NCBI GenBank assembly: GCA_024103275.1 | Contig: JAGFIV010000100.1 | Span: 124,001-188,000, forward strand | DNA: 64,000 bases | Reading direction: 5' to 3' | Origin: Flavobacteriales bacterium | Lineage (GTDB): Bacteria > Bacteroidota > Bacteroidia > Flavobacteriales_F > PHOS-HE28 | Shown: positions 1-64,000 of the stretch, in pieces | Layout of the letters: each line of letters opens with the position of its first letter | Numbering within the stretch: the stretch's first letter is position 1 | The notes under the pieces: model-generated | Seen by the model: the letters and a program-made list of their open reading frames with translations, nothing else | Told to the model about the DNA's origin: nothing | The model's database searches: none | Position numbers and translations under genes: made by a program

Positions 1-1307
1 GCAAGAAGGCGACCAAGCTGGACCAGGGGGGGCTTTATGCCGAGGCGGCTGACATGTACCTGCAAAGCGCCTTGCGCAACCCGCGGAACGTGGATGCGAA
101 GATCGGCCTGAAGAAGACCGGCCAAATGCTGCTGAACGACAAGCTCAGCACCTTCTTCAAGGCCTTCAGCGTGGGTGGGGACAAGGAGGCGGCGGTGGAT
201 GCCTTCCTGGCGGCCAAGGACTATCAGCAGCGGGTGCAGCGCGCGGGGGTCGTGTTGGAGATCCCGGACCACTACGCAGCGGATTTCAAACAGGTGAAGG
301 GTGAGTATCTCCTGCAGGTGTATACCGAAGGCCAGGACCTGTTGGCCAAGGGCGAGTATGCCAAGGCCGAGGAGGCCTTCGCCAAGATCGGCAAGCTGGA
401 ACCGGGATACAAGGATGCGGGCAGCCTGCAGGACGTGGCCTTCCTGGAGCCGCTGTACCTCTCCGGCAAGGCCGCCTTGCAGGCCGGGCAATACAGAAAG
501 GCCTATGCCGACCTGGGCCGGGTGGTGGAGCGCAGTTCAACCTACAAGGACGCCATGGCGCTGCGCCAGCAGGCCGTGGAAAAAGGACGGTACCCCATCG
601 CGGTGCTGCCGTTCGACCAGGCCGGTAGCAAGGCGCAGTCCCCGCAGGCCGCCGCCATGCAGGCGTATGTGATCAGCGCGCTCACCAACCTGAACGATCC
701 CTTCATCAGCGTGGTGGACCGGGACAACATCCAGAAGATCCTCGATGAGCAACGGCTGGGCATGACGGGCGTGGTGGATGAGTCCAGCGCGGTGAGCGCG
801 GGCAAGCTGCTGGGCGCACATGCGGTGATCATGGGCACGCTCACCTCCTTCCAGGAGATTCCCGGGAGCCTGCGCAAAAGCACCAAGGAGGGCTACGAAA
901 GCTATGAGGTGAAACAGCTGAACGCCGAGACCGGCCAGTACGCCATGGTCACCCGCTTCAGGCCGACGAATTACACCGAATTCTTCAAGGAGAACAAGGC
1001 CACCGTGTCCTTCAGCTTCAAGGTGGTCTCCCTGGAGACCGGCCAGGTGTTGCTGAGCAAGGTGATCGATCGCGATGCCACCGACCATGCCTACTACGCC
1101 ACCTATAGCGGCAATGCCCGGCAGCTGTATCCCAAGTGGAACGGCAATGTGGATACACGGGGCAGCGCCCGCCGTGAGCTCTCCGCCCTGTTGTCCGCCC
1201 CGAGGGAGGTGAAGAGCACAGCGGACCTGGGCAACGAATTGTTGCGCGGCACGGCCGCCGGCGTGGCCTCCAGCATCGCGCAACAACTCGCAGCGCAATT
1301 GCCATGA
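1..1307 (+). CDS. CsgG-like lipoprotein-operon protein with TPR-like N-terminal part, 5' truncated
   Basis: The reading frame is open back to the first bases of the window, so the true start lies outside; the first in-window ATG is at 54. The N-terminal half is helical with TPR-like stretches (for example YLSGKAALQAGQYRKAYADL). The second half resembles the CsgG/HfaB fold: a strand IAVLPFD, a segment VVDRDNIQKILDEQR, then GKLLGAHAVIMGTLTSF. Family knowledge: CsgG-like proteins sit at the outer membrane of Gram-negative bacteria; true CsgG forms the curli secretion pore, but many relatives of unknown role sit beside LPP20-type lipoproteins. Its stop overlaps the next gene by 4 bases (ATGA), so the two are probably translationally coupled. 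Pore formation is not shown by the sequence. Confidence 0.75.
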   Translation, partial: KKATKLDQGGLYAEAADMYLQSALRNPRNVDAKIGLKKTGQMLLNDKLSTFFKAFSVGGDKEAAVDAFLAAKDYQQRVQRAGVVLEIPDHYAADFKQVKGEYLLQVYTEGQDLLAKGEYAKAEEAFAKIGKLEPGYKDAGSLQDVAFLEPLYLSGKAALQAGQYRKAYADLGRVVERSSTYKDAMALRQQAVEKGRYPIAVLPFDQAGSKAQSPQAAAMQAYVISALTNLNDPFISVVDRDNIQKILDEQRLGMTGVVDESSAVSAGKLLGAHAVIMGTLTSFQEIPGSLRKSTKEGYESYEVKQLNAETGQYAMVTRFRPTNYTEFFKENKATVSFSFKVVSLETGQVLLSKVIDRDATDHAYYATYSGNARQLYPKWNGNVDTRGSARRELSALLSAPREVKSTADLGNELLRGTAAGVASSIAQQLAAQLP

Positions 1308-2734
1308 GGGAAAGACCTTTGGGGGCGGGCAGTTGCCGGGTCATGACCACGGCATCCGGGTTGCTGCTCGCCGCGATCCTGTTGCTGGCCTCCTGCAAGG
1401 CCAAGCAACCCGTGGCACCGGTTGAGGTGCAGGCCAACACCCAGGTGTCGGCACCCGCATGGGTATCCGCCCGGCCGGTGAGCAGTGCCGACTACATCGG
1501 CATCGGCGTGGCGCCCAAAAGCCGCCCCGACTATCAGGAGGCCGCCAAGAAAAACGCGTTGAACGACCTGGCCAGTGAAATCAGCGTCACCGTGGAGGGC
1601 AACAGCCTGCTGTACACCTTGGACCGCAAGTACAAGTTCGACGAGGAGTTCACCAGCACCATTTCCACGCGCACCAAGGAACACCTGGAGGGATACCGGC
1701 TGGTGGACAGTTATGAGGGCCCCACGGACTATTGGACCTATTACCGGCTGGACAAGGCCGAGTATGCACGCATCAAGGCCGACCGCAAGCAAAAGGCGCT
1801 GGCGCAGGCGGCAGACCTGTACGGCAGGGCCGTGGCGGGCCTGGGCAGGGGCGACCTGCGCGGGGCATTCGACGCGGACATCCGGGCCCTGATGGCCATC
1901 AGGGACTACTGGGGCGAGAATGACCAGGTGGAGGTGGACGGGCGTGCCGTGCCCTTGGCCAATGAGCTGTTCAGCCACTTGCAGGCCATGGCCAGCGGTG
2001 TGAGGTTGTCCGTACTGCCGGAACGATGCGCCTTGGACTGGTCCAACCGCTTCAAGCGGGAACTGCTCATCACGGCCACCTATGCCACCACCGGCAGGGC
2101 ACTGCCGCAATTGCCCGTCACCATCAGCTATCCCGGGCATGACGGGCCGGTGAAGGAAAGCCGCAACACCGATGCGGACGGACGGGTGCGCACACGGGTC
2201 CAGCGCGCCGACCTGGACGCGCGGTCGGCCGCCGTGCTGGTGAAGCTGGATGTGGCGGACCTGGCGGGCAAGGACCTCGACCCCACGTTCGTGGCCCCCT
2301 TGCTGGGCAGCCTCACCGTCCCCGAGGCCCATGTGCCCATCGATCCGGTGATGCCGAAGGTCTTTTTCCGCGGCTCCGAGCGCAACCTGGGACAGCTCCT
2401 GGCCGATGCGCCGCTGGCCATCGCCCTCAAGGAGGCCATGACCGCCCAAGGCTTCCGCATCGTGGGCGGCGCGGCCGATGCCGACCTGGTGGTGGAGCTC
2501 AACGCCGAGACCCGGCAGGTGGGGGAGAGCAACGGGTTCTACACCGTTGCCCTGGATGAAACGCTGAAGGTGACCGACCGCCGCACGGGCGAGGTGATCC
2601 ATGAAGGAGGAAAACAGGGACTGAAGGGGATCCAGTTGGATTATGCCAAGGCGGGAATGGATGCATACAAAAAGGCCGCGGGCGAAATGCGGAGCGGGAT
2701 TTTCCCCGCCATGATGAACACTTTGTTCCAATAA
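1304..2734 (+). CDS. LPP20-like lipoprotein
   Basis: A predicted lipoprotein: a hydrophobic stretch ending in LLLASC gives a lipobox, after which the mature chain would begin at Cys. The ATG at 1304 overlaps the previous stop, but a second ATG at 1343 (MTTASGLLL) gives a more conventional signal peptide, so either start is possible. After the lipobox, residues about 45-150 resemble the LPP20 domain (APAWVS, YIGIGVA, then an Ala-rich helix with KKNALNDLASEISV). The remainder includes a beta-rich region and a C-terminal part with LVVELNAETRQV. The role is unknown. Context with a CsgG-like and a second LPP20-like gene suggests a joint outer-membrane assembly. Confidence 0.7.
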   Translation: MRERPLGAGSCRVMTTASGLLLAAILLLASCKAKQPVAPVEVQANTQVSAPAWVSARPVSSADYIGIGVAPKSRPDYQEAAKKNALNDLASEISVTVEGNSLLYTLDRKYKFDEEFTSTISTRTKEHLEGYRLVDSYEGPTDYWTYYRLDKAEYARIKADRKQKALAQAADLYGRAVAGLGRGDLRGAFDADIRALMAIRDYWGENDQVEVDGRAVPLANELFSHLQAMASGVRLSVLPERCALDWSNRFKRELLITATYATTGRALPQLPVTISYPGHDGPVKESRNTDADGRVRTRVQRADLDARSAAVLVKLDVADLAGKDLDPTFVAPLLGSLTVPEAHVPIDPVMPKVFFRGSERNLGQLLADAPLAIALKEAMTAQGFRIVGGAADADLVVELNAETRQVGESNGFYTVALDETLKVTDRRTGEVIHEGGKQGLKGIQLDYAKAGMDAYKKAAGEMRSGIFPAMMNTLFQ

Positions 2735-2809
2735 CGGCGCACCTTTGCGCACTTTGGCACAACATTGGAAAGTGCAACCCCGGAAGACGACCACCTAAAA
2801 ACAAAGATC

Positions 2810-3406
2810 ATGAGAACCATTACTTCAAGGACCGCATCATACGCCTTCATGGCCCTGATGCTCGTGGGCGGGATCAGCGCCTGCAAAAGCAAGAAGAAAG
2901 CCGCCGAGGCCGCCAAGCCCCCCAGCGGGGAGACCGAGGTGAAGGTGCTTTGCTCGGGCCCCGAGTTCTTCACCGACGACAAGAACTTCCGCGCCAACAA
3001 CCTCGGCGAGAGCATGGACCAGGCCACGGCCAAGAAGAAGGCCCTCTCCAACGCCCGCGCCGACATGGCCAGCGCCATCAACACCACCGTGAAGGCCGTG
3101 ATCGACAACTACGTGAACAGCCGCGAGATGAACAACAAGGAGGAAGTGGGCGAGCGCTACGAGAGCCTGGCCCGCGAGGTGGTGGAGCAGAAGCTCACCG
3201 GCACACGCACCATCTGCGAGAAAATGATGCGCGTGGACGCCACGGGCAACTACAAGTGCTACGTGGCCATCGAGCTCAGCGCCCAGGACCTGCTCGCGGC
3301 GTACAACGAGCGCCTCAGCAAGGACGACCAGTTGAAGATCGACTACGATTACGAGAAGTTCAAGGAGACCTTCGACAAGGAGATGGAGAGGATGGGCAAG
3401 CACTGA
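2810..3406 (+). CDS. small LPP20-like lipoprotein
   Basis: About 198 residues from the ATG at 2810, chosen because it directly precedes a signal peptide (MRTITSRTASYAFMALMLVG) and the lipobox GISAC; the frame could start at 2765 but that would put a charged tail before the signal. The mature part begins with Lys-rich KSKKKAAEA and carries the LPP20-like core: an Ala/Lys helix (ATAKKKALSNARADMASAI) and a later strand YKCYVAIELS. It is the third gene of the CsgG-like lipoprotein operon, 75 bases after the second. A hairpin terminator follows. Function unknown. Confidence 0.75.
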   Translation: MRTITSRTASYAFMALMLVGGISACKSKKKAAEAAKPPSGETEVKVLCSGPEFFTDDKNFRANNLGESMDQATAKKKALSNARADMASAINTTVKAVIDNYVNSREMNNKEEVGERYESLAREVVEQKLTGTRTICEKMMRVDATGNYKCYVAIELSAQDLLAAYNERLSKDDQLKIDYDYEKFKETFDKEMERMGKH

Positions 3407-3426
3407 ACACCCGCAACCGAATGAAG

Positions 3427-3459
3427 CGAAAGCCCTTCCCGCCCCGGGGAGGGCTTTCG
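3427..3459 (+). terminator. hairpin terminator after lipoprotein operon
   Basis: A 10-bp perfect inverted repeat (CGAAAGCCCT at 3427-3436 pairing with 3450-3459) starts about 20 bases after the stop of the last lipoprotein gene. There is no clear T tract behind it, so it is a probable rather than certain terminator. Confidence 0.5.
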
Positions 3460-3649
3460 GCCCTTATGGGGATCCCGTCACCGGGCTTCCCGGCCCCACG
3501 CTCCCGCAATTCTTCCTTCCCGGCGGCAAGGCGAGATCATACAGGGACAGGCCGGGCACCTTGTGGGAGATGGCAGGCAAGTACTGATTGTTCGCGGCAA
3601 TCCCATCGGATCGCCGCCGTGACCAGCGGGCCCGGCTCCCACCTTTCGC

Positions 3650-4882
3650 TCATTCCTTGGCGAACCGAAGCACCGTGGGGCTTGCATGCCCTTGCATGAA
3701 CACGCGCACCAGGTACATGCCGGGAGCCAACGCCGACACGTCCACGTTGCTGCCTGTGCGTTGCATGGGGCCACAGTTGCGGCCGTCGAAGGTGAGCACC
3801 TCGGCACCAAGCACGGTGGTGCCCGCTTCGATGCGCAATTGATCGCGGGCGGGGTTGGGCGCCAAATGCACAGCTGGCGCTGCCGCGGCCGGCCTGATGC
3901 CTGTCTCCACGTCGCCCATGCGCACGATCACGCCGTAATCGCCCACGCCCCATGCCAGCGTGGGCGAGTGGAAGTGCAGGGCATGGATGGTGGGCAGCGA
4001 ATCGGTGTTCACCACCCAGTTGCCGATGCCTCCGCCCGCGGAGGTGGAGCGCAACGGATAGCCCTCGCCCAACGGGGCCGTGGTGGACAGCCAGCCTTCC
4101 TGACCGTTGAAGAAATGCACATCCGTCTTGCCTGCGACGGTGCCGGTGGCGACAAAGTCCCAGTTCTGCCCACCATCCACCGTGTGGAGCATGCCGGGGT
4201 ATGTAGCGTTGTCATAGCCCACCCTGCCGCCAACGACCCGGCCTTCGTTCTCGTTCAGCATGTGGATACCCAGTAGCGAGTAGGTGAAATCGGACCCGAA
4301 CGGAAGCTGTTCCACCCAGTTGATGCCATCGCTTGTGTGATACACGGCACCACGGTTGCCGCACACCCAACCCTTGGTGGGCGATACGAACTGCACCGCG
4401 TTCATCCCACCCTGTACTGTGGTGGCGCTCCAACTGGCACCGCCATTGGTGGTGCGCAGGATGGTGCCGGTCAGCCCTTGCCCGCCCACCACATAACCGA
4501 TCTCCGGCGTGGCGAACCAGATGTCTCGCAGATTGACGTTGGAAACGCCGGTGTTCACCGATGTCCAGGTGGCTCCGCCGTTCACCGTTTTCAGCAGCAC
4601 GTTGCCGAGCCCCGCCACCCAGCCCTCGGTGGCTGACGTGAAGAACACGGCGTGGAATCCGGTGTTGGCGGGTGTGCCCGGCGTTTGCGGGCTCCATGTG
4701 GTGCCGCCATCGGTGGTGGCCAGGATCGTGTTCTCGAAGCCTACGGCCCAGCCGCGCAGCTCGTCCACGAAGTACACATCATTCAGGATGGCCGAGGAAC
4801 CGGACGTCATGCGGTTCCATAGTTGGGCGCTGCTTGGAACGCAGGCGCATACGAGAAGTGCTGCGGTAACGAGGAGGCGCAT
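3650..4882 (-). CDS. secreted YCF48/BNR-repeat protein with T9SS sorting domain
   Basis: About 410 residues starting at MRLLVTAALLVCAC (4882), which gives a clean signal peptide; the frame also allows 4906. The body consists of repeated units of the kind GWAVG...ILATTDGGTTW, GWVAGLGNVLLKTVNGGATW and IGYVVGG...ILRTTNGGASW, the signature of YCF48-like beta-propeller repeats related to BNR/sialidase blades. The last ~80 residues have the Type A sorting domain pattern (LAPNPARDQLRIE, then VDVSALAPGMYLVRV), which directs export by the type IX system and anchoring on the surface. Ligand unknown. It stands alone, convergent to the lipoprotein operon. Confidence 0.85.
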   Translation of the reverse strand: MRLLVTAALLVCACVPSSAQLWNRMTSGSSAILNDVYFVDELRGWAVGFENTILATTDGGTTWSPQTPGTPANTGFHAVFFTSATEGWVAGLGNVLLKTVNGGATWTSVNTGVSNVNLRDIWFATPEIGYVVGGQGLTGTILRTTNGGASWSATTVQGGMNAVQFVSPTKGWVCGNRGAVYHTSDGINWVEQLPFGSDFTYSLLGIHMLNENEGRVVGGRVGYDNATYPGMLHTVDGGQNWDFVATGTVAGKTDVHFFNGQEGWLSTTAPLGEGYPLRSTSAGGGIGNWVVNTDSLPTIHALHFHSPTLAWGVGDYGVIVRMGDVETGIRPAAAAPAVHLAPNPARDQLRIEAGTTVLGAEVLTFDGRNCGPMQRTGSNVDVSALAPGMYLVRVFMQGHASPTVLRFAKE

Positions 4883-5255
4883 GGGCTGGTGCTTGGGATG
4901 TTGCAATACACGGGCTGCCGCTGTTTCGGCGCAATCACCTTATTGGGGGAGGGCAGGCAGCTGCTTGTCCCATGGAAGCAGCCGAACGCCGGATCGCGGT
5001 TTGATTCCTTGGGGCGCTTGGAACCGGAGCTGGCGGGAAAGATCCGAACAAGGGGTGTGCGGTGAAGGTGGTGAAGCAAGTGAAGAAGGCATAGTACACC
5101 CTGGCCACCCTTACCACGCTTACACATCTTACCTCCTTCCCCGGAAACCCTTGGTGCGTGGCCGACCGGTGCTTGGTGCGCTCCGGCATTTCAGCAGGAA
5201 AGGTGCGGCCAGGCGGTCTTGTATACAAGCTGCCTCATTTGCATCAGCCGGTGGC
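4883..5255. other. intergenic region with degenerate short repeats
   Basis: About 370 bases without a credible gene. From roughly 5058 to 5150 it contains a run of GTGAAG/GTGGTGAAG-like words followed by CTTACCAC/CTTACACAT-like words, similar in style to the heptamer arrays at 33.5 kb and 54.1 kb but too diverged to call the same family. Otherwise I see nothing recognisable beyond the upstream regions of the flanking gene. Confidence 0.3.
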
Positions 5256-6659
5256 CTAATGTCCCGCTGTCCCCTTCAACCAGCTGTACAGGCCCGTCAC
5301 GTCCTTTACATACCAGTAGGTGTCCTGCCCGCGGCAATAGCCGTTGCGCGCCGCCAGCCCGGTGAAATATCGGGGCCGGTTGAGCAGCACGATGGCGCGC
5401 TCCACATTGCCGTCCCAGCGGTCGGGGTCCATGCCCAGTTCAACGGCCAACCGTTGGGCGTCCTTTACATGGCCGGGACCGGCGTTGTAGGATGCAAGCA
5501 CGAATTTCAACCGCTGTGCGGGCGAAGTGATGTCCCGCTTCCAGATGCGGTCCAGGCGGTCCAGGTAGCGCGTGGCCGCCAGCACATGGCCGTCCACGCC
5601 GCTGGAGTCGGTCAGGCCCATCAACGAGGCCGTGGCGGGCATCAGCTGCATGAGCCCGCCGGCGCCCATGCGCGAGACGGCCGCCGTGTCGAACCGGGAT
5701 TCCTTGTAGGCCACCGCGGCCAACAGCTTCCAATCCCACGCCATGCTGTCCGCATGCGCCTGGAACAGGCTGTCGTAGCTGGAGATGCTGTCCGCCCCGG
5801 CGGCGAGCACCCGTTGGTACTTCGAGGGGCCGCGTGTTTCCAAGCCGTTGTCGTAGGCCATGATCAAGGCGGACCGCGCCTCGCCCTCCCGCGAGGAGGC
5901 CAGCCAAGTGTCCAGGGAGTGCTGCAGGCGCAGGGAATTGGTGCGCACGGCGAACGCCAAGGGGACCGAACGGCCCCGCCTGGGGCCGAACGCCACCAAG
6001 GGCAGGCGTTTGGCTTCCATGGCGGCCGTGGCATCGGAGGAGGCGGAGCGCGCCACCTGGCCCAGTGCCGTGGCGGTCAGCAGGTCCTCCGGGGTCCGGT
6101 CCACCACCTTGAAGGGCCGCATGTCCGATGGGAACACCGGTTCACCATGTGCCTGGAGGAACGGCGACCAGGCGCTGATGTACAACGTGTCGCCGGTATT
6201 TGCAGGGTCCGTCCCTGCCTGGCCCGTGGCGTGGGCCTCCACATAGGCCACGCGCCGGTAGAAATGCGTGAAGTGCACATAAGGTGCGGCCCATCCTTCC
6301 GGCGAAAGCTGCGCCGCGATCACGTCGCCGCGGCCCGTCTGGAGCATGGCCAGCATGCTGTCCCGGTCGGCCACGGGGATCGCCTTGACGGGGATCCGGC
6401 GCTTTTGCGCGTACCGCTCCAGCAGCTCCCATTCCAGCCCCGTCATCGCGCCCGGCCTTTGTTCCCACGACAGCGGATCGGGCAGCACCAGCACCCGCAG
6501 CGTGTCGTGCTTGATCTGGGCCAGATCGCGCTCCACCAAGGGATGGGCCAAGGCACCCGGTCCGGCCAGGTGGCCATTGCCGGTCCCGGGGCCCACCACC
6601 GCGACGAGCCCCAGCAAGGCCGTGAACAGGCCGATCCCCGTGTATTCAGGTTTCCCCAT
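5256..6659 (-). CDS. MltF-like membrane-bound lytic transglycosylase
   Basis: 467 residues from the ATG at 6659. The frame is open further upstream, but that part lies over the preceding gene. An N-terminal hydrophobic segment (GLFTALLGLVAVVG) is a signal or membrane anchor. Residues about 50-260 resemble a periplasmic amino-acid-binding module (LRVLVLPDP...), and residues about 300-420 are a lytic transglycosylase (SLT) domain with the catalytic Glu at 320 (AYKESRF), the GAGGLMQLMPATA motif and ASYNAGPGHV. This two-domain order matches MltF, which cleaves peptidoglycan glycan strands to anhydromuropeptides. The start overlaps the end of the AcpH-like gene by 14 bases, so they are probably cotranscribed. 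Confidence 0.88.
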   Translation of the reverse strand: MGKPEYTGIGLFTALLGLVAVVGPGTGNGHLAGPGALAHPLVERDLAQIKHDTLRVLVLPDPLSWEQRPGAMTGLEWELLERYAQKRRIPVKAIPVADRDSMLAMLQTGRGDVIAAQLSPEGWAAPYVHFTHFYRRVAYVEAHATGQAGTDPANTGDTLYISAWSPFLQAHGEPVFPSDMRPFKVVDRTPEDLLTATALGQVARSASSDATAAMEAKRLPLVAFGPRRGRSVPLAFAVRTNSLRLQHSLDTWLASSREGEARSALIMAYDNGLETRGPSKYQRVLAAGADSISSYDSLFQAHADSMAWDWKLLAAVAYKESRFDTAAVSRMGAGGLMQLMPATASLMGLTDSSGVDGHVLAATRYLDRLDRIWKRDITSPAQRLKFVLASYNAGPGHVKDAQRLAVELGMDPDRWDGNVERAIVLLNRPRYFTGLAARNGYCRGQDTYWYVKDVTGLYSWLKGTAGH

Positions 6660-7230
6660 CCACGCTTTCCAGGTGCGCCTGCAGCTCGGGAAGAAAGCGC
6701 AGGCATTCGTCCTCGAATTCGGCATGGTGCGCCACCAGCACCTCCTCCGCGCCGACCAGCACCTCCCCGCCCGGCACCCTTGCCGCCAGGCCGCGCAAGG
6801 CCCGCCCGATGCCGTCCACGCGGGCGTAGGAGGTGAGCCAGTCATGGCGCACCATGTAGGGAAGCATGTGCCGGGTGCGCTCGGGCATCAGGTGGCTGTG
6901 CGCCTGCAGCAGGCGGTACATCCGCCGGGTGAAGGAGGCCAATGGTTCGTCGCTCAACAACGCCCACCGGCTGGCGATGGCGTGGTCGTAAAAAAGGTCC
7001 AATGCCACGCCCGCGTACTTCCCGCAATGCGGGCGCAGCCGTTCGCGCCCCTTCAAGGTCAGCGGATGGTTGTCCGTATAGGTATCGATGTGCCGGTGCA
7101 TGCGGATACCTGTCTGCATATCCTTCGGCCAGCCGGTCAGGTCGCGGCCTTTCACCGCATCCGCCATGAAATTGCCGACGATCACCAGCGGCCTGTTGCC
7201 CGATACGTAAAGATGGCCCAGGAAGTTCAT
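6646..7230 (-). CDS. acpH: acyl carrier protein phosphodiesterase
   Basis: 194 residues beginning MNFLGHLY at 7230; the much longer open frame upstream runs antisense through the histidine kinase and is not real. The sequence matches the AcpH family: N-terminal NFLGHLY, then GNFMADAVKGRD and metal-ligand-like motifs GIRMHRHIDTYTD and LDLFYDHAIA, which place it in the HD-type phosphohydrolase group. AcpH removes the 4'-phosphopantetheine group from acyl carrier protein. It is divergent from the sensor kinase gene and precedes the lytic transglycosylase. Confidence 0.88.
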   Translation of the reverse strand: MNFLGHLYVSGNRPLVIVGNFMADAVKGRDLTGWPKDMQTGIRMHRHIDTYTDNHPLTLKGRERLRPHCGKYAGVALDLFYDHAIASRWALLSDEPLASFTRRMYRLLQAHSHLMPERTRHMLPYMVRHDWLTSYARVDGIGRALRGLAARVPGGEVLVGAEEVLVAHHAEFEDECLRFLPELQAHLESVDGET

Positions 7231-7386
7231 CTCGAATGGGAAAGATACCCTTGGCCAAGGCAAGGATCGTTTTTCGCGGAAGTGACCTTCCGCCATCGGC
7301 CGGGTAGGGGCGCCGGACAACTCGCACAGCTTCCGTTCATGGAGATCCGGTCGGGAGACCTGCCCGCGGCCGGTAAATTGGCCCCA

Positions 7387-8463
7387 ATGTCCTCCGAACG
7401 CACCACAAGGGCCATGTATTGGACCATCCAGGTACTGGCCTGGACGGCGTACATGTCGCTGCTTGGCCTGCCCGGCCTGCTGGAAGGCGGGTTCACGGGC
7501 CGCTTTGCCCTGGTTACCCTGATGATGGCCGCCATCGGCATCGCCAGCAGCCATGTGCTGCGGACCAGCTTCAAGGAATGGCATTGGCTGGACCTGCACG
7601 TGGTACACCTGCTGGTGCGCATGGTGGCCGGCGCCTTCATCATGGGCTCCCTGGCCGGCCTGCTCCAGGCGGGGTTCCACGACCTGTTCTTCCGGGAGGC
7701 CGAGCCGCTGATCACCGGGCCCGGCCGCCGACTGGCGGAAGTGTGGCTCAGTTGGATACTCCAGTTGTTCCTGTGGGAAGTGGTCTATGTGGCCTACCAT
7801 TACCTGGTGCGCAGCCGCCTGGAAAAGCTGCAGATGCTCCGTCTGGAAGCGGCCAACCGAGAGGGACAGCTGGCCAATCTGCGCAGCCAGCTCAATCCGC
7901 ATTTCATGTTCAATGCGCTCAACAGCATCCGTGCGCTGATCGGCGAGGACCCTGGGCGCGCCAAGCAATCCATCACCCTGCTCAGCGTGATCCTGCGCAA
8001 TGCCATGGCCACCGTGAAGCGCAACACCGTGCCTCTCGGGGAGGAGATCGATACCGTGCGGGCCTATCTCACCCTGGAGTCCATGCGGTATGAGGAGCGG
8101 CTCAAGGTGCATTTTTTCGTGGATCCCGCCCTGGAGCGGAGCCCCGTGCCGCCCATGATGTTGCAAACCCTGGTGGAGAATGCGGTGCGCCACGGCATCG
8201 CCCGCAGCAAACAGGGCGGCGAGGTGTCCATCACCGCCGTGCCCAAGGATGGCGGCATGCTGCTGAGCGTGCGCAATACCGGCCACTATAAGGCGGGGCG
8301 GCCGCAAGGAGGCGGCATCGGCCTGCGCAACACCCGCGAACGCTTGAAGCATTTGTACGGGGGAAAGGCCTCGCTGGAGATCCGAAACCAGGATGGCCTG
8401 GTGGCCTGTGATGTTTTCCTGCCCACCGCGTCCGACCTGCAACCCGCCGACATCCCTAACTGA
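7387..8463 (+). CDS. LytS/YehU-type sensor histidine kinase
   Basis: 358 residues from the ATG at 7387. Four hydrophobic segments occupy about residues 10-140, so it is an integral membrane sensor without an obvious extracellular domain. After a short helix (RLEKLQMLRLEAANREGQL), the His_kinase domain has the phosphoacceptor His172 in QLNPHFMFNALNSI, then the N box LVENAVRHGI and glycine-rich GGGIGLRNTRERL of the ATPase fold. This is the 5TM/4TM LytS class that phosphorylates LytTR regulators. A TAAATTGG -7-like box lies about 7 bases before the start. The partner regulator follows after 11 bases. Confidence 0.92.
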   Translation: MSSERTTRAMYWTIQVLAWTAYMSLLGLPGLLEGGFTGRFALVTLMMAAIGIASSHVLRTSFKEWHWLDLHVVHLLVRMVAGAFIMGSLAGLLQAGFHDLFFREAEPLITGPGRRLAEVWLSWILQLFLWEVVYVAYHYLVRSRLEKLQMLRLEAANREGQLANLRSQLNPHFMFNALNSIRALIGEDPGRAKQSITLLSVILRNAMATVKRNTVPLGEEIDTVRAYLTLESMRYEERLKVHFFVDPALERSPVPPMMLQTLVENAVRHGIARSKQGGEVSITAVPKDGGMLLSVRNTGHYKAGRPQGGGIGLRNTRERLKHLYGGKASLEIRNQDGLVACDVFLPTASDLQPADIPN

Positions 8464-8474
8464 ACCGCAAGACC

Positions 8475-9182
8475 ATGAAAACGTTGATCGTGGATGATGA
8501 ACGCCTGGCCCGCCGGGAGCTGGCCAGCATGCTGGAGCCCTACGACCAGATCGAGGTGGTGGGCGAGGCCGCCAATGCCGACGAGGCCGAGAAACTGGTG
8601 GAGAGCCTCAAACCCGACCTGCTGTTCCTGGACATCAATATGCCCGGACGTGACGGCTTTGAACTGCTGGCCTCACTGAACCCCGCGCCCCACGTGATCT
8701 TCGTGACGGCCTACGACGAGCATGCCGTGAAGGCGTTCGAGGTAAACGCGATGGACTACCTGTTGAAGCCCATCGACCCCGAGCGGCTGGGTGCGGCCAT
8801 CGCCAAGCTGCCGCAGAAGGCCGGTGCGGACGGTCAACGCGACCGGCTCACGCCGGAGGACCGCATCTTCATCAAGGATGGAGAGCGGTGCTGGTTCGTT
8901 GAATTGAAGGACGTTCGCCTGTTGGAGAGCGAGGGCAACTATGTGCGGGTGCGGTTCGGCGAGCACAAGCCGTTGGTGCTGCGTTCGCTGAACAACCTGG
9001 AAAAGCGCCTCGATCCCCATGTCTTCTTCCGCGCCAACCGCAAGCAAATGATCAACCTGGCCTGGGTGGACAAGATTGAGCCGTGGTTCAGCGGAGGCAT
9101 CAATTGCAAATTGCGCACCGGCGAAGTGGTGGAGGTGAGCCGCAGGCAAACGCTCCGCTTCAAGGAGCTGATGAGCTTATAG
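8475..9182 (+). CDS. LytTR-family response regulator
   Basis: 235 residues. The receiver domain covers about 1-120, with acidic pocket VDDE, phosphoacceptor Asp53 in LLFLDINMPG, conserved Thr in FVTAYDEHA and Lys in YLLKPID. The C-terminal half is a LytTR DNA-binding domain (IFIKDGERCWFVELKDVRLLESEGNYVRV, of which the ESEGNYVRV core is typical; then FFRANRKQMINLAWV). It binds direct repeats in promoters in known relatives. Gene order places it as the partner of the LytS-type kinase; target genes cannot be read from the window. Confidence 0.94.
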   Translation: MKTLIVDDERLARRELASMLEPYDQIEVVGEAANADEAEKLVESLKPDLLFLDINMPGRDGFELLASLNPAPHVIFVTAYDEHAVKAFEVNAMDYLLKPIDPERLGAAIAKLPQKAGADGQRDRLTPEDRIFIKDGERCWFVELKDVRLLESEGNYVRVRFGEHKPLVLRSLNNLEKRLDPHVFFRANRKQMINLAWVDKIEPWFSGGINCKLRTGEVVEVSRRQTLRFKELMSL

Positions 9183-9271
9183 CGACCTTCCGCCCGGGCC
9201 GGAGAGGGCGACGGGGTGCGGCATCCAGGGGCTGCCGCGGAAATGCTATCTTGTCTCCAAATCGCCAAGCC

Positions 9272-11371
9272 ATGGGAAGACCGTACGCCGTTTTACTTGC
9301 ATCCTGCCTTGCCATTCCGCTGGTGGCCGCCACCGGCGGCCCGGATCAGTATGGCTATATCTGGAAGGACAGCTTCGAGCCGGACGGACCCGCTTATTCA
9401 TGGATCGACATCACTTCCACGGGCATCCCGATCACGGACCTGGCCGATGACAACACCCACGGCCCCTTCGTCATGAGCGGCAGCATGCCCTACTACTGGT
9501 ATGATGTGAAGAAGGTATGGGTGGGCAGCAACGGGTATGTGGCCTTCAACGGGGGAAACATCGCCGCCAATTTTCCCACCCTGCCCGGTGCCGGCGGCAC
9601 GGACAACTACATCGCGGTCTTCATGTCCGACCTCACCTTCGGCGGAACGGGCAACCCGGCGCAGTGTTTCCTGCAGGACGAGGATGATCGGCTGATCATC
9701 TCCTGGATCAACGTGCCCTTCTGGTCCGTGACCGCTCCGGGATACGTGGGAAGCAATACGTTCCAACTGGTCCTGGACAAGAGCGACAGCACCATCACCA
9801 TGCAGTACCAAGGGACCTCGGGTACCACCGGCAGCAACGGGCCGGTGATCGGCATCGAGAGCGTCACCGGCAGCATCGGCCTGGCACGCAGCCAAAGCCT
9901 GATGCCGGCCGCAGGGTATGCCGTCCGCTTCTACAACCCCGCCACGCCCCTGTTGCAAGTGAAAGATGCCTCCGTGGAATGGGTGGGCGAACCCGGCAGC
10001 CGGGGCACCACCATGGCCGTCGGGGCCAGCTTGGACCTGGCCAGCGTGGTGGCCAATTCCGGGAACCAGGACCTGCCCGAGTTCACCCTCACGAGCACGG
10101 TCATTTCCGCGGGCGGACAAACCGTACTGTCGGAAACCACCACGGTGGGCGCCCTGTTGGCGGGAGGCAATGCGTTGGTCGAGCTGGCCCAAGCCTTCTC
10201 GCCGGGCCAGTCAGGCACCTACAGGCATCAGGTCACCATCACGGGGGTGGCCGGCGAGCTGGTGTCCACCAATAACTCGATCACCCGGGAGATCATCGCC
10301 TATTCGCCCGCGGTCAACACACAGGACATCAGCTGGGCGGGCCCCAACGACGATGGGCTTGGACTGGGCTGGAACGGCGGCGACGGCGGCATCGGCGTTT
10401 ACATCATGCCACCGTTCCATCCGTGCCTGGTCACCGGGACCACCGTGCGCATTTCCAGCAACAGCGGGAGCAGCTATGCCATGATGCTCTATGATGATGA
10501 CGGGCCGGACGGCGGTCCCGGGACCTTGCTGGACAGCACCGTGGTGACCTTGGCGAACGGCGGGGCCGGCGACCATTTTTATCCGCTGCCCACGCCTGTG
10601 ATGTCCGACAGTGGCGGGTATTACGTGGTGTGGTACATGCTCGGCCCCAGCGTATACATCGCCAAGGACGTGGCCGGACCGTTCTCCCTGCAATGCTACG
10701 AGGTGCTGGGCGGGGCCTGGGCCGAATACCGGGAGCGGACCACCACGGATTTCCACCTCGGCCTGCGCATCCAGCAGCTGCCCTTCACCGATGTGGGCGC
10801 GATGGGCTTTGTGGGCATAAACAACGGGCAGGTGATCACGGCCCCCACCACCATCCAGGTGCTGGTGAAAAACCTGGGCAACACCCCGGTGACCAACATC
10901 CCCGTGCACTACGCATTCAACAACGGGCCGGTGGCCACCCAGACCTACACCGGAAACAACATCGCACCCGGCAATTCCACCATCGTGGCGTTCCCCCAAC
11001 CCTTCACCCCGCCGGGGAACGGCACGGGCCAGCTTTGTGCCTGGACCTCGGCGGCCAACGACGCACACCCGCTGAACGACACGATCTGCGTTTCGGTGAA
11101 CATTGCCGTGGGCATTGCCGAGCAGGGGATGGAGGCGCTGCATACCTGGCCCAATCCGGCGCAGGACATCTTGGAGGTACGGGGCCTTCCACCCGGCGGA
11201 GTGGAATGGACCGTATTGGATCTACGGGGTGTCCGGGCCATGCAAGGAAAAGCGATGGCGACCGGCGGGTTCCTTCGGCTGGATATCCGCGACCTGCCGC
11301 CGGGGATGTATGCCTTGCGCTGCAAGGTCGCCGGGGCGCGGTTGGGCGGCCGCTTCGTGGTGCAACGGTGA
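9272..11371 (+). CDS. large secreted T9SS sorting-domain protein
   Basis: 699 residues from the ATG at 9272, chosen because MGRPYAVLLASCLAIPLVAA is a signal peptide; the frame is open from 9083. Early residues include a lectin-like or nidogen-like beta segment (KVWVGSNGYVAFNGG, then IAVFMSDLTFGGTG). The middle holds two CARDB/Ig-like stretches (VKDASVEWVGEPG..., and a DVGAMGFVGINNGQVI segment). The C terminus has the Type A sorting signature (TWPNPAQDILEV, DIRDLPPGMYALR). It is likely exported by T9SS to the cell surface or medium. Adhesion is plausible but not shown. A TATCTTGT box precedes the start by about 20 bases. Confidence 0.82.
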   Translation: MGRPYAVLLASCLAIPLVAATGGPDQYGYIWKDSFEPDGPAYSWIDITSTGIPITDLADDNTHGPFVMSGSMPYYWYDVKKVWVGSNGYVAFNGGNIAANFPTLPGAGGTDNYIAVFMSDLTFGGTGNPAQCFLQDEDDRLIISWINVPFWSVTAPGYVGSNTFQLVLDKSDSTITMQYQGTSGTTGSNGPVIGIESVTGSIGLARSQSLMPAAGYAVRFYNPATPLLQVKDASVEWVGEPGSRGTTMAVGASLDLASVVANSGNQDLPEFTLTSTVISAGGQTVLSETTTVGALLAGGNALVELAQAFSPGQSGTYRHQVTITGVAGELVSTNNSITREIIAYSPAVNTQDISWAGPNDDGLGLGWNGGDGGIGVYIMPPFHPCLVTGTTVRISSNSGSSYAMMLYDDDGPDGGPGTLLDSTVVTLANGGAGDHFYPLPTPVMSDSGGYYVVWYMLGPSVYIAKDVAGPFSLQCYEVLGGAWAEYRERTTTDFHLGLRIQQLPFTDVGAMGFVGINNGQVITAPTTIQVLVKNLGNTPVTNIPVHYAFNNGPVATQTYTGNNIAPGNSTIVAFPQPFTPPGNGTGQLCAWTSAANDAHPLNDTICVSVNIAVGIAEQGMEALHTWPNPAQDILEVRGLPPGGVEWTVLDLRGVRAMQGKAMATGGFLRLDIRDLPPGMYALRCKVAGARLGGRFVVQR

Positions 11372-11402
11372 CGCGGCACGGAAATTGGGCGGGAGTGGCG
11401 GC

Positions 11403-11410
11403 TAACTTTG
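11403..11410 (+). promoter_or_regulatory. Bacteroidota -7 box TAACTTTG
   Basis: TAACTTTG matches the TAnnTTTG -7 consensus and lies 19 bases before the OmpH-like start codon, between it and the upstream stop. Confidence 0.6.
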
Positions 11411-11429
11411 CGCCATCCCCTTTACCGGC

Positions 11430-12104
11430 ATGTCGAAACGTTTCCTTCTGCTCTTGCTCGTTGTCTGGAACTTCCTGCTCACCGGGGCGATCATCTGGTC
11501 GCTGGGCCGCCAACGGGTCCCGGAAAAGATCCTGAAGGAAAAGCTCAAGGGATTGGAACCCGGGGAGACCGCGGATGCAGGGGACAGCCTCGTGCGCCCC
11601 GATACCACCCCGATCCCCGAGGCACGCATCGCCTATTTCATGATGGATTCGGTGCAGAAGAACTACGAGCTGGTCCAGGAAAGTGCCGCCCGGGTGCGCA
11701 GCGAAGGCCAGCGCATGGAGGGGAACCTGCAGCGGGAGATGCAGAAGGCCCAGGCACGGTACAACGAACTGGTGGCCAAGGACCACACGTACAGCACACA
11801 GGCCGAACTGAAGGCGGACCAGCAGGAAGTGGAGCAACTGGGCGGAAAGATCCAACAGTTGCAAGCGGACCTGCAGGAACAGTTTGACCATTTGCAGGCA
11901 CGTACCCTTACGGAGATCGCCTCCCGCATCCAGGAGTTCCTGGAAGAATACAACAAGACCGCCGGCTTCGACTACATCTTCAGCATCCAGGAGGCGGGGC
12001 AGATCTGGGTGGGCAACAAGGGCCTGGACATCACCCCGGCCGTGGTGAAGGGCCTCAACGACCAGCACCGGGCGCGGAAGGCGGCAAACAAGGCCGCGAA
12101 ATAG
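11430..12104 (+). CDS. OmpH/Skp-like periplasmic chaperone
   Basis: 224 residues. An N-terminal hydrophobic segment (FLLLLLVVWNFLLTGAII) anchors or exports it. From about residue 67 the sequence follows the OmpH pattern: ARIAYFMMDSVQKNYELV, then a long charged coiled coil (about 85-160, for example QQEVEQLGGKIQQLQADLQEQ), then IQEFLEEYNKTAGFDYIFSI. Family role: jellyfish-like trimers that hold unfolded outer-membrane proteins in the periplasm. Compared with Skp, this version may stay membrane-tethered. It begins a two-gene unit with the OstA-like protein, which fits outer-membrane biogenesis. Confidence 0.8.
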   Translation: MSKRFLLLLLVVWNFLLTGAIIWSLGRQRVPEKILKEKLKGLEPGETADAGDSLVRPDTTPIPEARIAYFMMDSVQKNYELVQESAARVRSEGQRMEGNLQREMQKAQARYNELVAKDHTYSTQAELKADQQEVEQLGGKIQQLQADLQEQFDHLQARTLTEIASRIQEFLEEYNKTAGFDYIFSIQEAGQIWVGNKGLDITPAVVKGLNDQHRARKAANKAAK

Positions 12105-12117
12105 GGAACAACCGGCA

Positions 12118-13704
12118 ATGGCCGCACAGGGCATGAACCAACGGCCAAGGCATGACCACGACCTGCCAACAGGCCTCTTCCTGGTGTTGATGGCCATGGC
12201 CCCCGGCATGCTCATGGCGCAGGATGACGGGCCCGCAAACGGCCAGCACGTGGAGGTGCTGAACGCCGACCGCTGGGAATATGACAAGGACCTGGCCACC
12301 GGTGCACAACGCCTGCTGGGCCATGTGCGCTTCAAGCATGAAAACGTCCTGATGTCCTGCGACAGTGCCCACCTCCGCGGCCAGGAACGGGTGGACGCCT
12401 TCGGCAACGTGATGCTCACCCAGGGCGATACGCTGCGCATCACCGGCGACCGGCTGGAATACGACGGTCGCGGCCATACCGCCCGGATGAGCGGGGAGGT
12501 ACGCCTCCAGGACCCCGGCATGGAACTCTCCACCGGGGCCTTGCTGTACCACGTGAAGGAGCGCCGGGCGGAATACGGCACCGGAGCACGGATCACCGAC
12601 AAACGGGGCGGCAGCACCCTGACCAGCCGCAAGGGAAGCTATGATGTGCAAGGGCGCATCTTCCACTTCACGGACAGCGTCCGGGTGCTGGATGCCGGAC
12701 AGGTCATCCTGACGGATACCCTGACCTATGCCACCCCCACCGGAATGGCCGTGTTCGGCGGGCCCACGCAGATCATCCAGCCGGATGCCCACCTATTCGC
12801 CGAGCGCGGCAGCTACGACACCCGCACCGGTGAGGGGTGGTTCACACGCGCGGGACGGATCATCAGCGGCGGGCAGGAGTTGACCGGCGACACGCTGCAT
12901 TACCTCCGGGAAACCGGCGATGGCGAAGGGTGGGGGCACGTCTCCGTGACGGATACCGTGAACAACCTGGTGGTGCGCGGCCATCACGGAACGCACCGCC
13001 CAGGGGATGGCCGTTCCATGGTCACCGGGCGCGCCGAACTGGTGATGCTCATGGGCGGGGACTCCCTGTTCCTGCACGCCGACACGCTCTTCGCCTGGCA
13101 GGACAGCCTGTCGCGCCGCCGCGTGCTGGCGCGACGCAACGTCCGGTTCTTCAAGAGCGACCTCCAAGGCGTATGCGATACCATGGCATACACGCAGGCC
13201 GACAGCCTGATCGCCCTGCATGGCGAGCCTTTCCTGTGGAGCAGGGAGGACCAGATCAGCGGGGACAGCATGAGCATCAAACTGCGCGACGGACATGCCG
13301 AAACGCTGCATGTGCTCGGCTCGGCCTTCCTTGCCTCACAAGTGGACACCACGCACTTCAACCAGGTGACGGGCCTGATGATGACCGCCTTTTTCCACCA
13401 GGACCAGATCGTGAAGGTGGTGGCCGAAGGGAACAGCCGCACCGTGTATTTCGCCAAGGAGACCAAGGATTCCGTGGAGCAGGTGACCGGCGTGAACCGC
13501 GCCGATTGCAGCATCATCACCGTGGGGTTGGACAGCGGCCGGGTGAGCACCGTGAGCTTCCTCACACGGCCCACGGCCACGCTGTACCCGTTGGCCGCCG
13601 CACCGGAGGAAGAGAAGCGGCTGGAAGGGTTCCGGTGGAACGCCGCCGCCCGCCCCGAGGACCGCGGGTCCATTTTCCGGACGGCGGGCGAGGGACGGCC
13701 GTGA
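12118..13704 (+). CDS. OstA-like protein (LptA/LptD N-terminal type)
   Basis: 528 residues if started at 12118; a second ATG at 12133 is also possible. The hydrophobic stretch LFLVLMAMAPGMLMAQ is a signal peptide. The mature part is a repeated beta-rich array with the OstA pattern: VEVLNADRWEYD, GHVRFKHENVLMSCDSAH, DRLEYDGRGHTARMSGEVRL, GSYDVQGRIFHFTDSVRV. This is the periplasmic LptA-like jelly-roll that passes lipopolysaccharide across the periplasm; Bacteroidota commonly encode such a long OstA-like protein separately from LptD. It lies 13 bases after the OmpH-like gene, suggesting one operon. Confidence 0.85.
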   Translation: MAAQGMNQRPRHDHDLPTGLFLVLMAMAPGMLMAQDDGPANGQHVEVLNADRWEYDKDLATGAQRLLGHVRFKHENVLMSCDSAHLRGQERVDAFGNVMLTQGDTLRITGDRLEYDGRGHTARMSGEVRLQDPGMELSTGALLYHVKERRAEYGTGARITDKRGGSTLTSRKGSYDVQGRIFHFTDSVRVLDAGQVILTDTLTYATPTGMAVFGGPTQIIQPDAHLFAERGSYDTRTGEGWFTRAGRIISGGQELTGDTLHYLRETGDGEGWGHVSVTDTVNNLVVRGHHGTHRPGDGRSMVTGRAELVMLMGGDSLFLHADTLFAWQDSLSRRRVLARRNVRFFKSDLQGVCDTMAYTQADSLIALHGEPFLWSREDQISGDSMSIKLRDGHAETLHVLGSAFLASQVDTTHFNQVTGLMMTAFFHQDQIVKVVAEGNSRTVYFAKETKDSVEQVTGVNRADCSIITVGLDSGRVSTVSFLTRPTATLYPLAAAPEEEKRLEGFRWNAAARPEDRGSIFRTAGEGRP

Positions 13705-13729
13705 ACCCGATGGGACCTTTCGCTTAGCT

Positions 13730-14317
13730 TCAGCCGCTCACGTATTCCACCAGGTCCGGCAAGGGCTTGCGGTAGCCCTTCGGCCATTCGCCCGCCGGGT
13801 ATCCCAGGTAAAACAGGCCCAGGCATTGATCATCCGGGCCCAGGCCCAGGAACCGGACCATGGACTCCCCGGTGAGCACCGCGCCGGTGCTCCAGAAGGC
13901 ACCCAGCCCGTATGCGGTGCACGTGAGGTACATGTTCTGCACGGCACAGGCCACGGCGTATGCTTCCTCGTGCGCGGGGATCTTCCCCTTCGGGTCGCGG
14001 GCCATGCCCAAGGCGATCACCACGCTGCTTTGCAATGGCCGCTGCACATGGTTGTCGTACTTGCGCTGCAGGAAACGCTCCGGCGGCGTGATGCGCTTGT
14101 ATTCCGCGCCCAAAAATGCCGAAAGCCGCTCCCGGCCCTTGCCGGTGAACACCTTGAAGCGCCATGGTTGTGTCAATCCGTGGCTCGGGGCCCAGATGGC
14201 GTTGCCCAGGACCTGGTCGATCATGTCGCGCTGTACCTCGCGCGGACTGTAGTCCTTGGGCTGGATGCTGCGGCGGTCGCGGATGATGGCCGTGATCTCA
14301 CTGATGCTGTGTCGCAT
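13730..14317 (-). CDS. nitroreductase-family FMN oxidoreductase
   Basis: 195 residues starting at MRHSISEITAIIRDRRSIQP (14317); the longer frame would enter the promoter region of the divergent gene. The RRSIQP motif near the N terminus, SHGLTQPWRFKVF, a central AYAVACAVQNMYLTCTAYGLGAFWSTG and C-terminal LGLFYLGYP are typical of the nitroreductase/NfsB-like fold, which binds FMN in a dimer and uses NAD(P)H. The physiological substrate is not predictable. It points towards the OstA-like gene, tail to tail. Confidence 0.88.
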   Translation of the reverse strand: MRHSISEITAIIRDRRSIQPKDYSPREVQRDMIDQVLGNAIWAPSHGLTQPWRFKVFTGKGRERLSAFLGAEYKRITPPERFLQRKYDNHVQRPLQSSVVIALGMARDPKGKIPAHEEAYAVACAVQNMYLTCTAYGLGAFWSTGAVLTGESMVRFLGLGPDDQCLGLFYLGYPAGEWPKGYRKPLPDLVEYVSG

Positions 14318-14437
14318 GGATGGCGGTATGGAAGGCGTTGGCCTGCAAAGAGACGAAGGATGGGCCAAACCGCCCCGGAATGGACTTTTCAGCAGGGTGC
14401 CGCACCCCGGGCAGCGCATGGTCCGTGCCGTACGTCT

Positions 14438-14445
14438 TAGGTTTG
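14438..14445 (+). promoter_or_regulatory. -7 box TAGGTTTG
   Basis: TAGGTTTG fits TAnnTTTG exactly and ends 20 bases before the start codon at 14466. Confidence 0.55.
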
Positions 14446-14465
14446 CAAGCACAATCCATCCATCC

Positions 14466-15509
14466 ATGAACGTGGTCCGTTACGCTACCCTGCCCGCCGT
14501 CCTGATCATCACCATGGGCATCAGCGCCCAGCCCACCCTGGTGGCATCCGGCAATGTGCCGGCCCCGGGCGCACCATTCACCGTACACCGCGGCGCCTAC
14601 ATGGCACCTCCTGCCATGGCCAACGGGCAATCGCTTGATTTTTCCGCGCTGGCCTCCGACAGCCTGGTGACCTACCAGTGGCGCGACCCCGCCACCCTGC
14701 CCAATGGCGGGGACTATCCCGGGGCCCAATTTGCCCTGGTGAACGGCGGCCCGGACACCATCTTGTACAAGGCCACAGCTTCCGGGATCGAGCGCATCGG
14801 CGATACCCAGACGATCAACGCGCTGGGCACCTCCTATCATTTGGCGACAGGCTATTCCAACAGCTTGCTCAACCTGAAGCTGCCCCTGGCCGCGGGCGAT
14901 GCCTCGTGGACCGACGTCTTCCAGGGCACCTTCACGGTGGATGGCCAGACCAGCACGCGCAACGGCGCGATCACCGGGACACCGGAGGCGTGGGGCCATG
15001 TGCAACTGCCCGGCGTGGCCGGAACCACGGAAGTGCTGCGGGTGAACACCCGGATCACCGAGACCATTCCCCTCAGCACGGGCCTGGGCACCGTCACCGT
15101 GAGCCACGTGCACAACGAGAGCGCCTACTATCCGCTTTGGGGGAAATTCCCGGTGGTGCGCATGGTATCGGACACGCTCAGCTCCCAGTTCCTGACGCTG
15201 AATTACGCCTACACCGAATGGCTGGACAGCGATTTCGTGGGCATTGCGGAACAACTGCCCGGCACATTGGGGGTTGAGGTATTCCCCAACCCGGCAACCA
15301 CGCGCGCCATCGTGGCGATCGATCAGTTCACGGGGGGGCAGGCAGACGTGCAGGTCATGGACATGCACGGTGCCGTGGCGCTTGACACGCGGACGACCGG
15401 ACGGTTCCTTGAATTGCCCGTGGAGGGCCTGGCCGGCGGGGTGTACCAGGTCGTGGTTACGGGCCGGAACGGTCATCGCGGTACCGCACGGATCGTGGTG
15501 GCCCATTGA
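14466..15509 (+). CDS. secreted T9SS sorting-domain protein
   Basis: 347 residues from the ATG at 14466, which begins a signal peptide (MNVVRYATLPAVLIITMGIS); the frame is open from 14256 but that part lies over the divergent nitroreductase. The body has no motif I recognise; it is beta-rich with aromatic-poor repeats. The C terminus has the Type A sorting features LGVEVFPNPATTRAIV and VEGLAGGVYQVVVTG. It is paralogous in layout to the next gene, which starts 34 bases after it: both are about 345 residues with a signal peptide, a single unknown domain and a sorting domain. Confidence 0.82.
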   Translation: MNVVRYATLPAVLIITMGISAQPTLVASGNVPAPGAPFTVHRGAYMAPPAMANGQSLDFSALASDSLVTYQWRDPATLPNGGDYPGAQFALVNGGPDTILYKATASGIERIGDTQTINALGTSYHLATGYSNSLLNLKLPLAAGDASWTDVFQGTFTVDGQTSTRNGAITGTPEAWGHVQLPGVAGTTEVLRVNTRITETIPLSTGLGTVTVSHVHNESAYYPLWGKFPVVRMVSDTLSSQFLTLNYAYTEWLDSDFVGIAEQLPGTLGVEVFPNPATTRAIVAIDQFTGGQADVQVMDMHGAVALDTRTTGRFLELPVEGLAGGVYQVVVTGRNGHRGTARIVVAH

Positions 15510-15543
15510 ACAACCGGCCGAACGGCGCAAAAGATCGAACCAG

Positions 15544-16572
15544 ATGGAGGTGAAAGGACATTTGGCGTTGGTCCTGATCGTTTCGGCCGGGGCACTGGCG
15601 GCCCAACCCACCATGACCGTGGCCGACGGGCCGCAACCGGACCAGATGATGACGTACTCCTCCAGTACGTTCATACCGATCACCGCCACCGGCCCCAATG
15701 CCGTGTGGGACCTGTCCGCCGCGCAGGAAATGGCCGGGCCGGACGCCATCTACTTCGTTGCGCCGGATGCCACGGGTTTCGAGGCCCAATTCCCCGGGGC
15801 AACCGTGGCCACGGATGACGGCACCAACTTCATCTTCAACCGGGTGGCGGCCGATGGATGGTACATCATGGGCCAACGCGTCGTGGCGAGCGGGATGTCC
15901 TTCCTGGCCCATTACACCGACGAACAGTTGGTGATGCCCTATCCCTGCACCTTCAATACGGCGTTTGCCGACAGCTTCCTGTACAATTACACGGTCCAAG
16001 GCATGCTGGTCAACGGATCGGGCCTGTCGGACTACACGGCCAATGGCTTTGGCACGCTCATCCTGCCCCATGGCACGATCGACAACGTGTTGAGGCTTTC
16101 CGGTGAGTTCACCACGCAGGAGGAGATCCCGGGCGTGATCTCCATCCGGAGCGAGATGGACATCGTGAGCTTCTACAAGCCGGGATTCCCCGACTATTTG
16201 GCTCAGACCCGTGAGATCGTCCAATACCAGGACGGCGAGCAAACCGGCACGGCAAGCGGACTTTTCTACGCCTCGGAAGAAGTTTTCACGGCCATCGGCG
16301 GACCTGCGGCCCAGGCCATCGGCGTGCAGGCATGGCCGGTGCCGGCCGCCACGCAGGTGCAGGTGGCCTACGGCCTGCCCGGAGGGCGCGTGGCGGACCT
16401 GCAACTGGTGGACATGAACGGCAGGACCGTGCGCAGCATGCGGGACCACACTTCCGCATCGGGGATACAGGTGGCGCGCATGAGCGTGGAGGGCCTGCCT
16501 GCCGGCCTTTATGTGCTCAACCTCCGGGACGATCGCGGGCAGCGGGGCACCTGCCGCGTGGTGGTGGAGTAG
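15544..16572 (+). CDS. secreted T9SS sorting-domain protein, similar in layout to the preceding gene
   Basis: 342 residues from the ATG at 15544 (MEVKGHLALVLIVSAGALAA, signal peptide). The body, including TFIPITATGPNAVWDLSAAQ and FGTLILPHGTIDNVLRLSGE, resembles proteins seen in Bacteroidota secretomes with no assigned function. The C-terminal sorting domain is visible as VQAWPVPAATQVQV and VEGLPAGLYVLNLRD. It probably shares a transcript with the preceding gene and is followed by a new promoter for the VWA gene. Confidence 0.82.
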   Translation: MEVKGHLALVLIVSAGALAAQPTMTVADGPQPDQMMTYSSSTFIPITATGPNAVWDLSAAQEMAGPDAIYFVAPDATGFEAQFPGATVATDDGTNFIFNRVAADGWYIMGQRVVASGMSFLAHYTDEQLVMPYPCTFNTAFADSFLYNYTVQGMLVNGSGLSDYTANGFGTLILPHGTIDNVLRLSGEFTTQEEIPGVISIRSEMDIVSFYKPGFPDYLAQTREIVQYQDGEQTGTASGLFYASEEVFTAIGGPAAQAIGVQAWPVPAATQVQVAYGLPGGRVADLQLVDMNGRTVRSMRDHTSASGIQVARMSVEGLPAGLYVLNLRDDRGQRGTCRVVVE

Positions 16573-16591
16573 GGGAGCTTTCCGCGGCCGT

Positions 16592-16599
16592 TACCTTTG
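16592..16599 (+). promoter_or_regulatory. -7 box TACCTTTG
   Basis: TACCTTTG matches the consensus and precedes the VWA gene start by 32 bases, just after the stop of the upstream T9SS gene. Confidence 0.6.
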
Positions 16600-16631
16600 T
16601 GCTGTACCCGTGCGGAACGGGTGGCAACCCC

Positions 16632-17723
16632 ATGATCGGCCAGCGCTTCTCGAAATACCTGCCGCCCCGGGACGCACGGACGCCGTTCGAACGGTTGCTG
16701 CCGATCTTCCTGGAGATCCTCACCCACACCAGCGGCGACGTGGAGGAAGCTTTCGCCTGGATGAAGGAGGTGGACAAGGCCCGCGGCCTGTTCAGCAAGG
16801 AGTACACGTTTGACGATTTCCGCAACGACCTGCTCAAGCATGGATTGCTGGGTGTGTCCGTGCACGGGAAGGAAAAGATGAAGCTTACCGGAAAGGCCGA
16901 GCGGCTGATCCGCGAGCATGCGTTGGAACAGGTCTTCGGCAAGCTGAAAAAGGCCGGGCGCGGCCACCATGGATTGCGCCGCACCGGCCAGGGAGAAGAG
17001 ATATCGAGCGACCGGCGCAGCTTCCGGTACGGCGACGGGCTGGACCAGGTGGCCATGAGCGACAGCATCCGCAAGGCCCAGCGGCGCGGCGCGGATGACC
17101 TGTGGCTCACCGAGGACGACCTGGAGGTGGTGGAGACCGAGCACCAAAGTGCCTGCGCCACCGTGCTGATGATCGACATCAGCCACAGCATGATCCTGTA
17201 CGGCGAGGACCGCATCACCCCCGCGAAGAAGGTCGCATTGGCCTTTGCGGAACTGATCCACCGCCGCTACCCAAAAGACACGCTGGACATCGTCGTGTTC
17301 GGCAACGATGCCTGGCAAGTGGAGCTGAAGGACCTGCCATACCTGCAAGTGGGGCCGTTCCACACCAACACCGTGGCCGGGCTGGAGCTGGCCATGGACA
17401 TCCTGCGGCGCCGCAAGCTGAAGAACCGCCGCATCGTGATGATCACCGACGGGAAGCCCAGTTGCCTGAAGGAAGCCGGTGGATACTACATGAACAGCGC
17501 GGGGTTGGATGAGCGCATCGTCAACCGCACGCTGGATGCCGCCGCACGCGCCCGGAAGGCCAACATCCCCATCACCACCTTCATGGTCGCCAGCGATCCC
17601 TGGTTGCAGCAATTCATCAGGCGCTTCACCGAGGTGAACCAGGGCCGCGCCTTCTACACCGGACTGAACGGACTAGCCGACATGGTGTTCCGCGACCACG
17701 CAGGGAACCGGAAGGCTTCATGA
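16632..17723 (+). CDS. VWA-domain protein (CoxE-like), partner of AAA+ ATPase
   Basis: 363 residues from the ATG at 16632. The N-terminal half is helical and charged. From about residue 175 a von Willebrand A domain follows, with an intact MIDAS: DISHS in MLMIDISHSM-type context (VLMIDISHSM), Thr in HTNTVAG and Asp in MITDGKPS. VWA proteins of this type bind a divalent cation through the MIDAS and pair with MoxR/chelatase-like ATPases for metal insertion or remodelling of target complexes. The ATPase gene follows 43 bases later, so the pair is almost certainly functional together. The client is unknown. Confidence 0.88.
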   Translation: MIGQRFSKYLPPRDARTPFERLLPIFLEILTHTSGDVEEAFAWMKEVDKARGLFSKEYTFDDFRNDLLKHGLLGVSVHGKEKMKLTGKAERLIREHALEQVFGKLKKAGRGHHGLRRTGQGEEISSDRRSFRYGDGLDQVAMSDSIRKAQRRGADDLWLTEDDLEVVETEHQSACATVLMIDISHSMILYGEDRITPAKKVALAFAELIHRRYPKDTLDIVVFGNDAWQVELKDLPYLQVGPFHTNTVAGLELAMDILRRRKLKNRRIVMITDGKPSCLKEAGGYYMNSAGLDERIVNRTLDAAARARKANIPITTFMVASDPWLQQFIRRFTEVNQGRAFYTGLNGLADMVFRDHAGNRKAS

Positions 17724-17766
17724 CCAGGAACGAAGATCAAGACAGCCGGGTTGAGCGACCGGCGAC

Positions 17767-19263
17767 ATGTACATGAGAGACCGACCCACCACCCTTGGGG
17801 AACTGAAGGAAAGCGGCTGGAAGAGCCGCAGCGTGAAGGACGAACTGCGGGCCAACCTGATCGACCGCTTGCGCGGCGGAAAGCCCCTCTTTGACGGGAT
17901 CCACGGATACGACGACACCGTGATCCCCGACATGGAACGCGCCATACTGGCCCGCCACAGCATCAACCTGCTCGGCCTGCGCGGACAGGCCAAGACGCGC
18001 ATGGCCCGGTCCATGGTGGAACTGCTCGATGAATGGATGCCCGTGGTGCAGGGAAGCGAACTGAATGACGACCCGCTGGCACCCCTCTCGCGCCATGCCA
18101 AGGACCTGCTGGCCGCGAAGGGGGACGGCACGCCGATCGCATGGGTGCACCGCAGCCAGCGCTACACCGAAAAACTGGCCACGCCGGACGTGACCGTGGC
18201 GGACCTGATCGGCGACAGCGACCCCATCAAGGCCGCCAACCTCAAGCTCGATTACGGCGACGAGCGCGTGATCCACTTCGGGCTGGTGCCGCGCAGCAAC
18301 CGGGGCATCTTCGTCATCAACGAGCTGCCCGACCTGCAACCGCGGATCCAAGTGGCCCTGTTCAACATCCTGCAGGAGGGCGACGTGCAGATCAGGGGGT
18401 TCAGGATGCGCCTGCCGCTGGACATCCAGTTCGTCTTCACCGCCAACCCGGAGGACTACACCAACCGCGGTGCCATCATCACCCCGCTGAAGGACCGCAT
18501 CCAAAGCCAGATCATCACCCATTACCCGGAAAGCACCGAACTGGGGATGAAGATCACCGAGCAGGAGGCCCGGACGACCCGCGACCAGCGCGAACGGGTC
18601 GTGGTGCCCGGATTGATGCACGAACTGGTGGAGAACATCGTGGAGGCGGCACGCTCCAGCGAATACGTGGACCAGAAAAGCGGCGTGAGCGCACGCCTGT
18701 CCATCAGCGCCCTGGAATACCTGGTCGCGGCCGCGGAACGGCGAGGCATCATCACCGGGGAGCCCCGCGTACAAGCCCGCATCAGCGACCTCCTGACCGT
18801 GGCCCCGGCCATCACGGGCAAGATCGAACTGGTGTACGAGGGAGAGCAGCAGGGAACGGAAAGCGTGGCGGAAAACCTGATCGACGAAGCCCTGCGCCGG
18901 ACGTTCCGCTGCCATTTTCCCGACCCCTCGCAAAAACGAATGGACGGGTGGCCCGACCCCTATGCGGAAGTGGTGGCCTGGTTTGAGGACAACGAGCTGG
19001 ACCTGCTGGCGGAATCCAGCGGAAGGGACTACGAGGCGGCGCTGAACACCGTGGCCGGGCTGGCCAAGCTGGTGGATGACCGCGAGGAGCCCATTCCCCC
19101 CGGGGAGCGCGGTTTGTGGATGGAATTCGTCCTGCACGGCCTGGCCGAATTCAGCCGCATCGGCCGGAACGGATTCACCGCCTCCGTCACGTTCAGCGAC
19201 CTGTTCAGCTCGCTCTACTTCACCAAGGATGATCCCGCCGGGGAAGGGGAGGAGGACGAGTGA
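17767..19263 (+). CDS. chelatase/MoxR-like AAA+ ATPase
   Basis: 498 residues. Walker A is seen as GLRGQAKT (about residue 69), sensor 1 as VFTANPEDYT and a Walker B position IFVINELPDL in which Asn replaces the usual Asp before Glu. The stretch PRIQVALFNILQEGDVQIRG and RGAIITPLKDRI resemble Mg-chelatase BchI/ChlI-like helices inserted in the AAA+ fold. The Asn variant occurs, as far as I recall, in this subfamily, so I do not read it as inactivation. With the preceding VWA gene it forms a two-component ATP-dependent remodelling system whose substrate cannot be inferred here. Confidence 0.85.
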   Translation: MYMRDRPTTLGELKESGWKSRSVKDELRANLIDRLRGGKPLFDGIHGYDDTVIPDMERAILARHSINLLGLRGQAKTRMARSMVELLDEWMPVVQGSELNDDPLAPLSRHAKDLLAAKGDGTPIAWVHRSQRYTEKLATPDVTVADLIGDSDPIKAANLKLDYGDERVIHFGLVPRSNRGIFVINELPDLQPRIQVALFNILQEGDVQIRGFRMRLPLDIQFVFTANPEDYTNRGAIITPLKDRIQSQIITHYPESTELGMKITEQEARTTRDQRERVVVPGLMHELVENIVEAARSSEYVDQKSGVSARLSISALEYLVAAAERRGIITGEPRVQARISDLLTVAPAITGKIELVYEGEQQGTESVAENLIDEALRRTFRCHFPDPSQKRMDGWPDPYAEVVAWFEDNELDLLAESSGRDYEAALNTVAGLAKLVDDREEPIPPGERGLWMEFVLHGLAEFSRIGRNGFTASVTFSDLFSSLYFTKDDPAGEGEEDE

Positions 19264-19340
19264 TACGGCCCCGGGCAGGCCGCCCCGCCGCGCGTTGAAA
19301 AACAACCCCGCGCGGCCATGCCCATCCGGACATTGCCTGC

Positions 19341-19348
19341 TAACTTCG
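19341..19348 (+). promoter_or_regulatory. -7 box TAACTTCG
   Basis: TAACTTCG lies only 7 bases before the fur-like ATG, so the transcript leader would be near zero. Confidence 0.5.
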
Positions 19349-19355
19349 CGTCGCC

Positions 19356-19838
19356 ATGGTGGCACCGGAGATCCAACAGAACGTGCGGCACATTTTCAGC
19401 GAGTACCTCACACGCCAAGGGCACCGCAAGACGCCCGAACGCTTCGCCATCCTCAATGAGATCTACGCCCAGGACGGGCATTTCGACATTGAGCGGCTCT
19501 ACGTTTCGATGAAACGGAAAAAGTACCGCGTGAGCCGGGCCACCTTGTACAACACCATGGAGCTGCTGCTGGATTGCAAGCTCGTGCGCAAGCACCGCTT
19601 CGGCTCCAACCAGGCCCAGTTCGAGCGCGCCTACAGCTACCGCCAGCACGACCACGTGATCTGCACCAACTGCAACAAGGTGATGGAGTTCTGCGACCCC
19701 CGCATCCAGAACATCCGCAACACCGTGGCCGAGGTGATGGGCTTCGAGGTGAGCCACCACACCATGCACATCTACGGCCTTTGCCCCCAATGCATCAAAG
19801 AACGCAACCGAAACCATGAGCAGCACAGCAACGGATAA
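19356..19838 (+). CDS. Fur-family metalloregulator
   Basis: 160 residues. The winged-helix DNA-binding part covers about 1-85 (RKTPERFAILNEIY, then RVSRATLYNTMELLLDCKLV). The dimerisation and metal part has HDHVICTNCNKVMEF and, near the C terminus, LCPQC, giving the two CxxC pairs of a structural zinc site, plus His-rich VSHHTMHIYG. It could be Fur, PerR or Zur-like; residues visible here do not decide. It overlaps the STAS gene by 23 bases, and purA follows, an order I recall from other Flavobacteriales. Confidence 0.9.
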   Translation: MVAPEIQQNVRHIFSEYLTRQGHRKTPERFAILNEIYAQDGHFDIERLYVSMKRKKYRVSRATLYNTMELLLDCKLVRKHRFGSNQAQFERAYSYRQHDHVICTNCNKVMEFCDPRIQNIRNTVAEVMGFEVSHHTMHIYGLCPQCIKERNRNHEQHSNG

Positions 19839-20190
19839 GCCCACCTTCAGCCTCCAGGTCAGCGAGCAGGAGGGGGCCAAGATCTTCCACCTGAACGGCC
19901 GCCTGATGGACCAGCAGCAGGCCGACAACCTGATGGCTGTGCTGGACGGGCACCTCAAGGGCGACCAGGCCGTGAACGTGATCCTGGACATGTCCGGGCT
20001 GGTGTACATGAACAGCACCGGCCTCAACATCATGATCAGTGTGCTCACCCGCACGCGCAAGGCCGGCGGGCAGGTGCTGCTGGCGAACATGGCACACGGG
20101 GTACGCCAACTCTTCGTGGTCACCAAGCTGGATTCGGTGTTCCCCATCCTCGATACCGTGGAACTCGCCCTGGCCAAATTGCGCGCCTGA
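19816..20190 (+). CDS. STAS-domain anti-sigma factor antagonist-like protein
   Basis: 124 residues. The STAS fold is recognised from KIFHLNGRLMDQQQ, a central VILDMSGLVYMNSTGLNIMI with the phosphorylatable Ser/Thr position (NSTG), and a terminal helix DTVELALAKL. SpoIIAA-type proteins are switched by a serine kinase and PP2C phosphatase; neither is in the window. It starts inside the fur-like gene and ends 2 bases before purA, so it is translated from the same message. Its partner may be encoded elsewhere. Confidence 0.88.
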   Translation: MSSTATDKPTFSLQVSEQEGAKIFHLNGRLMDQQQADNLMAVLDGHLKGDQAVNVILDMSGLVYMNSTGLNIMISVLTRTRKAGGQVLLANMAHGVRQLFVVTKLDSVFPILDTVELALAKLRA

Positions 20191-20192
20191 CC

Positions 20193-21470
20193 ATGGCGGG
20201 CAAGGTGGATGTGATCCTCGGCGCACAATGGGGCGATGAGGGAAAGGGGAAGGTGGTGGACGTGGTTGCGCCCCACTACGCGGTGATCGCGCGTTTCCAA
20301 GGAGGGCCCAACGCCGGGCACACCTTGATCTTCGACGGCCGCAAGCACGTGCTGCACACCATTCCCAGCGGCGTGTTCCGCCCCGGGGTGTGGAACCTGG
20401 TGGGCAATGGCGTGGTGATCGATCCGGTCACCTTCATGCAGGAGGTGAAAGAGCTTGATGCGGCCGGCGTGGATGTGCGGCCCAACCTGCTCATCAGCCG
20501 CAGGGCCCACCTGATCCTGCCCACCCACCGCGCACTCGACGAGGCCAGCGAGGCCGACAAGGGCCAGGCCAAGATCGGAAGCACGCTCAAGGGCATCGGG
20601 CCCACGTACATGGACAAGACCGGCCGCAACGGCCTGCGCGTGGGCGACCTGGAGCAACCGGATTTCCGGGGGCGGTACGGCGCGTTGGTGGCCAAGCATG
20701 AGCGCCTGTTCCGCATCCACGACCATCACCCCGAATGGCGAAGCCAGGAGGCCGAATGGCTGGCCGCAGCGGAAGCCATGCGCGGGTTCCGGTTCGTGGA
20801 CGGCGCCCAATGGCTGAATGAACGGCTCGCCCAAGGAGACGACGTGATGGCGGAAGGCGCCCAGGGCACCATGCTCGATATCGACTTCGGTACCTACCCC
20901 TTCGTTACCTCCAGCAACACCATCAGCGCCGGGGCCTGCTCGGGGCTGGGTGTAGGACCCGCACGCATCGGCAAGGTCATCGGCATTTTCAAGGCCTACT
21001 GCACCCGCGTGGGCAGCGGCCCCTTCCCCACGGAACTGCATGATGATACCGGGGAGGCCATCCGCAAGGCGGGGAACGAATACGGTGCCACCACCGGCCG
21101 CCCGCGCCGCTGCGGTTGGCTCGACCTGCCCGCCCTGCGCTATGCCGCGATGATCAACGGGGTGACCGAGCTGGCCATGATGAAGGCCGACGTGCTCAGC
21201 GGCATGCCACGTGTCCGGGTATGCACGGCATACCGGGTCCATGGCCGTGAGACCACCGGATTCCCCTTCGACCTGGACGACGCGGTGCAACCCGTGTACA
21301 CCGACCTGCCCGGATGGGGCCCGGCGGTGGCCAACAAGCCCCTGCCGGATGAGCTGGAAGCCTACATCGCCTTCGTGGAAAAGGCCGTCGGCGTGCCGGT
21401 GCGCATCGTTTCCCTGGGTCCCGACCGGGCAGAGACGCTGATGCGCGAAAAGGCCGCCGTGCCGCGTTGA
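20193..21470 (+). CDS. purA: adenylosuccinate synthetase
   Basis: 425 residues, the usual length. It carries the N-terminal GTP-binding GAQWGDEGKGK with catalytic Asp, the GGPNAGHT motif with catalytic His, the IMP-site GSTLKGIGPTY, EGAQGTMLDIDFGTYPFVTSS, and the C-terminal TGRPRRCGWLD. It converts IMP, aspartate and GTP to adenylosuccinate, the first committed step to AMP, in the cytosol. It is the third gene of the fur-STAS-purA unit. Confidence 0.97.
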   Translation: MAGKVDVILGAQWGDEGKGKVVDVVAPHYAVIARFQGGPNAGHTLIFDGRKHVLHTIPSGVFRPGVWNLVGNGVVIDPVTFMQEVKELDAAGVDVRPNLLISRRAHLILPTHRALDEASEADKGQAKIGSTLKGIGPTYMDKTGRNGLRVGDLEQPDFRGRYGALVAKHERLFRIHDHHPEWRSQEAEWLAAAEAMRGFRFVDGAQWLNERLAQGDDVMAEGAQGTMLDIDFGTYPFVTSSNTISAGACSGLGVGPARIGKVIGIFKAYCTRVGSGPFPTELHDDTGEAIRKAGNEYGATTGRPRRCGWLDLPALRYAAMINGVTELAMMKADVLSGMPRVRVCTAYRVHGRETTGFPFDLDDAVQPVYTDLPGWGPAVANKPLPDELEAYIAFVEKAVGVPVRIVSLGPDRAETLMREKAAVPR

Positions 21471-21480
21471 TCCCCCGGCC

Positions 21481-22839
21481 ATGGGCAGGCGCAGGCCACG
21501 CAGGGAGGCACCACCCGGGCCAATGGCGCTGCCACCCGCCGTTGCCGGGCTGTTGGGCGATGAGGCCGGGGAACTGCTGGCCGCCTTGGGGCAACCCGCG
21601 CCGGTGAGCATCCGGCTGAACCCGGCCAAACCGGTGGAAATGGCCGGCAGCCCGGTGCCATGGTGCACCCAGGGACGCTACCTGCCGGAAAGGCCCGTCT
21701 TCACCTTGGACCCGTTCCTGCATGCCGGGGCCTATTACGTGCAGGAAGCCGGCAGCATGGTGCTGGAATGCGCGGTGAAAGCATGCGGCCTCCTGCCGGA
21801 CGGCGCGGTGGCGCTCGACCTGTGCGCCGCGCCCGGCGGAAAGGCCACGCACTTGGCGGCCCTGCTGCCCGGATCCGCGCTGTTGGTAGCCAACGAGACC
21901 GACCCGGCGCGGCAGGCCGTCCTCACTGAAAATGTTTGGAAATGGGGCCGGCCCGACACGGTTCTCACCCAGGCCGCGCCTGAGGACTTCGAGGCCTTGG
22001 GCGCGTTCTGCGACCTGGTGCTGGTGGATGCCCCCTGCTCCGGCGAAGGCATGTTCCGCAAGGATCCCCACGCACGCGCCCAGTGGGGCGAAAACCTGGT
22101 GGAGACCTGTGCCGCCCGCCAACAACGGATCCTGGAGAGCGCGTGGCACCTGGTGAAACCGGGCGGGCACCTGATCTACAGCACCTGCACCTGGGAAGTC
22201 CGGGAGAACGAGGACCAAGTGCAACGCCTGGTCGATCGCGGGGCCGTGCCGGTCACCATCCCCGTGGAGGAAGCATGGGGGATGTTGCCCGCCACGGCCG
22301 GTGTGCGCTGCTACCCGCACCGCGTGCGCGGCGAGGGCTTCTTCATCGCGCTCCTGCACAAGCCGGGCCGGGGACCGGGGGAGGCCATCGGCCGGCTTGG
22401 CCCGCACCCGGGCAACGGAACGGACCAGCTGCCTGGTGAAGTGGTGCCATGGGTCCGGGAGGCGGAGACTTGCGCGGCCATCCGGCGGGAAGATGTGCTG
22501 TATGCCGTGGAGGCCCGGTGGGAGGGAAGGGTACGCACCTTGATGGCGGCGCTGCGCACCACCGCGCCGGGCACGCCGGTGGCCCGGTACAAGGGAGGGG
22601 CCTGGTGGCCCCATCCGGCACTGGCCTTGGGCGGGCGGTGCCACCACCGCGCCTTCGCGACGCTGGACCTGGACCGCGCACGGGCCTTGGCCTATTTGCG
22701 CGGCGAAGCTTTGCCGGGCACCGATACGGATGGCTTTGCTTTGGTGCGGCACGGGGGAATGGGCCTGGGCTGGGCCAAGGGTGCGGGCAAGCGCTGGAAC
22801 AACCTGTGGCCCGCCGCTTGGCGGATCCGGATGCGATAG
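21481..22839 (+). CDS. rRNA m5C methyltransferase (RsmF/NOL1-NOP2-sun family)
   Basis: 452 residues, or about 438 if started at the second ATG (21523). SAM-binding motifs are LDLCAAPGGKATHLAAL, LVANETDP and LVLVDAPCSGEGMFR; the catalytic Cys is in the PCSGEGMF and the second Cys in YSTCTWEVRENE, as required for m5C transfer. A C-terminal PUA-like region follows (GRCHHRAFATLDLDRARALAYLRGE), the layout of RsmF/YebU that modifies C1407 of 16S rRNA. It lies 10 bases after purA. Confidence 0.88.
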   Translation: MGRRRPRREAPPGPMALPPAVAGLLGDEAGELLAALGQPAPVSIRLNPAKPVEMAGSPVPWCTQGRYLPERPVFTLDPFLHAGAYYVQEAGSMVLECAVKACGLLPDGAVALDLCAAPGGKATHLAALLPGSALLVANETDPARQAVLTENVWKWGRPDTVLTQAAPEDFEALGAFCDLVLVDAPCSGEGMFRKDPHARAQWGENLVETCAARQQRILESAWHLVKPGGHLIYSTCTWEVRENEDQVQRLVDRGAVPVTIPVEEAWGMLPATAGVRCYPHRVRGEGFFIALLHKPGRGPGEAIGRLGPHPGNGTDQLPGEVVPWVREAETCAAIRREDVLYAVEARWEGRVRTLMAALRTTAPGTPVARYKGGAWWPHPALALGGRCHHRAFATLDLDRARALAYLRGEALPGTDTDGFALVRHGGMGLGWAKGAGKRWNNLWPAAWRIRMR

Positions 22840-22866
22840 GGCCATCGTGCGGGGCAGACTTGCGGT

Positions 22867-22873
22867 TACTTTG
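22867..22873 (+). promoter_or_regulatory. -7 box TACTTTG
   Basis: TACTTTG, one base shorter than the consensus, ends 8 bases before the start of the TonB-like gene; it would give an essentially leaderless transcript. Confidence 0.4.
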
Positions 22874-22881
22874 CACGTCGC

Positions 22882-23628
22882 ATGTCGCTGCTGGACCGAT
22901 CGCTCGACCTCTTTGATCGCCATAAATACGGCATCATCGGCACCTTGGCGGTGCACACCGCACTGATCGGCGTATTCATCCTCGGGAAGTTCAGCACGCC
23001 GCCGGTGGAGCGCGAGGCACCGCCCATGGAAATGGTGCTTGAGGACGAGACGCCCGAAACGGAAACGAGCCAAAGCGCGGGGGACGAAGCTTCCGCAGCC
23101 ACGGCCCAGGTGACCAACCTGGCCAGCAATGTGACGGCCAGCATCCAGCCGTTGTCCCGTGCGGCGCAGGAACGCATGGCCCAACGTGTGGAACAGGACC
23201 TGCACGATCTGGAGAAATCCGAATTCGACCGGCTGGCCGAGGAGCGCAGGGCTGAAGGCAAGGAGATCACCGTGCCTGAACTGGACCCCAGCAAGTTCGA
23301 CAAGAGCAACTACATGGAGAAGATGCCCAAGCCGGTGAAGGTGGAGGGTCTGACCACCGTGTCCTACGACCTGGTGGGCCGTGCCCACATCGTGCTGGAG
23401 GTGCCCGCCTACCTGTGCAAGGGCAGCGGCAAGATCGTGATCCGTGTTGCCGTGGACCGCGCGGGTGCCGTCACCAAGGCTGAACTGGACCCCGCACAAA
23501 GCACCGACATCAGCGGGTGCATGGCGGAAAATGCGTTGATCTCGGCCAAAGGGGCCCGTTTCACGGCCTCCAATACGGCAGCACAGCCACAGAAGGGCAC
23601 CATCACCTACATTTTCCTGGCCCAGTAA
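22882..23628 (+). CDS. TonB-like energy-transducer family protein
   Basis: 248 residues. One transmembrane helix near residues 16-36 (YGIIGTLAVHTALIGVFILG) is followed by an acidic Pro/Glu linker, a coiled-coil segment, and a C-terminal 80-residue domain (GKIVIRVAVDRAGAVTKAEL, then GTITYIF) that resembles the TonB or AgmX/PglI C-terminal fold. Membrane topology (short cytoplasmic N terminus, periplasmic C terminus) matches TonB-type proteins. No ExbBD partner is next to it, so an orphan status or non-TonB role is possible. Confidence 0.6.
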   Translation: MSLLDRSLDLFDRHKYGIIGTLAVHTALIGVFILGKFSTPPVEREAPPMEMVLEDETPETETSQSAGDEASAATAQVTNLASNVTASIQPLSRAAQERMAQRVEQDLHDLEKSEFDRLAEERRAEGKEITVPELDPSKFDKSNYMEKMPKPVKVEGLTTVSYDLVGRAHIVLEVPAYLCKGSGKIVIRVAVDRAGAVTKAELDPAQSTDISGCMAENALISAKGARFTASNTAAQPQKGTITYIFLAQ

Positions 23629-23715
23629 GACATTTAGGCAGGGGGCAGCCTCGGCTTGCGTCATTCTGTCGCGCGGATACGGGCCATTACACCATTCCGG
23701 CAGGATGCGGGCCTT

Positions 23716-23729
23716 GGCATTGGTTTCGC
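23716..23729 (+). promoter_or_regulatory. possible sigma-54-type -24/-12 element before hsp20
   Basis: TTGGCATTGGTTTCGC contains GG and GC separated by exactly 10 bases (23716-17 and 23728-29), the minimal RpoN spacing. It would give a leader of about 35 bases to the ATG at 23776. The remainder of the consensus is weak and no enhancer site was found, so this is tentative. Confidence 0.25.
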
Positions 23730-23775
23730 GGAAACGCAGACGAACTTCGAAACACAAACCCAAACACAAACGATC

Positions 23776-24207
23776 ATGAACTACCCGACTTTCCCCACCC
23801 GGTTCCGTCCGTTCTCCGGCATTCTGGATCAGTTCTTCAGCAACATCGACCAGATCCAAGGAAGCGATGAACATTTCGGGTTGGCACCACGCGTGAACAT
23901 CACCGAGAACGGCGATGGCTTCAAGCTGGAGATGCAGGCACCGGGCTACGACAAGGAAGACCTGAAGCTGAACTTGGAGAATGATGTGCTGACGATCAGC
24001 GCCGAGAAGGAGCACGAAGAGCTGAAGGAGAACGAGCGTTACACGCGCCGCGAATTCTCGCAAAGCTCATTCAGCCGCAGCTTCCGGCTGCCCCAAACCG
24101 TGGATGCAGAGAAAATCTCAGCGGAGCACGTGAACGGCGTGTTGAAGGTGAGCATCCCGAAGAAGGTCGAAGTGAAGCCGGCGACCAAGCAGATCAACAT
24201 CGGTTGA
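23776..24207 (+). CDS. Hsp20/alpha-crystallin small heat-shock protein
   Basis: 143 residues from the ATG at 23776; an upstream in-frame ATG at 23656 is unlikely since it precedes a low-complexity run (ETQTQTQTI). The alpha-crystallin domain covers about 35-135 (PRVNITENGDGFKLEMQAPGY, VLTISAEKE, FSRSFRLP, VNGVLKVSIPK), and a C-terminal INI represents the IxI anchoring motif. It is an ATP-independent holdase. A strong hairpin terminator follows. Confidence 0.95.
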   Translation: MNYPTFPTRFRPFSGILDQFFSNIDQIQGSDEHFGLAPRVNITENGDGFKLEMQAPGYDKEDLKLNLENDVLTISAEKEHEELKENERYTRREFSQSSFSRSFRLPQTVDAEKISAEHVNGVLKVSIPKKVEVKPATKQINIG

Positions 24208-24224
24208 TCGCCGCCACAGGCCCA

Positions 24225-24254
24225 GGAATGGCCCCGCTGCAACGGGGCCATTCC
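24225..24254 (+). terminator. hairpin terminator after hsp20
   Basis: A 12-bp perfect stem (GGAATGGCCCCG at 24225-24236 with its complement at 24243-24254) and a 6-base loop, 17 bases after the hsp20 stop. No T tract follows. Confidence 0.6.
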
Positions 24255-24356
24255 CATTGGTGGCCTCAGGATCAGCGGGGACCGGCGAACAACGGGTCCG
24301 GTCGTATCCCACACGGTGCAACTTTGAAGTCATGCGCAACGTTCCATACGGCTACC

Positions 24357-24557
24357 ATGGCGAAACCATTGATTGATTATTACAAGGAAGTACTGGGGAA
24401 GATCAGCTACGCGGACCAGGCGGTTTTCCGCAAGGAACTGCGCAAGGCGTTCCGGAGGCTGGTGCCTGCGGAGCGGGAACAGTTGAAGGCGTGGTTCCGC
24501 TCTTCCTGCGTCTGCAAAACGGGCCACGCACCGTCCCGGGGAGGGCTGGCCGCCTAA
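24357..24557 (+). CDS. small basic protein of unknown function
   Basis: 66 residues from the ATG at 24357 (MAKPLIDYYKEVLGK). It is helical and basic (RKELRKAFRRLVPAEREQLKAWF) with two Cys near the C terminus (SCVCKTG). No family recognised. A CAACTTTG box about 40 bases upstream could serve as its -7 element, and it is convergent to the following membrane-protein gene. Small size makes it uncertain, but the sequence looks protein-like rather than shadow. Confidence 0.45.
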   Translation: MAKPLIDYYKEVLGKISYADQAVFRKELRKAFRRLVPAEREQLKAWFRSSCVCKTGHAPSRGGLAA

Positions 24558-24576
24558 GCGCCGACACCGGCAGGCC

Positions 24577-25284
24577 TCAGTTGAAGGTCTTGCTGTCCCA
24601 CGCGTCGCGGCTGAACTGGCCGAAGAACGCCCACCAGCAATAACTGGTGATCGCGCCCACCAGCATCGCGGTGCAGAAGAAGGCACCCAGGCGATAGGAG
24701 CCCCACCAGGATGCGTCAGCCTTCGCCGCCACCCATGCCGTAGGGATCAGGGCACCGATCAACAGGGCCGCCACGAATGACGTGGCCACGAACTGTGGCC
24801 AATTGCGCACCGGCCAGGCTGTAACCGCGCGCAACGGGTGCATGTCGCGGCCCCAGCGGTGCACCAAGTAATAGAGGTCCTCGCCGACCGGAACGAAGAG
24901 CATGGGGTCGGCATCGCAGTCACTCAGCTTGAAACGGCCCGCAGGTGCCAGGATCATGAAGCCTTTCGCCGGCATCCCCGTCCGCTTCTCCAAGTGTCGC
25001 ACCGCCGTTACCGCTTGGGAGGGGATGGGACCCTTGAAGCGGCCCGACGGCAGGAAGCGCAACCGGTATTTGATGCAAGTGCGGCGGATCACTTCCCGGC
25101 TGAACAGGCGATGCGGCGCCAGGCCCGTTGCCGGGTTGATCTCCTCGTGGAACGTGGATCGGATCACGGCGCGCACGATCGCGTCCTCCTTTTCCTCCTG
25201 CTCCAGGATCGCATACAGTTCCTGGATCACCGCGCCTTCGCCTTTGAGGATGCTGGCCAATTCCTCCTCCTTGATGTCCGCCAT
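24577..25284 (-). CDS. predicted membrane protein, unknown function
   Basis: 235 residues. The N-terminal two thirds are soluble and charged, including an acidic helix at the start (MADIKEEELASILKGEGAVI). The C-terminal part has two hydrophobic segments, about 165-190 (FVATSFVAALLIGALIPTAWV) and about 202-225 (GAFFCTAMLVGAITSYCWWA). No known motif. The ATG lies 9 bases after the DUF1883 gene, so the two are presumably cotranscribed. Confidence 0.72.
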   Translation of the reverse strand: MADIKEEELASILKGEGAVIQELYAILEQEEKEDAIVRAVIRSTFHEEINPATGLAPHRLFSREVIRRTCIKYRLRFLPSGRFKGPIPSQAVTAVRHLEKRTGMPAKGFMILAPAGRFKLSDCDADPMLFVPVGEDLYYLVHRWGRDMHPLRAVTAWPVRNWPQFVATSFVAALLIGALIPTAWVAAKADASWWGSYRLGAFFCTAMLVGAITSYCWWAFFGQFSRDAWDSKTFN

Positions 25285-25293
25285 TTCCTATCC

Positions 25294-25647
25294 TTATTTG
25301 TCCACCGGTACTTTCCTTGGCTGGTCCAGGCCCGGTATGTCCTGGTCGTCAAACTCCTCGCCGTGCGTGCCAGGCAGTTTCGCTGGCTGCCCGCCTGCCC
25401 GCAGCCGGCATGTGGCGCTGATGTCCGCCTCCCCTTTCTCCACCACCGCATGCCAGATCCCATCGAACGGCAGTTCGAAACGGATCAAGCCGTCCGAGTC
25501 CTGGCCTTTGTAATAGGTGTGCGTACGGCCGGCACCATAATTCTTGAACTCCTTCGCTGTCATGAACTTCACAAGGGCCGGTGCGCTCAGGTCCACTTCG
25601 AGCACTTCGCCACGTTTCGCCGGGTATTTCCTGTACAGGAACTTCAT
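25294..25647 (-). CDS. DUF1883-like small protein
   Basis: 117 residues from the ATG at 25647; the longer frame begins at 25710 with a non-homologous-looking tail. MKFLYRKYPAKRGEVLEVDL, the later NYGAGRTHTYYKGQ and GIWHAVVEKG match the pattern I recall for DUF1883, a small beta-rich domain of unknown biochemical role. The C-terminal 25 residues are acidic and proline-rich and may be disordered. It sits between a universal stress protein and a membrane protein on one strand. Confidence 0.7.
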   Translation of the reverse strand: MKFLYRKYPAKRGEVLEVDLSAPALVKFMTAKEFKNYGAGRTHTYYKGQDSDGLIRFELPFDGIWHAVVEKGEADISATCRLRAGGQPAKLPGTHGEEFDDQDIPGLDQPRKVPVDK

Positions 25648-25706
25648 CTCTCGTGTTTGGATGGAGGTGCTAATGTAAGGGCATGCAGGTCCCGGCGGCG
25701 TTACTT

Positions 25707-26507
25707 TCACAACTTCACGCTCAGGATGGGGAAGGTGGTGCGGTTGACCAGGTCCTCCGTCACGCTGCCGTTCACCACATGGAAGAATCCCTTGCGGCCG
25801 TGCGTGGCCATGGCGATCATGTCAGCATCGATCCCCCGGGCGAAGTTGAGGATGCCTTCCTCGATGCTCAGGTCGTTGTATACGGTGGTGCTGAACCGCT
25901 TGAGCTCATACAACTGCAGGAAACGGTCGATCGCCTTGTACGTGTCGGCACTGCGCTCGAAGCTGCCCGGGGTGTTCACCTTCAGCAGGTGGATCTTCGG
26001 GTTGAACAGGTCGATCACCGGTTGGAACGCATGGAACTTTTCGATGTCCTTGGCCGTGAAATTCGATGCGTACACCATGTCCTTCACGTCGAAGTCCTCC
26101 ACGTTGTGCTTGATCACCAGGATGGGCATGGGTGCGATGCGCACCACACGCTGGGTGTTGGAGCCCACCATGCCGCCCAGGCCCCGTGCGCCGTTGCTCC
26201 CCATCACGATCAGGTCCATGCCGCGCAACTGCTGGTTGCGGAACATCTCGGTGATGCCGAACTGGCGCAGCATGAAGCGCTTCATCGGGATGCCTTGCAG
26301 GAACGGCATCTCCGGCACTTTGTCCAGGCGCAGTTCGATATCCTCGCGCTTTTTGTGGTTGCTGGTATGGAAGTCGCCCATGTCCTCGTACACATGGACC
26401 AGGTGCAACACGGCACCGCTGATGCGCGTCAGCTTCGCGGCCACCCGCAGGGCATCGGTGGCACAATCCGAGAAGTCATAAGGCACAAGAATATTTTTGA
26501 TGGCCAT
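25707..26507 (-). CDS. tandem universal stress protein
   Basis: 266 residues carrying two UspA-type domains (about 1-145 and 155-266). The first begins IKNILVPYDFSDCATDAL and has the ATP-type glycine motif VMGSNGARGLGGMVGSN; the second ends with GIDADMIAMATHGRKGFFHVVNGSVTEDLVN. Tandem Usp proteins bind ATP or nucleotides and are typically induced by stress. It is the first gene of a three-gene minus-strand unit and is separated from the SiaC-like gene by the MITE-like element. Confidence 0.93.
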   Translation of the reverse strand: MAIKNILVPYDFSDCATDALRVAAKLTRISGAVLHLVHVYEDMGDFHTSNHKKREDIELRLDKVPEMPFLQGIPMKRFMLRQFGITEMFRNQQLRGMDLIVMGSNGARGLGGMVGSNTQRVVRIAPMPILVIKHNVEDFDVKDMVYASNFTAKDIEKFHAFQPVIDLFNPKIHLLKVNTPGSFERSADTYKAIDRFLQLYELKRFSTTVYNDLSIEEGILNFARGIDADMIAMATHGRKGFFHVVNGSVTEDLVNRTTFPILSVKL

Positions 26508-26952
26508 GGCAGAGGGTTTGTACCGGGCCTGAAATTACATCTTGCCGACAAATTCCGGCAATCGGCCCGCCACCTTTTTGAAACTTCCCCCACCGGGAAA
26601 AACACTCCGCCGCGGCCGCCGCTCCATTGGGGCGTGTGCAGGAATGGGCCCCGGCTCCGGCCAAAGGCAGGCACCCCAGGGCTATCGCGTCTTCATTCAT
26701 CAACGGTCATGACTTCGGCAGAGGGGTAGGAACAGCAGGCCCAGCGTGCGTTCCTTGCTCCCCGGACCGCCGCTCGCTTTGGTCCGCCCCCTCGCCCTGG
26801 GCCTGCCGTTTGGCGGGCACGAGGGGGACGGGATCGCCGCACGCTGGGCCTGCTGTTCCGGCATATTCCCAGTACTGGCGGGAGAAATAAGACGCGATAG
26901 CCCTGGCAGGCACCCGATGCCATTGGCGGCGGCGAACTACCTTCACCGCGCC
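26508..26952. other. intergenic region carrying a MITE-like element
   Basis: 445 bases between divergent genes. 26508-26667 is the upstream region of the universal stress gene with no clear box; 26668-26914 is the repeat element with its 8-bp flanking duplication; 26915-26952 is the leader of the SiaC-like gene. Apparent ORFs in it are spurious. Confidence 0.7.
26676..26906. mobile_element. MITE-like element, copy 1 (231 bp, terminal inverted repeats)
   Basis: Ends are CCAGGGCTATCGCGTC (26676-26691) and its exact reverse complement (26891-26906). A second perfect inverted pair of 22 bp lies inside (26729-26750 with 26838-26859), and smaller hairpins fill the core (26763-26768 with 26781-26786; 26787-26794 with 26820-26827; 26801-26818). 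It is flanked by CAGGCACC on both sides (26668-26675 and 26907-26914), as expected of a target-site duplication. A second copy is at 43455-43685 with about ten differences. No transposase ORF exists in it, so it would be non-autonomous. Confidence 0.8.
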
Positions 26953-27339
26953 ATGGCAGGCCTGCACTTGGACCGGACGGAGAAAACCCCTGAGGTCGAT
27001 TTTGAGCCCGAGGCCGGTCTGTTCCGCCTGGAGGGCACCTCCATCCACGAGAACGCGGAACGTTTTTACCGGGAGCTGATCAACCACGTGGAGACCTATG
27101 TGCGCCACCCTGCGGCACGGACCAGGATCCAGATCAGTCTGGATTATTTCAACTCATCGACCTCGAAGTACCTGCTGGACCTGCTGAAGCTGCTGGATGA
27201 GGTCCATGCGTCCGGCAAGGGCGAGGTGGAGCTGGAGTGGCATTACACGGCGGACGACCTCGATATGAAGGAAGCCGGCGAGGACTATGACGCGTTGTTG
27301 GAAATGCCGGTCAGGTTGGTCAGTGACCCGCTTCCGTGA
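26953..27339 (+). CDS. SiaC-like (DUF1987) regulatory phosphoprotein
   Basis: 128 residues from MAGLHLDRTEKTPEV at 26953; the frame is open earlier through the repeat element, but that part is not coding. LDRTEKTPEVDFEPEAG, FRLEGTSIHENAERFY and LDYFNSSTSKYLLDLLKLLD match DUF1987/SiaC. In the studied SiaABC system, SiaC is phosphorylated by the SiaB kinase and dephosphorylated by the PP2C SiaA, controlling c-di-GMP signalling and biofilm; the Thr in NSSTSKYL sits where the phosphosite is expected. SiaA and SiaB are not in the window. Its 3' end overlaps the convergent gene by 20 bases. Confidence 0.8.
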   Translation: MAGLHLDRTEKTPEVDFEPEAGLFRLEGTSIHENAERFYRELINHVETYVRHPAARTRIQISLDYFNSSTSKYLLDLLKLLDEVHASGKGEVELEWHYTADDLDMKEAGEDYDALLEMPVRLVSDPLP

Positions 27340-28111
27340 AGCGCGCTTCCCATTCACGTGCCGTCATGTCCAGCCCGTCCTTGAAGTAGAAGGTTTGGCC
27401 CCAAGGGTGCGCCACACGTTTATAGACCACCACCTTCCCGTTCTCCTCCACCGAGTTTTCAGTGACCACGGCCCCGGCCTGCAGGTACACCCGGCTTCCC
27501 GTTTCACGTACGGGTTGCTCCTCGGCCACCGCTGGCGGTGGGAGGGGAGGCGGTGGGTCGGCCTTGGCCGGGATCGCAGGTGGGCGTTCCGGCACCGCCG
27601 GCGGCTTGTCCGGTGCCGGGGCGATGGATGGTGATGCCGTGGGCTGCGGCGCTGGAGCATCCTCCGGCGCGGCCGCGGCCGGCGGATCGGCCGCGACAGC
27701 CTCCGGCCCCGGCGTGGCGGACACGGCTTCGGGCTGCGCCACGGGCGGTGCGGCTTCGGCGGCCACGGCAGCTTCACGTTTGCGGATCAGCGCCTGCAGG
27801 TCCTCGATCTTCACCTTGGGGTAAACGTTGTATGGCCGCAGTTCACGGGCTTGCCGGAACGTGTCCAAGGCCTCGTCGTAATGACCCGCCTGGAATGCCA
27901 GGTCCCCCTCGCGCATCAGCCGTTGGTACAAGGTGTCCTGCCGGGCTTCCTCCGCCTCCCGGGCCGCTATCCGCGAGCGTTCCTTGGCCGGCAGGCCCGC
28001 GAAATCACGCGTCAGGCTTTCCCGCTTTCCCTGCGCCAGGCACGAAAGGCATCCCCAGGCAAAAAACAGGAGGACCGGCGTGCGGGCCCGTACAGGGGTG
28101 AATGGGCGCAT
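27320..28111 (-). CDS. TPR-containing secreted protein with Pro/Ala-rich linker
   Basis: 263 residues. An N-terminal signal peptide (RTPVLLFFAWGCLSCLAQG) is followed by one TPR-like unit (GDLAFQAGHYDEALDTFRQARELRPY), a low-complexity Ala/Pro-rich linker from about 110 to 200 (PPAAAAPEDAPAPQPTA) and a C-terminal strand-rich end (VVVYKRVAHPWGQTFYFKDG). No function is recognised. Its terminal WGQTFYFKDGLDMT pattern also occurs in Bacteroidota envelope proteins as far as I recall. It is divergent from the coiled-coil lipoprotein gene. Confidence 0.65.
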   Translation of the reverse strand: MRPFTPVRARTPVLLFFAWGCLSCLAQGKRESLTRDFAGLPAKERSRIAAREAEEARQDTLYQRLMREGDLAFQAGHYDEALDTFRQARELRPYNVYPKVKIEDLQALIRKREAAVAAEAAPPVAQPEAVSATPGPEAVAADPPAAAAPEDAPAPQPTASPSIAPAPDKPPAVPERPPAIPAKADPPPPLPPPAVAEEQPVRETGSRVYLQAGAVVTENSVEENGKVVVYKRVAHPWGQTFYFKDGLDMTAREWEARFTEAGH

Positions 28112-28179
28112 GGCGGGGCTCTCTCAAGCGCAAAGGTTGCTTTTTGCACCGGATGTATACGTCTTTTCCCCGGGAGGCG

Positions 28180-28209
28180 TTGCAATTAGGCAAAGACCAT
28201 GGATCTTTG
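28180..28209 (+). promoter_or_regulatory. promoter with overlapping inverted repeat
   Basis: TTG at 28180-28182 and GATCTTTG at 28202-28209 are 19 bases apart, close to the Bacteroidota -33/-7 spacing. A 7-bp inverted repeat GCAAAGA (28190-28196) and TCTTTGC (28204-28210) overlaps the -7 box, so an operator is possible. The gene at 28252 follows. Confidence 0.5.
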
Positions 28210-28251
28210 CAGGCCCGGCCGCAATGATCCGGCCGTCAAAAACACCAAACC

Positions 28252-29103
28252 ATGAAAACATTGCTCAAGGCATGCATCGGGGCCGCCCTGCTGCTTTCCG
28301 CCTGCCAGGAGGACCCCACGCAGAGCGAACCGTACAAGCAACTGGAAGAGACCAACAAAGAGGTGGTGGAACAGAATACCGTGAAGGATTCCACCATCAA
28401 TGAGATGTTCGGCGCGTTCAACCGGATCTCGGAAAACCTGCGGACCATCCGCGAGAAGCAGGGGCTGATCAGCGCCGGAAGAAAGGGCGTGGAACAGGGC
28501 GGCACCATGGAGCAGGACATCATGGCCGACCTGCAGGCCATCGATTCCTTGCTGGGCGTGAACCGCCAACTGATCGCCCGGATGAAGAAGAACAGCGCGG
28601 CCAAGGACACCAAACTCTCCGAGCTGGCCAAGGCCATTGAAGGCCTGGAGCAATCCGTGCGTGAAAAGGACGCCGAGATCGGGTCCATCAAGGAGCAGCT
28701 GGCCAGCACCAATGCCTCGCTCGCGAGCATGATCCAGATGTACCAGGACAAGGAGCAGCAATCGCAGATGCAGCAGGAGGAGCTGAACAGCGCGTGGTAC
28801 TGCGTGGGCACCGCCAAGGAATTGCGCGACAACAAGATCCTGACCAAGGAGGGCGGGGTGATCGGCATCGGGCGGGTGAGCAAGCTGCGCACCGCCGACC
28901 TGAACACGGCCTACTTCAAGGAGGTCGATATCACCCAAACGCTTTCCATTCCCTTGAATGCGCGCAAGGCCAAGCTGATCACCTCGCACCCGGCGGCCAG
29001 CTTCGAGCTGGTGGGCACCAAGGACCACGTGGACAACCTGAGGATCAAGGACGCGGCCTCCTTCTGGAGCCTTTCCAAGTACCTGGTGGTGGAGGTGGAG
29101 TGA
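28252..29103 (+). CDS. coiled-coil lipoprotein
   Basis: 283 residues. MKTLLKACIGAALLLSACQ is a lipoprotein signal with Cys at 18. From about 30 to 190 the sequence is heptad-rich and charged (SELAKAIEGLEQSVREKDAEI, for example), consistent with a long coiled coil. The end (about 190-283) is compact and strand-rich (SAWYCVGTAKELRDNKIL, KAKLITSHPAASFELV), a pattern I have seen in Bacteroidota lipoproteins with no defined role. It has its own promoter and a strong bidirectional terminator. Confidence 0.78.
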   Translation: MKTLLKACIGAALLLSACQEDPTQSEPYKQLEETNKEVVEQNTVKDSTINEMFGAFNRISENLRTIREKQGLISAGRKGVEQGGTMEQDIMADLQAIDSLLGVNRQLIARMKKNSAAKDTKLSELAKAIEGLEQSVREKDAEIGSIKEQLASTNASLASMIQMYQDKEQQSQMQQEELNSAWYCVGTAKELRDNKILTKEGGVIGIGRVSKLRTADLNTAYFKEVDITQTLSIPLNARKAKLITSHPAASFELVGTKDHVDNLRIKDAASFWSLSKYLVVEVE

Positions 29104-29121
29104 GCATACGTGTACCCCGCG

Positions 29122-29159
29122 ATAAAAAATGGCCGCACATCCGTGCGGCCATTTTTTAT
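29122..29159. terminator. bidirectional terminator
   Basis: A perfect stem with A-run and T-run (AAAAAATGGCCGCAC at 29124-29138, its complement at 29143-29157) and a 4-base loop. The A and T tracts make it an intrinsic terminator in both directions, fitting the convergent genes on either side. Confidence 0.92.
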
Positions 29160-29181
29160 TCGGCTTTCGCCGGGGCCTGTC

Positions 29182-29676
29182 CTAATTCGCCGACCGGGCC
29201 GATTTCAGGCCGCTGCCCGCATCGCGGCGCGATTCCTCCTTCACCTTCATCTCCTTGCGCAAGTCGTTGCCCTTCATCTTCGCTTCGCCCTTCTTGCCGG
29301 CGCAACAGCCCTTGCCGCCTTCCTTGCCGCAGGCTTCGAGCTTGCCCGAGCCGCGAAGCTCCTCAAAACGTTTCTGCTGCTTTTCATCCAGCAACTCGTT
29401 GATCGAAGCGTAGGTGGATTCATCCGCCTTCTTGGCTTTCGCATCCATCACCTCGCAATGGCCGCGCATGCCGGCCACGTTCTCCTCGTTCTTGGCAAGC
29501 AGGGCCTGCACCTGGGCGGCTTGGCCTTCATCCAGGGCGAGTTCCTTGGTCAACAGGTCGGCCTTGGCCTTGGCCATGTCCGCACAGGCCTTGTCCGCAT
29601 GGCCCCCGCATTGGGCACTGGCGGTGGTGGCCACGCCGATCAACAGGGCGGCCGCAAACAGTTTCATCGTCCTCAT
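29182..29676 (-). CDS. periplasmic Cys-rich LTxxQ-like protein
   Basis: 164 residues from the ATG at 29676 (another at 29667). MKLFAAALLIGVATTASAQ is a signal peptide. The mature part is helical and charged with LTKELALDEGQAAQVQALL, resembling the LTxxQ helices of Spy/CpxP periplasmic chaperones. Six Cys residues lie in two groups (QCGGHADKACAD, and ACGKEGGKGCCAGKKG), which suggests disulfides or metal binding. The basic tail KMKGNDLRKEMKVKEESRR is unusual. Function is inferred only by similarity of the helix pattern. Confidence 0.6.
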   Translation of the reverse strand: MRTMKLFAAALLIGVATTASAQCGGHADKACADMAKAKADLLTKELALDEGQAAQVQALLAKNEENVAGMRGHCEVMDAKAKKADESTYASINELLDEKQQKRFEELRGSGKLEACGKEGGKGCCAGKKGEAKMKGNDLRKEMKVKEESRRDAGSGLKSARSAN

Positions 29677-29760
29677 GGGCGTTTTGGGATTTATGCGACC
29701 AATATAGATGATCGCCCTGAATGGCATCAAGGTGATGGTCAGCAGGAATCCTGCGCTTTG

Positions 29761-30642
29761 TCAGTTCTTAACACCGCGCACCATCCGCTCGATCGCGTCC
29801 CACATGCCCGCGTCCAGGGCACCGAGCATGTTGAACTGGCCCGCACCCTTCAGCCACTCGCCGCCATCGATGGTGACCACCTCCCCGTTGATGTACCCGC
29901 TGAACGGCGAGACCAGGTATGCCGCCAGATCGGCCAGCTCGTGGTGTTCGCCCACGCGCCCCAACGGCACCCGCTTGGCCATGTCGAATTGTTCCGCCAG
30001 GTCGCCGGGGAGCAGCCGCTGCCACGCACCCGGGGTGGGAAACGGGCCGGGGGCGATGGCGTTGGTACGGATGCCGTACCGGGCCCATTCCACCGCCAAC
30101 GACCGGGTGAGCGCCAGCACGCCCGCCTTGGCGCAAGCGCTGGGCACCACGTAGCCGCTGCCCGTCCATGCATAAGTGGTGGTGATGTTGAGCACCGTCT
30201 TGTCCTTTTCGCCCTGTTTGATCCAGTGCTTGCCGAACGCCAAGGTGCAGTTCACCGTGCCCATGAGCACGATGCCGATGATGGTCTCGAACGCCTTGCT
30301 GCTCAGCCGCTCGGTGGGGCTGATGAAATTGCCGGCCGCATCATTCACCAGGCCGTCCACCCGGCCGAAGGCCTCCAGGACCTGCTGCAACAGGGCCTCC
30401 ACATCCTGCCAGCGCCGCACGTCGCACGCCACGGGCAGCACCGTACCGCCGGTTGCTTTCCCCAGCTCGTCCGCGGTGGCGCGCAGCACGTCGATCTTGC
30501 GGCTGGTGATGCACACCTTGGCGCCCAGCCGCAGAAAGGCCTCGGCCATGCTCCGGCCCAGTCCGGTGCCGCCACCGGTGATCACGATGGTACGGCCCTC
30601 CAGCGCCCCGGGGCGCATCATGCTTGCATGTGCTTCCATCAT
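29761..30642 (-). CDS. 2,4-dienoyl-CoA reductase-like SDR
   Basis: 293 residues. Short-chain dehydrogenase with NADP-binding TGGGTGLGRSMA, NDAAGNF and the combination ITTTYAWTGSGYVVPSACAK, which fits the DECR1-type active site rather than the common YxxxK alone: this family uses Tyr in TTTYA and Lys in AKAG. C-terminal INGEVVTIDGGEWL completes the fold. It would reduce trans-2,4-dienoyl-CoA in beta-oxidation of unsaturated fatty acids, using NADPH. It overlaps the TPR gene by 4 bases (ATGA). Confidence 0.85.
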   Translation of the reverse strand: MMEAHASMMRPGALEGRTIVITGGGTGLGRSMAEAFLRLGAKVCITSRKIDVLRATADELGKATGGTVLPVACDVRRWQDVEALLQQVLEAFGRVDGLVNDAAGNFISPTERLSSKAFETIIGIVLMGTVNCTLAFGKHWIKQGEKDKTVLNITTTYAWTGSGYVVPSACAKAGVLALTRSLAVEWARYGIRTNAIAPGPFPTPGAWQRLLPGDLAEQFDMAKRVPLGRVGEHHELADLAAYLVSPFSGYINGEVVTIDGGEWLKGAGQFNMLGALDAGMWDAIERMVRGVKN

Positions 30643-31652
30643 TCAGGTGCATTGGTGCGTGGCGCGGCCTTTTCCGCCGGACGGTCCGGCATGTTGGAGG
30701 CCGGAGCCTGCGTGGGCACCCGTCCGCAGGAAGCGGCTACGCGCCCTTCCACTTCGTTGCCGTACAGCGCGGTGAAGCCCTCGTCCAAGGCTTGGCGGAA
30801 GAGCACACAGGCCTTGGCCGTGTCGCCCGCCTCCAGGGCGATCACGCCCAGGTTGCGGTAGACATACGGGTTGTGCGCCTTCTTCCGCCGCGCCTTCCCG
30901 ATGTCCTTGAGCCCCTTTTCCGTCTGGCCCAGCCTGTACAGGCTCCAGCCCCGGTTGTTGAAGGCATAGCTGTAGTTCGGGTTCAGCTTGATGGCCCGGT
31001 CGTAGTCGGCGATGGCCGCTTGGTGGTCGCCGCGCCAGGCATGGCCGTAAAACCCGCGGCTGTTGTAATTCACCGGGTCCTTCGGTGCCAAGGCCACGGC
31101 CCTGTCCAGCTCCGTGCGTGCCATCGCCGTGTCGCCGGCCATGGCCGCGATTTCCCCTTTCAACCGGTGCAACCGTGCGGCCCCTTCTTGCACCGGCCCC
31201 TGTGCAAGCAGGGCCTGGTCCACCTCCGCCATCGCCTGGCCCAGGTGCCCGCGCATCTGTTCCACCGTGGCCAACCGGTAGCACACTTCCACATCCGGCG
31301 AACCGGCCAAAAGCTGCCGCAGATGGATGGCCGCGCTGTCCAACCGCCCCAGGCCCTGCTCGGCGATGGCCAGCTGGAAGAGGCCTTCCACGGAGCCTGG
31401 CGAGGCTTCCAGGGCCCGGTGTGCGTCGGCCCCGGCCTGGGCGAATTCGCCGATGCTGTTGTAGCCGCGGGCGCGAAGGGCGAAAAACTCCGGATGGCCT
31501 CCCTTCGCCAGCATGGCCGACGCATTGCGGATGGCCGGATAGGGTTTGTTGCGGTCCAACTGCGCACGCACCTTCCGTTCCATCTTCGAGGGGCCCTGCC
31601 CCAGGACCAGGAGCGGGATGAAAAGCACGCAGGCCAGGGTGTGCAGGCGCAT
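30639..31652 (-). CDS. TPR-repeat protein
   Basis: 337 residues with a signal peptide (MRLHTLACVLFIPLLVLGQ). From about 50 to 300 a TPR array is visible, with clear units such as AAIADYDRAIKLNPNYSYAFNNRGWSLYRLGQTEKG and EQGLGRLDSAAIHLRQLLAG. The tail is proline-rich. Periplasmic or outer-membrane-associated scaffold is likely; partner unknown. A TACCTTCG box lies 4 bases before its start (31657-31664 on the minus strand). Confidence 0.82.
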   Translation of the reverse strand: MRLHTLACVLFIPLLVLGQGPSKMERKVRAQLDRNKPYPAIRNASAMLAKGGHPEFFALRARGYNSIGEFAQAGADAHRALEASPGSVEGLFQLAIAEQGLGRLDSAAIHLRQLLAGSPDVEVCYRLATVEQMRGHLGQAMAEVDQALLAQGPVQEGAARLHRLKGEIAAMAGDTAMARTELDRAVALAPKDPVNYNSRGFYGHAWRGDHQAAIADYDRAIKLNPNYSYAFNNRGWSLYRLGQTEKGLKDIGKARRKKAHNPYVYRNLGVIALEAGDTAKACVLFRQALDEGFTALYGNEVEGRVAASCGRVPTQAPASNMPDRPAEKAAPRTNAPE

Positions 31653-31656
31653 GCGG

Positions 31657-31664
31657 CGAAGGTA
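31657..31664 (-). promoter_or_regulatory. -7 box TACCTTCG upstream of TPR gene
   Basis: Minus-strand TACCTTCG with only 4 bases to the ATG at 31652, implying a leaderless or near-leaderless message. Confidence 0.5.
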
Positions 31665-31787
31665 CTTCCCGCCGCGTTGCCGCCGATGACGCTTTTCTTG
31701 CCGGGCCCGCGAACCAATGTGATGCAGATCATGTTTCCAGTAAGCCCGGGCCTGGAAGGCCCCCAGTGGCGGATCGGTATGCAGCGT

Positions 31788-31795
31788 TACCTTTG
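31788..31795 (+). promoter_or_regulatory. -7 box TACCTTTG
   Basis: TACCTTTG fits the consensus and lies 39 bases before the desaturase start. Confidence 0.6.
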
Positions 31796-31834
31796 CGGCA
31801 GGACGTACCCGCTCTTCCTAAAGGATTGAAAAGG

Positions 31835-32944
31835 ATGAACAATACGCCCAAGTATTTGAATGTGAAGGAAGAGATTGAGCTCTTCCTGGACCTGCGGAAG
31901 CGGGTGACCACCCGGATCAAGGCCATTCCCGAGAAACGGGAGAACTACATCAAGATCAAGGCAATCATCCTGCCCTTGGTCTATTTCGGGTGCTACTTCA
32001 CCGCGCTGCTGAACACGGCACGCCCGTGGCTGTACATCGGGCTTTACATGCTGATGGGGGTGACCCTGGTGCTGATCTACCTGAACCTCGTCCACGAATC
32101 GGCGCACGACAACATCTATAAGACGAAGCGGTACAACCGGTGGGTGCTGGGGATCTTCAATTGGGTGGGGGCCAACAGCTACATGTGGCATGCCCGCCAT
32201 ATCCTGAGCCACCACAGCTATCCCAACGTTGACGGCTGGGACACGGATGTGGAGCAGAGCGGGCCGATCCAGATCTTCCCCAACGTGTCGCCCACGGGGA
32301 TCCGCAGGTACCAGCACCGCTTCTTCATCTTCATCTATCCGTTCTACCTGTTCAACTGGATGCTCATCCGGGATTTCCGGGATTTCTTCGGCAAGCACCG
32401 GGTGATCCGCAAGGTGACGGGCGTGCCGCCGATGAAGGAGAAGGTGAAGATGATCGCCTTCAAGCTGATCTACCTTTTCTACCAAGTTGCCATACCGGTG
32501 CTCTTCTTCAAGGCGGCACCCGCGCTGGCCTTCGGCGCGTGGTTCCTGCAAGTGCTGGTGGCCAGCGTGTTCGCCCTGTTCGTGTTGTTGCCGCTGCATC
32601 CGCTGCCCGACAATGAGTTCCCCGTACCGGACAAGCTGAACCAGCTGCCCTTCAGCTGGATGCGCCACCAATTGGAAGTGACCAACGACCTCACGCACAA
32701 CAACTGGTTCATTCGGCACATCCTGGGCAACTTCAATTTCCACGTGGCGCACCATCTGTTCCCCACATACAGCTACGTGTACTACAACGAGATCACGGAC
32801 GAGATCCAGAAGTTCGCCAAGGAACACGGCCTTCCCTATAAGCGCTTTTCGCTGTTCGGGGCCTTGGGAAAGCACTATCAATTGCTGCGGATGAATGCCA
32901 AGGGCATCCCCCTGCACCACGTGATGGAGGGCCTGGACTCGTAG
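31835..32944 (+). CDS. membrane fatty acid desaturase
   Basis: 369 residues starting at MNNTPKYLNVKEE (31835). Transmembrane segments flank the three His boxes of di-iron desaturases: HESAHD (about residue 92), HILSHHSY (about 126) and HVAHHLF (about 305). Hydrophobic pairs lie at about 45-85 and 180-250. It would introduce a double bond into an acyl chain of a membrane lipid; which position is not visible. A promoter box sits upstream, and a repeat-containing protein gene follows. Confidence 0.9.
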   Translation: MNNTPKYLNVKEEIELFLDLRKRVTTRIKAIPEKRENYIKIKAIILPLVYFGCYFTALLNTARPWLYIGLYMLMGVTLVLIYLNLVHESAHDNIYKTKRYNRWVLGIFNWVGANSYMWHARHILSHHSYPNVDGWDTDVEQSGPIQIFPNVSPTGIRRYQHRFFIFIYPFYLFNWMLIRDFRDFFGKHRVIRKVTGVPPMKEKVKMIAFKLIYLFYQVAIPVLFFKAAPALAFGAWFLQVLVASVFALFVLLPLHPLPDNEFPVPDKLNQLPFSWMRHQLEVTNDLTHNNWFIRHILGNFNFHVAHHLFPTYSYVYYNEITDEIQKFAKEHGLPYKRFSLFGALGKHYQLLRMNAKGIPLHHVMEGLDS

Positions 32945-33054
32945 GAAACCGCGTCGCGCGGGACCGGTGCAGGCTCGTCGTTGTGCTGGAGTGAATGCTG
33001 TGCAGGGCGGCCCGTTCCCGGTTCTTTGATCCCACCCCTGTATCTTCACGCGGC

Positions 33055-33465
33055 ATGCGCATGGAATATCCGGCGAAGGTGTTGGTGGCCTGGGGCGAGG
33101 CCATCTCGGGCAATGCGGCCATCCGCGACTGGCTGATCAAAAACGGCTATCCGGAGCTGGGCTTGTTCGTGTTTGCGCTGTACCTGAAGCCGGACGCGAG
33201 GAAATGGCTGATGAAGAACGGCTTCCCGCACCTCATGGCCGTGATCCGGGGGATCGAGGGCGACGAGAAGGCCTTGGAGTGGCTGACCGCCCACGATATG
33301 CCGGTGCTGCGCAAGATGGTCGAATGCGGCGAGGATGACGAGGCCACGCGCTGGTTGCTGGAACGCGGCCATCGGGAGCTGGTGGTGCTGGCCAAGAAGA
33401 TGTGGTCCATCAAGTGGCAGATCGAGGAGGATAACATGGACCCGCACAAGTATCCGAGGCATTAG
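33055..33465 (+). CDS. small protein with four 25-residue WL repeats
   Basis: 136 residues. Trp occurs at 26, 51, 76 and 100, each within a unit of about 25 residues that starts (R/E)WLxxxG: RDWLIKNGYPEL, RKWLMKNGFPHL, LEWLTAHDMPVL, and RWLLERGHREL. No known domain was recognised; ankyrin-like or HEAT-like helical pairs are possible. A TATCTTCA box immediately precedes the ATG. It is convergent to the repeat-rich region before relA. Confidence 0.65.
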   Translation: MRMEYPAKVLVAWGEAISGNAAIRDWLIKNGYPELGLFVFALYLKPDARKWLMKNGFPHLMAVIRGIEGDEKALEWLTAHDMPVLRKMVECGEDDEATRWLLERGHRELVVLAKKMWSIKWQIEEDNMDPHKYPRH

Positions 33466-33830
33466 AAAAGCTGATCCGCCTTCGCCAAGGCTTCGGCGGG
33501 ACGAGAAGCGCTTGGTGCCACGGGCGCAATGGGACCTTGCCGACGGGAAACCTGAAACGTGAAACTTGAAACTTGAAACTGGAAACTTGAAACCACTTGG
33601 TGCTGCGGGCGCAACGGAGTTTCTCCTAGGTCCTACGTCCTACGTCCTACGAACTACGAACCCAGGTGGAGGAAAGCTGATCCGCCTTCGCCAAAGCCCC
33701 GGCGGGACGAGAAGCGCTTGGTGCCGCAGGCGCAATGGGACCTTGCCGACGGGAAACCTGAAACCTGAAACTTGAAACTGGAAAAGCCTGAAACTTGAAA
33801 CCGGCAAAACCTCCGGCCTCAGGTCGGGGT
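33466..33830. repeat. composite intergenic repeat with heptamer arrays, locus 1
   Basis: Contains two copies of a conserved GC-rich module (from GCTGATCCGCCTTCGCC at about 33470 and 33676 to ...GCAATGGGACCTTGC). It also holds a TTGAAAC-type heptamer array of six units (33552-33593), a TCCTACG/AACTACG array of five units (33624-33658) and a second TTGAAAC-type array (about 33755-33812). The same modules recur at 53998-54250. Any ORFs here are not conserved in reading frame across units of 7 bases. Confidence 0.75.
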
Positions 33831-33898
33831 GTTGCACGGACAGGTTGCGTCATCCGGGGCGATAGGCGGCCCAGGCAGCGAAAGCCCACGCCCTCCGG

Positions 33899-36118
33899 TC
33901 AGTGGTCCACGCGTTCCACGCGCTTCACCTCCGGCACGCCGCGCAGTTTCTCCACCAAGGCATGCAGGTGTTCGGCATCATGGACGTAGGCCATCACCTT
34001 GCCCTCGAAGATGCCGTCCTTGCTCTCGAAGCTGATGCTGCGCATGTTCACGTTGTTCTCCTGGCTGATGATGGTGGTGATGCGGTTCACCAACCCCACG
34101 GCATCGATGCCGCTGAACTGGATGCCCGCCAGGAACTCCACGCTGTCCTTGCCGGTCCAGCGCGCCTTGACGATGCGCATGGCAAAGTTGCTCATCAGCT
34201 GCACCGCATTGGGACAGTTCACCCGATGGATGCGGATGCCTTCCGGGGTGATGAAGCCGAAGACGTCGTCGCCCGGGATGGGGTGGCAGCACGGTGAGAG
34301 CTGGTAGTTCATGCTCTGCACATCATCGCCGATGGTGAAGGTGCCGCCTTTCGACCCGCGTATTTCGGAGACGATCTCCTCCAAGGGCCGTTCGTCCGTG
34401 GCGCGCACGCCTTTGGGCAGGATGAGGCGGCCGTTCTTCACCGGCGGCTGGGGCATGGCCTGCAGGTCGTGGCGCCCGCGGGCGATCTTCCAGTAGAGGT
34501 CCGTGGGGGAGGTGGCCAGGAAATGCTCCACCAGCGTGTTGATGTTGGCCTCGTTCATCTTGGCGCCCCAGGTGCGCAGCATGCGATGCACCGTCTCGCG
34601 GCCCACGCTGGCCAGCTTGCGCTTCTGTTCGCGCAGCGCCTGCTTGATCTTGTGGCGCGCACGTGCCGTCACCACGTAGTTCAGCCACTCCTCCTTCGGC
34701 TGTTGCTTGCGGCTGGTGATCACCTCCACCTGGTCGCCGTTGCGCAGCACATGGCTCATCGCCACCAGTTTGTGGTTCACCTTGGCACCGATGCAGTGGC
34801 GCCCGATCTGGCTGTGGATGTCGAAGGCGAAATCCAAGGCCGTGGACCCCATGGGCAAGGAGCGCATCTCCCCCTTCGGGGTGAAGGCCATGATGACGTC
34901 GGTGAAGAGGTTGAACTTGAAGTCCTGCACGAAGTCCAAGGCATTGGTGCCCGGGTCGCTCAGCATCTCGCGGATCTTGTTCAGCATGCCATCCATGGCC
35001 TGCACGTGCTCCTCTTCGCCCTTGTACCGGTAGTGGGCCGCCAGGCCCATCTCGGCCACCTGGTCCATGCGGCGGCTGCGGATCTGCACCTCCACCCATT
35101 TGCCGCCGGGGCTCATCACCGTGGTGTGCAGGCTCTCGTAGCCATTGGCCTTGGGCATGCTGATCCAGTCGCGCAGCCGGTCCGGGCTCGGCTGGTAGAA
35201 GTCCGTCACGATGGAATACACCTTCCAGCAGTCCGCCTTCTCCAGCTCGGGCTTGCTGTCCACGATGATCCGGATGGCGAACAGGTCGTACACCTCCTCG
35301 AAGGTGACGTGCTTGGTCTGCATCTTCTGCCAGATGCTGTAGATGCTCTTGGGCCGCCCCTTGATCTCGAAGTCGAAGTTTTCCTTTTCCAGCGCCTGGC
35401 GGATGGGCAGGATGAAGCGGCTGATGAAGCGCTTGCGCACGGATTCCCCCTTCTTCAGGCGGTGCTCGATGTCGTGGTACACCTCGGGCTCCTTCGCCCG
35501 CAGCGACAGGTCCTCCAGCTCGCTCTTGATGCTGTACAGGCCCAGGCGATGGGCCAGGGGCGCGTAGAGGAAGAGCGTCTCGCTGGCGATCTTCAGCTGC
35601 TTCTCGCGCGACATGCTTTCCAGCGTGCGCATGTTGTGCAGGCGGTCCGCCAGCTTGATCAGGATCACCCGCACGTCCTGCGCCAGGGTGAGCAGGATCT
35701 TGCGGAAGTTTTCCGCCTGCATGCTGTCCGTGTGCCAGTTCACCCCGCTGATCTTGGTGAGCCCGTCGATGATGGTGGCCACCGTGTCGCCGAAGAGATC
35801 GCGCACATCCTCCAGCGTGAGGTCGGTGTCCTCCACGGTGTCATGCAGCAGGGCGGCCACCAGGCTGGTGACGCCCAGGCCGATCTCCTCGGCGCAGATG
35901 CGTGCCACGGCGATGGGGTGGTAGATGTAGGGCTCACCGCTCTTGCGGCGCTGGTCCTTGTGTGCCTCCAGCGCGATGTTGAACGCCTTGCGGATCAACC
36001 GCGTGTTTTCCGGCGTGCGTTCGCCCTGCATGGACCGCAGCAGGCCGCGGTAGCGCCGAAGGATCTGCTCTTTCTCTTCCTCCAGGTCGATGGTCCCGGT
36101 GTCCACTGGTTGTGCCAT
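33899..36118 (-). CDS. RelA/SpoT-family bifunctional (p)ppGpp synthetase/hydrolase
   Basis: 739 residues from the ATG at 36118; the frame runs further upstream but the extension is not family-like and a -7 box (36124-36131) abuts this start. The HD hydrolase part has HDTVEDTD and KLADRLHNMRTL; the synthetase part has GRPKSIYSIWQKM and YDLFAIRIIV; the C-terminal half contains TGS (FTPKGEMRSLPMGSTALDFA), zinc-finger Cys (SPCCHPIPGDDVFGF) and an ACT/RRM end. Intact HD motifs suggest both synthesis and hydrolysis of (p)ppGpp, the single long Rel of Bacteroidota. Confidence 0.96.
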   Translation of the reverse strand: MAQPVDTGTIDLEEEKEQILRRYRGLLRSMQGERTPENTRLIRKAFNIALEAHKDQRRKSGEPYIYHPIAVARICAEEIGLGVTSLVAALLHDTVEDTDLTLEDVRDLFGDTVATIIDGLTKISGVNWHTDSMQAENFRKILLTLAQDVRVILIKLADRLHNMRTLESMSREKQLKIASETLFLYAPLAHRLGLYSIKSELEDLSLRAKEPEVYHDIEHRLKKGESVRKRFISRFILPIRQALEKENFDFEIKGRPKSIYSIWQKMQTKHVTFEEVYDLFAIRIIVDSKPELEKADCWKVYSIVTDFYQPSPDRLRDWISMPKANGYESLHTTVMSPGGKWVEVQIRSRRMDQVAEMGLAAHYRYKGEEEHVQAMDGMLNKIREMLSDPGTNALDFVQDFKFNLFTDVIMAFTPKGEMRSLPMGSTALDFAFDIHSQIGRHCIGAKVNHKLVAMSHVLRNGDQVEVITSRKQQPKEEWLNYVVTARARHKIKQALREQKRKLASVGRETVHRMLRTWGAKMNEANINTLVEHFLATSPTDLYWKIARGRHDLQAMPQPPVKNGRLILPKGVRATDERPLEEIVSEIRGSKGGTFTIGDDVQSMNYQLSPCCHPIPGDDVFGFITPEGIRIHRVNCPNAVQLMSNFAMRIVKARWTGKDSVEFLAGIQFSGIDAVGLVNRITTIISQENNVNMRSISFESKDGIFEGKVMAYVHDAEHLHALVEKLRGVPEVKRVERVDH

Positions 36119-36123
36119 TGTCC

Positions 36124-36131
36124 CAAAAATA
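36124..36131 (-). promoter_or_regulatory. -7 box TATTTTTG upstream of rel
   Basis: Minus-strand TATTTTTG, a full consensus match, lies 5 bases before the rel ATG at 36118. Confidence 0.55.
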
Positions 36132-36280
36132 CGTGTTGGCGGTGAGCCAGGGGGGCCAAGCGCCCCGTGGGCCGGGCCTGCGGCACCTGCTTGCCGGTGG
36201 CCGCAAAGATCCTCGGTTGCATGCCCGCCTGCTCGCACCAAGGCCGCGCCCCGCCTGTTTTTACCCGCTATGGCCCCGGC

Positions 36281-37567
36281 TCATTCCCTTGCGGGCAAGA
36301 TCTCGCCGCGCACCTCGCCAAAGCCGATGCGAAGCCCGTCACGCTCCGCATGGCCGCGGATCACCACGGTGTCGCCATCCTCCAGGAACCGCCGCTCACC
36401 GCCGTCGCCGAGCTTCAGCGGCTTGGTGCCGCGCCAGGTGAGCTCCAGCAGGCTGCCGTAGCTGCCGGGGTCGGGGCCGCTGATGGTGCCGCTGGCCATC
36501 ACGTCGCCGGCCCGCACGTTGCACCCGTTCACCGTGTGGTGGGCCAGCTGCTGGGCCATGTTCCAGTACAGGTACTTGAAGTTGGTCCGGCAGATCACGG
36601 TCTCGGTGCCGTTCTTGGGGATCAGGCCCGCCTCCAGCCGGATGTCGAAGCTGTGCCGTCCCGGTATCCGCAGGTAGGGCAGGGGCTCGGGGTCCTGCCG
36701 GGGCCCGTCGGTGCGGAACGGTTCCAGCGCATCCAGCGTGACCACCCAAGGGCTCATGCTGCTGCCGAAATTCTTGCCCAGGAAGGGGCCCAGCGGCACA
36801 TATTCCCAGCTCTGGATGTCGCGGGCGCTCCAGTCGTTGAACAGCACCATGCCGAAGATGTGGTCCTCGGCCTCCTCCACGCCGATGTGCTGGCCCAGCG
36901 GCTTGCCCTGGAAGGTGATGAACGCGGTCTCCAGCTCGATGTCCAGTTGGCGGCTGGGGCCGAACACGGGCGGGGCCTCCCGGTCGGGGCGCATCTGGCC
37001 CATGGGGCGCTGGATGGCGGTGCCGCTGACCACGATGGAGGAGGAGCGGCCATGGTAGCCCACGGGCAGGTGCAGCCAGTTGGGCATCAAGGCGTTTTCC
37101 GGCCCGCGGAACATGATGCCCACGTTGGTGGCGTGCTCGCGGCTGCTGTAGAAGTCGGTGTAGTCACCGATGCTGACCGGCAAGTGCATGGTCACCTCGG
37201 AGACGGGCAGCAGGGCCTCGCGGACCGTGGTGGTCCGTTCCTTCAGGAAGGGCTGGTCCGAGCGGAACAGCCCGATGAGGTGCCCGCGCAGGTGGCGCAG
37301 CCCCGTTTTGCCCGCCGCCATCAGCGGGTTCAGCGTGGGGGCCTCCAGCGCGGCCGGGTCCACCCCGATGCCGTTGAGCAGGCCGGCCTTTGCCAACACG
37401 TGCAGGTCGATCACCTGGTCGCCGATGCGTGTGCAGGGGCGGGGCTGCCGGTCGCCGGTGCTGAAGATGCCGAACGGGATGTTCTGGATGGGAAAGTCGC
37501 TCCCCTGCGGGACTTCGACCCAGGAACGCAGGGCTGCATATTCCCGGGGGTCATGTGGAATGCTCAT
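36281..37567 (-). CDS. fahA: fumarylacetoacetase
   Basis: 428 residues from MSIPHDPREY at 37567, the eukaryotic-type length. The conserved block DFYSSREHATNVGIMFRG with catalytic His (EHATN), the NALMPNWLHLPVGYHGRSSS strand, metal-ligand Glu in DIELETAF, and GDVMASGTISGPDP match the family. It hydrolyses fumarylacetoacetate to fumarate and acetoacetate, the last step of tyrosine degradation. No other tyrosine-pathway gene is next to it. A GACCTTTG box lies 4 bases before the start. Confidence 0.95.
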   Translation of the reverse strand: MSIPHDPREYAALRSWVEVPQGSDFPIQNIPFGIFSTGDRQPRPCTRIGDQVIDLHVLAKAGLLNGIGVDPAALEAPTLNPLMAAGKTGLRHLRGHLIGLFRSDQPFLKERTTTVREALLPVSEVTMHLPVSIGDYTDFYSSREHATNVGIMFRGPENALMPNWLHLPVGYHGRSSSIVVSGTAIQRPMGQMRPDREAPPVFGPSRQLDIELETAFITFQGKPLGQHIGVEEAEDHIFGMVLFNDWSARDIQSWEYVPLGPFLGKNFGSSMSPWVVTLDALEPFRTDGPRQDPEPLPYLRIPGRHSFDIRLEAGLIPKNGTETVICRTNFKYLYWNMAQQLAHHTVNGCNVRAGDVMASGTISGPDPGSYGSLLELTWRGTKPLKLGDGGERRFLEDGDTVVIRGHAERDGLRIGFGEVRGEILPARE

Positions 37568-37789
37568 GGCGCAAAGGTCAGGGGAAAGCGGAAAACCGGG
37601 ATCGAGGACCGGGAGGGAAGGACGGCCCGTGCAAGGGGAAGCATCGGATGGCCGCTGCCCGTGGCCGCGTTGCGCACCGCCAACCATCCGTTCCCCGGCC
37701 CTCGGACATGGGCAACCGCGTGGCCTGGTGTGCGTCACGCACGGGGGCACCTCGGGCATTCCGGTGGTGCGGCGTGGCCGGTGATGCGA

Positions 37790-39388
37790 TCACCGCACGG
37801 CGTCCACGCGGTAGGCGATGATGGTCTTGTGGTGCGAGCGGCTGAGCGTCCACGGCAACTTGCCGTAGCTGGAAGTGTACATCCCGGCGAATTGTTCCAC
37901 GTTGAAGAACGTAGGGCACGACGGTGCCTCGTCCCAGCGGGCCACCTGCTCGATCTCCAGTCCGTAGGCGATCGGCTGGGCGTCGATGTCCAGCGGCAAC
38001 ACCAGGATATCGCCGGGCCGCACGGCGCTGGTGTTGGTGCTGTAGGTGGCCATGCCGGCCTCCCGGGCGTACCACAGCCATCCCCAGTGGCCCAGGCTCC
38101 ACACGGTACCCTTCGTTTGGTGCGCCATCTGCCGGGCGATGGGGGCGGCATGCCGCCGGAAGAAATCGGCGTAGGCCTTGTCTGAAACGGTGAGCAGCAC
38201 GCCCAGGATGGCGGTGGTGCCCACGGCGAGCACCCTGCCCGACGGAAGGAGGCGGTCCAGTGCGGGCGCGATCAGCAGCAGCAACGGCGGGAGCACCAGC
38301 AGGACATGCCGCGTGGCCATCATGGGCGAAAAAAGCGTGACGAACAGCGCCAGTCCCAGGGCCCAGGCGGCCAGGACCCAGGCTTCGGCCGTGTGCGCGG
38401 CCACGCTGCGGGGCAGGTAGCGGATGGCCAGCACCATCAACAGCACGCCGTTCAGCGTGAACAGGATGCGGAGCACCTGGTCGGACCCCGTTTCGGTGAT
38501 CCATCCGAGGTATACGGCGGCGGTGAAGACCGCGGCCATCAGGATTGCGGCCCACCAGCCGCGCACCAGGTTGGTGGGCGAGGGGCGGCGGAAAGCCCCC
38601 AGGAAGGCCGGGGTGAACGGCGATACCGCCCCCAAGGCGGTGAACAGCGCCAGGTTGCGCACGAAGATCCCGCGGACGGACCCGTCGCCGCCCTGCCGGT
38701 CCAGCAGGTGGATGCCCCCGTATTCATGCAGGTTCCATGCGGACCAGGCGGCAAGCACCGCCACCGGCAACAGGACCATGGGCAGGGAGCGCCATTCGCG
38801 GCGCAGCACGAGCGCCAGGACGAACACGGGCAGCAGGGGCAGGGCGGTGTATTTGATCATCAGGGCGCCGGACAAGGCCAAGGCCGCCCCGGCATGGCGC
38901 CATCCGGGCGAACCTTGGCCCGGCACCAGCAGGAATACCGCGAACAGCAGGATCATCGCCAGCAGCGGCACGTCGGTCATCAGGCCCTGGTTGACCATCA
39001 AGGCCGGGCAGCAGCCCAGCAGCACGGTCAGCAGCAAGGCGTGGCGCGGGGCGCGGTGGCGCGCCAGCCGGTACATGCACAGCAAGGCCAGCAAGGTGAA
39101 GAGCGATCGCATGAGGTGCATGGGCACCTCGCGATAGCCGAAGAAATGGCCAGTGAGCGCCACCAGGTAGAAGAAGCCCGGCGGCTGGTTGAATTCGTGG
39201 ATGGTCCCGGGGTCATGCGCCCAATGCACCGGCCCGCTCATGGGGGTCGCGGGGTGGTGCTCGATCCATTGCGCCGCCTGCAGGTGGAAGGTGTCGTCGA
39301 TGTGGAACGCCTTGTCCAGGTCCAGCGCGGTGATGCCCAGCCAGAGCAGCAGGACGATCAGGACGGGACGGGTGCGCAAGGTGCCCAT
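37790..39388 (-). CDS. GT39-like membrane glycosyltransferase A
   Basis: 532 residues, about ten or more hydrophobic segments spread along the chain. N-terminal acidic motif FHIDDTFHL sits in the first periplasmic loop as in GT-C fold enzymes (ArnT/PMT), which use polyprenyl-phosphate sugars; FNQPPGFFYL is the second loop motif. A soluble C-terminal region ends with KTIIAYRVDAV. It is closely similar to the gene at 39516-41111, clearly a tandem duplicate. It opens the minus-strand polysaccharide region. Confidence 0.85.
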   Translation of the reverse strand: MGTLRTRPVLIVLLLWLGITALDLDKAFHIDDTFHLQAAQWIEHHPATPMSGPVHWAHDPGTIHEFNQPPGFFYLVALTGHFFGYREVPMHLMRSLFTLLALLCMYRLARHRAPRHALLLTVLLGCCPALMVNQGLMTDVPLLAMILLFAVFLLVPGQGSPGWRHAGAALALSGALMIKYTALPLLPVFVLALVLRREWRSLPMVLLPVAVLAAWSAWNLHEYGGIHLLDRQGGDGSVRGIFVRNLALFTALGAVSPFTPAFLGAFRRPSPTNLVRGWWAAILMAAVFTAAVYLGWITETGSDQVLRILFTLNGVLLMVLAIRYLPRSVAAHTAEAWVLAAWALGLALFVTLFSPMMATRHVLLVLPPLLLLIAPALDRLLPSGRVLAVGTTAILGVLLTVSDKAYADFFRRHAAPIARQMAHQTKGTVWSLGHWGWLWYAREAGMATYSTNTSAVRPGDILVLPLDIDAQPIAYGLEIEQVARWDEAPSCPTFFNVEQFAGMYTSSYGKLPWTLSRSHHKTIIAYRVDAVR

Positions 39389-39515
39389 GCAAAACGATGT
39401 CAGCGGCGTAGCTTGGCAAGCATCCGACCGGCCCTCGAACGTACACCATGGCTGGCGGGTTTACAAAGGCCCGGCCTGCGGCGGTCCGTCAGGGTACGCC
39501 GGGGAGGCGTCCCTT

Positions 39516-41111
39516 CTATCCGGTGCGGGCCACCCGGTAGGCGATGATGGTCTTGTGGTGCGTCCGCGTCAGCCGCCAAGGCATGGCGCCGGTGCCGTAG
39601 CTGGAGGTGTACATGTTGGCGAACTGTTCCACGTTGAAGAACGTGGCCGGGCCGGGGGGCTCGTCCCACTTGGCGATGGGCTCCAACACGAGGCCCGGTG
39701 CCAACGGCTGTACGTCGATGTCCTGCGGGATCACCACGATATCGCCCACGGCCACCGGGCTGGTGGTGGTGCCATACACGGCCATCCCCGCCTGCTCGGC
39801 ATACCATTGCCAGCCCCAATGCCCCACGCTCCATACGGTGCCCGGCGTGGCCGCATGCATCTCCCGGGCCACGATGGGGGCCTGTTGGCGGAAGAAGTCC
39901 GCGTAGACCTTGTCCGAGATGGTGAGCAGCACGCCCAGGAGGCCGGTGGATGCCAGTGCCAGTGCCTTGGCCGTCCGGTTGATGCGGTCCAGCGCGGGGG
40001 CGATCAACAGCAGCACCGGCACCAGGGTGGGCAGCAGGTAGCGGGTGGCCATCTGCGGGGAAAAAAGCACCAGGAACAGCGCCATGCCGAAGGCCCATGC
40101 CGCCAGCGTCCAGGTCTCGGCCGTGGCCGTGCCGATGGAACGCGGCAAGAAGCGTACGGCATAGCCCAGCATCAGCAGCCCGTTGATGAAGAAAAGATTG
40201 CGCAACACCTGGTTCACCGGGGCCTCCGCCAGATGCCCCGAGGCGGTGAGCAGCACCGCCACCGCCGCCACGGCAAGGCCGACGGCCCAGGCGGGCGCGA
40301 TCCATCGGCCCGGGTTGCGGAAGAATGCACCCAGGAAGGCCGGCGAGAACGGGGCGACGGCGCCCAGGGCCACCACGAAGGCCAGGTTGCGCTCCACGAT
40401 GTCGGCAAGGGCCGAATGGCCGCCATTGCGGTCGAGCAGGTGTACGCCACCGTATTCATGCAGGTTGATGGCTGACCAGATGGCCAGCGCCGCCACCGGG
40501 ATCAAGGCCGTGGCGATGTACCGCCATTCGCGCCGAAGCACCATCCACAGGATGAACACCACCCACATCGGCAGGGCGCTGTATTTGATCAGCAGGGCAG
40601 CCGATAGCGCCAGCCCGGCCAGCACATGGCGCCAGCCCGCGGGCAGCCGCCCCGGCACCAGCAGGAAAACGGCGAACAGCAGGAGCATCGCCAGCAGCGG
40701 CACATCGGTCATCAATCCTTGGTTCACCATGTAGGCCGGGCACAGGGCGAAGAGCGCGGTGAGCAGCAGCGCGTGGCGCGGTGCGCGGTGCAGGGCCAGG
40801 CGGTACATGCAGAGCAGCGCCAGCAGCGTGAACAGCGAGCGCATCAGGTGCAGCGGACCTTCGTGGAAGCCGGTGAATCGGGCCGTGAGCGCCACCAGGT
40901 AAAAGAAGCCCGGCGGCTGGTTGAAATGGTGCATCGGCTCGGGGTCCGCGATCCAGTTCACCTGGCCGCCCAAGGGTGCCCCGGGATGCTGCTCCAGCCA
41001 TTGCGCCGCCTTCAGGTGGAAGGTGTCGTCGATGTGGAACGCCTTGTTGTAGTCCAAGGCCGTGATGCCCAGCCAGAGCAGCAGGATGGTCACCAGCGAT
41101 CGGGAGCTCAT
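39516..41111 (-). CDS. GT39-like membrane glycosyltransferase B, paralogue of the neighbour
   Basis: 531 residues from the ATG at 41111 (other starts at 41120 and TTG at 41132). It shares with the neighbouring gene the motifs FHIDDTFHL, FNQPPGFFYLVALT and the C-terminal KTIIAYRV, and has a similar membrane profile. GT-C fold; the donor is likely a lipid-linked sugar and the acceptor unknown. A TATCTTGG -7 box (41129-41136 on the minus strand) lies upstream. Confidence 0.85.
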   Translation of the reverse strand: MSSRSLVTILLLWLGITALDYNKAFHIDDTFHLKAAQWLEQHPGAPLGGQVNWIADPEPMHHFNQPPGFFYLVALTARFTGFHEGPLHLMRSLFTLLALLCMYRLALHRAPRHALLLTALFALCPAYMVNQGLMTDVPLLAMLLLFAVFLLVPGRLPAGWRHVLAGLALSAALLIKYSALPMWVVFILWMVLRREWRYIATALIPVAALAIWSAINLHEYGGVHLLDRNGGHSALADIVERNLAFVVALGAVAPFSPAFLGAFFRNPGRWIAPAWAVGLAVAAVAVLLTASGHLAEAPVNQVLRNLFFINGLLMLGYAVRFLPRSIGTATAETWTLAAWAFGMALFLVLFSPQMATRYLLPTLVPVLLLIAPALDRINRTAKALALASTGLLGVLLTISDKVYADFFRQQAPIVAREMHAATPGTVWSVGHWGWQWYAEQAGMAVYGTTTSPVAVGDIVVIPQDIDVQPLAPGLVLEPIAKWDEPPGPATFFNVEQFANMYTSSYGTGAMPWRLTRTHHKTIIAYRVARTG

Positions 41112-41191
41112 GGCGGACATGGACCGGGCCAAGATAGCGGTTCAGCCGGGCCGCTGGCAGGCGTGGCGGGCGGGCGTGGCGGTGCTCATCC

Positions 41192-42043
41192 CTACGGCCG
41201 CGACTTGCCGAGCAGCACGCCCAGCACCACGTTTTCCTGCACGAACCAGAAATGCTGGCGCGCGCGGTCCTGTCCCTGCCCGGTGGTGAGCACGTCGGGC
41301 AGGTTGATGAAGCCGGCGCGGGCGTTGACGCGCAGGAAAAGCCGGTCGTGGAACAGGGCGAACAGGCCGAGCTGCGCCCCCAGCCCGTATCCGGCCAGGT
41401 GGAAGCGGTTGTTGAGCCCCTCGCCCAGCAGGCGGACGTCCGTGCGGGGGATCACCGGGCCTGCCAGGATCCCTTCGGTGAAATACAAGGCATGCCGCCC
41501 GTTGCTGCTGGCCCACAGGCGCGAGTAGTGGTCCAGGTCCACGCTGAGCAGGTTCAGCCCGTCGGTGTGTTCGTAGGTCAGGAAATCGGGCGTCAGTTCC
41601 ACGTCGTTGAGGTCCATACCCGGACCGCCGCCACCCGGCAATTCCTGGCCGATGTGCCCCGATGCCCGCACCCGCTGGCCGCCCTGCACCACGTATTTCA
41701 TGTGGTCCAGCCCCAGGGAAAGGCTCCAGTGCCCGTTCACGAACCAGCCCGCCCTGTAGTTGTATTGCGGGATCCAGATGTTGGCCGGCTTGAAGTAGTT
41801 GGACAGGGTGAAGGCCTCCGGCTTGTCCTTGGCGGCCACATCGTACAGGGTGAAATCGTGGCCGGTCCCTTGGAAATGGATGTCGCTGCGGGTGAACTGG
41901 GCCCGGTTGTATCCCCAATACAGGAACACGCGGTGCCGCAGCCGCGGTGCTTCCTGGGCGCGGACCAGTGCAGGCACGGCCGCCGACAGGGCCAAGGCCA
42001 GCAGGGGCCAGGCGCACTTGGCATCAGGACGCGCGAAGGCCAT
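41192..42043 (-). CDS. putative outer-membrane beta-barrel protein
   Basis: 283 residues from the ATG at 42043 (a TTG at 42058 is the upstream alternative). Signal peptide region LLALALSAAVPALVRAQ. The mature part alternates aromatic-edged strands (HRVFLYWGYNRAQF, YNYRAGWFVNGHWSLSLGLDH, LYFTEGILAGP, LFLRVNARAGFINL) ending ...NVVLGVLLGKSRP, consistent with an 8- to 12-strand barrel; lipid or ligand unknown. Identity is low-confidence. Confidence 0.6.
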   Translation of the reverse strand: MAFARPDAKCAWPLLALALSAAVPALVRAQEAPRLRHRVFLYWGYNRAQFTRSDIHFQGTGHDFTLYDVAAKDKPEAFTLSNYFKPANIWIPQYNYRAGWFVNGHWSLSLGLDHMKYVVQGGQRVRASGHIGQELPGGGGPGMDLNDVELTPDFLTYEHTDGLNLLSVDLDHYSRLWASSNGRHALYFTEGILAGPVIPRTDVRLLGEGLNNRFHLAGYGLGAQLGLFALFHDRLFLRVNARAGFINLPDVLTTGQGQDRARQHFWFVQENVVLGVLLGKSRP

Positions 42044-42091
42044 GGGCACACGGGGCAAGGAAAGGCGTTGACGGGAGGAAACGGTTGGCCA

Positions 42092-43402
42092 TCACCAGGC
42101 GAACAAGGGCCGCAGGCGCATCATGCTGTTCACCTGGAAGCGGATGCGGGCCAACTGGGCCTCGTCGTTGCGGTCCTTGATGGCGCCGTCGATCAGCTCC
42201 ACCACCTGCCGGCAGTCGCTCTCATTGAGGCCGCGCGTGGTGACGGCCGGCGAGCCGATGCGGATGCCGCTGGTGGTGAACGGGCTTTCCGTGTCGAAGG
42301 GCACCATGTTCTTGTTCACCGTGATGTCCACCGCGCCCAGCACCGCCTCGGCCTCCTTGCCGGTGAGGCCCTTGCTGCGCATGTCGATCAGCATGCAGTG
42401 GTTGTCGGTGCCGCCGCTCACCACATCGTAGCCCTTTTCCATCAGCGATTGGGCCATGGCCGCGGCATTGGCCCGGATACGCGCGCCATAGACGGCGAAG
42501 CTGGGGTCCAGCGCCTCGCCGAACGCCACGGCCTTGGCGGCGATCACATGCTCCAACGGGCCGCCCTGGGTGCCGGGGAACACCGCCCCGTCCAGGATGC
42601 TGCCCATCATCCGCGGCTTGCCCTTGGGCGTCTTCAGGCCCCACGGGTTCTCGAAGTCCTGCCCCATCATGATCATGCCGCCCCGCGGGCCGCGCAGCGT
42701 CTTGTGCGTGGTGGTGGTCACCACGTGGCAGTGGGGCAGGGGGTCGCGCAGCAGCTTGCCTGCGATCAGGCCCGCAGGGTGCGCGACATCCGCCATCAAC
42801 AGCGCGCCCACCTGGTCGGCGATGGTGCGGAAGGCCGCGTAATCCCAATCCCGGCTGTAGGCGCTGGCCCCGCAGATGATCAGCTTCGGCTTTTCCTTGC
42901 GGGCGATGCCGGCCACCCGGTCCATGTCCACCCGGCCGGTCTCCTTCTCCACGCCGTAAAAGGTGGCGCGGTACAGCTTGCCGCTGAAGTTCACCGGCGA
43001 CCCGTGGGTGAGGTGGCCGCCGTGGCTGAGGTTGAAGCCCAGGATGGTGTCGCCCGGCTGCAGGCAGCCCAGCATCACCGCCGCGTTGGCCTGCGCACCG
43101 CTGTGCGGCTGCACGTTCACCCACGCCGCGCCGAAGAGCTTTTTCGCCCGCTCGATGGCCAGGTTCTCCGCCATGTCCACGAATTCGCAGCCCCCGTAGT
43201 AGCGCTTGCCCGGAAGGCCCTCGGCGTACTTGTTCGTGAGCACGCTGCCCATGGCCTCCATCACTTGGCCGCTCACATAGTTCTCGCTGGCGATCAGCTC
43301 CAGCCCCTTGGTCTGCCGCCAGCGTTCCTGCTCGATGATGTCGAAGATGGCGGCATCGCGTACCAACGTGGATTCCAAGGCTTGTTCAGGGTGCATCTGC
43401 AT
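42092..43402 (-). CDS. glyA: serine hydroxymethyltransferase
   Basis: 436 residues, normal length. It has LIASENYVS near the N terminus, [36 protein letters not shown] and the PLP-binding Lys in [16 protein letters not shown]. It interconverts serine and glycine using tetrahydrofolate, supplying one-carbon units. Minus-strand -7 box TACTTTTG (43416-43423) lies 13 bases upstream. Confidence 0.97.
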
Positions 43403-43415
43403 TCGGATAGGGGCC

Positions 43416-43423
43416 CAAAAGTA
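43416..43423 (-). promoter_or_regulatory. -7 box TACTTTTG upstream of glyA
   Basis: Minus-strand TACTTTTG (plus strand CAAAAGTA) ends 13 bases before the glyA ATG. Confidence 0.55.
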
Positions 43424-43454
43424 GGATGCGGGGACGGGAGCGGGCGGGACGGCC

Positions 43455-43685
43455 CCAGGGCTATCGCGTCTTCATTCATCAACGGTCATGACTTCGGCAA
43501 AGGGGTAGGAACAGCAGGCCCAGCGTGCGTCCCTTGCTCCCCGGACCGCCGCTCGCTTTGGTCCGCCCCCTCGCCCTGGGCCCGCCGTTCGGCGGGCACA
43601 AGGGGGGCGGGATCGCCGCAGGCTGGGCCTGCTGTTCCGGCACATTCCCAGTACTGGCGGGAGAAATTGGACGCGATAGCCCTGG
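43455..43685. mobile_element. MITE-like element, copy 2 (231 bp)
   Basis: Same length, ends and internal hairpin design as the copy at 26676-26906, in the same orientation, with about ten base differences. The core hairpin has a perfect GCCCGCCG/CGGCGGGC stem where copy 1 has a T-G mismatch, so the stem is kept. One base of the 22-bp inner arm is unpaired. No 8-bp flanking duplication is visible at this copy. Confidence 0.78.
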
Positions 43686-43718
43686 GCGGAAGCACCCGGC
43701 CGGGGAAGGCCCGGTGGA

Positions 43719-43726
43719 TATCTTCA
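43719..43726 (+). promoter_or_regulatory. -7 box TATCTTCA upstream of GT gene
   Basis: TATCTTCA ends 14 bases before the ATG at 43741; the surrounding GTGGATA...TTCACCGCCCGC stretch is repeated before the next paralogue at the same distance. Confidence 0.5.
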
Positions 43727-43740
43727 CCGCCCGCGATCCC

Positions 43741-45279
43741 ATGGCCTGGAACAAAAGCAACGCCCTCCGCTTCTTCCTGGCCATGGCCCTGGCCTTTGGC
43801 GTCGGCGTCCGGTTCCTGGCCCTTACCCAATGGAAACAAGGATTGGCGCATGACGAGAGCCTGAGCTACCTGTGCGCCGCCGCCACCGAGGGACGCTACG
43901 AACGTGAGATCCCCAGCCTGGCCGACACGCTCATCACGGCCTCGGTGATCCAGTCCTACTACGACCGGCCGCCGGGCTTCCGCTTCGGGCTGGTGGCCCA
44001 CGACCTGGTGCGCTACGACGGCCATCCGCCGCTCTACTACTGGGCCTTGCACGCGCAGTACGTCCTCTTCGGCAACGGGTTCACCGGCGGCCTGTGGCTG
44101 AACGTGCTGGCCGACCTGCTGGCCCTGTTGCTGCTGTACCGCCTGGCCCGGGAAGCCCTGGGTGGCGGCCACGCGGCACTGGCGGCCTGCGTGATCTGGT
44201 ACCTGTCGCCGGCCGTGGTGCAGGCCGACCTGGAGGCGCGCCAGTATGCCTTCTGGGCGTTGTTCGCCACCGCCTCCTACCTGCTGAGCTGGCGGATCGC
44301 GGAGCGCGGTGCCTCCACGGGCCGGCTATTGCTGTTCACCGTCGTGAATGCGCTGGGCTTCCTCACCCATTATTTCTACGGCTTCGTGCTGGTGCCCGGC
44401 CTGTGGCTGATCTGGCGGCGCCACCGCTTCACGGCCCCCGCCTGGCGCTACGTGGCGTCGCTCGCCGCTTCCGTCGCGCTTTTCCTCCTCGCCTTTCCGC
44501 AGTTCTTCCAGTTCGTGGCGCTCTTCACCACCCGCGTGGGGTCCATCACCACCATGCCGACGGTCTGGGACGGGGTGCGCACGATGACGTACAGCATCGT
44601 CGATTTCTTTGCCGAGGAGCCCCGGTTGCGGTATGTGTACCTGGCCATGGCCGCCGCGGCCGCCGTGATCCTCGCAACGCGCTTGGCCAAGGGCCGGCTG
44701 CGATTGGACTTCGGGATCCACTCCGCCATGGCCTTCGTGTGGCTGGCCTTGGCCTGGTGCTTTGTCTTTACCCTCGCTTCCTATTTCGGGCGGCTCAGCC
44801 CCACCACGTTCGTGGGCCAGCGCTACTTCTCGTTCCTGTGGCCCTTGTTCGCCATCGCCGTGGTCCACGTGGTGCGGCTGGTGCTGCCGGCCCGCCTGCG
44901 CGCGCCCCTCCTGGTGGGCTACGTGTTGCTGCTGGGCCATTCCTTCACCGTGGCCGCCCGGTATCCCACGTACATCCCCCGCATGGTGCCGCAGGCGTGG
45001 CGACCGGTCATGGACCGCGGCGACCTGCTGGTGGTGACCGACAAGAGCCGCGGCTTCCTGCCCCGCACCATGCGCGGGGTGGCCCCGCAGACCCCGTTGT
45101 ACATCCTGAAGCACGTCATGCCCGAAGTGATGGGCAAGCGCCAGGTGGCGTTCATCCACCCCTTGCGCAAGAACAGGGAGACGGCGGAACGCTTCATGGA
45201 CTGGATGGGCGGCCAAGGATTCCGGGTGGATGAAACCCGGCGGATCGAGACCTATGCCATGGTGGTGTTCCGCAGATGA
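43741..45279 (+). CDS. GT39-like membrane glycosyltransferase C
   Basis: 512 residues from the ATG at 43741; the frame upstream crosses the MITE copy and is not coding. Periplasmic-loop motifs THxDES (LTQWKQGLAHDESLSYL) and YDGHPPLYYWALH follow the GT-C pattern, with about ten membrane segments thereafter and a soluble C-terminal end. It is more similar to the next gene than to the 38-41 kb pair. It lies next to glyA on the other strand, reading away. Confidence 0.85.
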   Translation: MAWNKSNALRFFLAMALAFGVGVRFLALTQWKQGLAHDESLSYLCAAATEGRYEREIPSLADTLITASVIQSYYDRPPGFRFGLVAHDLVRYDGHPPLYYWALHAQYVLFGNGFTGGLWLNVLADLLALLLLYRLAREALGGGHAALAACVIWYLSPAVVQADLEARQYAFWALFATASYLLSWRIAERGASTGRLLLFTVVNALGFLTHYFYGFVLVPGLWLIWRRHRFTAPAWRYVASLAASVALFLLAFPQFFQFVALFTTRVGSITTMPTVWDGVRTMTYSIVDFFAEEPRLRYVYLAMAAAAAVILATRLAKGRLRLDFGIHSAMAFVWLALAWCFVFTLASYFGRLSPTTFVGQRYFSFLWPLFAIAVVHVVRLVLPARLRAPLLVGYVLLLGHSFTVAARYPTYIPRMVPQAWRPVMDRGDLLVVTDKSRGFLPRTMRGVAPQTPLYILKHVMPEVMGKRQVAFIHPLRKNRETAERFMDWMGGQGFRVDETRRIETYAMVVFRR

Positions 45280-45313
45280 GAACGGCGGCACCGGGCCTGC
45301 CGTGCAAAGTGGA

Positions 45314-45321
45314 TACATTCA
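45314..45321 (+). promoter_or_regulatory. -7 box TACATTCA upstream of GT gene
   Basis: TACATTCA at the same 14-base distance from the ATG (45336) as in the previous gene, with about 20 bases of matching flank; probably duplicated with the gene. Confidence 0.45.
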
Positions 45322-45335
45322 CCGCCCGCCTTCCC

Positions 45336-46892
45336 ATGTCCAGGAGAAAAGCCTCCCTCATCCGCATCCTGCTCCTGGTGGCCCTGGTGTATGGCGCCGT
45401 GGTCCGCATCGTGGCGATCACCCAGTGGAAGCAAGGGTACTCGCATGACGAAAGCATCAGCTACCTCTGTGCCGCCGCCACCGAGGGCAAGTATGCCAAG
45501 GAGATCCATGGCCTGACGGACACCTTGATCACCGCAGGGGAGATCCAGGCATTCTACCAGCGGCCGGACCGCCTGCAACCGGGCACCGTGGCCGATGACC
45601 TTGCCCGCCACGATATCCACCCGCCCTTGTATTTCTGGGCCTTGCATGCGGCCTACACGTGGACCGGCGCCACCCTGACCGCCGGGGCCTGGCTCAATTT
45701 CGCTGCCGGGCTGCTCCTGCTGCTGCTCACCTATACGCTGGCCCGCAATACCTTGGGGAGCGTGGAGGCGGCGCTCGCCGCTACGGTGATCTGGTACCTG
45801 TCGCCCGCCGTGGCGCAAGCGGACCTGGAAGCTCGCCAATACCAATTCATGGCCGTGTGCGCCATGGCCTCCTACCTGCTGGCCTGGCGGATGGGGCGGC
45901 AGGGCGTCACGGCGAAATGGCTGCTCCCGTTCGTCGCCGTCAATGCGCTCGGCTTCCTGGACCACTACTACTACGGGTTCGTGCTGGTGCCCGGCGTGTG
46001 GCTGATCTGGCGCCGCCACGGCCTTGCGGCCCCCACCTGGCGCTTTGTGGGCTCCATCGTGGCCTCCATCCTCCTGTTCATCGCGGCGTTCCCCGGCTTC
46101 CTGTACTTCCTGGCCCACTTCGGCCAAAGGCCCACGGCGGGGGCCGTGCCCCCGGGATTCATGGCAGGGGTGTCCACGCTGGTCTATACCACGCTGGATT
46201 TCTTTGCCGGGCAGCCCCGCCTGCGCTATCCCACCCTGGCCTTGCTGCTGGCCGTGGCGGGCCTCATCGGTTACAAGCTCTTCCGGGGCAGGGTGCCGGT
46301 GCTGCGCGGTGCGGTCACCTTGCCGCGATACGTGGCCGCCACCTTGGTGTGGTGCGCGGGCTTCACCATGGCGTTCTATTTGGCCCGCATCAGCCCGGCC
46401 TCGGCGGCGGGGGAGCAGTACAACGCCTATTTCTGGCCCTTGCTCGCCATCATGCTGGTGTACGCGGGTCGCTGGTTCATCGCAGGGCGTTACCGTCCTT
46501 GGGTACTGACCGCCTACGTTCTTCTCCTGGGCCATTCCTTCACCTTCGCGGTGAAGGATTCGGACCTGCTGGCGCGCATGCTGCCCGATGCCTGGTACGG
46601 CCGGATGGGCGGCCCGGCCCTCCTGGTGACGGACCAAGTGGAGCGAGGCGTGTTGCCGCGCGTGATGCGCGACGTGTCTTCGGCCACGCACCTGTACCTG
46701 GTGGGAAAGAAATGGCCCGATGCGGGCGGGTTCGACCGGGTGGTCTTCCTGCACTTGGTGGGCAGCAAGCACAAGGGGCCAGGCAGTCTCCCCGACATCC
46801 TCGCGGCGGCGGGCCTCCACCACCGGCAGACGCTGACGTGGACCACCTCGCCGGAATTTGACGCGTATGAGCTCCGCCTTTACGGTCGCTGA
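45336..46892 (+). CDS. GT39-like membrane glycosyltransferase D
   Basis: 518 residues from the ATG at 45336; an ATG at 45276 overlaps the previous stop, but the promoter box just upstream of 45336 supports the later start. Same layout as the previous gene: ITQWKQGYSHDESISYLCAA, HDIHPPLYFWALH, then about ten membrane segments. The last 13 bases overlap the convergent SGNH gene. It is a tandem duplicate of gene C. Confidence 0.85.
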   Translation: MSRRKASLIRILLLVALVYGAVVRIVAITQWKQGYSHDESISYLCAAATEGKYAKEIHGLTDTLITAGEIQAFYQRPDRLQPGTVADDLARHDIHPPLYFWALHAAYTWTGATLTAGAWLNFAAGLLLLLLTYTLARNTLGSVEAALAATVIWYLSPAVAQADLEARQYQFMAVCAMASYLLAWRMGRQGVTAKWLLPFVAVNALGFLDHYYYGFVLVPGVWLIWRRHGLAAPTWRFVGSIVASILLFIAAFPGFLYFLAHFGQRPTAGAVPPGFMAGVSTLVYTTLDFFAGQPRLRYPTLALLLAVAGLIGYKLFRGRVPVLRGAVTLPRYVAATLVWCAGFTMAFYLARISPASAAGEQYNAYFWPLLAIMLVYAGRWFIAGRYRPWVLTAYVLLLGHSFTFAVKDSDLLARMLPDAWYGRMGGPALLVTDQVERGVLPRVMRDVSSATHLYLVGKKWPDAGGFDRVVFLHLVGSKHKGPGSLPDILAAAGLHHRQTLTWTTSPEFDAYELRLYGR

Positions 46893-47854
46893 CCGGATTG
46901 CAGCGGCCCGGGGGCGGTGCCCTTCCGCCCTAGGTAACCCAGGGCTTCCAGCGTGTCCACCAGTTCCCCGGTGAAGATGCGGGCCCCGGCCGTGTTCAGG
47001 TGGTTGTAATCGTGGAACCAGTGATCATCCTCGATGTACGGCCGGTTGCTGAGGTCGATGTAGGGCACGTGGTCGGCTTTCGCCAGGCGGTCCATGAAAC
47101 GGACGGTGCGGGCGTAGGTGCCCCCTTTCCTGTTCGCCCGCACGTAGTGGCTGCTGAACACGAGGTGGATCCCCTTCGCGCGGCACAGGTCGATGCAGCC
47201 CTGCAGGAAGCGTTGCTGCCGCCTCGGGATCTCCACGTCCGTCGTGTCCGGCAATCCCCCGGGGTCGATCAAGGTGTCCGGCCATGCGGAGAAGCCGCGG
47301 GACCGGTAGTGGCCGTAGTCGAAATAGGGCGAATCCAGCGGCAGCGTGAGGCGCAGCGCCATCAGGTTCAGCATGCGCAGGTCGCGCTGGGCACAGGCCA
47401 GGGACCAGGCCACCCGGTGGTCCGGCTGGTTGGTCATCAGGTCCACCGTGCTCTCAAACCCGTCGTTGATCAGCATCTTGTCGAAGATGTCATAGATCAA
47501 CAGCGGGCAGTTGGTGCTGTCCAGCATGTACTTGATCACCGGATAGCTGTTCATCGGCGTTTGGGCCTTGGAGCCCAGCACGAACACCTTGTAACCGCGT
47601 TCGCGGAACACCTCGGGGTCGTATCCCCGGCTGGCGTGCGAGGAGCCCAGGATGATCGCGTCGTAGTGTTCGTCCCCATCGAACTCATGATAGGTGTACC
47701 AGGTGTCGTCGCCCGGCCATTTGGTGTAATCCCCGATGCGGTAGATCAGCGGCGTGCCGGATACGCGGACCTGGCTGAGGAAAACCACCGCCATGGCGTA
47801 CAGCATTCCTGCTCCCAAGAGGAAGACCAGGGCCCGTGCCAAAAAGCGTCCCAT
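46880..47854 (-). CDS. SGNH-like hydrolase partner of MBOAT
   Basis: 324 residues. One N-terminal membrane helix (ALVFLLGAGMLYAMAVVFL). The soluble part has the SGNH-type nucleophile motif LGSSHASRG and a C-terminal DYNHLNTAGARIF, which places Asp and His of the catalytic site. Such AlgX/AlgJ-like proteins carry out or assist O-acetylation of exported polysaccharides together with an MBOAT protein, which is encoded at 49041-50504. A second homologue lies at 48091-49041. Its own promoter (TACTTCG-type) is about 40 bases upstream. Confidence 0.78.
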   Translation of the reverse strand: MGRFLARALVFLLGAGMLYAMAVVFLSQVRVSGTPLIYRIGDYTKWPGDDTWYTYHEFDGDEHYDAIILGSSHASRGYDPEVFRERGYKVFVLGSKAQTPMNSYPVIKYMLDSTNCPLLIYDIFDKMLINDGFESTVDLMTNQPDHRVAWSLACAQRDLRMLNLMALRLTLPLDSPYFDYGHYRSRGFSAWPDTLIDPGGLPDTTDVEIPRRQQRFLQGCIDLCRAKGIHLVFSSHYVRANRKGGTYARTVRFMDRLAKADHVPYIDLSNRPYIEDDHWFHDYNHLNTAGARIFTGELVDTLEALGYLGRKGTAPGPLQSGQRP

Positions 47855-48090
47855 GGATGGTGGCCTATCGCCGGTGATGGCCGGAATGGAATTCCCCGAA
47901 GTAACGCAGGAGCGCGATGACCATCAAGGGACCCGGCCGGGTCATCCCATCGACTTGATGGACATGCATCATTCGCGGGGCTACGAATTGTATGCGGCCG
48001 GGACAGGATGCCCGGGGCGGGTGGCTTCCACGAAATGAAAAGGCGGACCGATGGCGGGCATGGGGTGCGCGGAACATGGATGGGTCGTGC
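47855..48090. other. spacer between SGNH genes
   Basis: About 235 bases with no recognisable gene; the -7-like box of the preceding gene is near 47895 on the minus strand. Base composition looks lower in GC than neighbouring genes. Confidence 0.4.
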
Positions 48091-49041
48091 TCAAGGTCGG
48101 GAGCTTATTGGCTTTCGTGGCAGGTATCCCAAGGTTTCCAGGGTGTCCACCAACTGTTCGGTGAAGATCCGGGCACCGGTGTAGTTGAGGTGATTGGCAT
48201 CGCAGAACCAATCGTGGTCCCCTATGCCCGCAACACTATTGTAATCCAGGTAAGGGATGTCCGTACCCCTGAGCATGCTGTCCACGAATGTTGCGAGCGG
48301 CACATGGAATGTCCCCCTCTTATTCCGGCGGCCGTAATGACTGGCCACCACCAACCGGATGCCTTTTTCCCGGCATAGCTCCACGATCTTGGCCATGTAG
48401 TGCCGCTGTTGGGGCGATAAGGATGCGGGGCCTTTTGGGGGCGGGGCGGGTGTTGCCGTGCTATCGGTCCGGGAGGAAAAGCCCAGGCCCTTGTAATCAG
48501 GGGCCGGACTGGCCGTCCCCAGGTGTTGGTAGACCAGGCCGTATGCCACCACATTGATGGCACGGATGTCCCGAAGTGCCCATGCCATGCCCAGCACCGG
48601 TTTGATGTGTGCCTGGTTCAATGCCAGGTCCGAGATGGATTCCAGCCCGGAGCTGGCCATCATCCCTTCGTAGGCATCGAGGATCAGCAAGGGCGCATTG
48701 GAGCTGTCCAGCAAGTCGCGGATCAAGAAATACGTGTTGAGCGGCGTTTGGGCGGTCGATCCCAGGTTGAAGGCGCGATGGCCGTGCTCCTGGAAGATGT
48801 GCGGGTCGTATCCGCGATAGGCGTGCGAGGATCCGATGATCACCACGTCATACGCCGTTCGGGGGTCGAACTCCCGATGGCCCGCCCACGTATTCTTGCC
48901 GAACTCCTTGTAGTAATCACCCGTGTCCGGCAACAAGGGATGGCCATTGGGCCTTACCAGGATCAGCAGCAGCAGGAAGGCCATGTAAACCACTGCGGTC
49001 AGGAGAAGAAATGCCATGAGATGGCCCCAGAACCGCCGCAT
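48091..49041 (-). CDS. SGNH-like hydrolase partner of MBOAT, second copy
   Basis: 316 residues. N-terminal membrane helix (FLLLTAVVYMAFLLLLILV). IIGSSHAYRGYDPHIF supplies the nucleophile Ser and DANHLNYTGARIFTEQLVDTLE the C-terminal Asp/His pair. It resembles the gene at 46880-47854 over most of its length. The start overlaps the MBOAT stop by 3 bases, so the two are coupled. The pair of SGNH paralogues could act on different positions or glycans. Confidence 0.78.
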   Translation of the reverse strand: MRRFWGHLMAFLLLTAVVYMAFLLLLILVRPNGHPLLPDTGDYYKEFGKNTWAGHREFDPRTAYDVVIIGSSHAYRGYDPHIFQEHGHRAFNLGSTAQTPLNTYFLIRDLLDSSNAPLLILDAYEGMMASSGLESISDLALNQAHIKPVLGMAWALRDIRAINVVAYGLVYQHLGTASPAPDYKGLGFSSRTDSTATPAPPPKGPASLSPQQRHYMAKIVELCREKGIRLVVASHYGRRNKRGTFHVPLATFVDSMLRGTDIPYLDYNSVAGIGDHDWFCDANHLNYTGARIFTEQLVDTLETLGYLPRKPISSRP

Positions 49042-50504
49042 CAGAACTGGAAATAAATGAAGCTCGCCGAGCCGAAATACCCGAAAAGAATGATCAACGC
49101 CAGGAGCAGGGCGTAGGCCAACTCCCCCGCCAGGCCCCTGGGCAGGCGCTTTTCCTTCAAGGTCCAGGCATCATAAAGCGGGTCGATCAGGATGAACAAG
49201 CCGGTCATGATCAGGGTAACCCCGAAGGCCCCGCGGGGCAACTGTTCGATCAGTTTGCTGATGTCCAGCGGCACCTGGACAAACAGCCGTTGGACCAGGG
49301 TGAAGGAATCATGGACACTGTCCGCGCGGAAGAAGATCCAGGCGAAGCTCACCAGCTGGATGGTGATGAACACGTTCAGCGCGTGCTTCAGGCGGGGCAG
49401 GCGGTCCAGGCCGATGCCCTTGGTGAATCGCGCCAGCAGCGGGGCGCAAATGATGGCCAGCACCAGGTATCCGCCGTGCAGGCCGCCCCAGATCACATAG
49501 GTCCAGTCGGCGCCGTGCCACAGGCCGCTCACCAGGAAGACGATCATCAGGTTCCAGTACCAGCGCCATTTCACCACGCGGTTGCCGCCCAGGGGGATGT
49601 AGAGGTAATCGCGGAACCAGGAGCTGAGGCTGATGTGCCAGCGCTTCCAGAACTCGCTGATGCTGGTGCTGCGGTAGGGGGTGCGGAAGTTCACCATCAG
49701 GTTGAAGCCCATCACGCGGGCCGCCCCCCGGGCGATGTCGGTGTAGCCGCTGAAGTCGCAGTAGATCTGCACGGCGAACAGGTAGGTGGCCAGGGCGATG
49801 GAGAGCGACCCGTACTGCCCGGGCGCGCCGTACACCTGGTCCACCACCACCGCGCAGCGGTCGGCGATCACCAGCTTCTTGAAGAAGCCCCACAGCATCT
49901 GGCGCAGGCCCTCGATCACCCGTTGGGCATCGAAGCCGGACCGCATGCCCGTGCCCGGCACCGTGGCATTGATCTGGTTCAGCAGGTTGGCGGGCCGTTC
50001 GATGGGGCCGGCCACCAGCTGGGGGTAGAACATCACGTACAGGGCGAACAGGCCCGGATGGCGTTCGGCCTTCTGGTGGCCGCGGTACACCTCGATGGTG
50101 TAGCTCAGGCTCTGGAAGGTGTGGAAGCTCAGGCCGATGGGCAGGATGATCCCCAGGTCGGGCACGTTGTAGGCGAAGCCCAGCCCTTCCACCAGGGCGC
50201 CCAGGTTTTCGTTCAGGAAGTGGTAGTACTTGAAGAAGGCCAGCACGCCCGTGTTGGCCAGGATGCTGGCCGTGAGCAGCAGCTTGCGCCTGCGCCCTTC
50301 GCTTCCCTCGATCCAGATGCCGGCGAAATAGTCCACCAGGATGGTGAAGGCCAGGATGAGGATGTACACCGGCACGAAGGCCATGTAGAACCAGCAGCTG
50401 GCCACCAGCAGCAGCAGCCAGCGCCAGCGGTGCGGCAGCACGAAGTACAGCCCCGTGACCAGCGGGAAGAAGATGCAGATGAACTCGAAGGAGTTGAAGA
50501 GCAT
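49041..50504 (-). CDS. MBOAT-family O-acyltransferase (AlgI-like)
   Basis: 487 residues with many hydrophobic helices. The conserved GLWHGADWTYVIWGGLHGG carries the catalytic His and the DYLYIPLGGNR strand before it is typical of AlgI/DltB-like MBOAT proteins. It would transfer acetyl groups across the membrane to an exported glycan together with the SGNH proteins downstream. A TACTTTGC box lies 24 bases before the start on the minus strand (50529-50536). Confidence 0.93.
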   Translation of the reverse strand: MLFNSFEFICIFFPLVTGLYFVLPHRWRWLLLLVASCWFYMAFVPVYILILAFTILVDYFAGIWIEGSEGRRRKLLLTASILANTGVLAFFKYYHFLNENLGALVEGLGFAYNVPDLGIILPIGLSFHTFQSLSYTIEVYRGHQKAERHPGLFALYVMFYPQLVAGPIERPANLLNQINATVPGTGMRSGFDAQRVIEGLRQMLWGFFKKLVIADRCAVVVDQVYGAPGQYGSLSIALATYLFAVQIYCDFSGYTDIARGAARVMGFNLMVNFRTPYRSTSISEFWKRWHISLSSWFRDYLYIPLGGNRVVKWRWYWNLMIVFLVSGLWHGADWTYVIWGGLHGGYLVLAIICAPLLARFTKGIGLDRLPRLKHALNVFITIQLVSFAWIFFRADSVHDSFTLVQRLFVQVPLDISKLIEQLPRGAFGVTLIMTGLFILIDPLYDAWTLKEKRLPRGLAGELAYALLLALIILFGYFGSASFIYFQF

Positions 50505-50528
50505 GGGCTCACCGGTGCGGCTGGGGGC

Positions 50529-50536
50529 GCAAAGTA
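50529..50536 (-). promoter_or_regulatory. -7 box TACTTTGC upstream of MBOAT gene
   Basis: Minus-strand TACTTTGC, 24 bases before the ATG at 50504; a one-base-short variant of the consensus. Confidence 0.45.
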
Positions 50537-50541
50537 GGGGG

Positions 50542-51774
50542 CTAGCACGTCAATTCATGGGCCAAGGCGCCGTACACCTGCCGGGCATTGAAGCGGCTAT
50601 TCCAGAAAGCCCGCACCTGCGCACGCGCACCGGTGGCATACCAAGGCGACTGCCTGAAGCCGTTGAGCACAGCGCCCAGCTCCTGCGGCCGGACAGCATG
50701 CGGCAGCAGGATCCCGCTTTGGGCGGTCACCACCTCGCGCACGCCGCCCGCATCGGCCGCCACCAGGGGGATGCCGAAGCTGGCGGCTTCCTGCATCGCC
50801 ACCGGCGCGCCGCCCTCGGTGCTGCTGGCATGCACGAATACATCCGCCGGCCGGGAACGGTACCAGCCTATCACCTCGGAATTGGGACGGTTGCCCATCA
50901 GTTCCACCGCGATGTTGCCCGGCAGTCCCTTCACCGCGGCCTCCACCGCCCCGCGCTCCGGCCCGTCGCCGAAATGCGTCCATTGCACCGGGCCCTGCAC
51001 CTGGCCCAGGGCCTCGGCGATCAGCGGTACGCGCTTCAGCTCCACCAGGTTGGAACAAGAGACCACGCGCAAGGTGGCCGAAGGTGCCCAGGGACCCGCA
51101 CCGTGGTCCTGGGTGGCCAAGCGCGCCAGCTTGAATTTGTGCGCCATCGCGGGGTAGCGTGAAAGCACGTCATCCAGGCCCGCCTGCGAAGCCACCAGGA
51201 TCCGCTCTGCCTGTTCCACCTGTAAGGCTTGCAGCATCGGCCATCCGTCCTCCGCGCGTTCCGCGTAGAGGTCGAACCCGTGCATGCGGCTCACGAAGCG
51301 GACATCGCGGTCGGCCAGCTTCCAACAGGCCAGCACGCTGGCCCAATCGCTGGTCCAATAGGAGTATAGGGTCACCCGGCCCGGATGGTATTGCTCGCCC
51401 CAAGCCTTGGCCAGGAGCCGCTGCCGGTTGAAGGTCTGCCGCAGGATGCTGAGCAGTTCGCGCCGCCGCTTGGCCGCCAGGTTGCGCGACGGGGCGGTGC
51501 GCACCACGGCATGCCACGCCCGCAGGAAACGGGGCAGGATGGCCAGCACCCGGAGGGGCGGGAGCGGCGTGTACATCAGCGGGCCGGGCAGCAGGTGGTG
51601 GACTTCCGCATGCGCCGGCAAGGGCCGGGCCGGGCCGTCGGCCTCCAAGGGGAAGATCCGTACGCGGTCATACGCCTCCGCAACGATGGGCAGCTCGGTC
51701 TCCAAGTAGGATTCCCCCAGCCCGTAAGGGAATTTCATGGTGAACAGCCAGAGCTCCTTGTCCATCGCCTTCAT
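50542..51774 (-). CDS. GT4-family glycosyltransferase
   Basis: 410 residues from the ATG at 51774, which overlaps the preceding stop (ATGA). The longer open frame beyond it runs out of frame over the neighbouring gene. GT-B motifs are visible in the C-terminal half: HFGDGPERGAVEAAVKGL and SSTEGGAPVAMQEAASFGIPLVA, which contains the EX7E donor-site Glu pair. It transfers a sugar from a nucleotide donor to the growing glycan on the cytoplasmic side. Confidence 0.87.
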   Translation of the reverse strand: MKAMDKELWLFTMKFPYGLGESYLETELPIVAEAYDRVRIFPLEADGPARPLPAHAEVHHLLPGPLMYTPLPPLRVLAILPRFLRAWHAVVRTAPSRNLAAKRRRELLSILRQTFNRQRLLAKAWGEQYHPGRVTLYSYWTSDWASVLACWKLADRDVRFVSRMHGFDLYAERAEDGWPMLQALQVEQAERILVASQAGLDDVLSRYPAMAHKFKLARLATQDHGAGPWAPSATLRVVSCSNLVELKRVPLIAEALGQVQGPVQWTHFGDGPERGAVEAAVKGLPGNIAVELMGNRPNSEVIGWYRSRPADVFVHASSTEGGAPVAMQEAASFGIPLVAADAGGVREVVTAQSGILLPHAVRPQELGAVLNGFRQSPWYATGARAQVRAFWNSRFNARQVYGALAHELTC

Positions 51775-52835
51775 GCGCGGCCCTTGACCATGGCCTGGAG
51801 GGCTTTCCGCAACGCGGCGCGGGCCTGGCCCAGATAATAGCGCGGCCGCATCGGCGGGGGCGGTGTAGCCTCCGGGTCGAAGGTGCGCACCAGCGCATGG
51901 ATGGCCTGCGGCCGGTGTTCGGCCAAGCGCGCCATCGCGCGCGCCAGCTGCGGACCGTAGGCTTGCAGGTCGGCCGGGTGGTCCACCCGGTAGCCCGAAA
52001 AATGCAACTGGCGGCGGTAGCTCTCGTCGATGGCCGCCAGCAACGCTTCCCCCCGCGGGGCGTACAGCGCGACGGCCGCGGCGTAGCACGCCAGCAGGTG
52101 CGCGAAGGCCTTCGACCGGTCCATGCCATTGGACATGCTGGCCGTGCGAAGCGCGTAATGGTACAGCGCATCGGGTACGGTGACCACCTTTTCCGCCCGC
52201 ATGAAATTGCCGAAGCCGATGATGTAGTCCGCGCCGGAATCCAAGGCGCGGTCCAGCTGCATGGCCATGGCCGGGGCGATGACTTCCCGCCGGTAGAGCT
52301 TGTTCCACACCACGCCCTTGCCGAACTCGAACCGGGCGAAACGGCCCGGCAGGTCGTCGGTGATCACCCGTTCGGCGGGGTAGTTGAACGCGCTTTCCTC
52401 CTGCCCGTCCTCCCAGGCCGCGCGCCACCCGCCCAAGGCGATGTCCGCGCCCGAGCGCACCAAGGCACCGGCCAGGCGCGCGTACATCGCGGGATCCACA
52501 TGGTCGTCGCCGTCCACGAACCCGATGAGCGCGCCCGTGGCGGCCTGGAATCCCGCGCGCCGCGCGGCGTGCAGCCCCACGTTGGCCGGCAGGTGCAGCA
52601 CCTTCAGCCGCGCGTCCTGCTGTGCCAGGGCATCCAGCAACGCGCCCGTGTCATCGGTGGAGCGGTCGTCCACGGCGACCACCTCCAGGGGGACGCCCTC
52701 CTGGGCCAGTACCGACCGGATGCACCGCTCGGCCCACGGTGCCACGTTGTAGCAGGGGATGATCACTGAGATCAGGGGCACCGCCTGCGCTTCGGCCGTT
52801 GCCGCCGGTCGGTCCATGCCGGTATCCTGGGCCAT
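51771..52835 (-). CDS. GT2-family glycosyltransferase
   Basis: 354 residues. GT-A motifs: ISVIIPCYNVAPWAERCI, VDDRSTDDTG and FVDGDDHVDPAMYARL give the nucleotide-binding and DXD metal site. C-terminal part is helical (ALHHA-type). It starts 3 bases after the stop of the previous GT2 gene and overlaps the GT4 gene at the other end, so these three form one unit of glycosyltransferases. Confidence 0.88.
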   Translation of the reverse strand: MAQDTGMDRPAATAEAQAVPLISVIIPCYNVAPWAERCIRSVLAQEGVPLEVVAVDDRSTDDTGALLDALAQQDARLKVLHLPANVGLHAARRAGFQAATGALIGFVDGDDHVDPAMYARLAGALVRSGADIALGGWRAAWEDGQEESAFNYPAERVITDDLPGRFARFEFGKGVVWNKLYRREVIAPAMAMQLDRALDSGADYIIGFGNFMRAEKVVTVPDALYHYALRTASMSNGMDRSKAFAHLLACYAAAVALYAPRGEALLAAIDESYRRQLHFSGYRVDHPADLQAYGPQLARAMARLAEHRPQAIHALVRTFDPEATPPPPMRPRYYLGQARAALRKALQAMVKGRA

Positions 52836-52838
52836 GCT

Positions 52839-53894
52839 TCAAGCCATTTCACCCGCCGGGGCGGCATGGCCGGGCCCGGAGCGGTGGAGCATCCGTTTGG
52901 CCTGCACCTTGGCCAAGTAGGTCAACCAGGCCATGCGGCGGCCCGGGCTGTGGTACCACCAGGCCAGGCCCGCGCACCACCCTTGGTCGGCCACCCGGTG
53001 GAAGTGGCGGTGCCAAAAGGCCATCACCTCTTGCCGGAACAGCTCTTGCGGGAAGAGGCCGTGGTCGCGGTTGAGCGCCAGCAGGCGGTCGCGCCAGCGC
53101 CGGATGCGCGCGATGTCGCGTACCGTGAGGCCGTCGGGCAGGTATCCGGTCAGGGTCACGTGGTCGTCGATGTCCTGGTTGCTGGCGGGCCAGCCCAGCA
53201 GCTCGAACACGCGCCGGGCGATCTGCAGCCGGTCGGCCCGTGCGTCGCGCCCGCTGCGGAAATTGTTCACCCCCCGGCGGTAGCAGCCCAGCACCTCGGG
53301 CAGGTTGGCGAAGACCGCCCGGCGGCACACGGCCACCTGGAAGAGGTAGTCCATGCCGGGGATCCGCCAGTTTTCATCAAAACGCACCCCGGGGTCCGCG
53401 AAGAGCGTCCGCCGGACCATCGAGGCGGGGTGCAGGTAGGCATCGCCCAGGATGATGCGGGCCATGCCTTCCTCGTGCGTGGTGGGCCAGCATACGATCT
53501 GGTCCTCGTCGCGCAGCTCGCGCACGCAGGTGCCCACGATGGCCACTTGCGGATGGGCGTCCAAAAAGGCCACCTGCTTGGCCAGCCGTTCAGGGTACAT
53601 CAGGTCGTCCGCGTCCAGGAAGGCGATGAACTCGCCGCGCGCCGCCGCGATGCCGCGGTTGGCCGCCGCCGGCCGGCCCGTGTTCACCGCGCTGGGCAGG
53701 AAGCGCACGCGCGGGTCCGCGATGGCCGCCACCTCGGCGGGCCCTTCGTCGGTGCTGGCATCATCCACCACCAGCAGCTCAAAGTCCGCGAAGGTCTGGG
53801 CCAGGATGCTGCGTACCGCCTCCGCCACGAACGGGCCCTTGTTGTACAACGTCAATACCACGCTGACCCGTGGCGGCAGAGCAGGAGCGGGCAT
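52839..53894 (-). CDS. GT2-family glycosyltransferase
   Basis: 351 residues. Motifs VSVVLTLYNKGPFVAEAV, VVDDASTDEGP and FLDADDLMYPERL define the GT-A donor and metal site. The C-terminal 100 residues are helical and basic and end AAPAGEMA. A TATCTTCG box lies 5 bases before the ATG (53900-53907, minus strand), so this gene begins a unit of three minus-strand glycosyltransferases. Confidence 0.9.
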   Translation of the reverse strand: MPAPALPPRVSVVLTLYNKGPFVAEAVRSILAQTFADFELLVVDDASTDEGPAEVAAIADPRVRFLPSAVNTGRPAAANRGIAAARGEFIAFLDADDLMYPERLAKQVAFLDAHPQVAIVGTCVRELRDEDQIVCWPTTHEEGMARIILGDAYLHPASMVRRTLFADPGVRFDENWRIPGMDYLFQVAVCRRAVFANLPEVLGCYRRGVNNFRSGRDARADRLQIARRVFELLGWPASNQDIDDHVTLTGYLPDGLTVRDIARIRRWRDRLLALNRDHGLFPQELFRQEVMAFWHRHFHRVADQGWCAGLAWWYHSPGRRMAWLTYLAKVQAKRMLHRSGPGHAAPAGEMA

Positions 53895-53899
53895 CGCGG

Positions 53900-53907
53900 C
53901 GAAGATA
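53900..53907 (-). promoter_or_regulatory. -7 box TATCTTCG
   Basis: Minus-strand TATCTTCG 5 bases before the start at 53894; the upstream region of the unit then runs into the repeat-rich stretch. Confidence 0.5.
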
Positions 53908-53997
53908 GCATGGGCCTGTGCTCAGCGCTTGTGGACCACCATCAGGGCCATCGCGTCCGGCACGTCCGAAGGATGGACACCGGTCCTTTCGGACGAG

Positions 53998-54250
53998 TGG
54001 CCCATGACGCCGCAGGCGCAATGGGAACTTGCCTATGGGAAACTGGAAACTTGAAACTGGAAACTTGAAACCACATGGCGCCGCAGGCGCAAGGGATTTT
54101 CTCCTACGTCCTACGTCCTGCGTCCTGCGAACTACGAACTACGCAACCCAAGGGAGAAAAGCTGATCCGCCTTCGCCACGGCTTCGGCGGGACGGGAACC
54201 GATTGGTGCCGCAGGCGCAATGGGCCTTCTCCTGCGTCCTGCGAACCACG
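53998..54250. repeat. composite intergenic repeat with heptamer arrays, locus 2
   Basis: Modules in order: GCCGCAGGCGCAATGGGAACTTGCC; a TTGAAAC/TGGAAAC-type array (54038-54072); a short core fragment; a TCCTACG/TCCTGCG/AACTACG array of six 7-base units (54102-54143); a full GCTGATCCGCC-type module (from about 54160); and a short TCCTGCG/AACCACG array (54230-54250). Same parts as 33466-33830 but in different number and order. Located between a GT2 gene and asnB. Confidence 0.75.
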
Positions 54251-54261
54251 CCCCGCGCCGC

Positions 54262-56139
54262 TCACCCGTTGGCGATGTGCAGGGCCCACCAGTTGGCCAA
54301 GGCGAAATGGGGCCACAACTTCAGCCCGGTGACATGGCCTGCGGCCAATTCCCGGCGGAAAGCAGGGGCATAGAGCCGCAAGGCGTCATCCATGCCCAGG
54401 ATCAGGTCGCGCTGCGCCAGCGCCTCCTTGTCGTTCAGCACCTGGTTCATGGGGATGTGGAAGCCCACCTTCGGGCGGTCCACGATGGCGGCGGGCAGCA
54501 GCTTGCGGGCATATTCCTTCAAGGCGAGTTTCTCGCCCGCGGGCCCGGCCAGCAGGTGCAGCTGCAGGCGCATGGCCTGTTCCGCCAGCCGGTGGTCCAG
54601 GTAGGGCACGCGGGCCTCCACCGAAGCCGCCATGGACATGCGGTCCACGCGCGCCAGCAGGTGGTCGGGCAGGCGGAACAGCAGGTCGAAGGCGCTCAGC
54701 CTTTGCAGCAGGTCGGCCTCCCGGTATTCCGGTGCGTCCATGTATGCCGCCACGGTGCCGTAGGCGGGCCGCGCCAGGGCCAGCAGGTCGGGATGGAAGA
54801 TCCGCTGCTCCTGTTGGTCCGCCAGCGCGTCGATCCCGCCCCAGATGATCGTGCGGCCCTGCACATGGCGGCGGGCCCAGGCCACCCAGTCCGGCTTGCG
54901 GCGCGCCAGCACCGGCGCCCCCAGCGCCAGGTAGGCCCGCAACACGGCGCGGGGCACGCGCCGCAGCATCCGGTACACGCGCCAGGCATCGTGCCACTGG
55001 CGGTAGCCGATGAACAGTTCATCCGCCCCCTCGCCGCTCAGGCATACGGTGACCCCTTCGGCGCGCGCCATTTCCGACAGCAGGAGCAGGGGCCCGCAGG
55101 CGCTGTCGGCGATGGGCTCGTCCAGGATGCCGAAGGCCCGCTGCTGCGCCGCCAGGTACTCGGCCGGCGAGATTGCCAGGGCATGATGGTCCGTGTGGAG
55201 GTGCTTGGCCACCGTGGCGGCATGCCCCAGCTCGCTGGTGTGGCCGGGCACGTCCTCGCGGAACCCGATGCTGAACGTCTTCACCCGCCGTTGCCGCGAT
55301 GCCAGCGCGGTGATGAGCGAGGAGTCCAGGCCGCCGGAGAGGTAGGTGCCCACCTGCACGTCCGCCACCATTTGCAGGTCAACGGATTCCGCCAGCAGGG
55401 CCATCACCCCGTGCGCATCGCCCAGGTCGCGCGGGCGGCCATGCGGCCCCAGGGGGTGCCAATAGCGCTGCGGCACCGGCTCTTCCCCGCGCTCCAGGGC
55501 GAACCAGTGCGCTGCCGGCAGCTTGCGGATCCCCTCATGGAAGGTGGCCGTCCCCTCGGTCTGCCGGAAGTGGAAGTAGGCCACCAGCTGGGCCCGGTCG
55601 GCGCGCCGCGGCACCAGGATGGCCTTGGGCTCGCTGGCGAAGGTGAGCACCCCGTCCGCATAGCGGTAGTAGAAGGGCTTGATGCCCATGCGGTCGCGGG
55701 CGGCGAAGACCTTGCCGGCGGCATGGTCCAGGTACACGAAGGCGAACATGCCGTTGAGCCGCTCCAGGCAGCCCGGGCCCCACTGGATGCAGGCGTGCAG
55801 CAAGGTCTCCGAGTCCGAGTGGTCGGTGCGGAACCGGTGGCCCAGCCGCTCCAGCTCCTTCCGCAGGGCCAGGTTGTTGTAGATCTCGCCGTTGTACACG
55901 ATCCAATGGCGCCCGTCGGGGGTGCACATCGGTTGGTTGGCGTTGCTGGCCAGGTCCAGCACGGAAAGCCGGGCGTGGGCCAACCGCCAGGCGGCCGGAC
56001 CGGGCGCGCCGGGCAGCTCGTCGGAGTTGACCGTGATCCGCGCATCCGGTCCGCGGTGGGCCAGGCGGTCGATGTCGAAACCGGCCGGCCGCAGCGACCG
56101 GCCGGCATCCCACGTGATGGCGCCGGCTATTCCGCACAT
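54262..56139 (-). CDS. asnB: asparagine synthase (glutamine-hydrolysing) type protein
   Basis: 625 residues, usual length. The N-terminal glutaminase starts MCGIAGAI with Cys as nucleophile, then RRGPD-type (HRGPDARI) and NGEIYNN; the synthetase domain has YLSGGLDSSLITALA, the PP-loop ATP site. In a polysaccharide cluster such proteins often amidate sugar acids or act on glycan precursors rather than free Asp; this context favours that, but it is inference. A TACATTTG box (56188-56195, minus) lies 48 bases upstream. Confidence 0.9.
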   Translation of the reverse strand: MCGIAGAITWDAGRSLRPAGFDIDRLAHRGPDARITVNSDELPGAPGPAAWRLAHARLSVLDLASNANQPMCTPDGRHWIVYNGEIYNNLALRKELERLGHRFRTDHSDSETLLHACIQWGPGCLERLNGMFAFVYLDHAAGKVFAARDRMGIKPFYYRYADGVLTFASEPKAILVPRRADRAQLVAYFHFRQTEGTATFHEGIRKLPAAHWFALERGEEPVPQRYWHPLGPHGRPRDLGDAHGVMALLAESVDLQMVADVQVGTYLSGGLDSSLITALASRQRRVKTFSIGFREDVPGHTSELGHAATVAKHLHTDHHALAISPAEYLAAQQRAFGILDEPIADSACGPLLLLSEMARAEGVTVCLSGEGADELFIGYRQWHDAWRVYRMLRRVPRAVLRAYLALGAPVLARRKPDWVAWARRHVQGRTIIWGGIDALADQQEQRIFHPDLLALARPAYGTVAAYMDAPEYREADLLQRLSAFDLLFRLPDHLLARVDRMSMAASVEARVPYLDHRLAEQAMRLQLHLLAGPAGEKLALKEYARKLLPAAIVDRPKVGFHIPMNQVLNDKEALAQRDLILGMDDALRLYAPAFRRELAAGHVTGLKLWPHFALANWWALHIANG

Positions 56140-56187
56140 GGTTGGCTTGCGCCCCGGTTCTTATCCTGACCGCTGGACCGGGGCGCG

Positions 56188-56195
56188 CAAATGTA
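56188..56195 (-). promoter_or_regulatory. -7 box TACATTTG upstream of asnB
   Basis: Minus-strand TACATTTG matches the consensus exactly, 48 bases before the asnB start. Confidence 0.5.
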
Positions 56196-56224
56196 ACGGC
56201 GGCCACCTCCCCGTGCGGTCCGGT

Positions 56225-56232
56225 TATCTTCG
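56225..56232 (+). promoter_or_regulatory. -7 box TATCTTCG upstream of GT2
   Basis: TATCTTCG ends 15 bases before the GT2 ATG at 56248; it is back to back with the asnB promoter. Confidence 0.5.
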
Positions 56233-56247
56233 TCCGCCCCAGCCCAG

Positions 56248-57240
56248 ATGGCAGACCTGGACCCCTTGGCGATCTCCGTCGTCATCCCCGTTTACAATGC
56301 CGCCAAGTTCGTTGAGGCGGCCGTGGCCTCGGCGCTGCAGTTCACGGAGGTGGAGGAGGTGGTGCTGGTGGATGATGGCGGACCGGACAACAGCCTGTCC
56401 GTTTGCCAGGACCTGACCCGGCGGGAACCCCGCGTCAAGCTGTACCGCCATCCGGGCGGTGCGAACCTGGGGGCCGCCGAATCACGCAACTTGGGCATGC
56501 GCATGAGCCGCGCACCCTACATCGCATTCCTGGATGCGGATGACTTTTATCTCCCGGGCCGCTTCGATGCCGAGCGGGAGGTCTTCCGCCTGCATCCGGA
56601 TGCCGATGGCGTATACGGGGCCATCGGGGCGCATTTCCAGGACCAACAGGGAAGGGAACGGTTTGAAAAAGTCTTTTCCCGCCAGTTGACCTCCGTGCGG
56701 CAGCGGGTGCAACCGGAGAAACTGTTCCACGGCCTGGTGGGCCTGCTGGGCGACTTCGGCTACTTCTCCCTGGATGCATTGACCGTGAAACGGCAGGCCT
56801 TGCAGCGCATGGACGACCTGATGCGCAGCGGCCTCAGGCTCCATCAGGACACCGACTTCCTGGTGCGCATGGCCTGGTACCTGCGCCTTTACCCCGGCTC
56901 GCTGGAAAAGCCCGTGGCCATGCGCAGGGTGCATGACGACAACCGGTTCCTGAAACAACGATCCTTCCACAGCAACACCCTGCTGTACGGGTCGCTTTGG
57001 CGGTGGTCTGTACGGGCCGGGGTCGATGGCCAGGCCAGGGAGGTCTTCCACCGCAAATACAGGATGTACGCCGTGGGTGCCGCATCCTCCAAGCTTTCGG
57101 CCCTGGCGATCGCCCTGCGGCATGCCAGGCTAATGCGCACCTATGTCTTCCGCGACGCGCTCTTCACGCGCCTGGTCGGCGAGGGCACCCGCATGCACCG
57201 TTTCCTGCACAAGGCCACCTGGCAGATCTGGAGGGGCTGA
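56248..57240 (+). CDS. GT2-family glycosyltransferase
   Basis: 330 residues. ISVVIPVYNAAKFVEAAV, VDDGGPDNSL and IAFLDADDFYLPGRF give the GT-A nucleotide and metal sites; HQDTDFLVRMAWYLRLYP follows in the acceptor region. A single-gene plus-strand insertion between two minus-strand groups; it is convergent to the next glycosyltransferase (27-base gap). Confidence 0.9.
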   Translation: MADLDPLAISVVIPVYNAAKFVEAAVASALQFTEVEEVVLVDDGGPDNSLSVCQDLTRREPRVKLYRHPGGANLGAAESRNLGMRMSRAPYIAFLDADDFYLPGRFDAEREVFRLHPDADGVYGAIGAHFQDQQGRERFEKVFSRQLTSVRQRVQPEKLFHGLVGLLGDFGYFSLDALTVKRQALQRMDDLMRSGLRLHQDTDFLVRMAWYLRLYPGSLEKPVAMRRVHDDNRFLKQRSFHSNTLLYGSLWRWSVRAGVDGQAREVFHRKYRMYAVGAASSKLSALAIALRHARLMRTYVFRDALFTRLVGEGTRMHRFLHKATWQIWRG

Positions 57241-57267
57241 ACCGTGGGGCGGTCCGTACGCGGCCTG

Positions 57268-58188
57268 CTACGGGGCGGCGAGAAAGGCGCTTCCCGGTTT
57301 TCGGGAAAGGCTGCGGTTCGCGGTTAGTTCCGGGTCCACGGCGGAGGTGATCAGCCGGTAGCGGGCGCGTGCGATCCGGGCAGCGGTGCGGCGCAACAGC
57401 AGGATGCTCTTGATGTACTCGGCACGCAGCCGGGCACATTCCTTGGCCGCATCCAGGTTCCTGTTCGGGTCGGCATAGGCCAGGCGGACGTTGCGTCGCT
57501 CCACCAGTGTCTCATCAAAATAGGGATTCGTGGTCCGCTCGGCCCGGTCGTGATGGATCCAGGCGGTGGGCAGCACCCCCACCAGCATCCCGTGGAAGTG
57601 TACCCGGTGCAGGTAGTTGTTGTCCTCCCCGTAATGCCGGAAGCTGGGGTTGAACCCGCCGACCGTTTGCAGGCATTTCCGGCTTAGCAACCACGCCGCG
57701 GCATTTACAAAGGGCAATGTGTAGGGCGCCGGCTTGGCACGGCCCAGCACCAGGTCTGAATACAGCCCCGGGCACTTGAATGGGATGATATACTCGGAGA
57801 ACGGCCCATCCAGCGCATCACCGGCCCCGTTGAGGTGCATGGGGCTCAGCACACCGTATTCAGGGTGTTCCGTCATGGCCGCCACCAGCAAGCCTATGGT
57901 TTCCGGCTTCACCCAAGCATCCTGGTTCAGCAGGAACACATGCGTGGCACCGCGATCCTGCGCCAGGCGAATGCCGATGTTGTTGGCCAGGCCAAAGCCC
58001 AGGTTTTCCCCGGTACGGACCAACTCCACCTCGGGGAAGGCCGAATGGATGAGCTCCGGCGTACCATCGGTGGAGCCATTGTCCACCACGATGGTCTGCA
58101 CGGGCAAGGCGGAGGCACGCAAGCTGCCGAGGCAGGTGTGTACCCATTGGGCACCGTTGTAGGTGACGATGATCGCGAACACGCTCAT
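57268..58188 (-). CDS. GT2-family (rhamnosyltransferase-like) glycosyltransferase
   Basis: 306 residues. VFAIIVTYNGAQWVHTCLGSL, VVDNGSTDGTPELIHSAF, NQDAWVKPETIGLL and EDNNYLHRVHFHG match GT2 enzymes that add deoxy or other sugars to surface glycans (WcaA/RfbF type). Overlaps the next gene by 4 bases. Confidence 0.87.
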   Translation of the reverse strand: MSVFAIIVTYNGAQWVHTCLGSLRASALPVQTIVVDNGSTDGTPELIHSAFPEVELVRTGENLGFGLANNIGIRLAQDRGATHVFLLNQDAWVKPETIGLLVAAMTEHPEYGVLSPMHLNGAGDALDGPFSEYIIPFKCPGLYSDLVLGRAKPAPYTLPFVNAAAWLLSRKCLQTVGGFNPSFRHYGEDNNYLHRVHFHGMLVGVLPTAWIHHDRAERTTNPYFDETLVERRNVRLAYADPNRNLDAAKECARLRAEYIKSILLLRRTAARIARARYRLITSAVDPELTANRSLSRKPGSAFLAAP

Positions 58189-59069
58189 GATCCCGCAAGG
58201 GTACGAAGGCGGTGCACCGTCCTCGCCACCAGGCGGCCCATCGCGGTGTACTCAAAGAAGATCCGGCGGCGCACCGAAGGGTGAAGGTGGCGGCCGAGGT
58301 GCCGCAGGTAATACAGTGGCAGCCGGTCCAGCTCTGCCAGGGCACCGGAGCGCGCATTCACCTGTGTGGCCTGTGCCGCATGCAACCGGAAGGTGACGAG
58401 CTCCTCATCCACGAACCCGACCTGGCCATGCCGCAACACCTTGTACCAGTAAACGTAATCGAGGGCCTGGCGGAATTCCGTGCCGAACCAGCCATGGCGG
58501 TTGAACACACGTCGGTCCAGCAGCACAGCCGGGGGTTCGCCGATCTTGTTGCGCGGCAGGTCCAGGAGGGCCGGGTCGCCGAGCAAGGTGCGGCCCGGCA
58601 TTACGCCTTCCTCCACGCGCGCGCTTCGCCAAGCCCGATGAAGCTCGCCGTAGCGGGCCACCCAGGCCGCATCTTGCGGGTTGTCCGGGTCATGCAGTAT
58701 CCGCCGCCGGCTGTACACCAGCATCACCTCCGGTGCGCTCCCCGCCATGGCCACCATGCGGGCCACACAGTTGGGCGCGAGCAGGTCGTCCTGAAAAAGG
58801 AACTTGATGTAGGCGCCCTTGGCGTGTTGCACGCAGTTGTTCCAGTTGGCGCCGATGCCGGATGGCCGGTGCTTGACCACCCGCACCGGCATGGGCGATT
58901 CAGGGCGCAAGCGCTCCACCACGGCCAGCGTGCCGTCCGTGGAGCCGTCATCGGAGATCACCAGTTCGAGCGCCGGGTAGGTTTGCGCGAAGGCGGATCG
59001 CAAGGCCTCCTCCAGGAAACGCTCCCCTTGGAAGGTGGGGATGCAGATGCTCACAAGGGGAAGCTCCAT
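58185..59069 (-). CDS. GT2-family glycosyltransferase
   Basis: 294 residues. VSICIPTFQGERFLEEAL, ISDDGSTDGTLAVVERL and IKFLFQDDLLAPNCV give the GT-A donor site, with QDD in place of the usual DXD-flanking residue. It overlaps the previous gene by 4 bases and is followed by a 171-base spacer. Function: glycan elongation, specificity unknown. Confidence 0.87.
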   Translation of the reverse strand: MELPLVSICIPTFQGERFLEEALRSAFAQTYPALELVISDDGSTDGTLAVVERLRPESPMPVRVVKHRPSGIGANWNNCVQHAKGAYIKFLFQDDLLAPNCVARMVAMAGSAPEVMLVYSRRRILHDPDNPQDAAWVARYGELHRAWRSARVEEGVMPGRTLLGDPALLDLPRNKIGEPPAVLLDRRVFNRHGWFGTEFRQALDYVYWYKVLRHGQVGFVDEELVTFRLHAAQATQVNARSGALAELDRLPLYYLRHLGRHLHPSVRRRIFFEYTAMGRLVARTVHRLRTLAGS

Positions 59070-59240
59070 GGCCTAGGTCAGCGGCGGCCTAAAATAGCGT
59101 GGACCAGAGGACTGCAATCGCCGCTAAAGGGCATGTACTCTCCGGCGCCATGGCGCACCCGATGGCCCTTGCCACCGTCGGGCCCGGGCTACCGTCACCG
59201 GAACCGGGTGCTGTCAATGTGCGAATGGGAGCGCGGAAGG

Positions 59241-60062
59241 TCACGGCCTGGCTTTTATCGGATTGATCCGTTTGACCAACAGCTGCAGCATCAGCCTCAG
59301 GTGGTCGCGGCCGGTATAGTTCGGGATGGCTTTCGCCTTGGCACGCAGCGCTTGCAAGGTGTTGCGCACCCCGGCCAGGTTCCGAAGCTCCGGCTTGTTG
59401 AATATGTAGGCCGTCACTTGATCCAAATGCAAGGCAGCTTCCTTGATCATTGAACCACCTCGAACCCGGTAGTTGAAAAGGATTTCGGGAACTTTATGGA
59501 AGCTTGCCCCGGCCACCCCGGCCCGGAGCCAGAAGTCCCAATCCTCATAACCCATCACCGGCATCATCCAATCATAACCACCCAGCCGTTGCCACAATTC
59601 TTTCCTGAAACCTGCGCAGGCATCGATCCTGTTGCGTTCCAAAAGGAATTCAAGGCCATGGGGTCCCATGGCGAAGCGACCGCTGCGCTCCCCGAAGTAC
59701 TCCGCATCCCCGTATACAACATCCACATCCGGGGTGCTGTCCAGCACGGCGATGGTCTGGGCGATCATGGCCGGGCGCAGCCGGTTGTCCGCATCGAAGG
59801 GAATGATGTAGGTGCCACGGGCCATGGAGATGCCGTTGTTCCGGGCTTGGCCCAAGCCCATATTGGCCTGGCGGAGCAGCACATACGCGGCCGGGTCCAG
59901 CCCGTCCAGCACCGCTACCGTGGCGGGGTCCGTGGAGCCGTCATCCACGATGATCACCTCATAGTCCCGCTTTTCCGGATAGGCCGCAATGCTGTCCAGG
60001 GCCTCCTGCAGGTAGGCGCCCAGGTTGTAGCAGGTCAGAACGATGGAAACTTTCGGGGTCAT
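59241..60062 (-). CDS. GT2-family glycosyltransferase
   Basis: 273 residues. VSIVLTCYNLGAYLQEALDSI, VDDGSTDPATVAVL and PFDADNRLRPAMIAQ define the donor and metal sites; DWDFWLRAGVAGASFHKVPE sits in the acceptor part. It precedes the sulfotransferase group by 142 bases. Sequence here looks lower in GC than the central genes. Confidence 0.88.
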   Translation of the reverse strand: MTPKVSIVLTCYNLGAYLQEALDSIAAYPEKRDYEVIIVDDGSTDPATVAVLDGLDPAAYVLLRQANMGLGQARNNGISMARGTYIIPFDADNRLRPAMIAQTIAVLDSTPDVDVVYGDAEYFGERSGRFAMGPHGLEFLLERNRIDACAGFRKELWQRLGGYDWMMPVMGYEDWDFWLRAGVAGASFHKVPEILFNYRVRGGSMIKEAALHLDQVTAYIFNKPELRNLAGVRNTLQALRAKAKAIPNYTGRDHLRLMLQLLVKRINPIKARP

Positions 60063-60204
60063 TGGCTGAATTCCGACGATCAGGCCTTGGAGATCGGGTT
60101 TCGGGTTGGACCTGTTGCCGTCAGGTTATTTCGGATCACCCGGCATTGAAAGCGATCTGCCGATTGTCATGAATGGTCTCTTGTCCAAGGACGTTTTATG
60201 GCGT

Positions 60205-61155
60205 CTACAACCCGGAGAGACGTTTCGCCATTGGGGTCTTCCAGGTGTGCTTGGCGGAACCTAAGGTGTTCAATATTCGCTTGCGGGCAAAATGTAACTT
60301 GATGCGCAGCGGATCCCAGGAGCTTAATGCCCACCAACCGGGGGTCCAATAGCCGAGTTCCTTCAGCAGGTCACCGGCCATCCGGTCCATGACCCAGCGT
60401 TCCTCCAGGCTCAATTTGGTTTGCCAGATGGCCTTGGGCTTGTCCCGGAGGTCGTTCAGTTCCTTATTGCCCCAGCTCACCTGCTTCACGCTGATATCAT
60501 TGGCTGCGGCAATCCGTGCGGCTATTGGATCGGGGGCGTCCAGGCCGACGAACCGGAACAGGTCCTTGAGCCCGGCCTGCGTGTGGGCGACCAATTCCTC
60601 GTAGCGTACCTCCATGTACCGGTCGGGGCCGAATTCCTTGCTGTTTGCGCGAGCCTCGCGGATGTTGCGGAACCATTCAGCGGTGGCGCCCTTGATCTCC
60701 CCCGCACCAAAGCCGACCTTACGCTTGGTGTTCATCATGCTCACCACCACTTCACGTCCGTCCCGGATGATGTGGATCACCTTGCATCGCGGAAAAAGCT
60801 TGTTGATCAGCGGCAGTTGCACGGCATAGCCCGGGTGCTTGTCCAGGATGTGTGTGGCTTCGGGCTTTCTTGCCAGCACACGCCCATACGCATCCAAGGC
60901 CATTTGGCGCATACTCTCCCGGAACTCTTCTTCAGTGTACAGTAACGGTGCGCCTTGCCGCCAATGGCCATTGTCCAACCTGTACTTCTCGTCGGCGTAG
61001 CGCTTGTCCAGCAAGCCCAAGTAATAGAACACCGTCAGCTCGGATTCGAGGCCGGCCACATCGGGATGCTCCAGGAGCATCTGGTGCAACCACGTGGTGC
61101 CGCTTCGTGGAGCACCTACTACGAAAATGAAGTCCTTGTCCGCCAAATAAGCCAT
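60205..61155 (-). CDS. PAPS-dependent sulfotransferase 1
   Basis: 316 residues from the ATG at 61155 (MAYLADKD), the first of three sulfotransferases. The 5'-phosphosulfate-binding loop is VVGAPRSGTTWLHQML, and the 3'-phosphate site is visible as IRDGREVVVSMMNTKR. The family transfers sulfate from 3'-phosphoadenylyl sulfate to hydroxyl or amino groups of sugars, lipids or small molecules. Neighbouring glycosyltransferases suggest a carbohydrate acceptor. Confidence 0.88.
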   Translation of the reverse strand: MAYLADKDFIFVVGAPRSGTTWLHQMLLEHPDVAGLESELTVFYYLGLLDKRYADEKYRLDNGHWRQGAPLLYTEEEFRESMRQMALDAYGRVLARKPEATHILDKHPGYAVQLPLINKLFPRCKVIHIIRDGREVVVSMMNTKRKVGFGAGEIKGATAEWFRNIREARANSKEFGPDRYMEVRYEELVAHTQAGLKDLFRFVGLDAPDPIAARIAAANDISVKQVSWGNKELNDLRDKPKAIWQTKLSLEERWVMDRMAGDLLKELGYWTPGWWALSSWDPLRIKLHFARKRILNTLGSAKHTWKTPMAKRLSGL

Positions 61156-61165
61156 GTCGTGCAAT

Positions 61166-61924
61166 TCACTTCGCCATGCGGCGTTCGATCCCGGATGTTC
61201 GATGTGATCCCATCAAGCGATGGAACGAATGATAGAGATCGAGGTCATCGGCGTACCAATCCTGGATGGTCGCGATTGCCTTCGGACTGAGGGTGCGGGA
61301 CATTTCCGGGGGATTGCGGTGTGCATCCTTGTCGGAGCTGGGCAAGGCCGGTATGTCCTTCAAGGCTAACAGGCGGGCGAGCGATGCAAAATCCTGGTCC
61401 AACCTGTCCTGGAAACCCACGAAAAGTATCCGGGGGTCGGCGAGGTCCAACTTTTCGCCAAACCAGTGGCTGAATTTGTCCCTGACGTGACTGATGGAGT
61501 TCATGGCATGCAATGCCGCCTGCTTGGTTGCCTCATCCCCACTTAACAACGCTTCCGCCAGATCATTGGGAGTGGAAAATCGCTCAAAGGCGATGGCCTC
61601 ATCCGCCGTCCATTTGGAGGAGTAGCGGGGTTTGCCTTGTCGCAAACGGCTGTTGAAGCCGCTAACAAACCGATCGATGGGTTCCCTCAGGAAAAAGACT
61701 GCAAATTCCCCGATTGGAACATCGGCAAGCCGAAAACCGTGGTCATGGAGAGCAATTTCGAACTTGGGCGATACGGCACCTTGAAGGGCATGCTTGATGG
61801 CGGTTCCGCCGGTTTTGGGAATGTGAAGGAAATGGACGACCGGCTTGGACCTCTGCCGGGAGGGGAAGAGCCTTTTCAAGGCGTACCACGGATTCATCAA
61901 CTTCGAGCCTTTCCTTGCGTTCAA
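61166..61924 (-). CDS. sulfotransferase-family protein 2
   Basis: 252 residues. The loop is LHIPKTGGTAIKHAL, the Sulfotransfer_2-type version used by carbohydrate sulfotransferases; FFLREPIDRFVSGFNSRL is the 3'-phosphate site. Overlaps the next gene by 4 bases, which supports the 61924 start; an ATG at 61897 is a possible alternative. Part of the three-gene sulfotransferase run. Confidence 0.82.
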   Translation of the reverse strand: MNARKGSKLMNPWYALKRLFPSRQRSKPVVHFLHIPKTGGTAIKHALQGAVSPKFEIALHDHGFRLADVPIGEFAVFFLREPIDRFVSGFNSRLRQGKPRYSSKWTADEAIAFERFSTPNDLAEALLSGDEATKQAALHAMNSISHVRDKFSHWFGEKLDLADPRILFVGFQDRLDQDFASLARLLALKDIPALPSSDKDAHRNPPEMSRTLSPKAIATIQDWYADDLDLYHSFHRLMGSHRTSGIERRMAK

Positions 61925-62724
61925 TTTTCCAAAATGTCCGGCATGTAGCCCAGCACGGTAGCCAATCTCTCCATTTCAGGCGCAAAATGGGCATAGAGTT
62001 GCCGCTCAAAACCAGGATCCATTGGCTCCACATAGGTCCTGTGGTTTGATCGAATGGATAATGCGGGGTCGTCCGGGTGCATTGCCGGGATGCCCAAGTG
62101 ATCGCAGATCCCGTTGATCAGTGCGGCCGGATTCTGTTTGAGCGATTTGAAGGAATGGATCAGAAGTCGGGAAGGAGGGAAGTGCCTTCGGTAATCCGCC
62201 ACCTGGTCGGCATAGGAGCTGCGGGCCAGATATTGGTGCTGTTCTTCCTGGACCTTGCCCGCCAACTCATCTTCCACGGCTTGGGTAAAGCTCCGCATGT
62301 CGGGTACCCCCAGCGAACCCGGTCGCCTTTGTACTGTCCGGTTCATATTCCATGCGGAGTACGCCCGCTTCACGGGGTCCCGCAGGAGGATCAGGCATGT
62401 GGCTTCGGGAAGATGTCGGGCTATTCGGGGTGCACATATCCCGGAGAAGAACAAATACCGGGGAGTGGCTTCCAAAGTGATATACCCCCTGGCCCGGAGC
62501 GGCAAGGCTGGAAACAATGACCGATAGTGCCGGATTCCTTTGCCGTATTGATCCTCCACATCAAAGAAGTGCAGCTCCTTGCGTACAGGAGGCAAGACCT
62601 TGGGGTGTCTGGTCAGCATGTTGAAGACGGTGGTGGTGCCGGCCTTCTGGGCACCCACGATCACCAATTTCGGAAGCATCCGGGGCCTTACGGCCTCCAT
62701 GGTGCGACGAATGAGATTGGCCAT
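61921..62724 (-). CDS. PAPS-dependent sulfotransferase 3
   Basis: 267 residues from MANLIRRT at 62724; the ORF is open to 62805, but that part lies in the ABC gene. The loop VIVGAQKAGTTTVFNML and the site LLRDPVKRAYSAWNM are the sulfotransferase signature; FFDVEDQYGKGIRHYRSLFP lies between. It resembles heparan/chondroitin-type enzymes in motif layout but specificity is unknown. It starts 2 bases after the ABC stop, so it is probably the first of three coupled genes. Confidence 0.85.
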   Translation of the reverse strand: MANLIRRTMEAVRPRMLPKLVIVGAQKAGTTTVFNMLTRHPKVLPPVRKELHFFDVEDQYGKGIRHYRSLFPALPLRARGYITLEATPRYLFFSGICAPRIARHLPEATCLILLRDPVKRAYSAWNMNRTVQRRPGSLGVPDMRSFTQAVEDELAGKVQEEQHQYLARSSYADQVADYRRHFPPSRLLIHSFKSLKQNPAALINGICDHLGIPAMHPDDPALSIRSNHRTYVEPMDPGFERQLYAHFAPEMERLATVLGYMPDILEN

Positions 62725-62726
62725 GT

Positions 62727-63995
62727 TCAACCAATGGAACTGGATACAGTTGTCCGGTCCCATGCCAAGGGCATGCGCAACAGCCCCATCCTTTTTCCAT
62801 GCCAAGCCCCGCTACGCGGAGGCTCCTGCACCTCAAAGCGTACCAGGCCGTCCTCCCGCCAAATGCTCTTGGCCCTGTAGCTCAGGTTCACCCCGATCTT
62901 GAATGTATTGGCATTAAGGAGACGTGCGGGCAACTCAACCCGTACATGGCTCATGCCCCGGTCCAGCTTGCCTTCCGGGCAGCCTTCGCGGAAGTTGGTG
63001 GTGAAGACCACGAGATCATCGCCGCTCATGATCCGGAAATTGACGTTGAGGTCCTCGGGCACGGCACTGAGGTTTTCCACGCCGGCCTCCACCACCACGG
63101 GGTCGTCCCATTGGAAGAGCTCGCTGCTGCTGGCGGGGCGCACGCGCAGGTAGCGCAGGCGGGCCAGCTCATTGCCGGGGGCGGTGGTAGGGTCGTCCCA
63201 GCGGATCTCCGTACGGTCCTCGGTGTAGTTGGCCAGGTAGGCGTTCACCACGTCCTCGGTGTTGCCCTGCATGCGGATGCGGCCGTGGTCCAGCCAGACC
63301 ACGCGGGAGCAGAGGCTGCGCACGGCGGTCATGTTGTGGCTGACGAAGAGGACGGTGCGGCCGCTCTTGGCGCTCTCGCGCATCTTGCCCATGCTTTTGC
63401 GCTGGAAGGCGGCATCGCCCACGGAGAGCACCTCGTCCACGATGAGGATCTCGGGCTCCAGGTGGGCGGCCACGGCAAAGCCCAGGCGCACGCGCATGCC
63501 GCTGCTGTAGCGCTTCACCGGGGTGTCGATGTGGTCGGTGATCCCGCTGAAGGCGATGATCTCGTCCATTTTGGCATCCACCTCGGCGCGGCGCATGCCC
63601 AGGATGGCGCCGTTGAGGTACACGTTGTCCCGCCCGGACAGCTCGGGGTGGAAGCCGGTGCCCACCTCCAGCAGGCTGCTGATCTTGCCGCGCATGCGGA
63701 TGGTGCCCACCGTGGGCAGCGTGATCCGCGACAGCAGCTTCAGCAGGGTGCTCTTGCCCGCGCCGTTGTGGCCGATGATGCCCACCACCTCGGCCTGGCG
63801 CACCTCGAAGGAGATGTCGCGCAAGGCCCAGAAGTCCTCGCCCACGCGCTGGGGGTCCACCTCGCCGCCGATGGGCACGGTGGGGTCGGGGCGGCCCAGC
63901 AGCTTGGCGGTCCACGCCTTCACGTCGTCGGTGAACTGTTGCCGGTTGAAGATGCCGAGGCGGTAGCGCTTGCCAACGCCCTCGACCTTGACCAT
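62727..63995 (-). CDS. Wzt-like polysaccharide ABC-transporter ATPase
   Basis: 422 residues from the ATG at 63995, but the frame stays open to the window edge (an Ile codon before it), so a longer N terminus beyond 64000 is possible. Walker A GHNGAGKST, signature YSSGMRVRLGF and Walker B ILIVDEVLSVGDA are intact. From about residue 245 a C-terminal extension of ~170 residues, ending FEVQEPPRSG, resembles the Wzt carbohydrate-binding domain that selects chain-terminated O-antigen for export. The membrane partner (Wzm) is not in the window. Confidence 0.9.
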   Translation of the reverse strand: MVKVEGVGKRYRLGIFNRQQFTDDVKAWTAKLLGRPDPTVPIGGEVDPQRVGEDFWALRDISFEVRQAEVVGIIGHNGAGKSTLLKLLSRITLPTVGTIRMRGKISSLLEVGTGFHPELSGRDNVYLNGAILGMRRAEVDAKMDEIIAFSGITDHIDTPVKRYSSGMRVRLGFAVAAHLEPEILIVDEVLSVGDAAFQRKSMGKMRESAKSGRTVLFVSHNMTAVRSLCSRVVWLDHGRIRMQGNTEDVVNAYLANYTEDRTEIRWDDPTTAPGNELARLRYLRVRPASSSELFQWDDPVVVEAGVENLSAVPEDLNVNFRIMSGDDLVVFTTNFREGCPEGKLDRGMSHVRVELPARLLNANTFKIGVNLSYRAKSIWREDGLVRFEVQEPPRSGAWHGKRMGLLRMPLAWDRTTVSSSIG

Positions 63996-64000
63996 GATGG

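Follow-up and report, generated by a model that had tools for sequence, protein, structure and literature searches.

The window, the whole 64,000-nucleotide stretch analysed here, carries paired arrays of 7-base tandem units (heptads) in two spacers between genes. The first spacer lies between a 156-aa ORF (32995-33465) and a convergent RelA/SpoT gene. The ORF has no Pfam match, but the sequence on its stop side can be recognised in seven species that were examined. The window comes from a genome of Flavobacteriales type. Relatives of RelA are found on 13 related contigs, 12 from Flavobacteriales or Bacteroidetes MAGs and one from Bacteroidales. The second site is flanked by genes for a family-2 glycosyltransferase and an asparagine synthase; it is downstream of one gene and more than 100 bases from either neighbour. 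Rfam has no match in the window. The original prediction described adjoining 7-base arrays at 33552-33658 and the same pair at 54038-54143, and direct reading and Tandem Repeats Finder agree that both pairs are real.

Table 1 Heptad arrays and associated repeat modules in the window
Feature	Positions	Strand	Basis
REP-like palindromic module (GATCCGCCTTCGCC..GGCTTCGGCGGGAC) of the composite element	33464-33510	+	genome-dispersed copies; hairpin fold
GC palindrome module (TTGGTGCCACGGGCGCAATGGG)	33512-33535	+	direct-repeat family
GAAACNN heptad array, seven GAAAC words	33547-33593	+	direct reading, Tandem Repeats Finder, period scan
30-base linker with another copy of the GC palindrome module	33594-33623	+	direct reading, direct repeats, copy alignment
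TCCTACG/AACTACG heptad array	33624-33658	+	direct reading, Tandem Repeats Finder, period scan
Second copy of the 115-base block 33464-33578	33670-33784	+	direct repeat, 93% identical
Third GAAACNN array, interrupted	33753-33802	+	direct reading, Tandem Repeats Finder, period scan
GAAACNN array, second site, 4.9 copies	54038-54071	+	direct reading, Tandem Repeats Finder, copy alignment
30-base linker with GC palindrome, second site	54072-54101	+	direct reading, copy alignment
TCCTNCG (four units) and AACTACG (two units) array, second site	54102-54143	+	direct reading, Tandem Repeats Finder, copy alignment
REP-like and GC palindrome modules, second site	54155-54228	+	match to positions 1-75 of the element query, 91%

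At the first site, positions 33552-33593 read directly as six units (CTGAAAC, GTGAAAC, TTGAAAC, TTGAAAC, TGGAAAC, and TTGAAAC), and Tandem Repeats Finder places the start of the array at 33547 and counts 6.7 copies. The second array reads as five units (TCCTAGG, three of TCCTACG, and AACTACG). The gap between the arrays is 30 bases at both window sites, and the GC palindrome within it belongs to a direct-repeat family with three copies, at 33506, 33591, and 33712. A third GAAAC array, absent from the original prediction, overlaps the second copy of the 115-base repeat. GAAAC resembles the end of CRISPR repeats; CRISPR was considered for the GAAAC arrays and rejected, as nothing spacer-like stands between the repeats.

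A 200-base query taken from the element has 30 matches genome-wide. Apart from the window copies, one match, on contig C30, covers the GAAAC array and the linker and reaches into the start of the second array; another, at the end of contig C26, spans the palindrome and a GAAAC array; the rest are short, each limited to the palindrome or to a single array. The array pair is part of one dispersed composite, made up of a REP-like palindrome, a GAAAC array, a GC palindrome, and a CTACG array, and a third, shorter copy of the composite lies elsewhere in the genome. Therefore, the recurrence of the pair reflects the copying of one element rather than two independent events. When the three copies within the genome are aligned, the first site exceeds the second by 14 bases in the GAAAC array, whereas in the second array it is the second site that is longer, by 7 bases. 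In the C30 copy, where the start of the GAAAC array is ambiguous in the alignment, the second array is shorter by 15 alignment columns, which by eye correspond to two units and an ambiguous edge. Slippage predicts such differences of roughly whole units, which supports the replication slippage invoked by the original prediction.

The position of the window arrays in a dispersed composite, together with four Y1_Tnp matches in the genome, is consistent with the heptads being parts of a mobile REP-like element that spread only by transposition, the period being incidental. The short, dispersed, GC-rich palindromes, which here adjoin arrays, also resemble REP elements with RAYT transposases. However, no matching palindrome is found in the available flanks of the four Y1_Tnp loci, the palindromes being dispersed in the genome. 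In addition, most period-7 arrays elsewhere in the genome differ in unit and came to light in the period scan rather than with the element, and transposition is insufficient for the arrays outside the composite, so that this explanation is quite improbable. To our knowledge, heptad arrays are not part of any known REPs.

The period of 7 extends well beyond the composite. We scanned 670,672 bases for arrays by comparing the sequence with a shifted copy of itself (match +1, mismatch -2, score at least 13), setting aside four contigs that read as N (C4, C13, C19, and C20). Of 35 non-coding arrays, 20 have period 7 and 5 have period 8, and every other period is represented at most twice. Predicted coding sequence holds 21 arrays, with period 3 in five, period 7 in four, periods 6 and 24 in three each, and the rest scattered; the coding/non-coding split, and with it the division of the 24 period-7 arrays into 20 outside and 4 inside predicted ORFs, rests on home-made gene calls. 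Tandem Repeats Finder concurs, with period 7 in 16 of 22 non-coding clusters. Autocorrelation over all non-coding sequence is dominated by a period-3 signal that imperfect masking of genes lets through, and array scans are used instead. The window composite accounts for five of the period-7 arrays, and about 15 of the 20 have another origin; heptad units in the genome include AACTGAN, AGCCNNG, ATCAGCA, CCTACGN, and CTAGCAA.

These arrays exceed chance. Ten Markov shuffles together yield 13 arrays, one of them with period 7. The pattern GAAAC-NN-GAAAC-NN-GAAAC and its CTACG equivalent have 18 genome-wide matches each, and the reversed control of each has none. Unrelated units do share the period of 7, as proposed, but genome-wide; the pair itself, being one recurring composite, does not bear out that conclusion. 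Since over half of the non-coding arrays have period 7, two adjoining period-7 arrays are unsurprising. As 7-base tandem units that occur above chance and mostly in non-coding sequence, the heptads match the heptanucleotide simple sequence repeats of prokaryotes.

Contigs break in or beside heptad arrays at C26:94596-94627, at C76:71927-72167, at the starts of C129 and C75, and at the end of C56; at the ends of C76 and C56 the sequence gives way to low-complexity, C-rich stretches that may be poor assembly. Such contig ends, that of C76 in particular, are what an assembly or sequencing artefact might leave. However, the window arrays lie well within a 188-kb contig, shuffles do not reproduce them, and relatives assembled in few contigs, such as G024, also have period-7 arrays, which makes an artefact hardly credible.

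We consider that the window arrays are probably ordinary non-coding heptanucleotide repeats on a dispersed composite, derived by slippage and copied with REP-like DNA. Arrays would be born from short imperfect repeats, would lengthen and shorten by 7-base strand slippage in replication, and would survive where they disrupt no reading frame; those of the window would have been copied together with the REP-like repeated DNA. For the preference for 7, the published proposal is that 7 bases would be the length of DNA touching the polymerase. Several points count against the slippage explanation: slippage alone predicts no preference for 7 over 5, 8, or 10, array births are not sequence-blind (see below), and period-7 arrays are few in some relatives (1 of 22 arrays in G010). 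The finding is explained at the level of kind, not of why 7.

Related repeats are known from other bacteria. STRR sequences of cyanobacteria are heptanucleotide tandem repeats dispersed within a genome; the phylum and the units differ here. According to Mrazek et al. 2007 as cited in PMC4679880, heptanucleotides are the most abundant repeat class in most genomes, and polymerase contact length combined with slippage was proposed for heptamers (as cited in PMC4679880 and PMC4692102). Both the heptamer excess and its explanation by polymerase slippage are thus already published; the original prediction rediscovered this excess, and the pair adds little because it is one element. The repeats of Mrazek, Guo and Shah 2007, as represented in those citing articles, are like ours in their 7-base tandem unit, mostly intergenic position, over-representation, and proposed cause, whereas here one genome has many degenerate units and a dispersed composite carrying two. 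Heptanucleotide elements are also described in Geobacter (PMC2700814), and a 2025 survey reports that a subset of 6-9 bp units is enriched in prokaryotic phyla (PMC12699852). Nothing decisive comes from PMC4060949 and PMC3372288.

According to MacGregor 2015 (PMC4679880), heptads are present in Bacteroidetes, TAACTGA repeats occur in marine Beggiatoaceae, Cyanobacteria, and some Bacteroidetes, and indels between two close Cyanothece strains are mostly 7-nt increments. The TAACTGA repeats are likewise intergenic heptads mixed with others, and related AACTGAN arrays are present in our genome. In contrast, the window units are GAAACNN and NNCTACG rather than TAACTGA, and the window sites are not close upstream of a start codon, the first lying between convergent genes and the second downstream of one gene. 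The G-rich GGGNATC heptads of Xanthomonas and Nostoc are also intergenic and, according to Rehm 2015 (PMC4692102), vary in length and sequence between the shared spacers of related species; unlike them, the window units have no three-G runs and hence no basis for a G-quadruplex.

The unit length is not always 7, contrary to the original prediction. An 8-base family (TCTGATCN, GCCAATNN) occurs several times in this genome and also in G010. Sites with TCTGATCN and its complement are found at C37 (chunk 114073-114174), L265 853-917, and L268 3367-3410, and in a genus relative at L152 13188-13227; here a single family recurs, in contrast to the many differing heptads. In the available pieces of the genome, with neighbouring words counted at distances of up to 13 bases, GAAAC words are 7 apart in 30 of 37 cases. 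By the same count, 60 of 95 CTACG words are 7 apart, 17 are 8 apart, and 9 are 6 apart, many of the 6- and 8-base cases coming from pieces selected by the CTACG pattern, including the contig ends C75, C76, C129, and C56, whose C-rich sequence may be of poor quality. In pieces not so selected, 27 of 37 spacings are 7, 7 are 8, and none is 6. The helical constraint that had also been suggested is not supported, since the helical period of DNA is 10.5 bp and not 7.

Period 7 predominates strongly in this genome and less so in some relatives. The share of period 7 is 7 of 22 arrays in a genus sample, 1 of 22 in G010, 4 of 13 in G024, 9 of 28 in twenty genomes of other families, and 3 of 8 across 41 orthologue loci. 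To compare orthologous spacers, we used relA, which is matched in 37 of the 39 genomes of the genus. Of twelve loci tried, the stop was located in eight (G013, G022, G020, and G007 have no match to the stop-codon motif), and the same neighbour is kept in seven (G002 has a different neighbour gene). The relA 3' spacer carries period-7 arrays in three of the seven syntenic genomes, namely this genome, G028 (GAAACTT on the opposite strand and some CAACTG-like units), and G032 (CAACTGC/CAACTAA units). In the spacers of G004, G006, G019, and G031, the scan detects no period-7 array; by eye, two or three loose units can be made out in those of G031 and G006, and that of G004 has an inverted-repeat element instead of heptads. 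The gene flanking the second site has matches in 5 of 39 genomes, including this one, and the 3' flanks of the four relatives have no obvious heptad array. The arrays look recent and quick to change, because the relA spacers differ in their heptads and none is obvious at the second site in four relatives.

A single genome thus shows heptads of many sequences that share one period, and an orthologous spacer gains and loses heptads; together these would allow strains of one genus to be used to test why 7 bases is the favoured unit length of bacterial tandem repeats. As further observations, in G004, short miniature-transposon-like elements bounded by inverted repeats take up the spacers that hold heptads in our genome (L219, after relA, and L251, after the asparagine synthase gene), and G022 has a long period-7 array of alternating TGTCTTA/TGTCCTA units, with a higher-order period of 14, at L222 675-781, outside the matched relA part.

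Position relative to genes bears on a possible role of the arrays in the RNA of gene ends, such as Rho-dependent termination or 3' stabilisation. Fifteen array-bearing spacers, counted without two at contig edges and four array rows in predicted ORFs, comprise 8 co-directional, 5 convergent, and 2 divergent ones. Convergent spacers, as this role would favour, make up 5 of 15 with arrays against 32 of 216 in the background, but the orientation bias is not significant (p 0.07). Two of the 15 are divergent, and orthologous convergent spacers manage without arrays, so that a role in RNA is very improbable.

The words themselves recur across species. In whole-genome searches, GAAAC heptads are found in 10 of 58 genomes and the reversed control in 3; of the 39 genus genomes, 8 have CTACG heptads, and the control has 2 hits in total. 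AACT or AACC is present in 21 of 46 genome-by-unit entries; 2,000 shuffles of the units, which preserve unit composition only, average 7.5 and reach at most 15. The entries are non-independent across species. With similar units merged within each genome, AACT is present in 6 of 22 against 1.15 (5,000 shuffles, p 0.0002); single-linkage clustering across genomes collapsed to 5 clusters and was uninformative, and the within-genome version is used. The enrichment of the AACT core is a mild surprise and a lead. Array births are not sequence-blind, since GAAAC and CTACG recur across species, reversed controls are rare, and the AACT core is enriched. A fixed core followed by two variable bases in each unit, seen by eye in GAAAC-NN, CTACG-NN, and AGCC-NNN, was dropped: in a permutation test of adjacent column pairs on the distinct units of 54 arrays, 4 are below 0.05 and the combined p is 0.76.

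A unit period that stays constant despite sequence variation, the AACT core, and identical words in different species are each consistent with heptads serving, once every 7 nucleotides, as contact sites of a nucleic-acid-binding protein, the arrays being kept by selection. The article PMC4679880 proposes S1, cold-shock, or Csr proteins for the TAACTGA repeats. However, units within one genome are many and unlike, most orthologous spacers examined have no array, and no position relative to genes is favoured; we regard the protein-site explanation as unlikely. MacGregor's TAACTGA likewise contains AACT (PMC4679880), and one conserved factor might lie behind AACT every 7 bases, in Bacteroidota heptads and in TAACTGA arrays elsewhere alike, with arrays arising anew and independently in the same spacers, at times on the opposite strand. 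Such a factor could be a binding protein, or else a polymerase or repair enzyme pausing at the core, and it would create or keep arrays. We find this distinctly unlikely; a cause for the AACT core, should one exist, would lead to the enzyme or protein responsible for the period. Another adjacent heptad pair occurs outside the family, in G035, a genome with 342 GAAAC-heptad matches, where a GTTTCGA array (L117 17486-17565) is followed directly by an ACCCAAA array (17566-17625).
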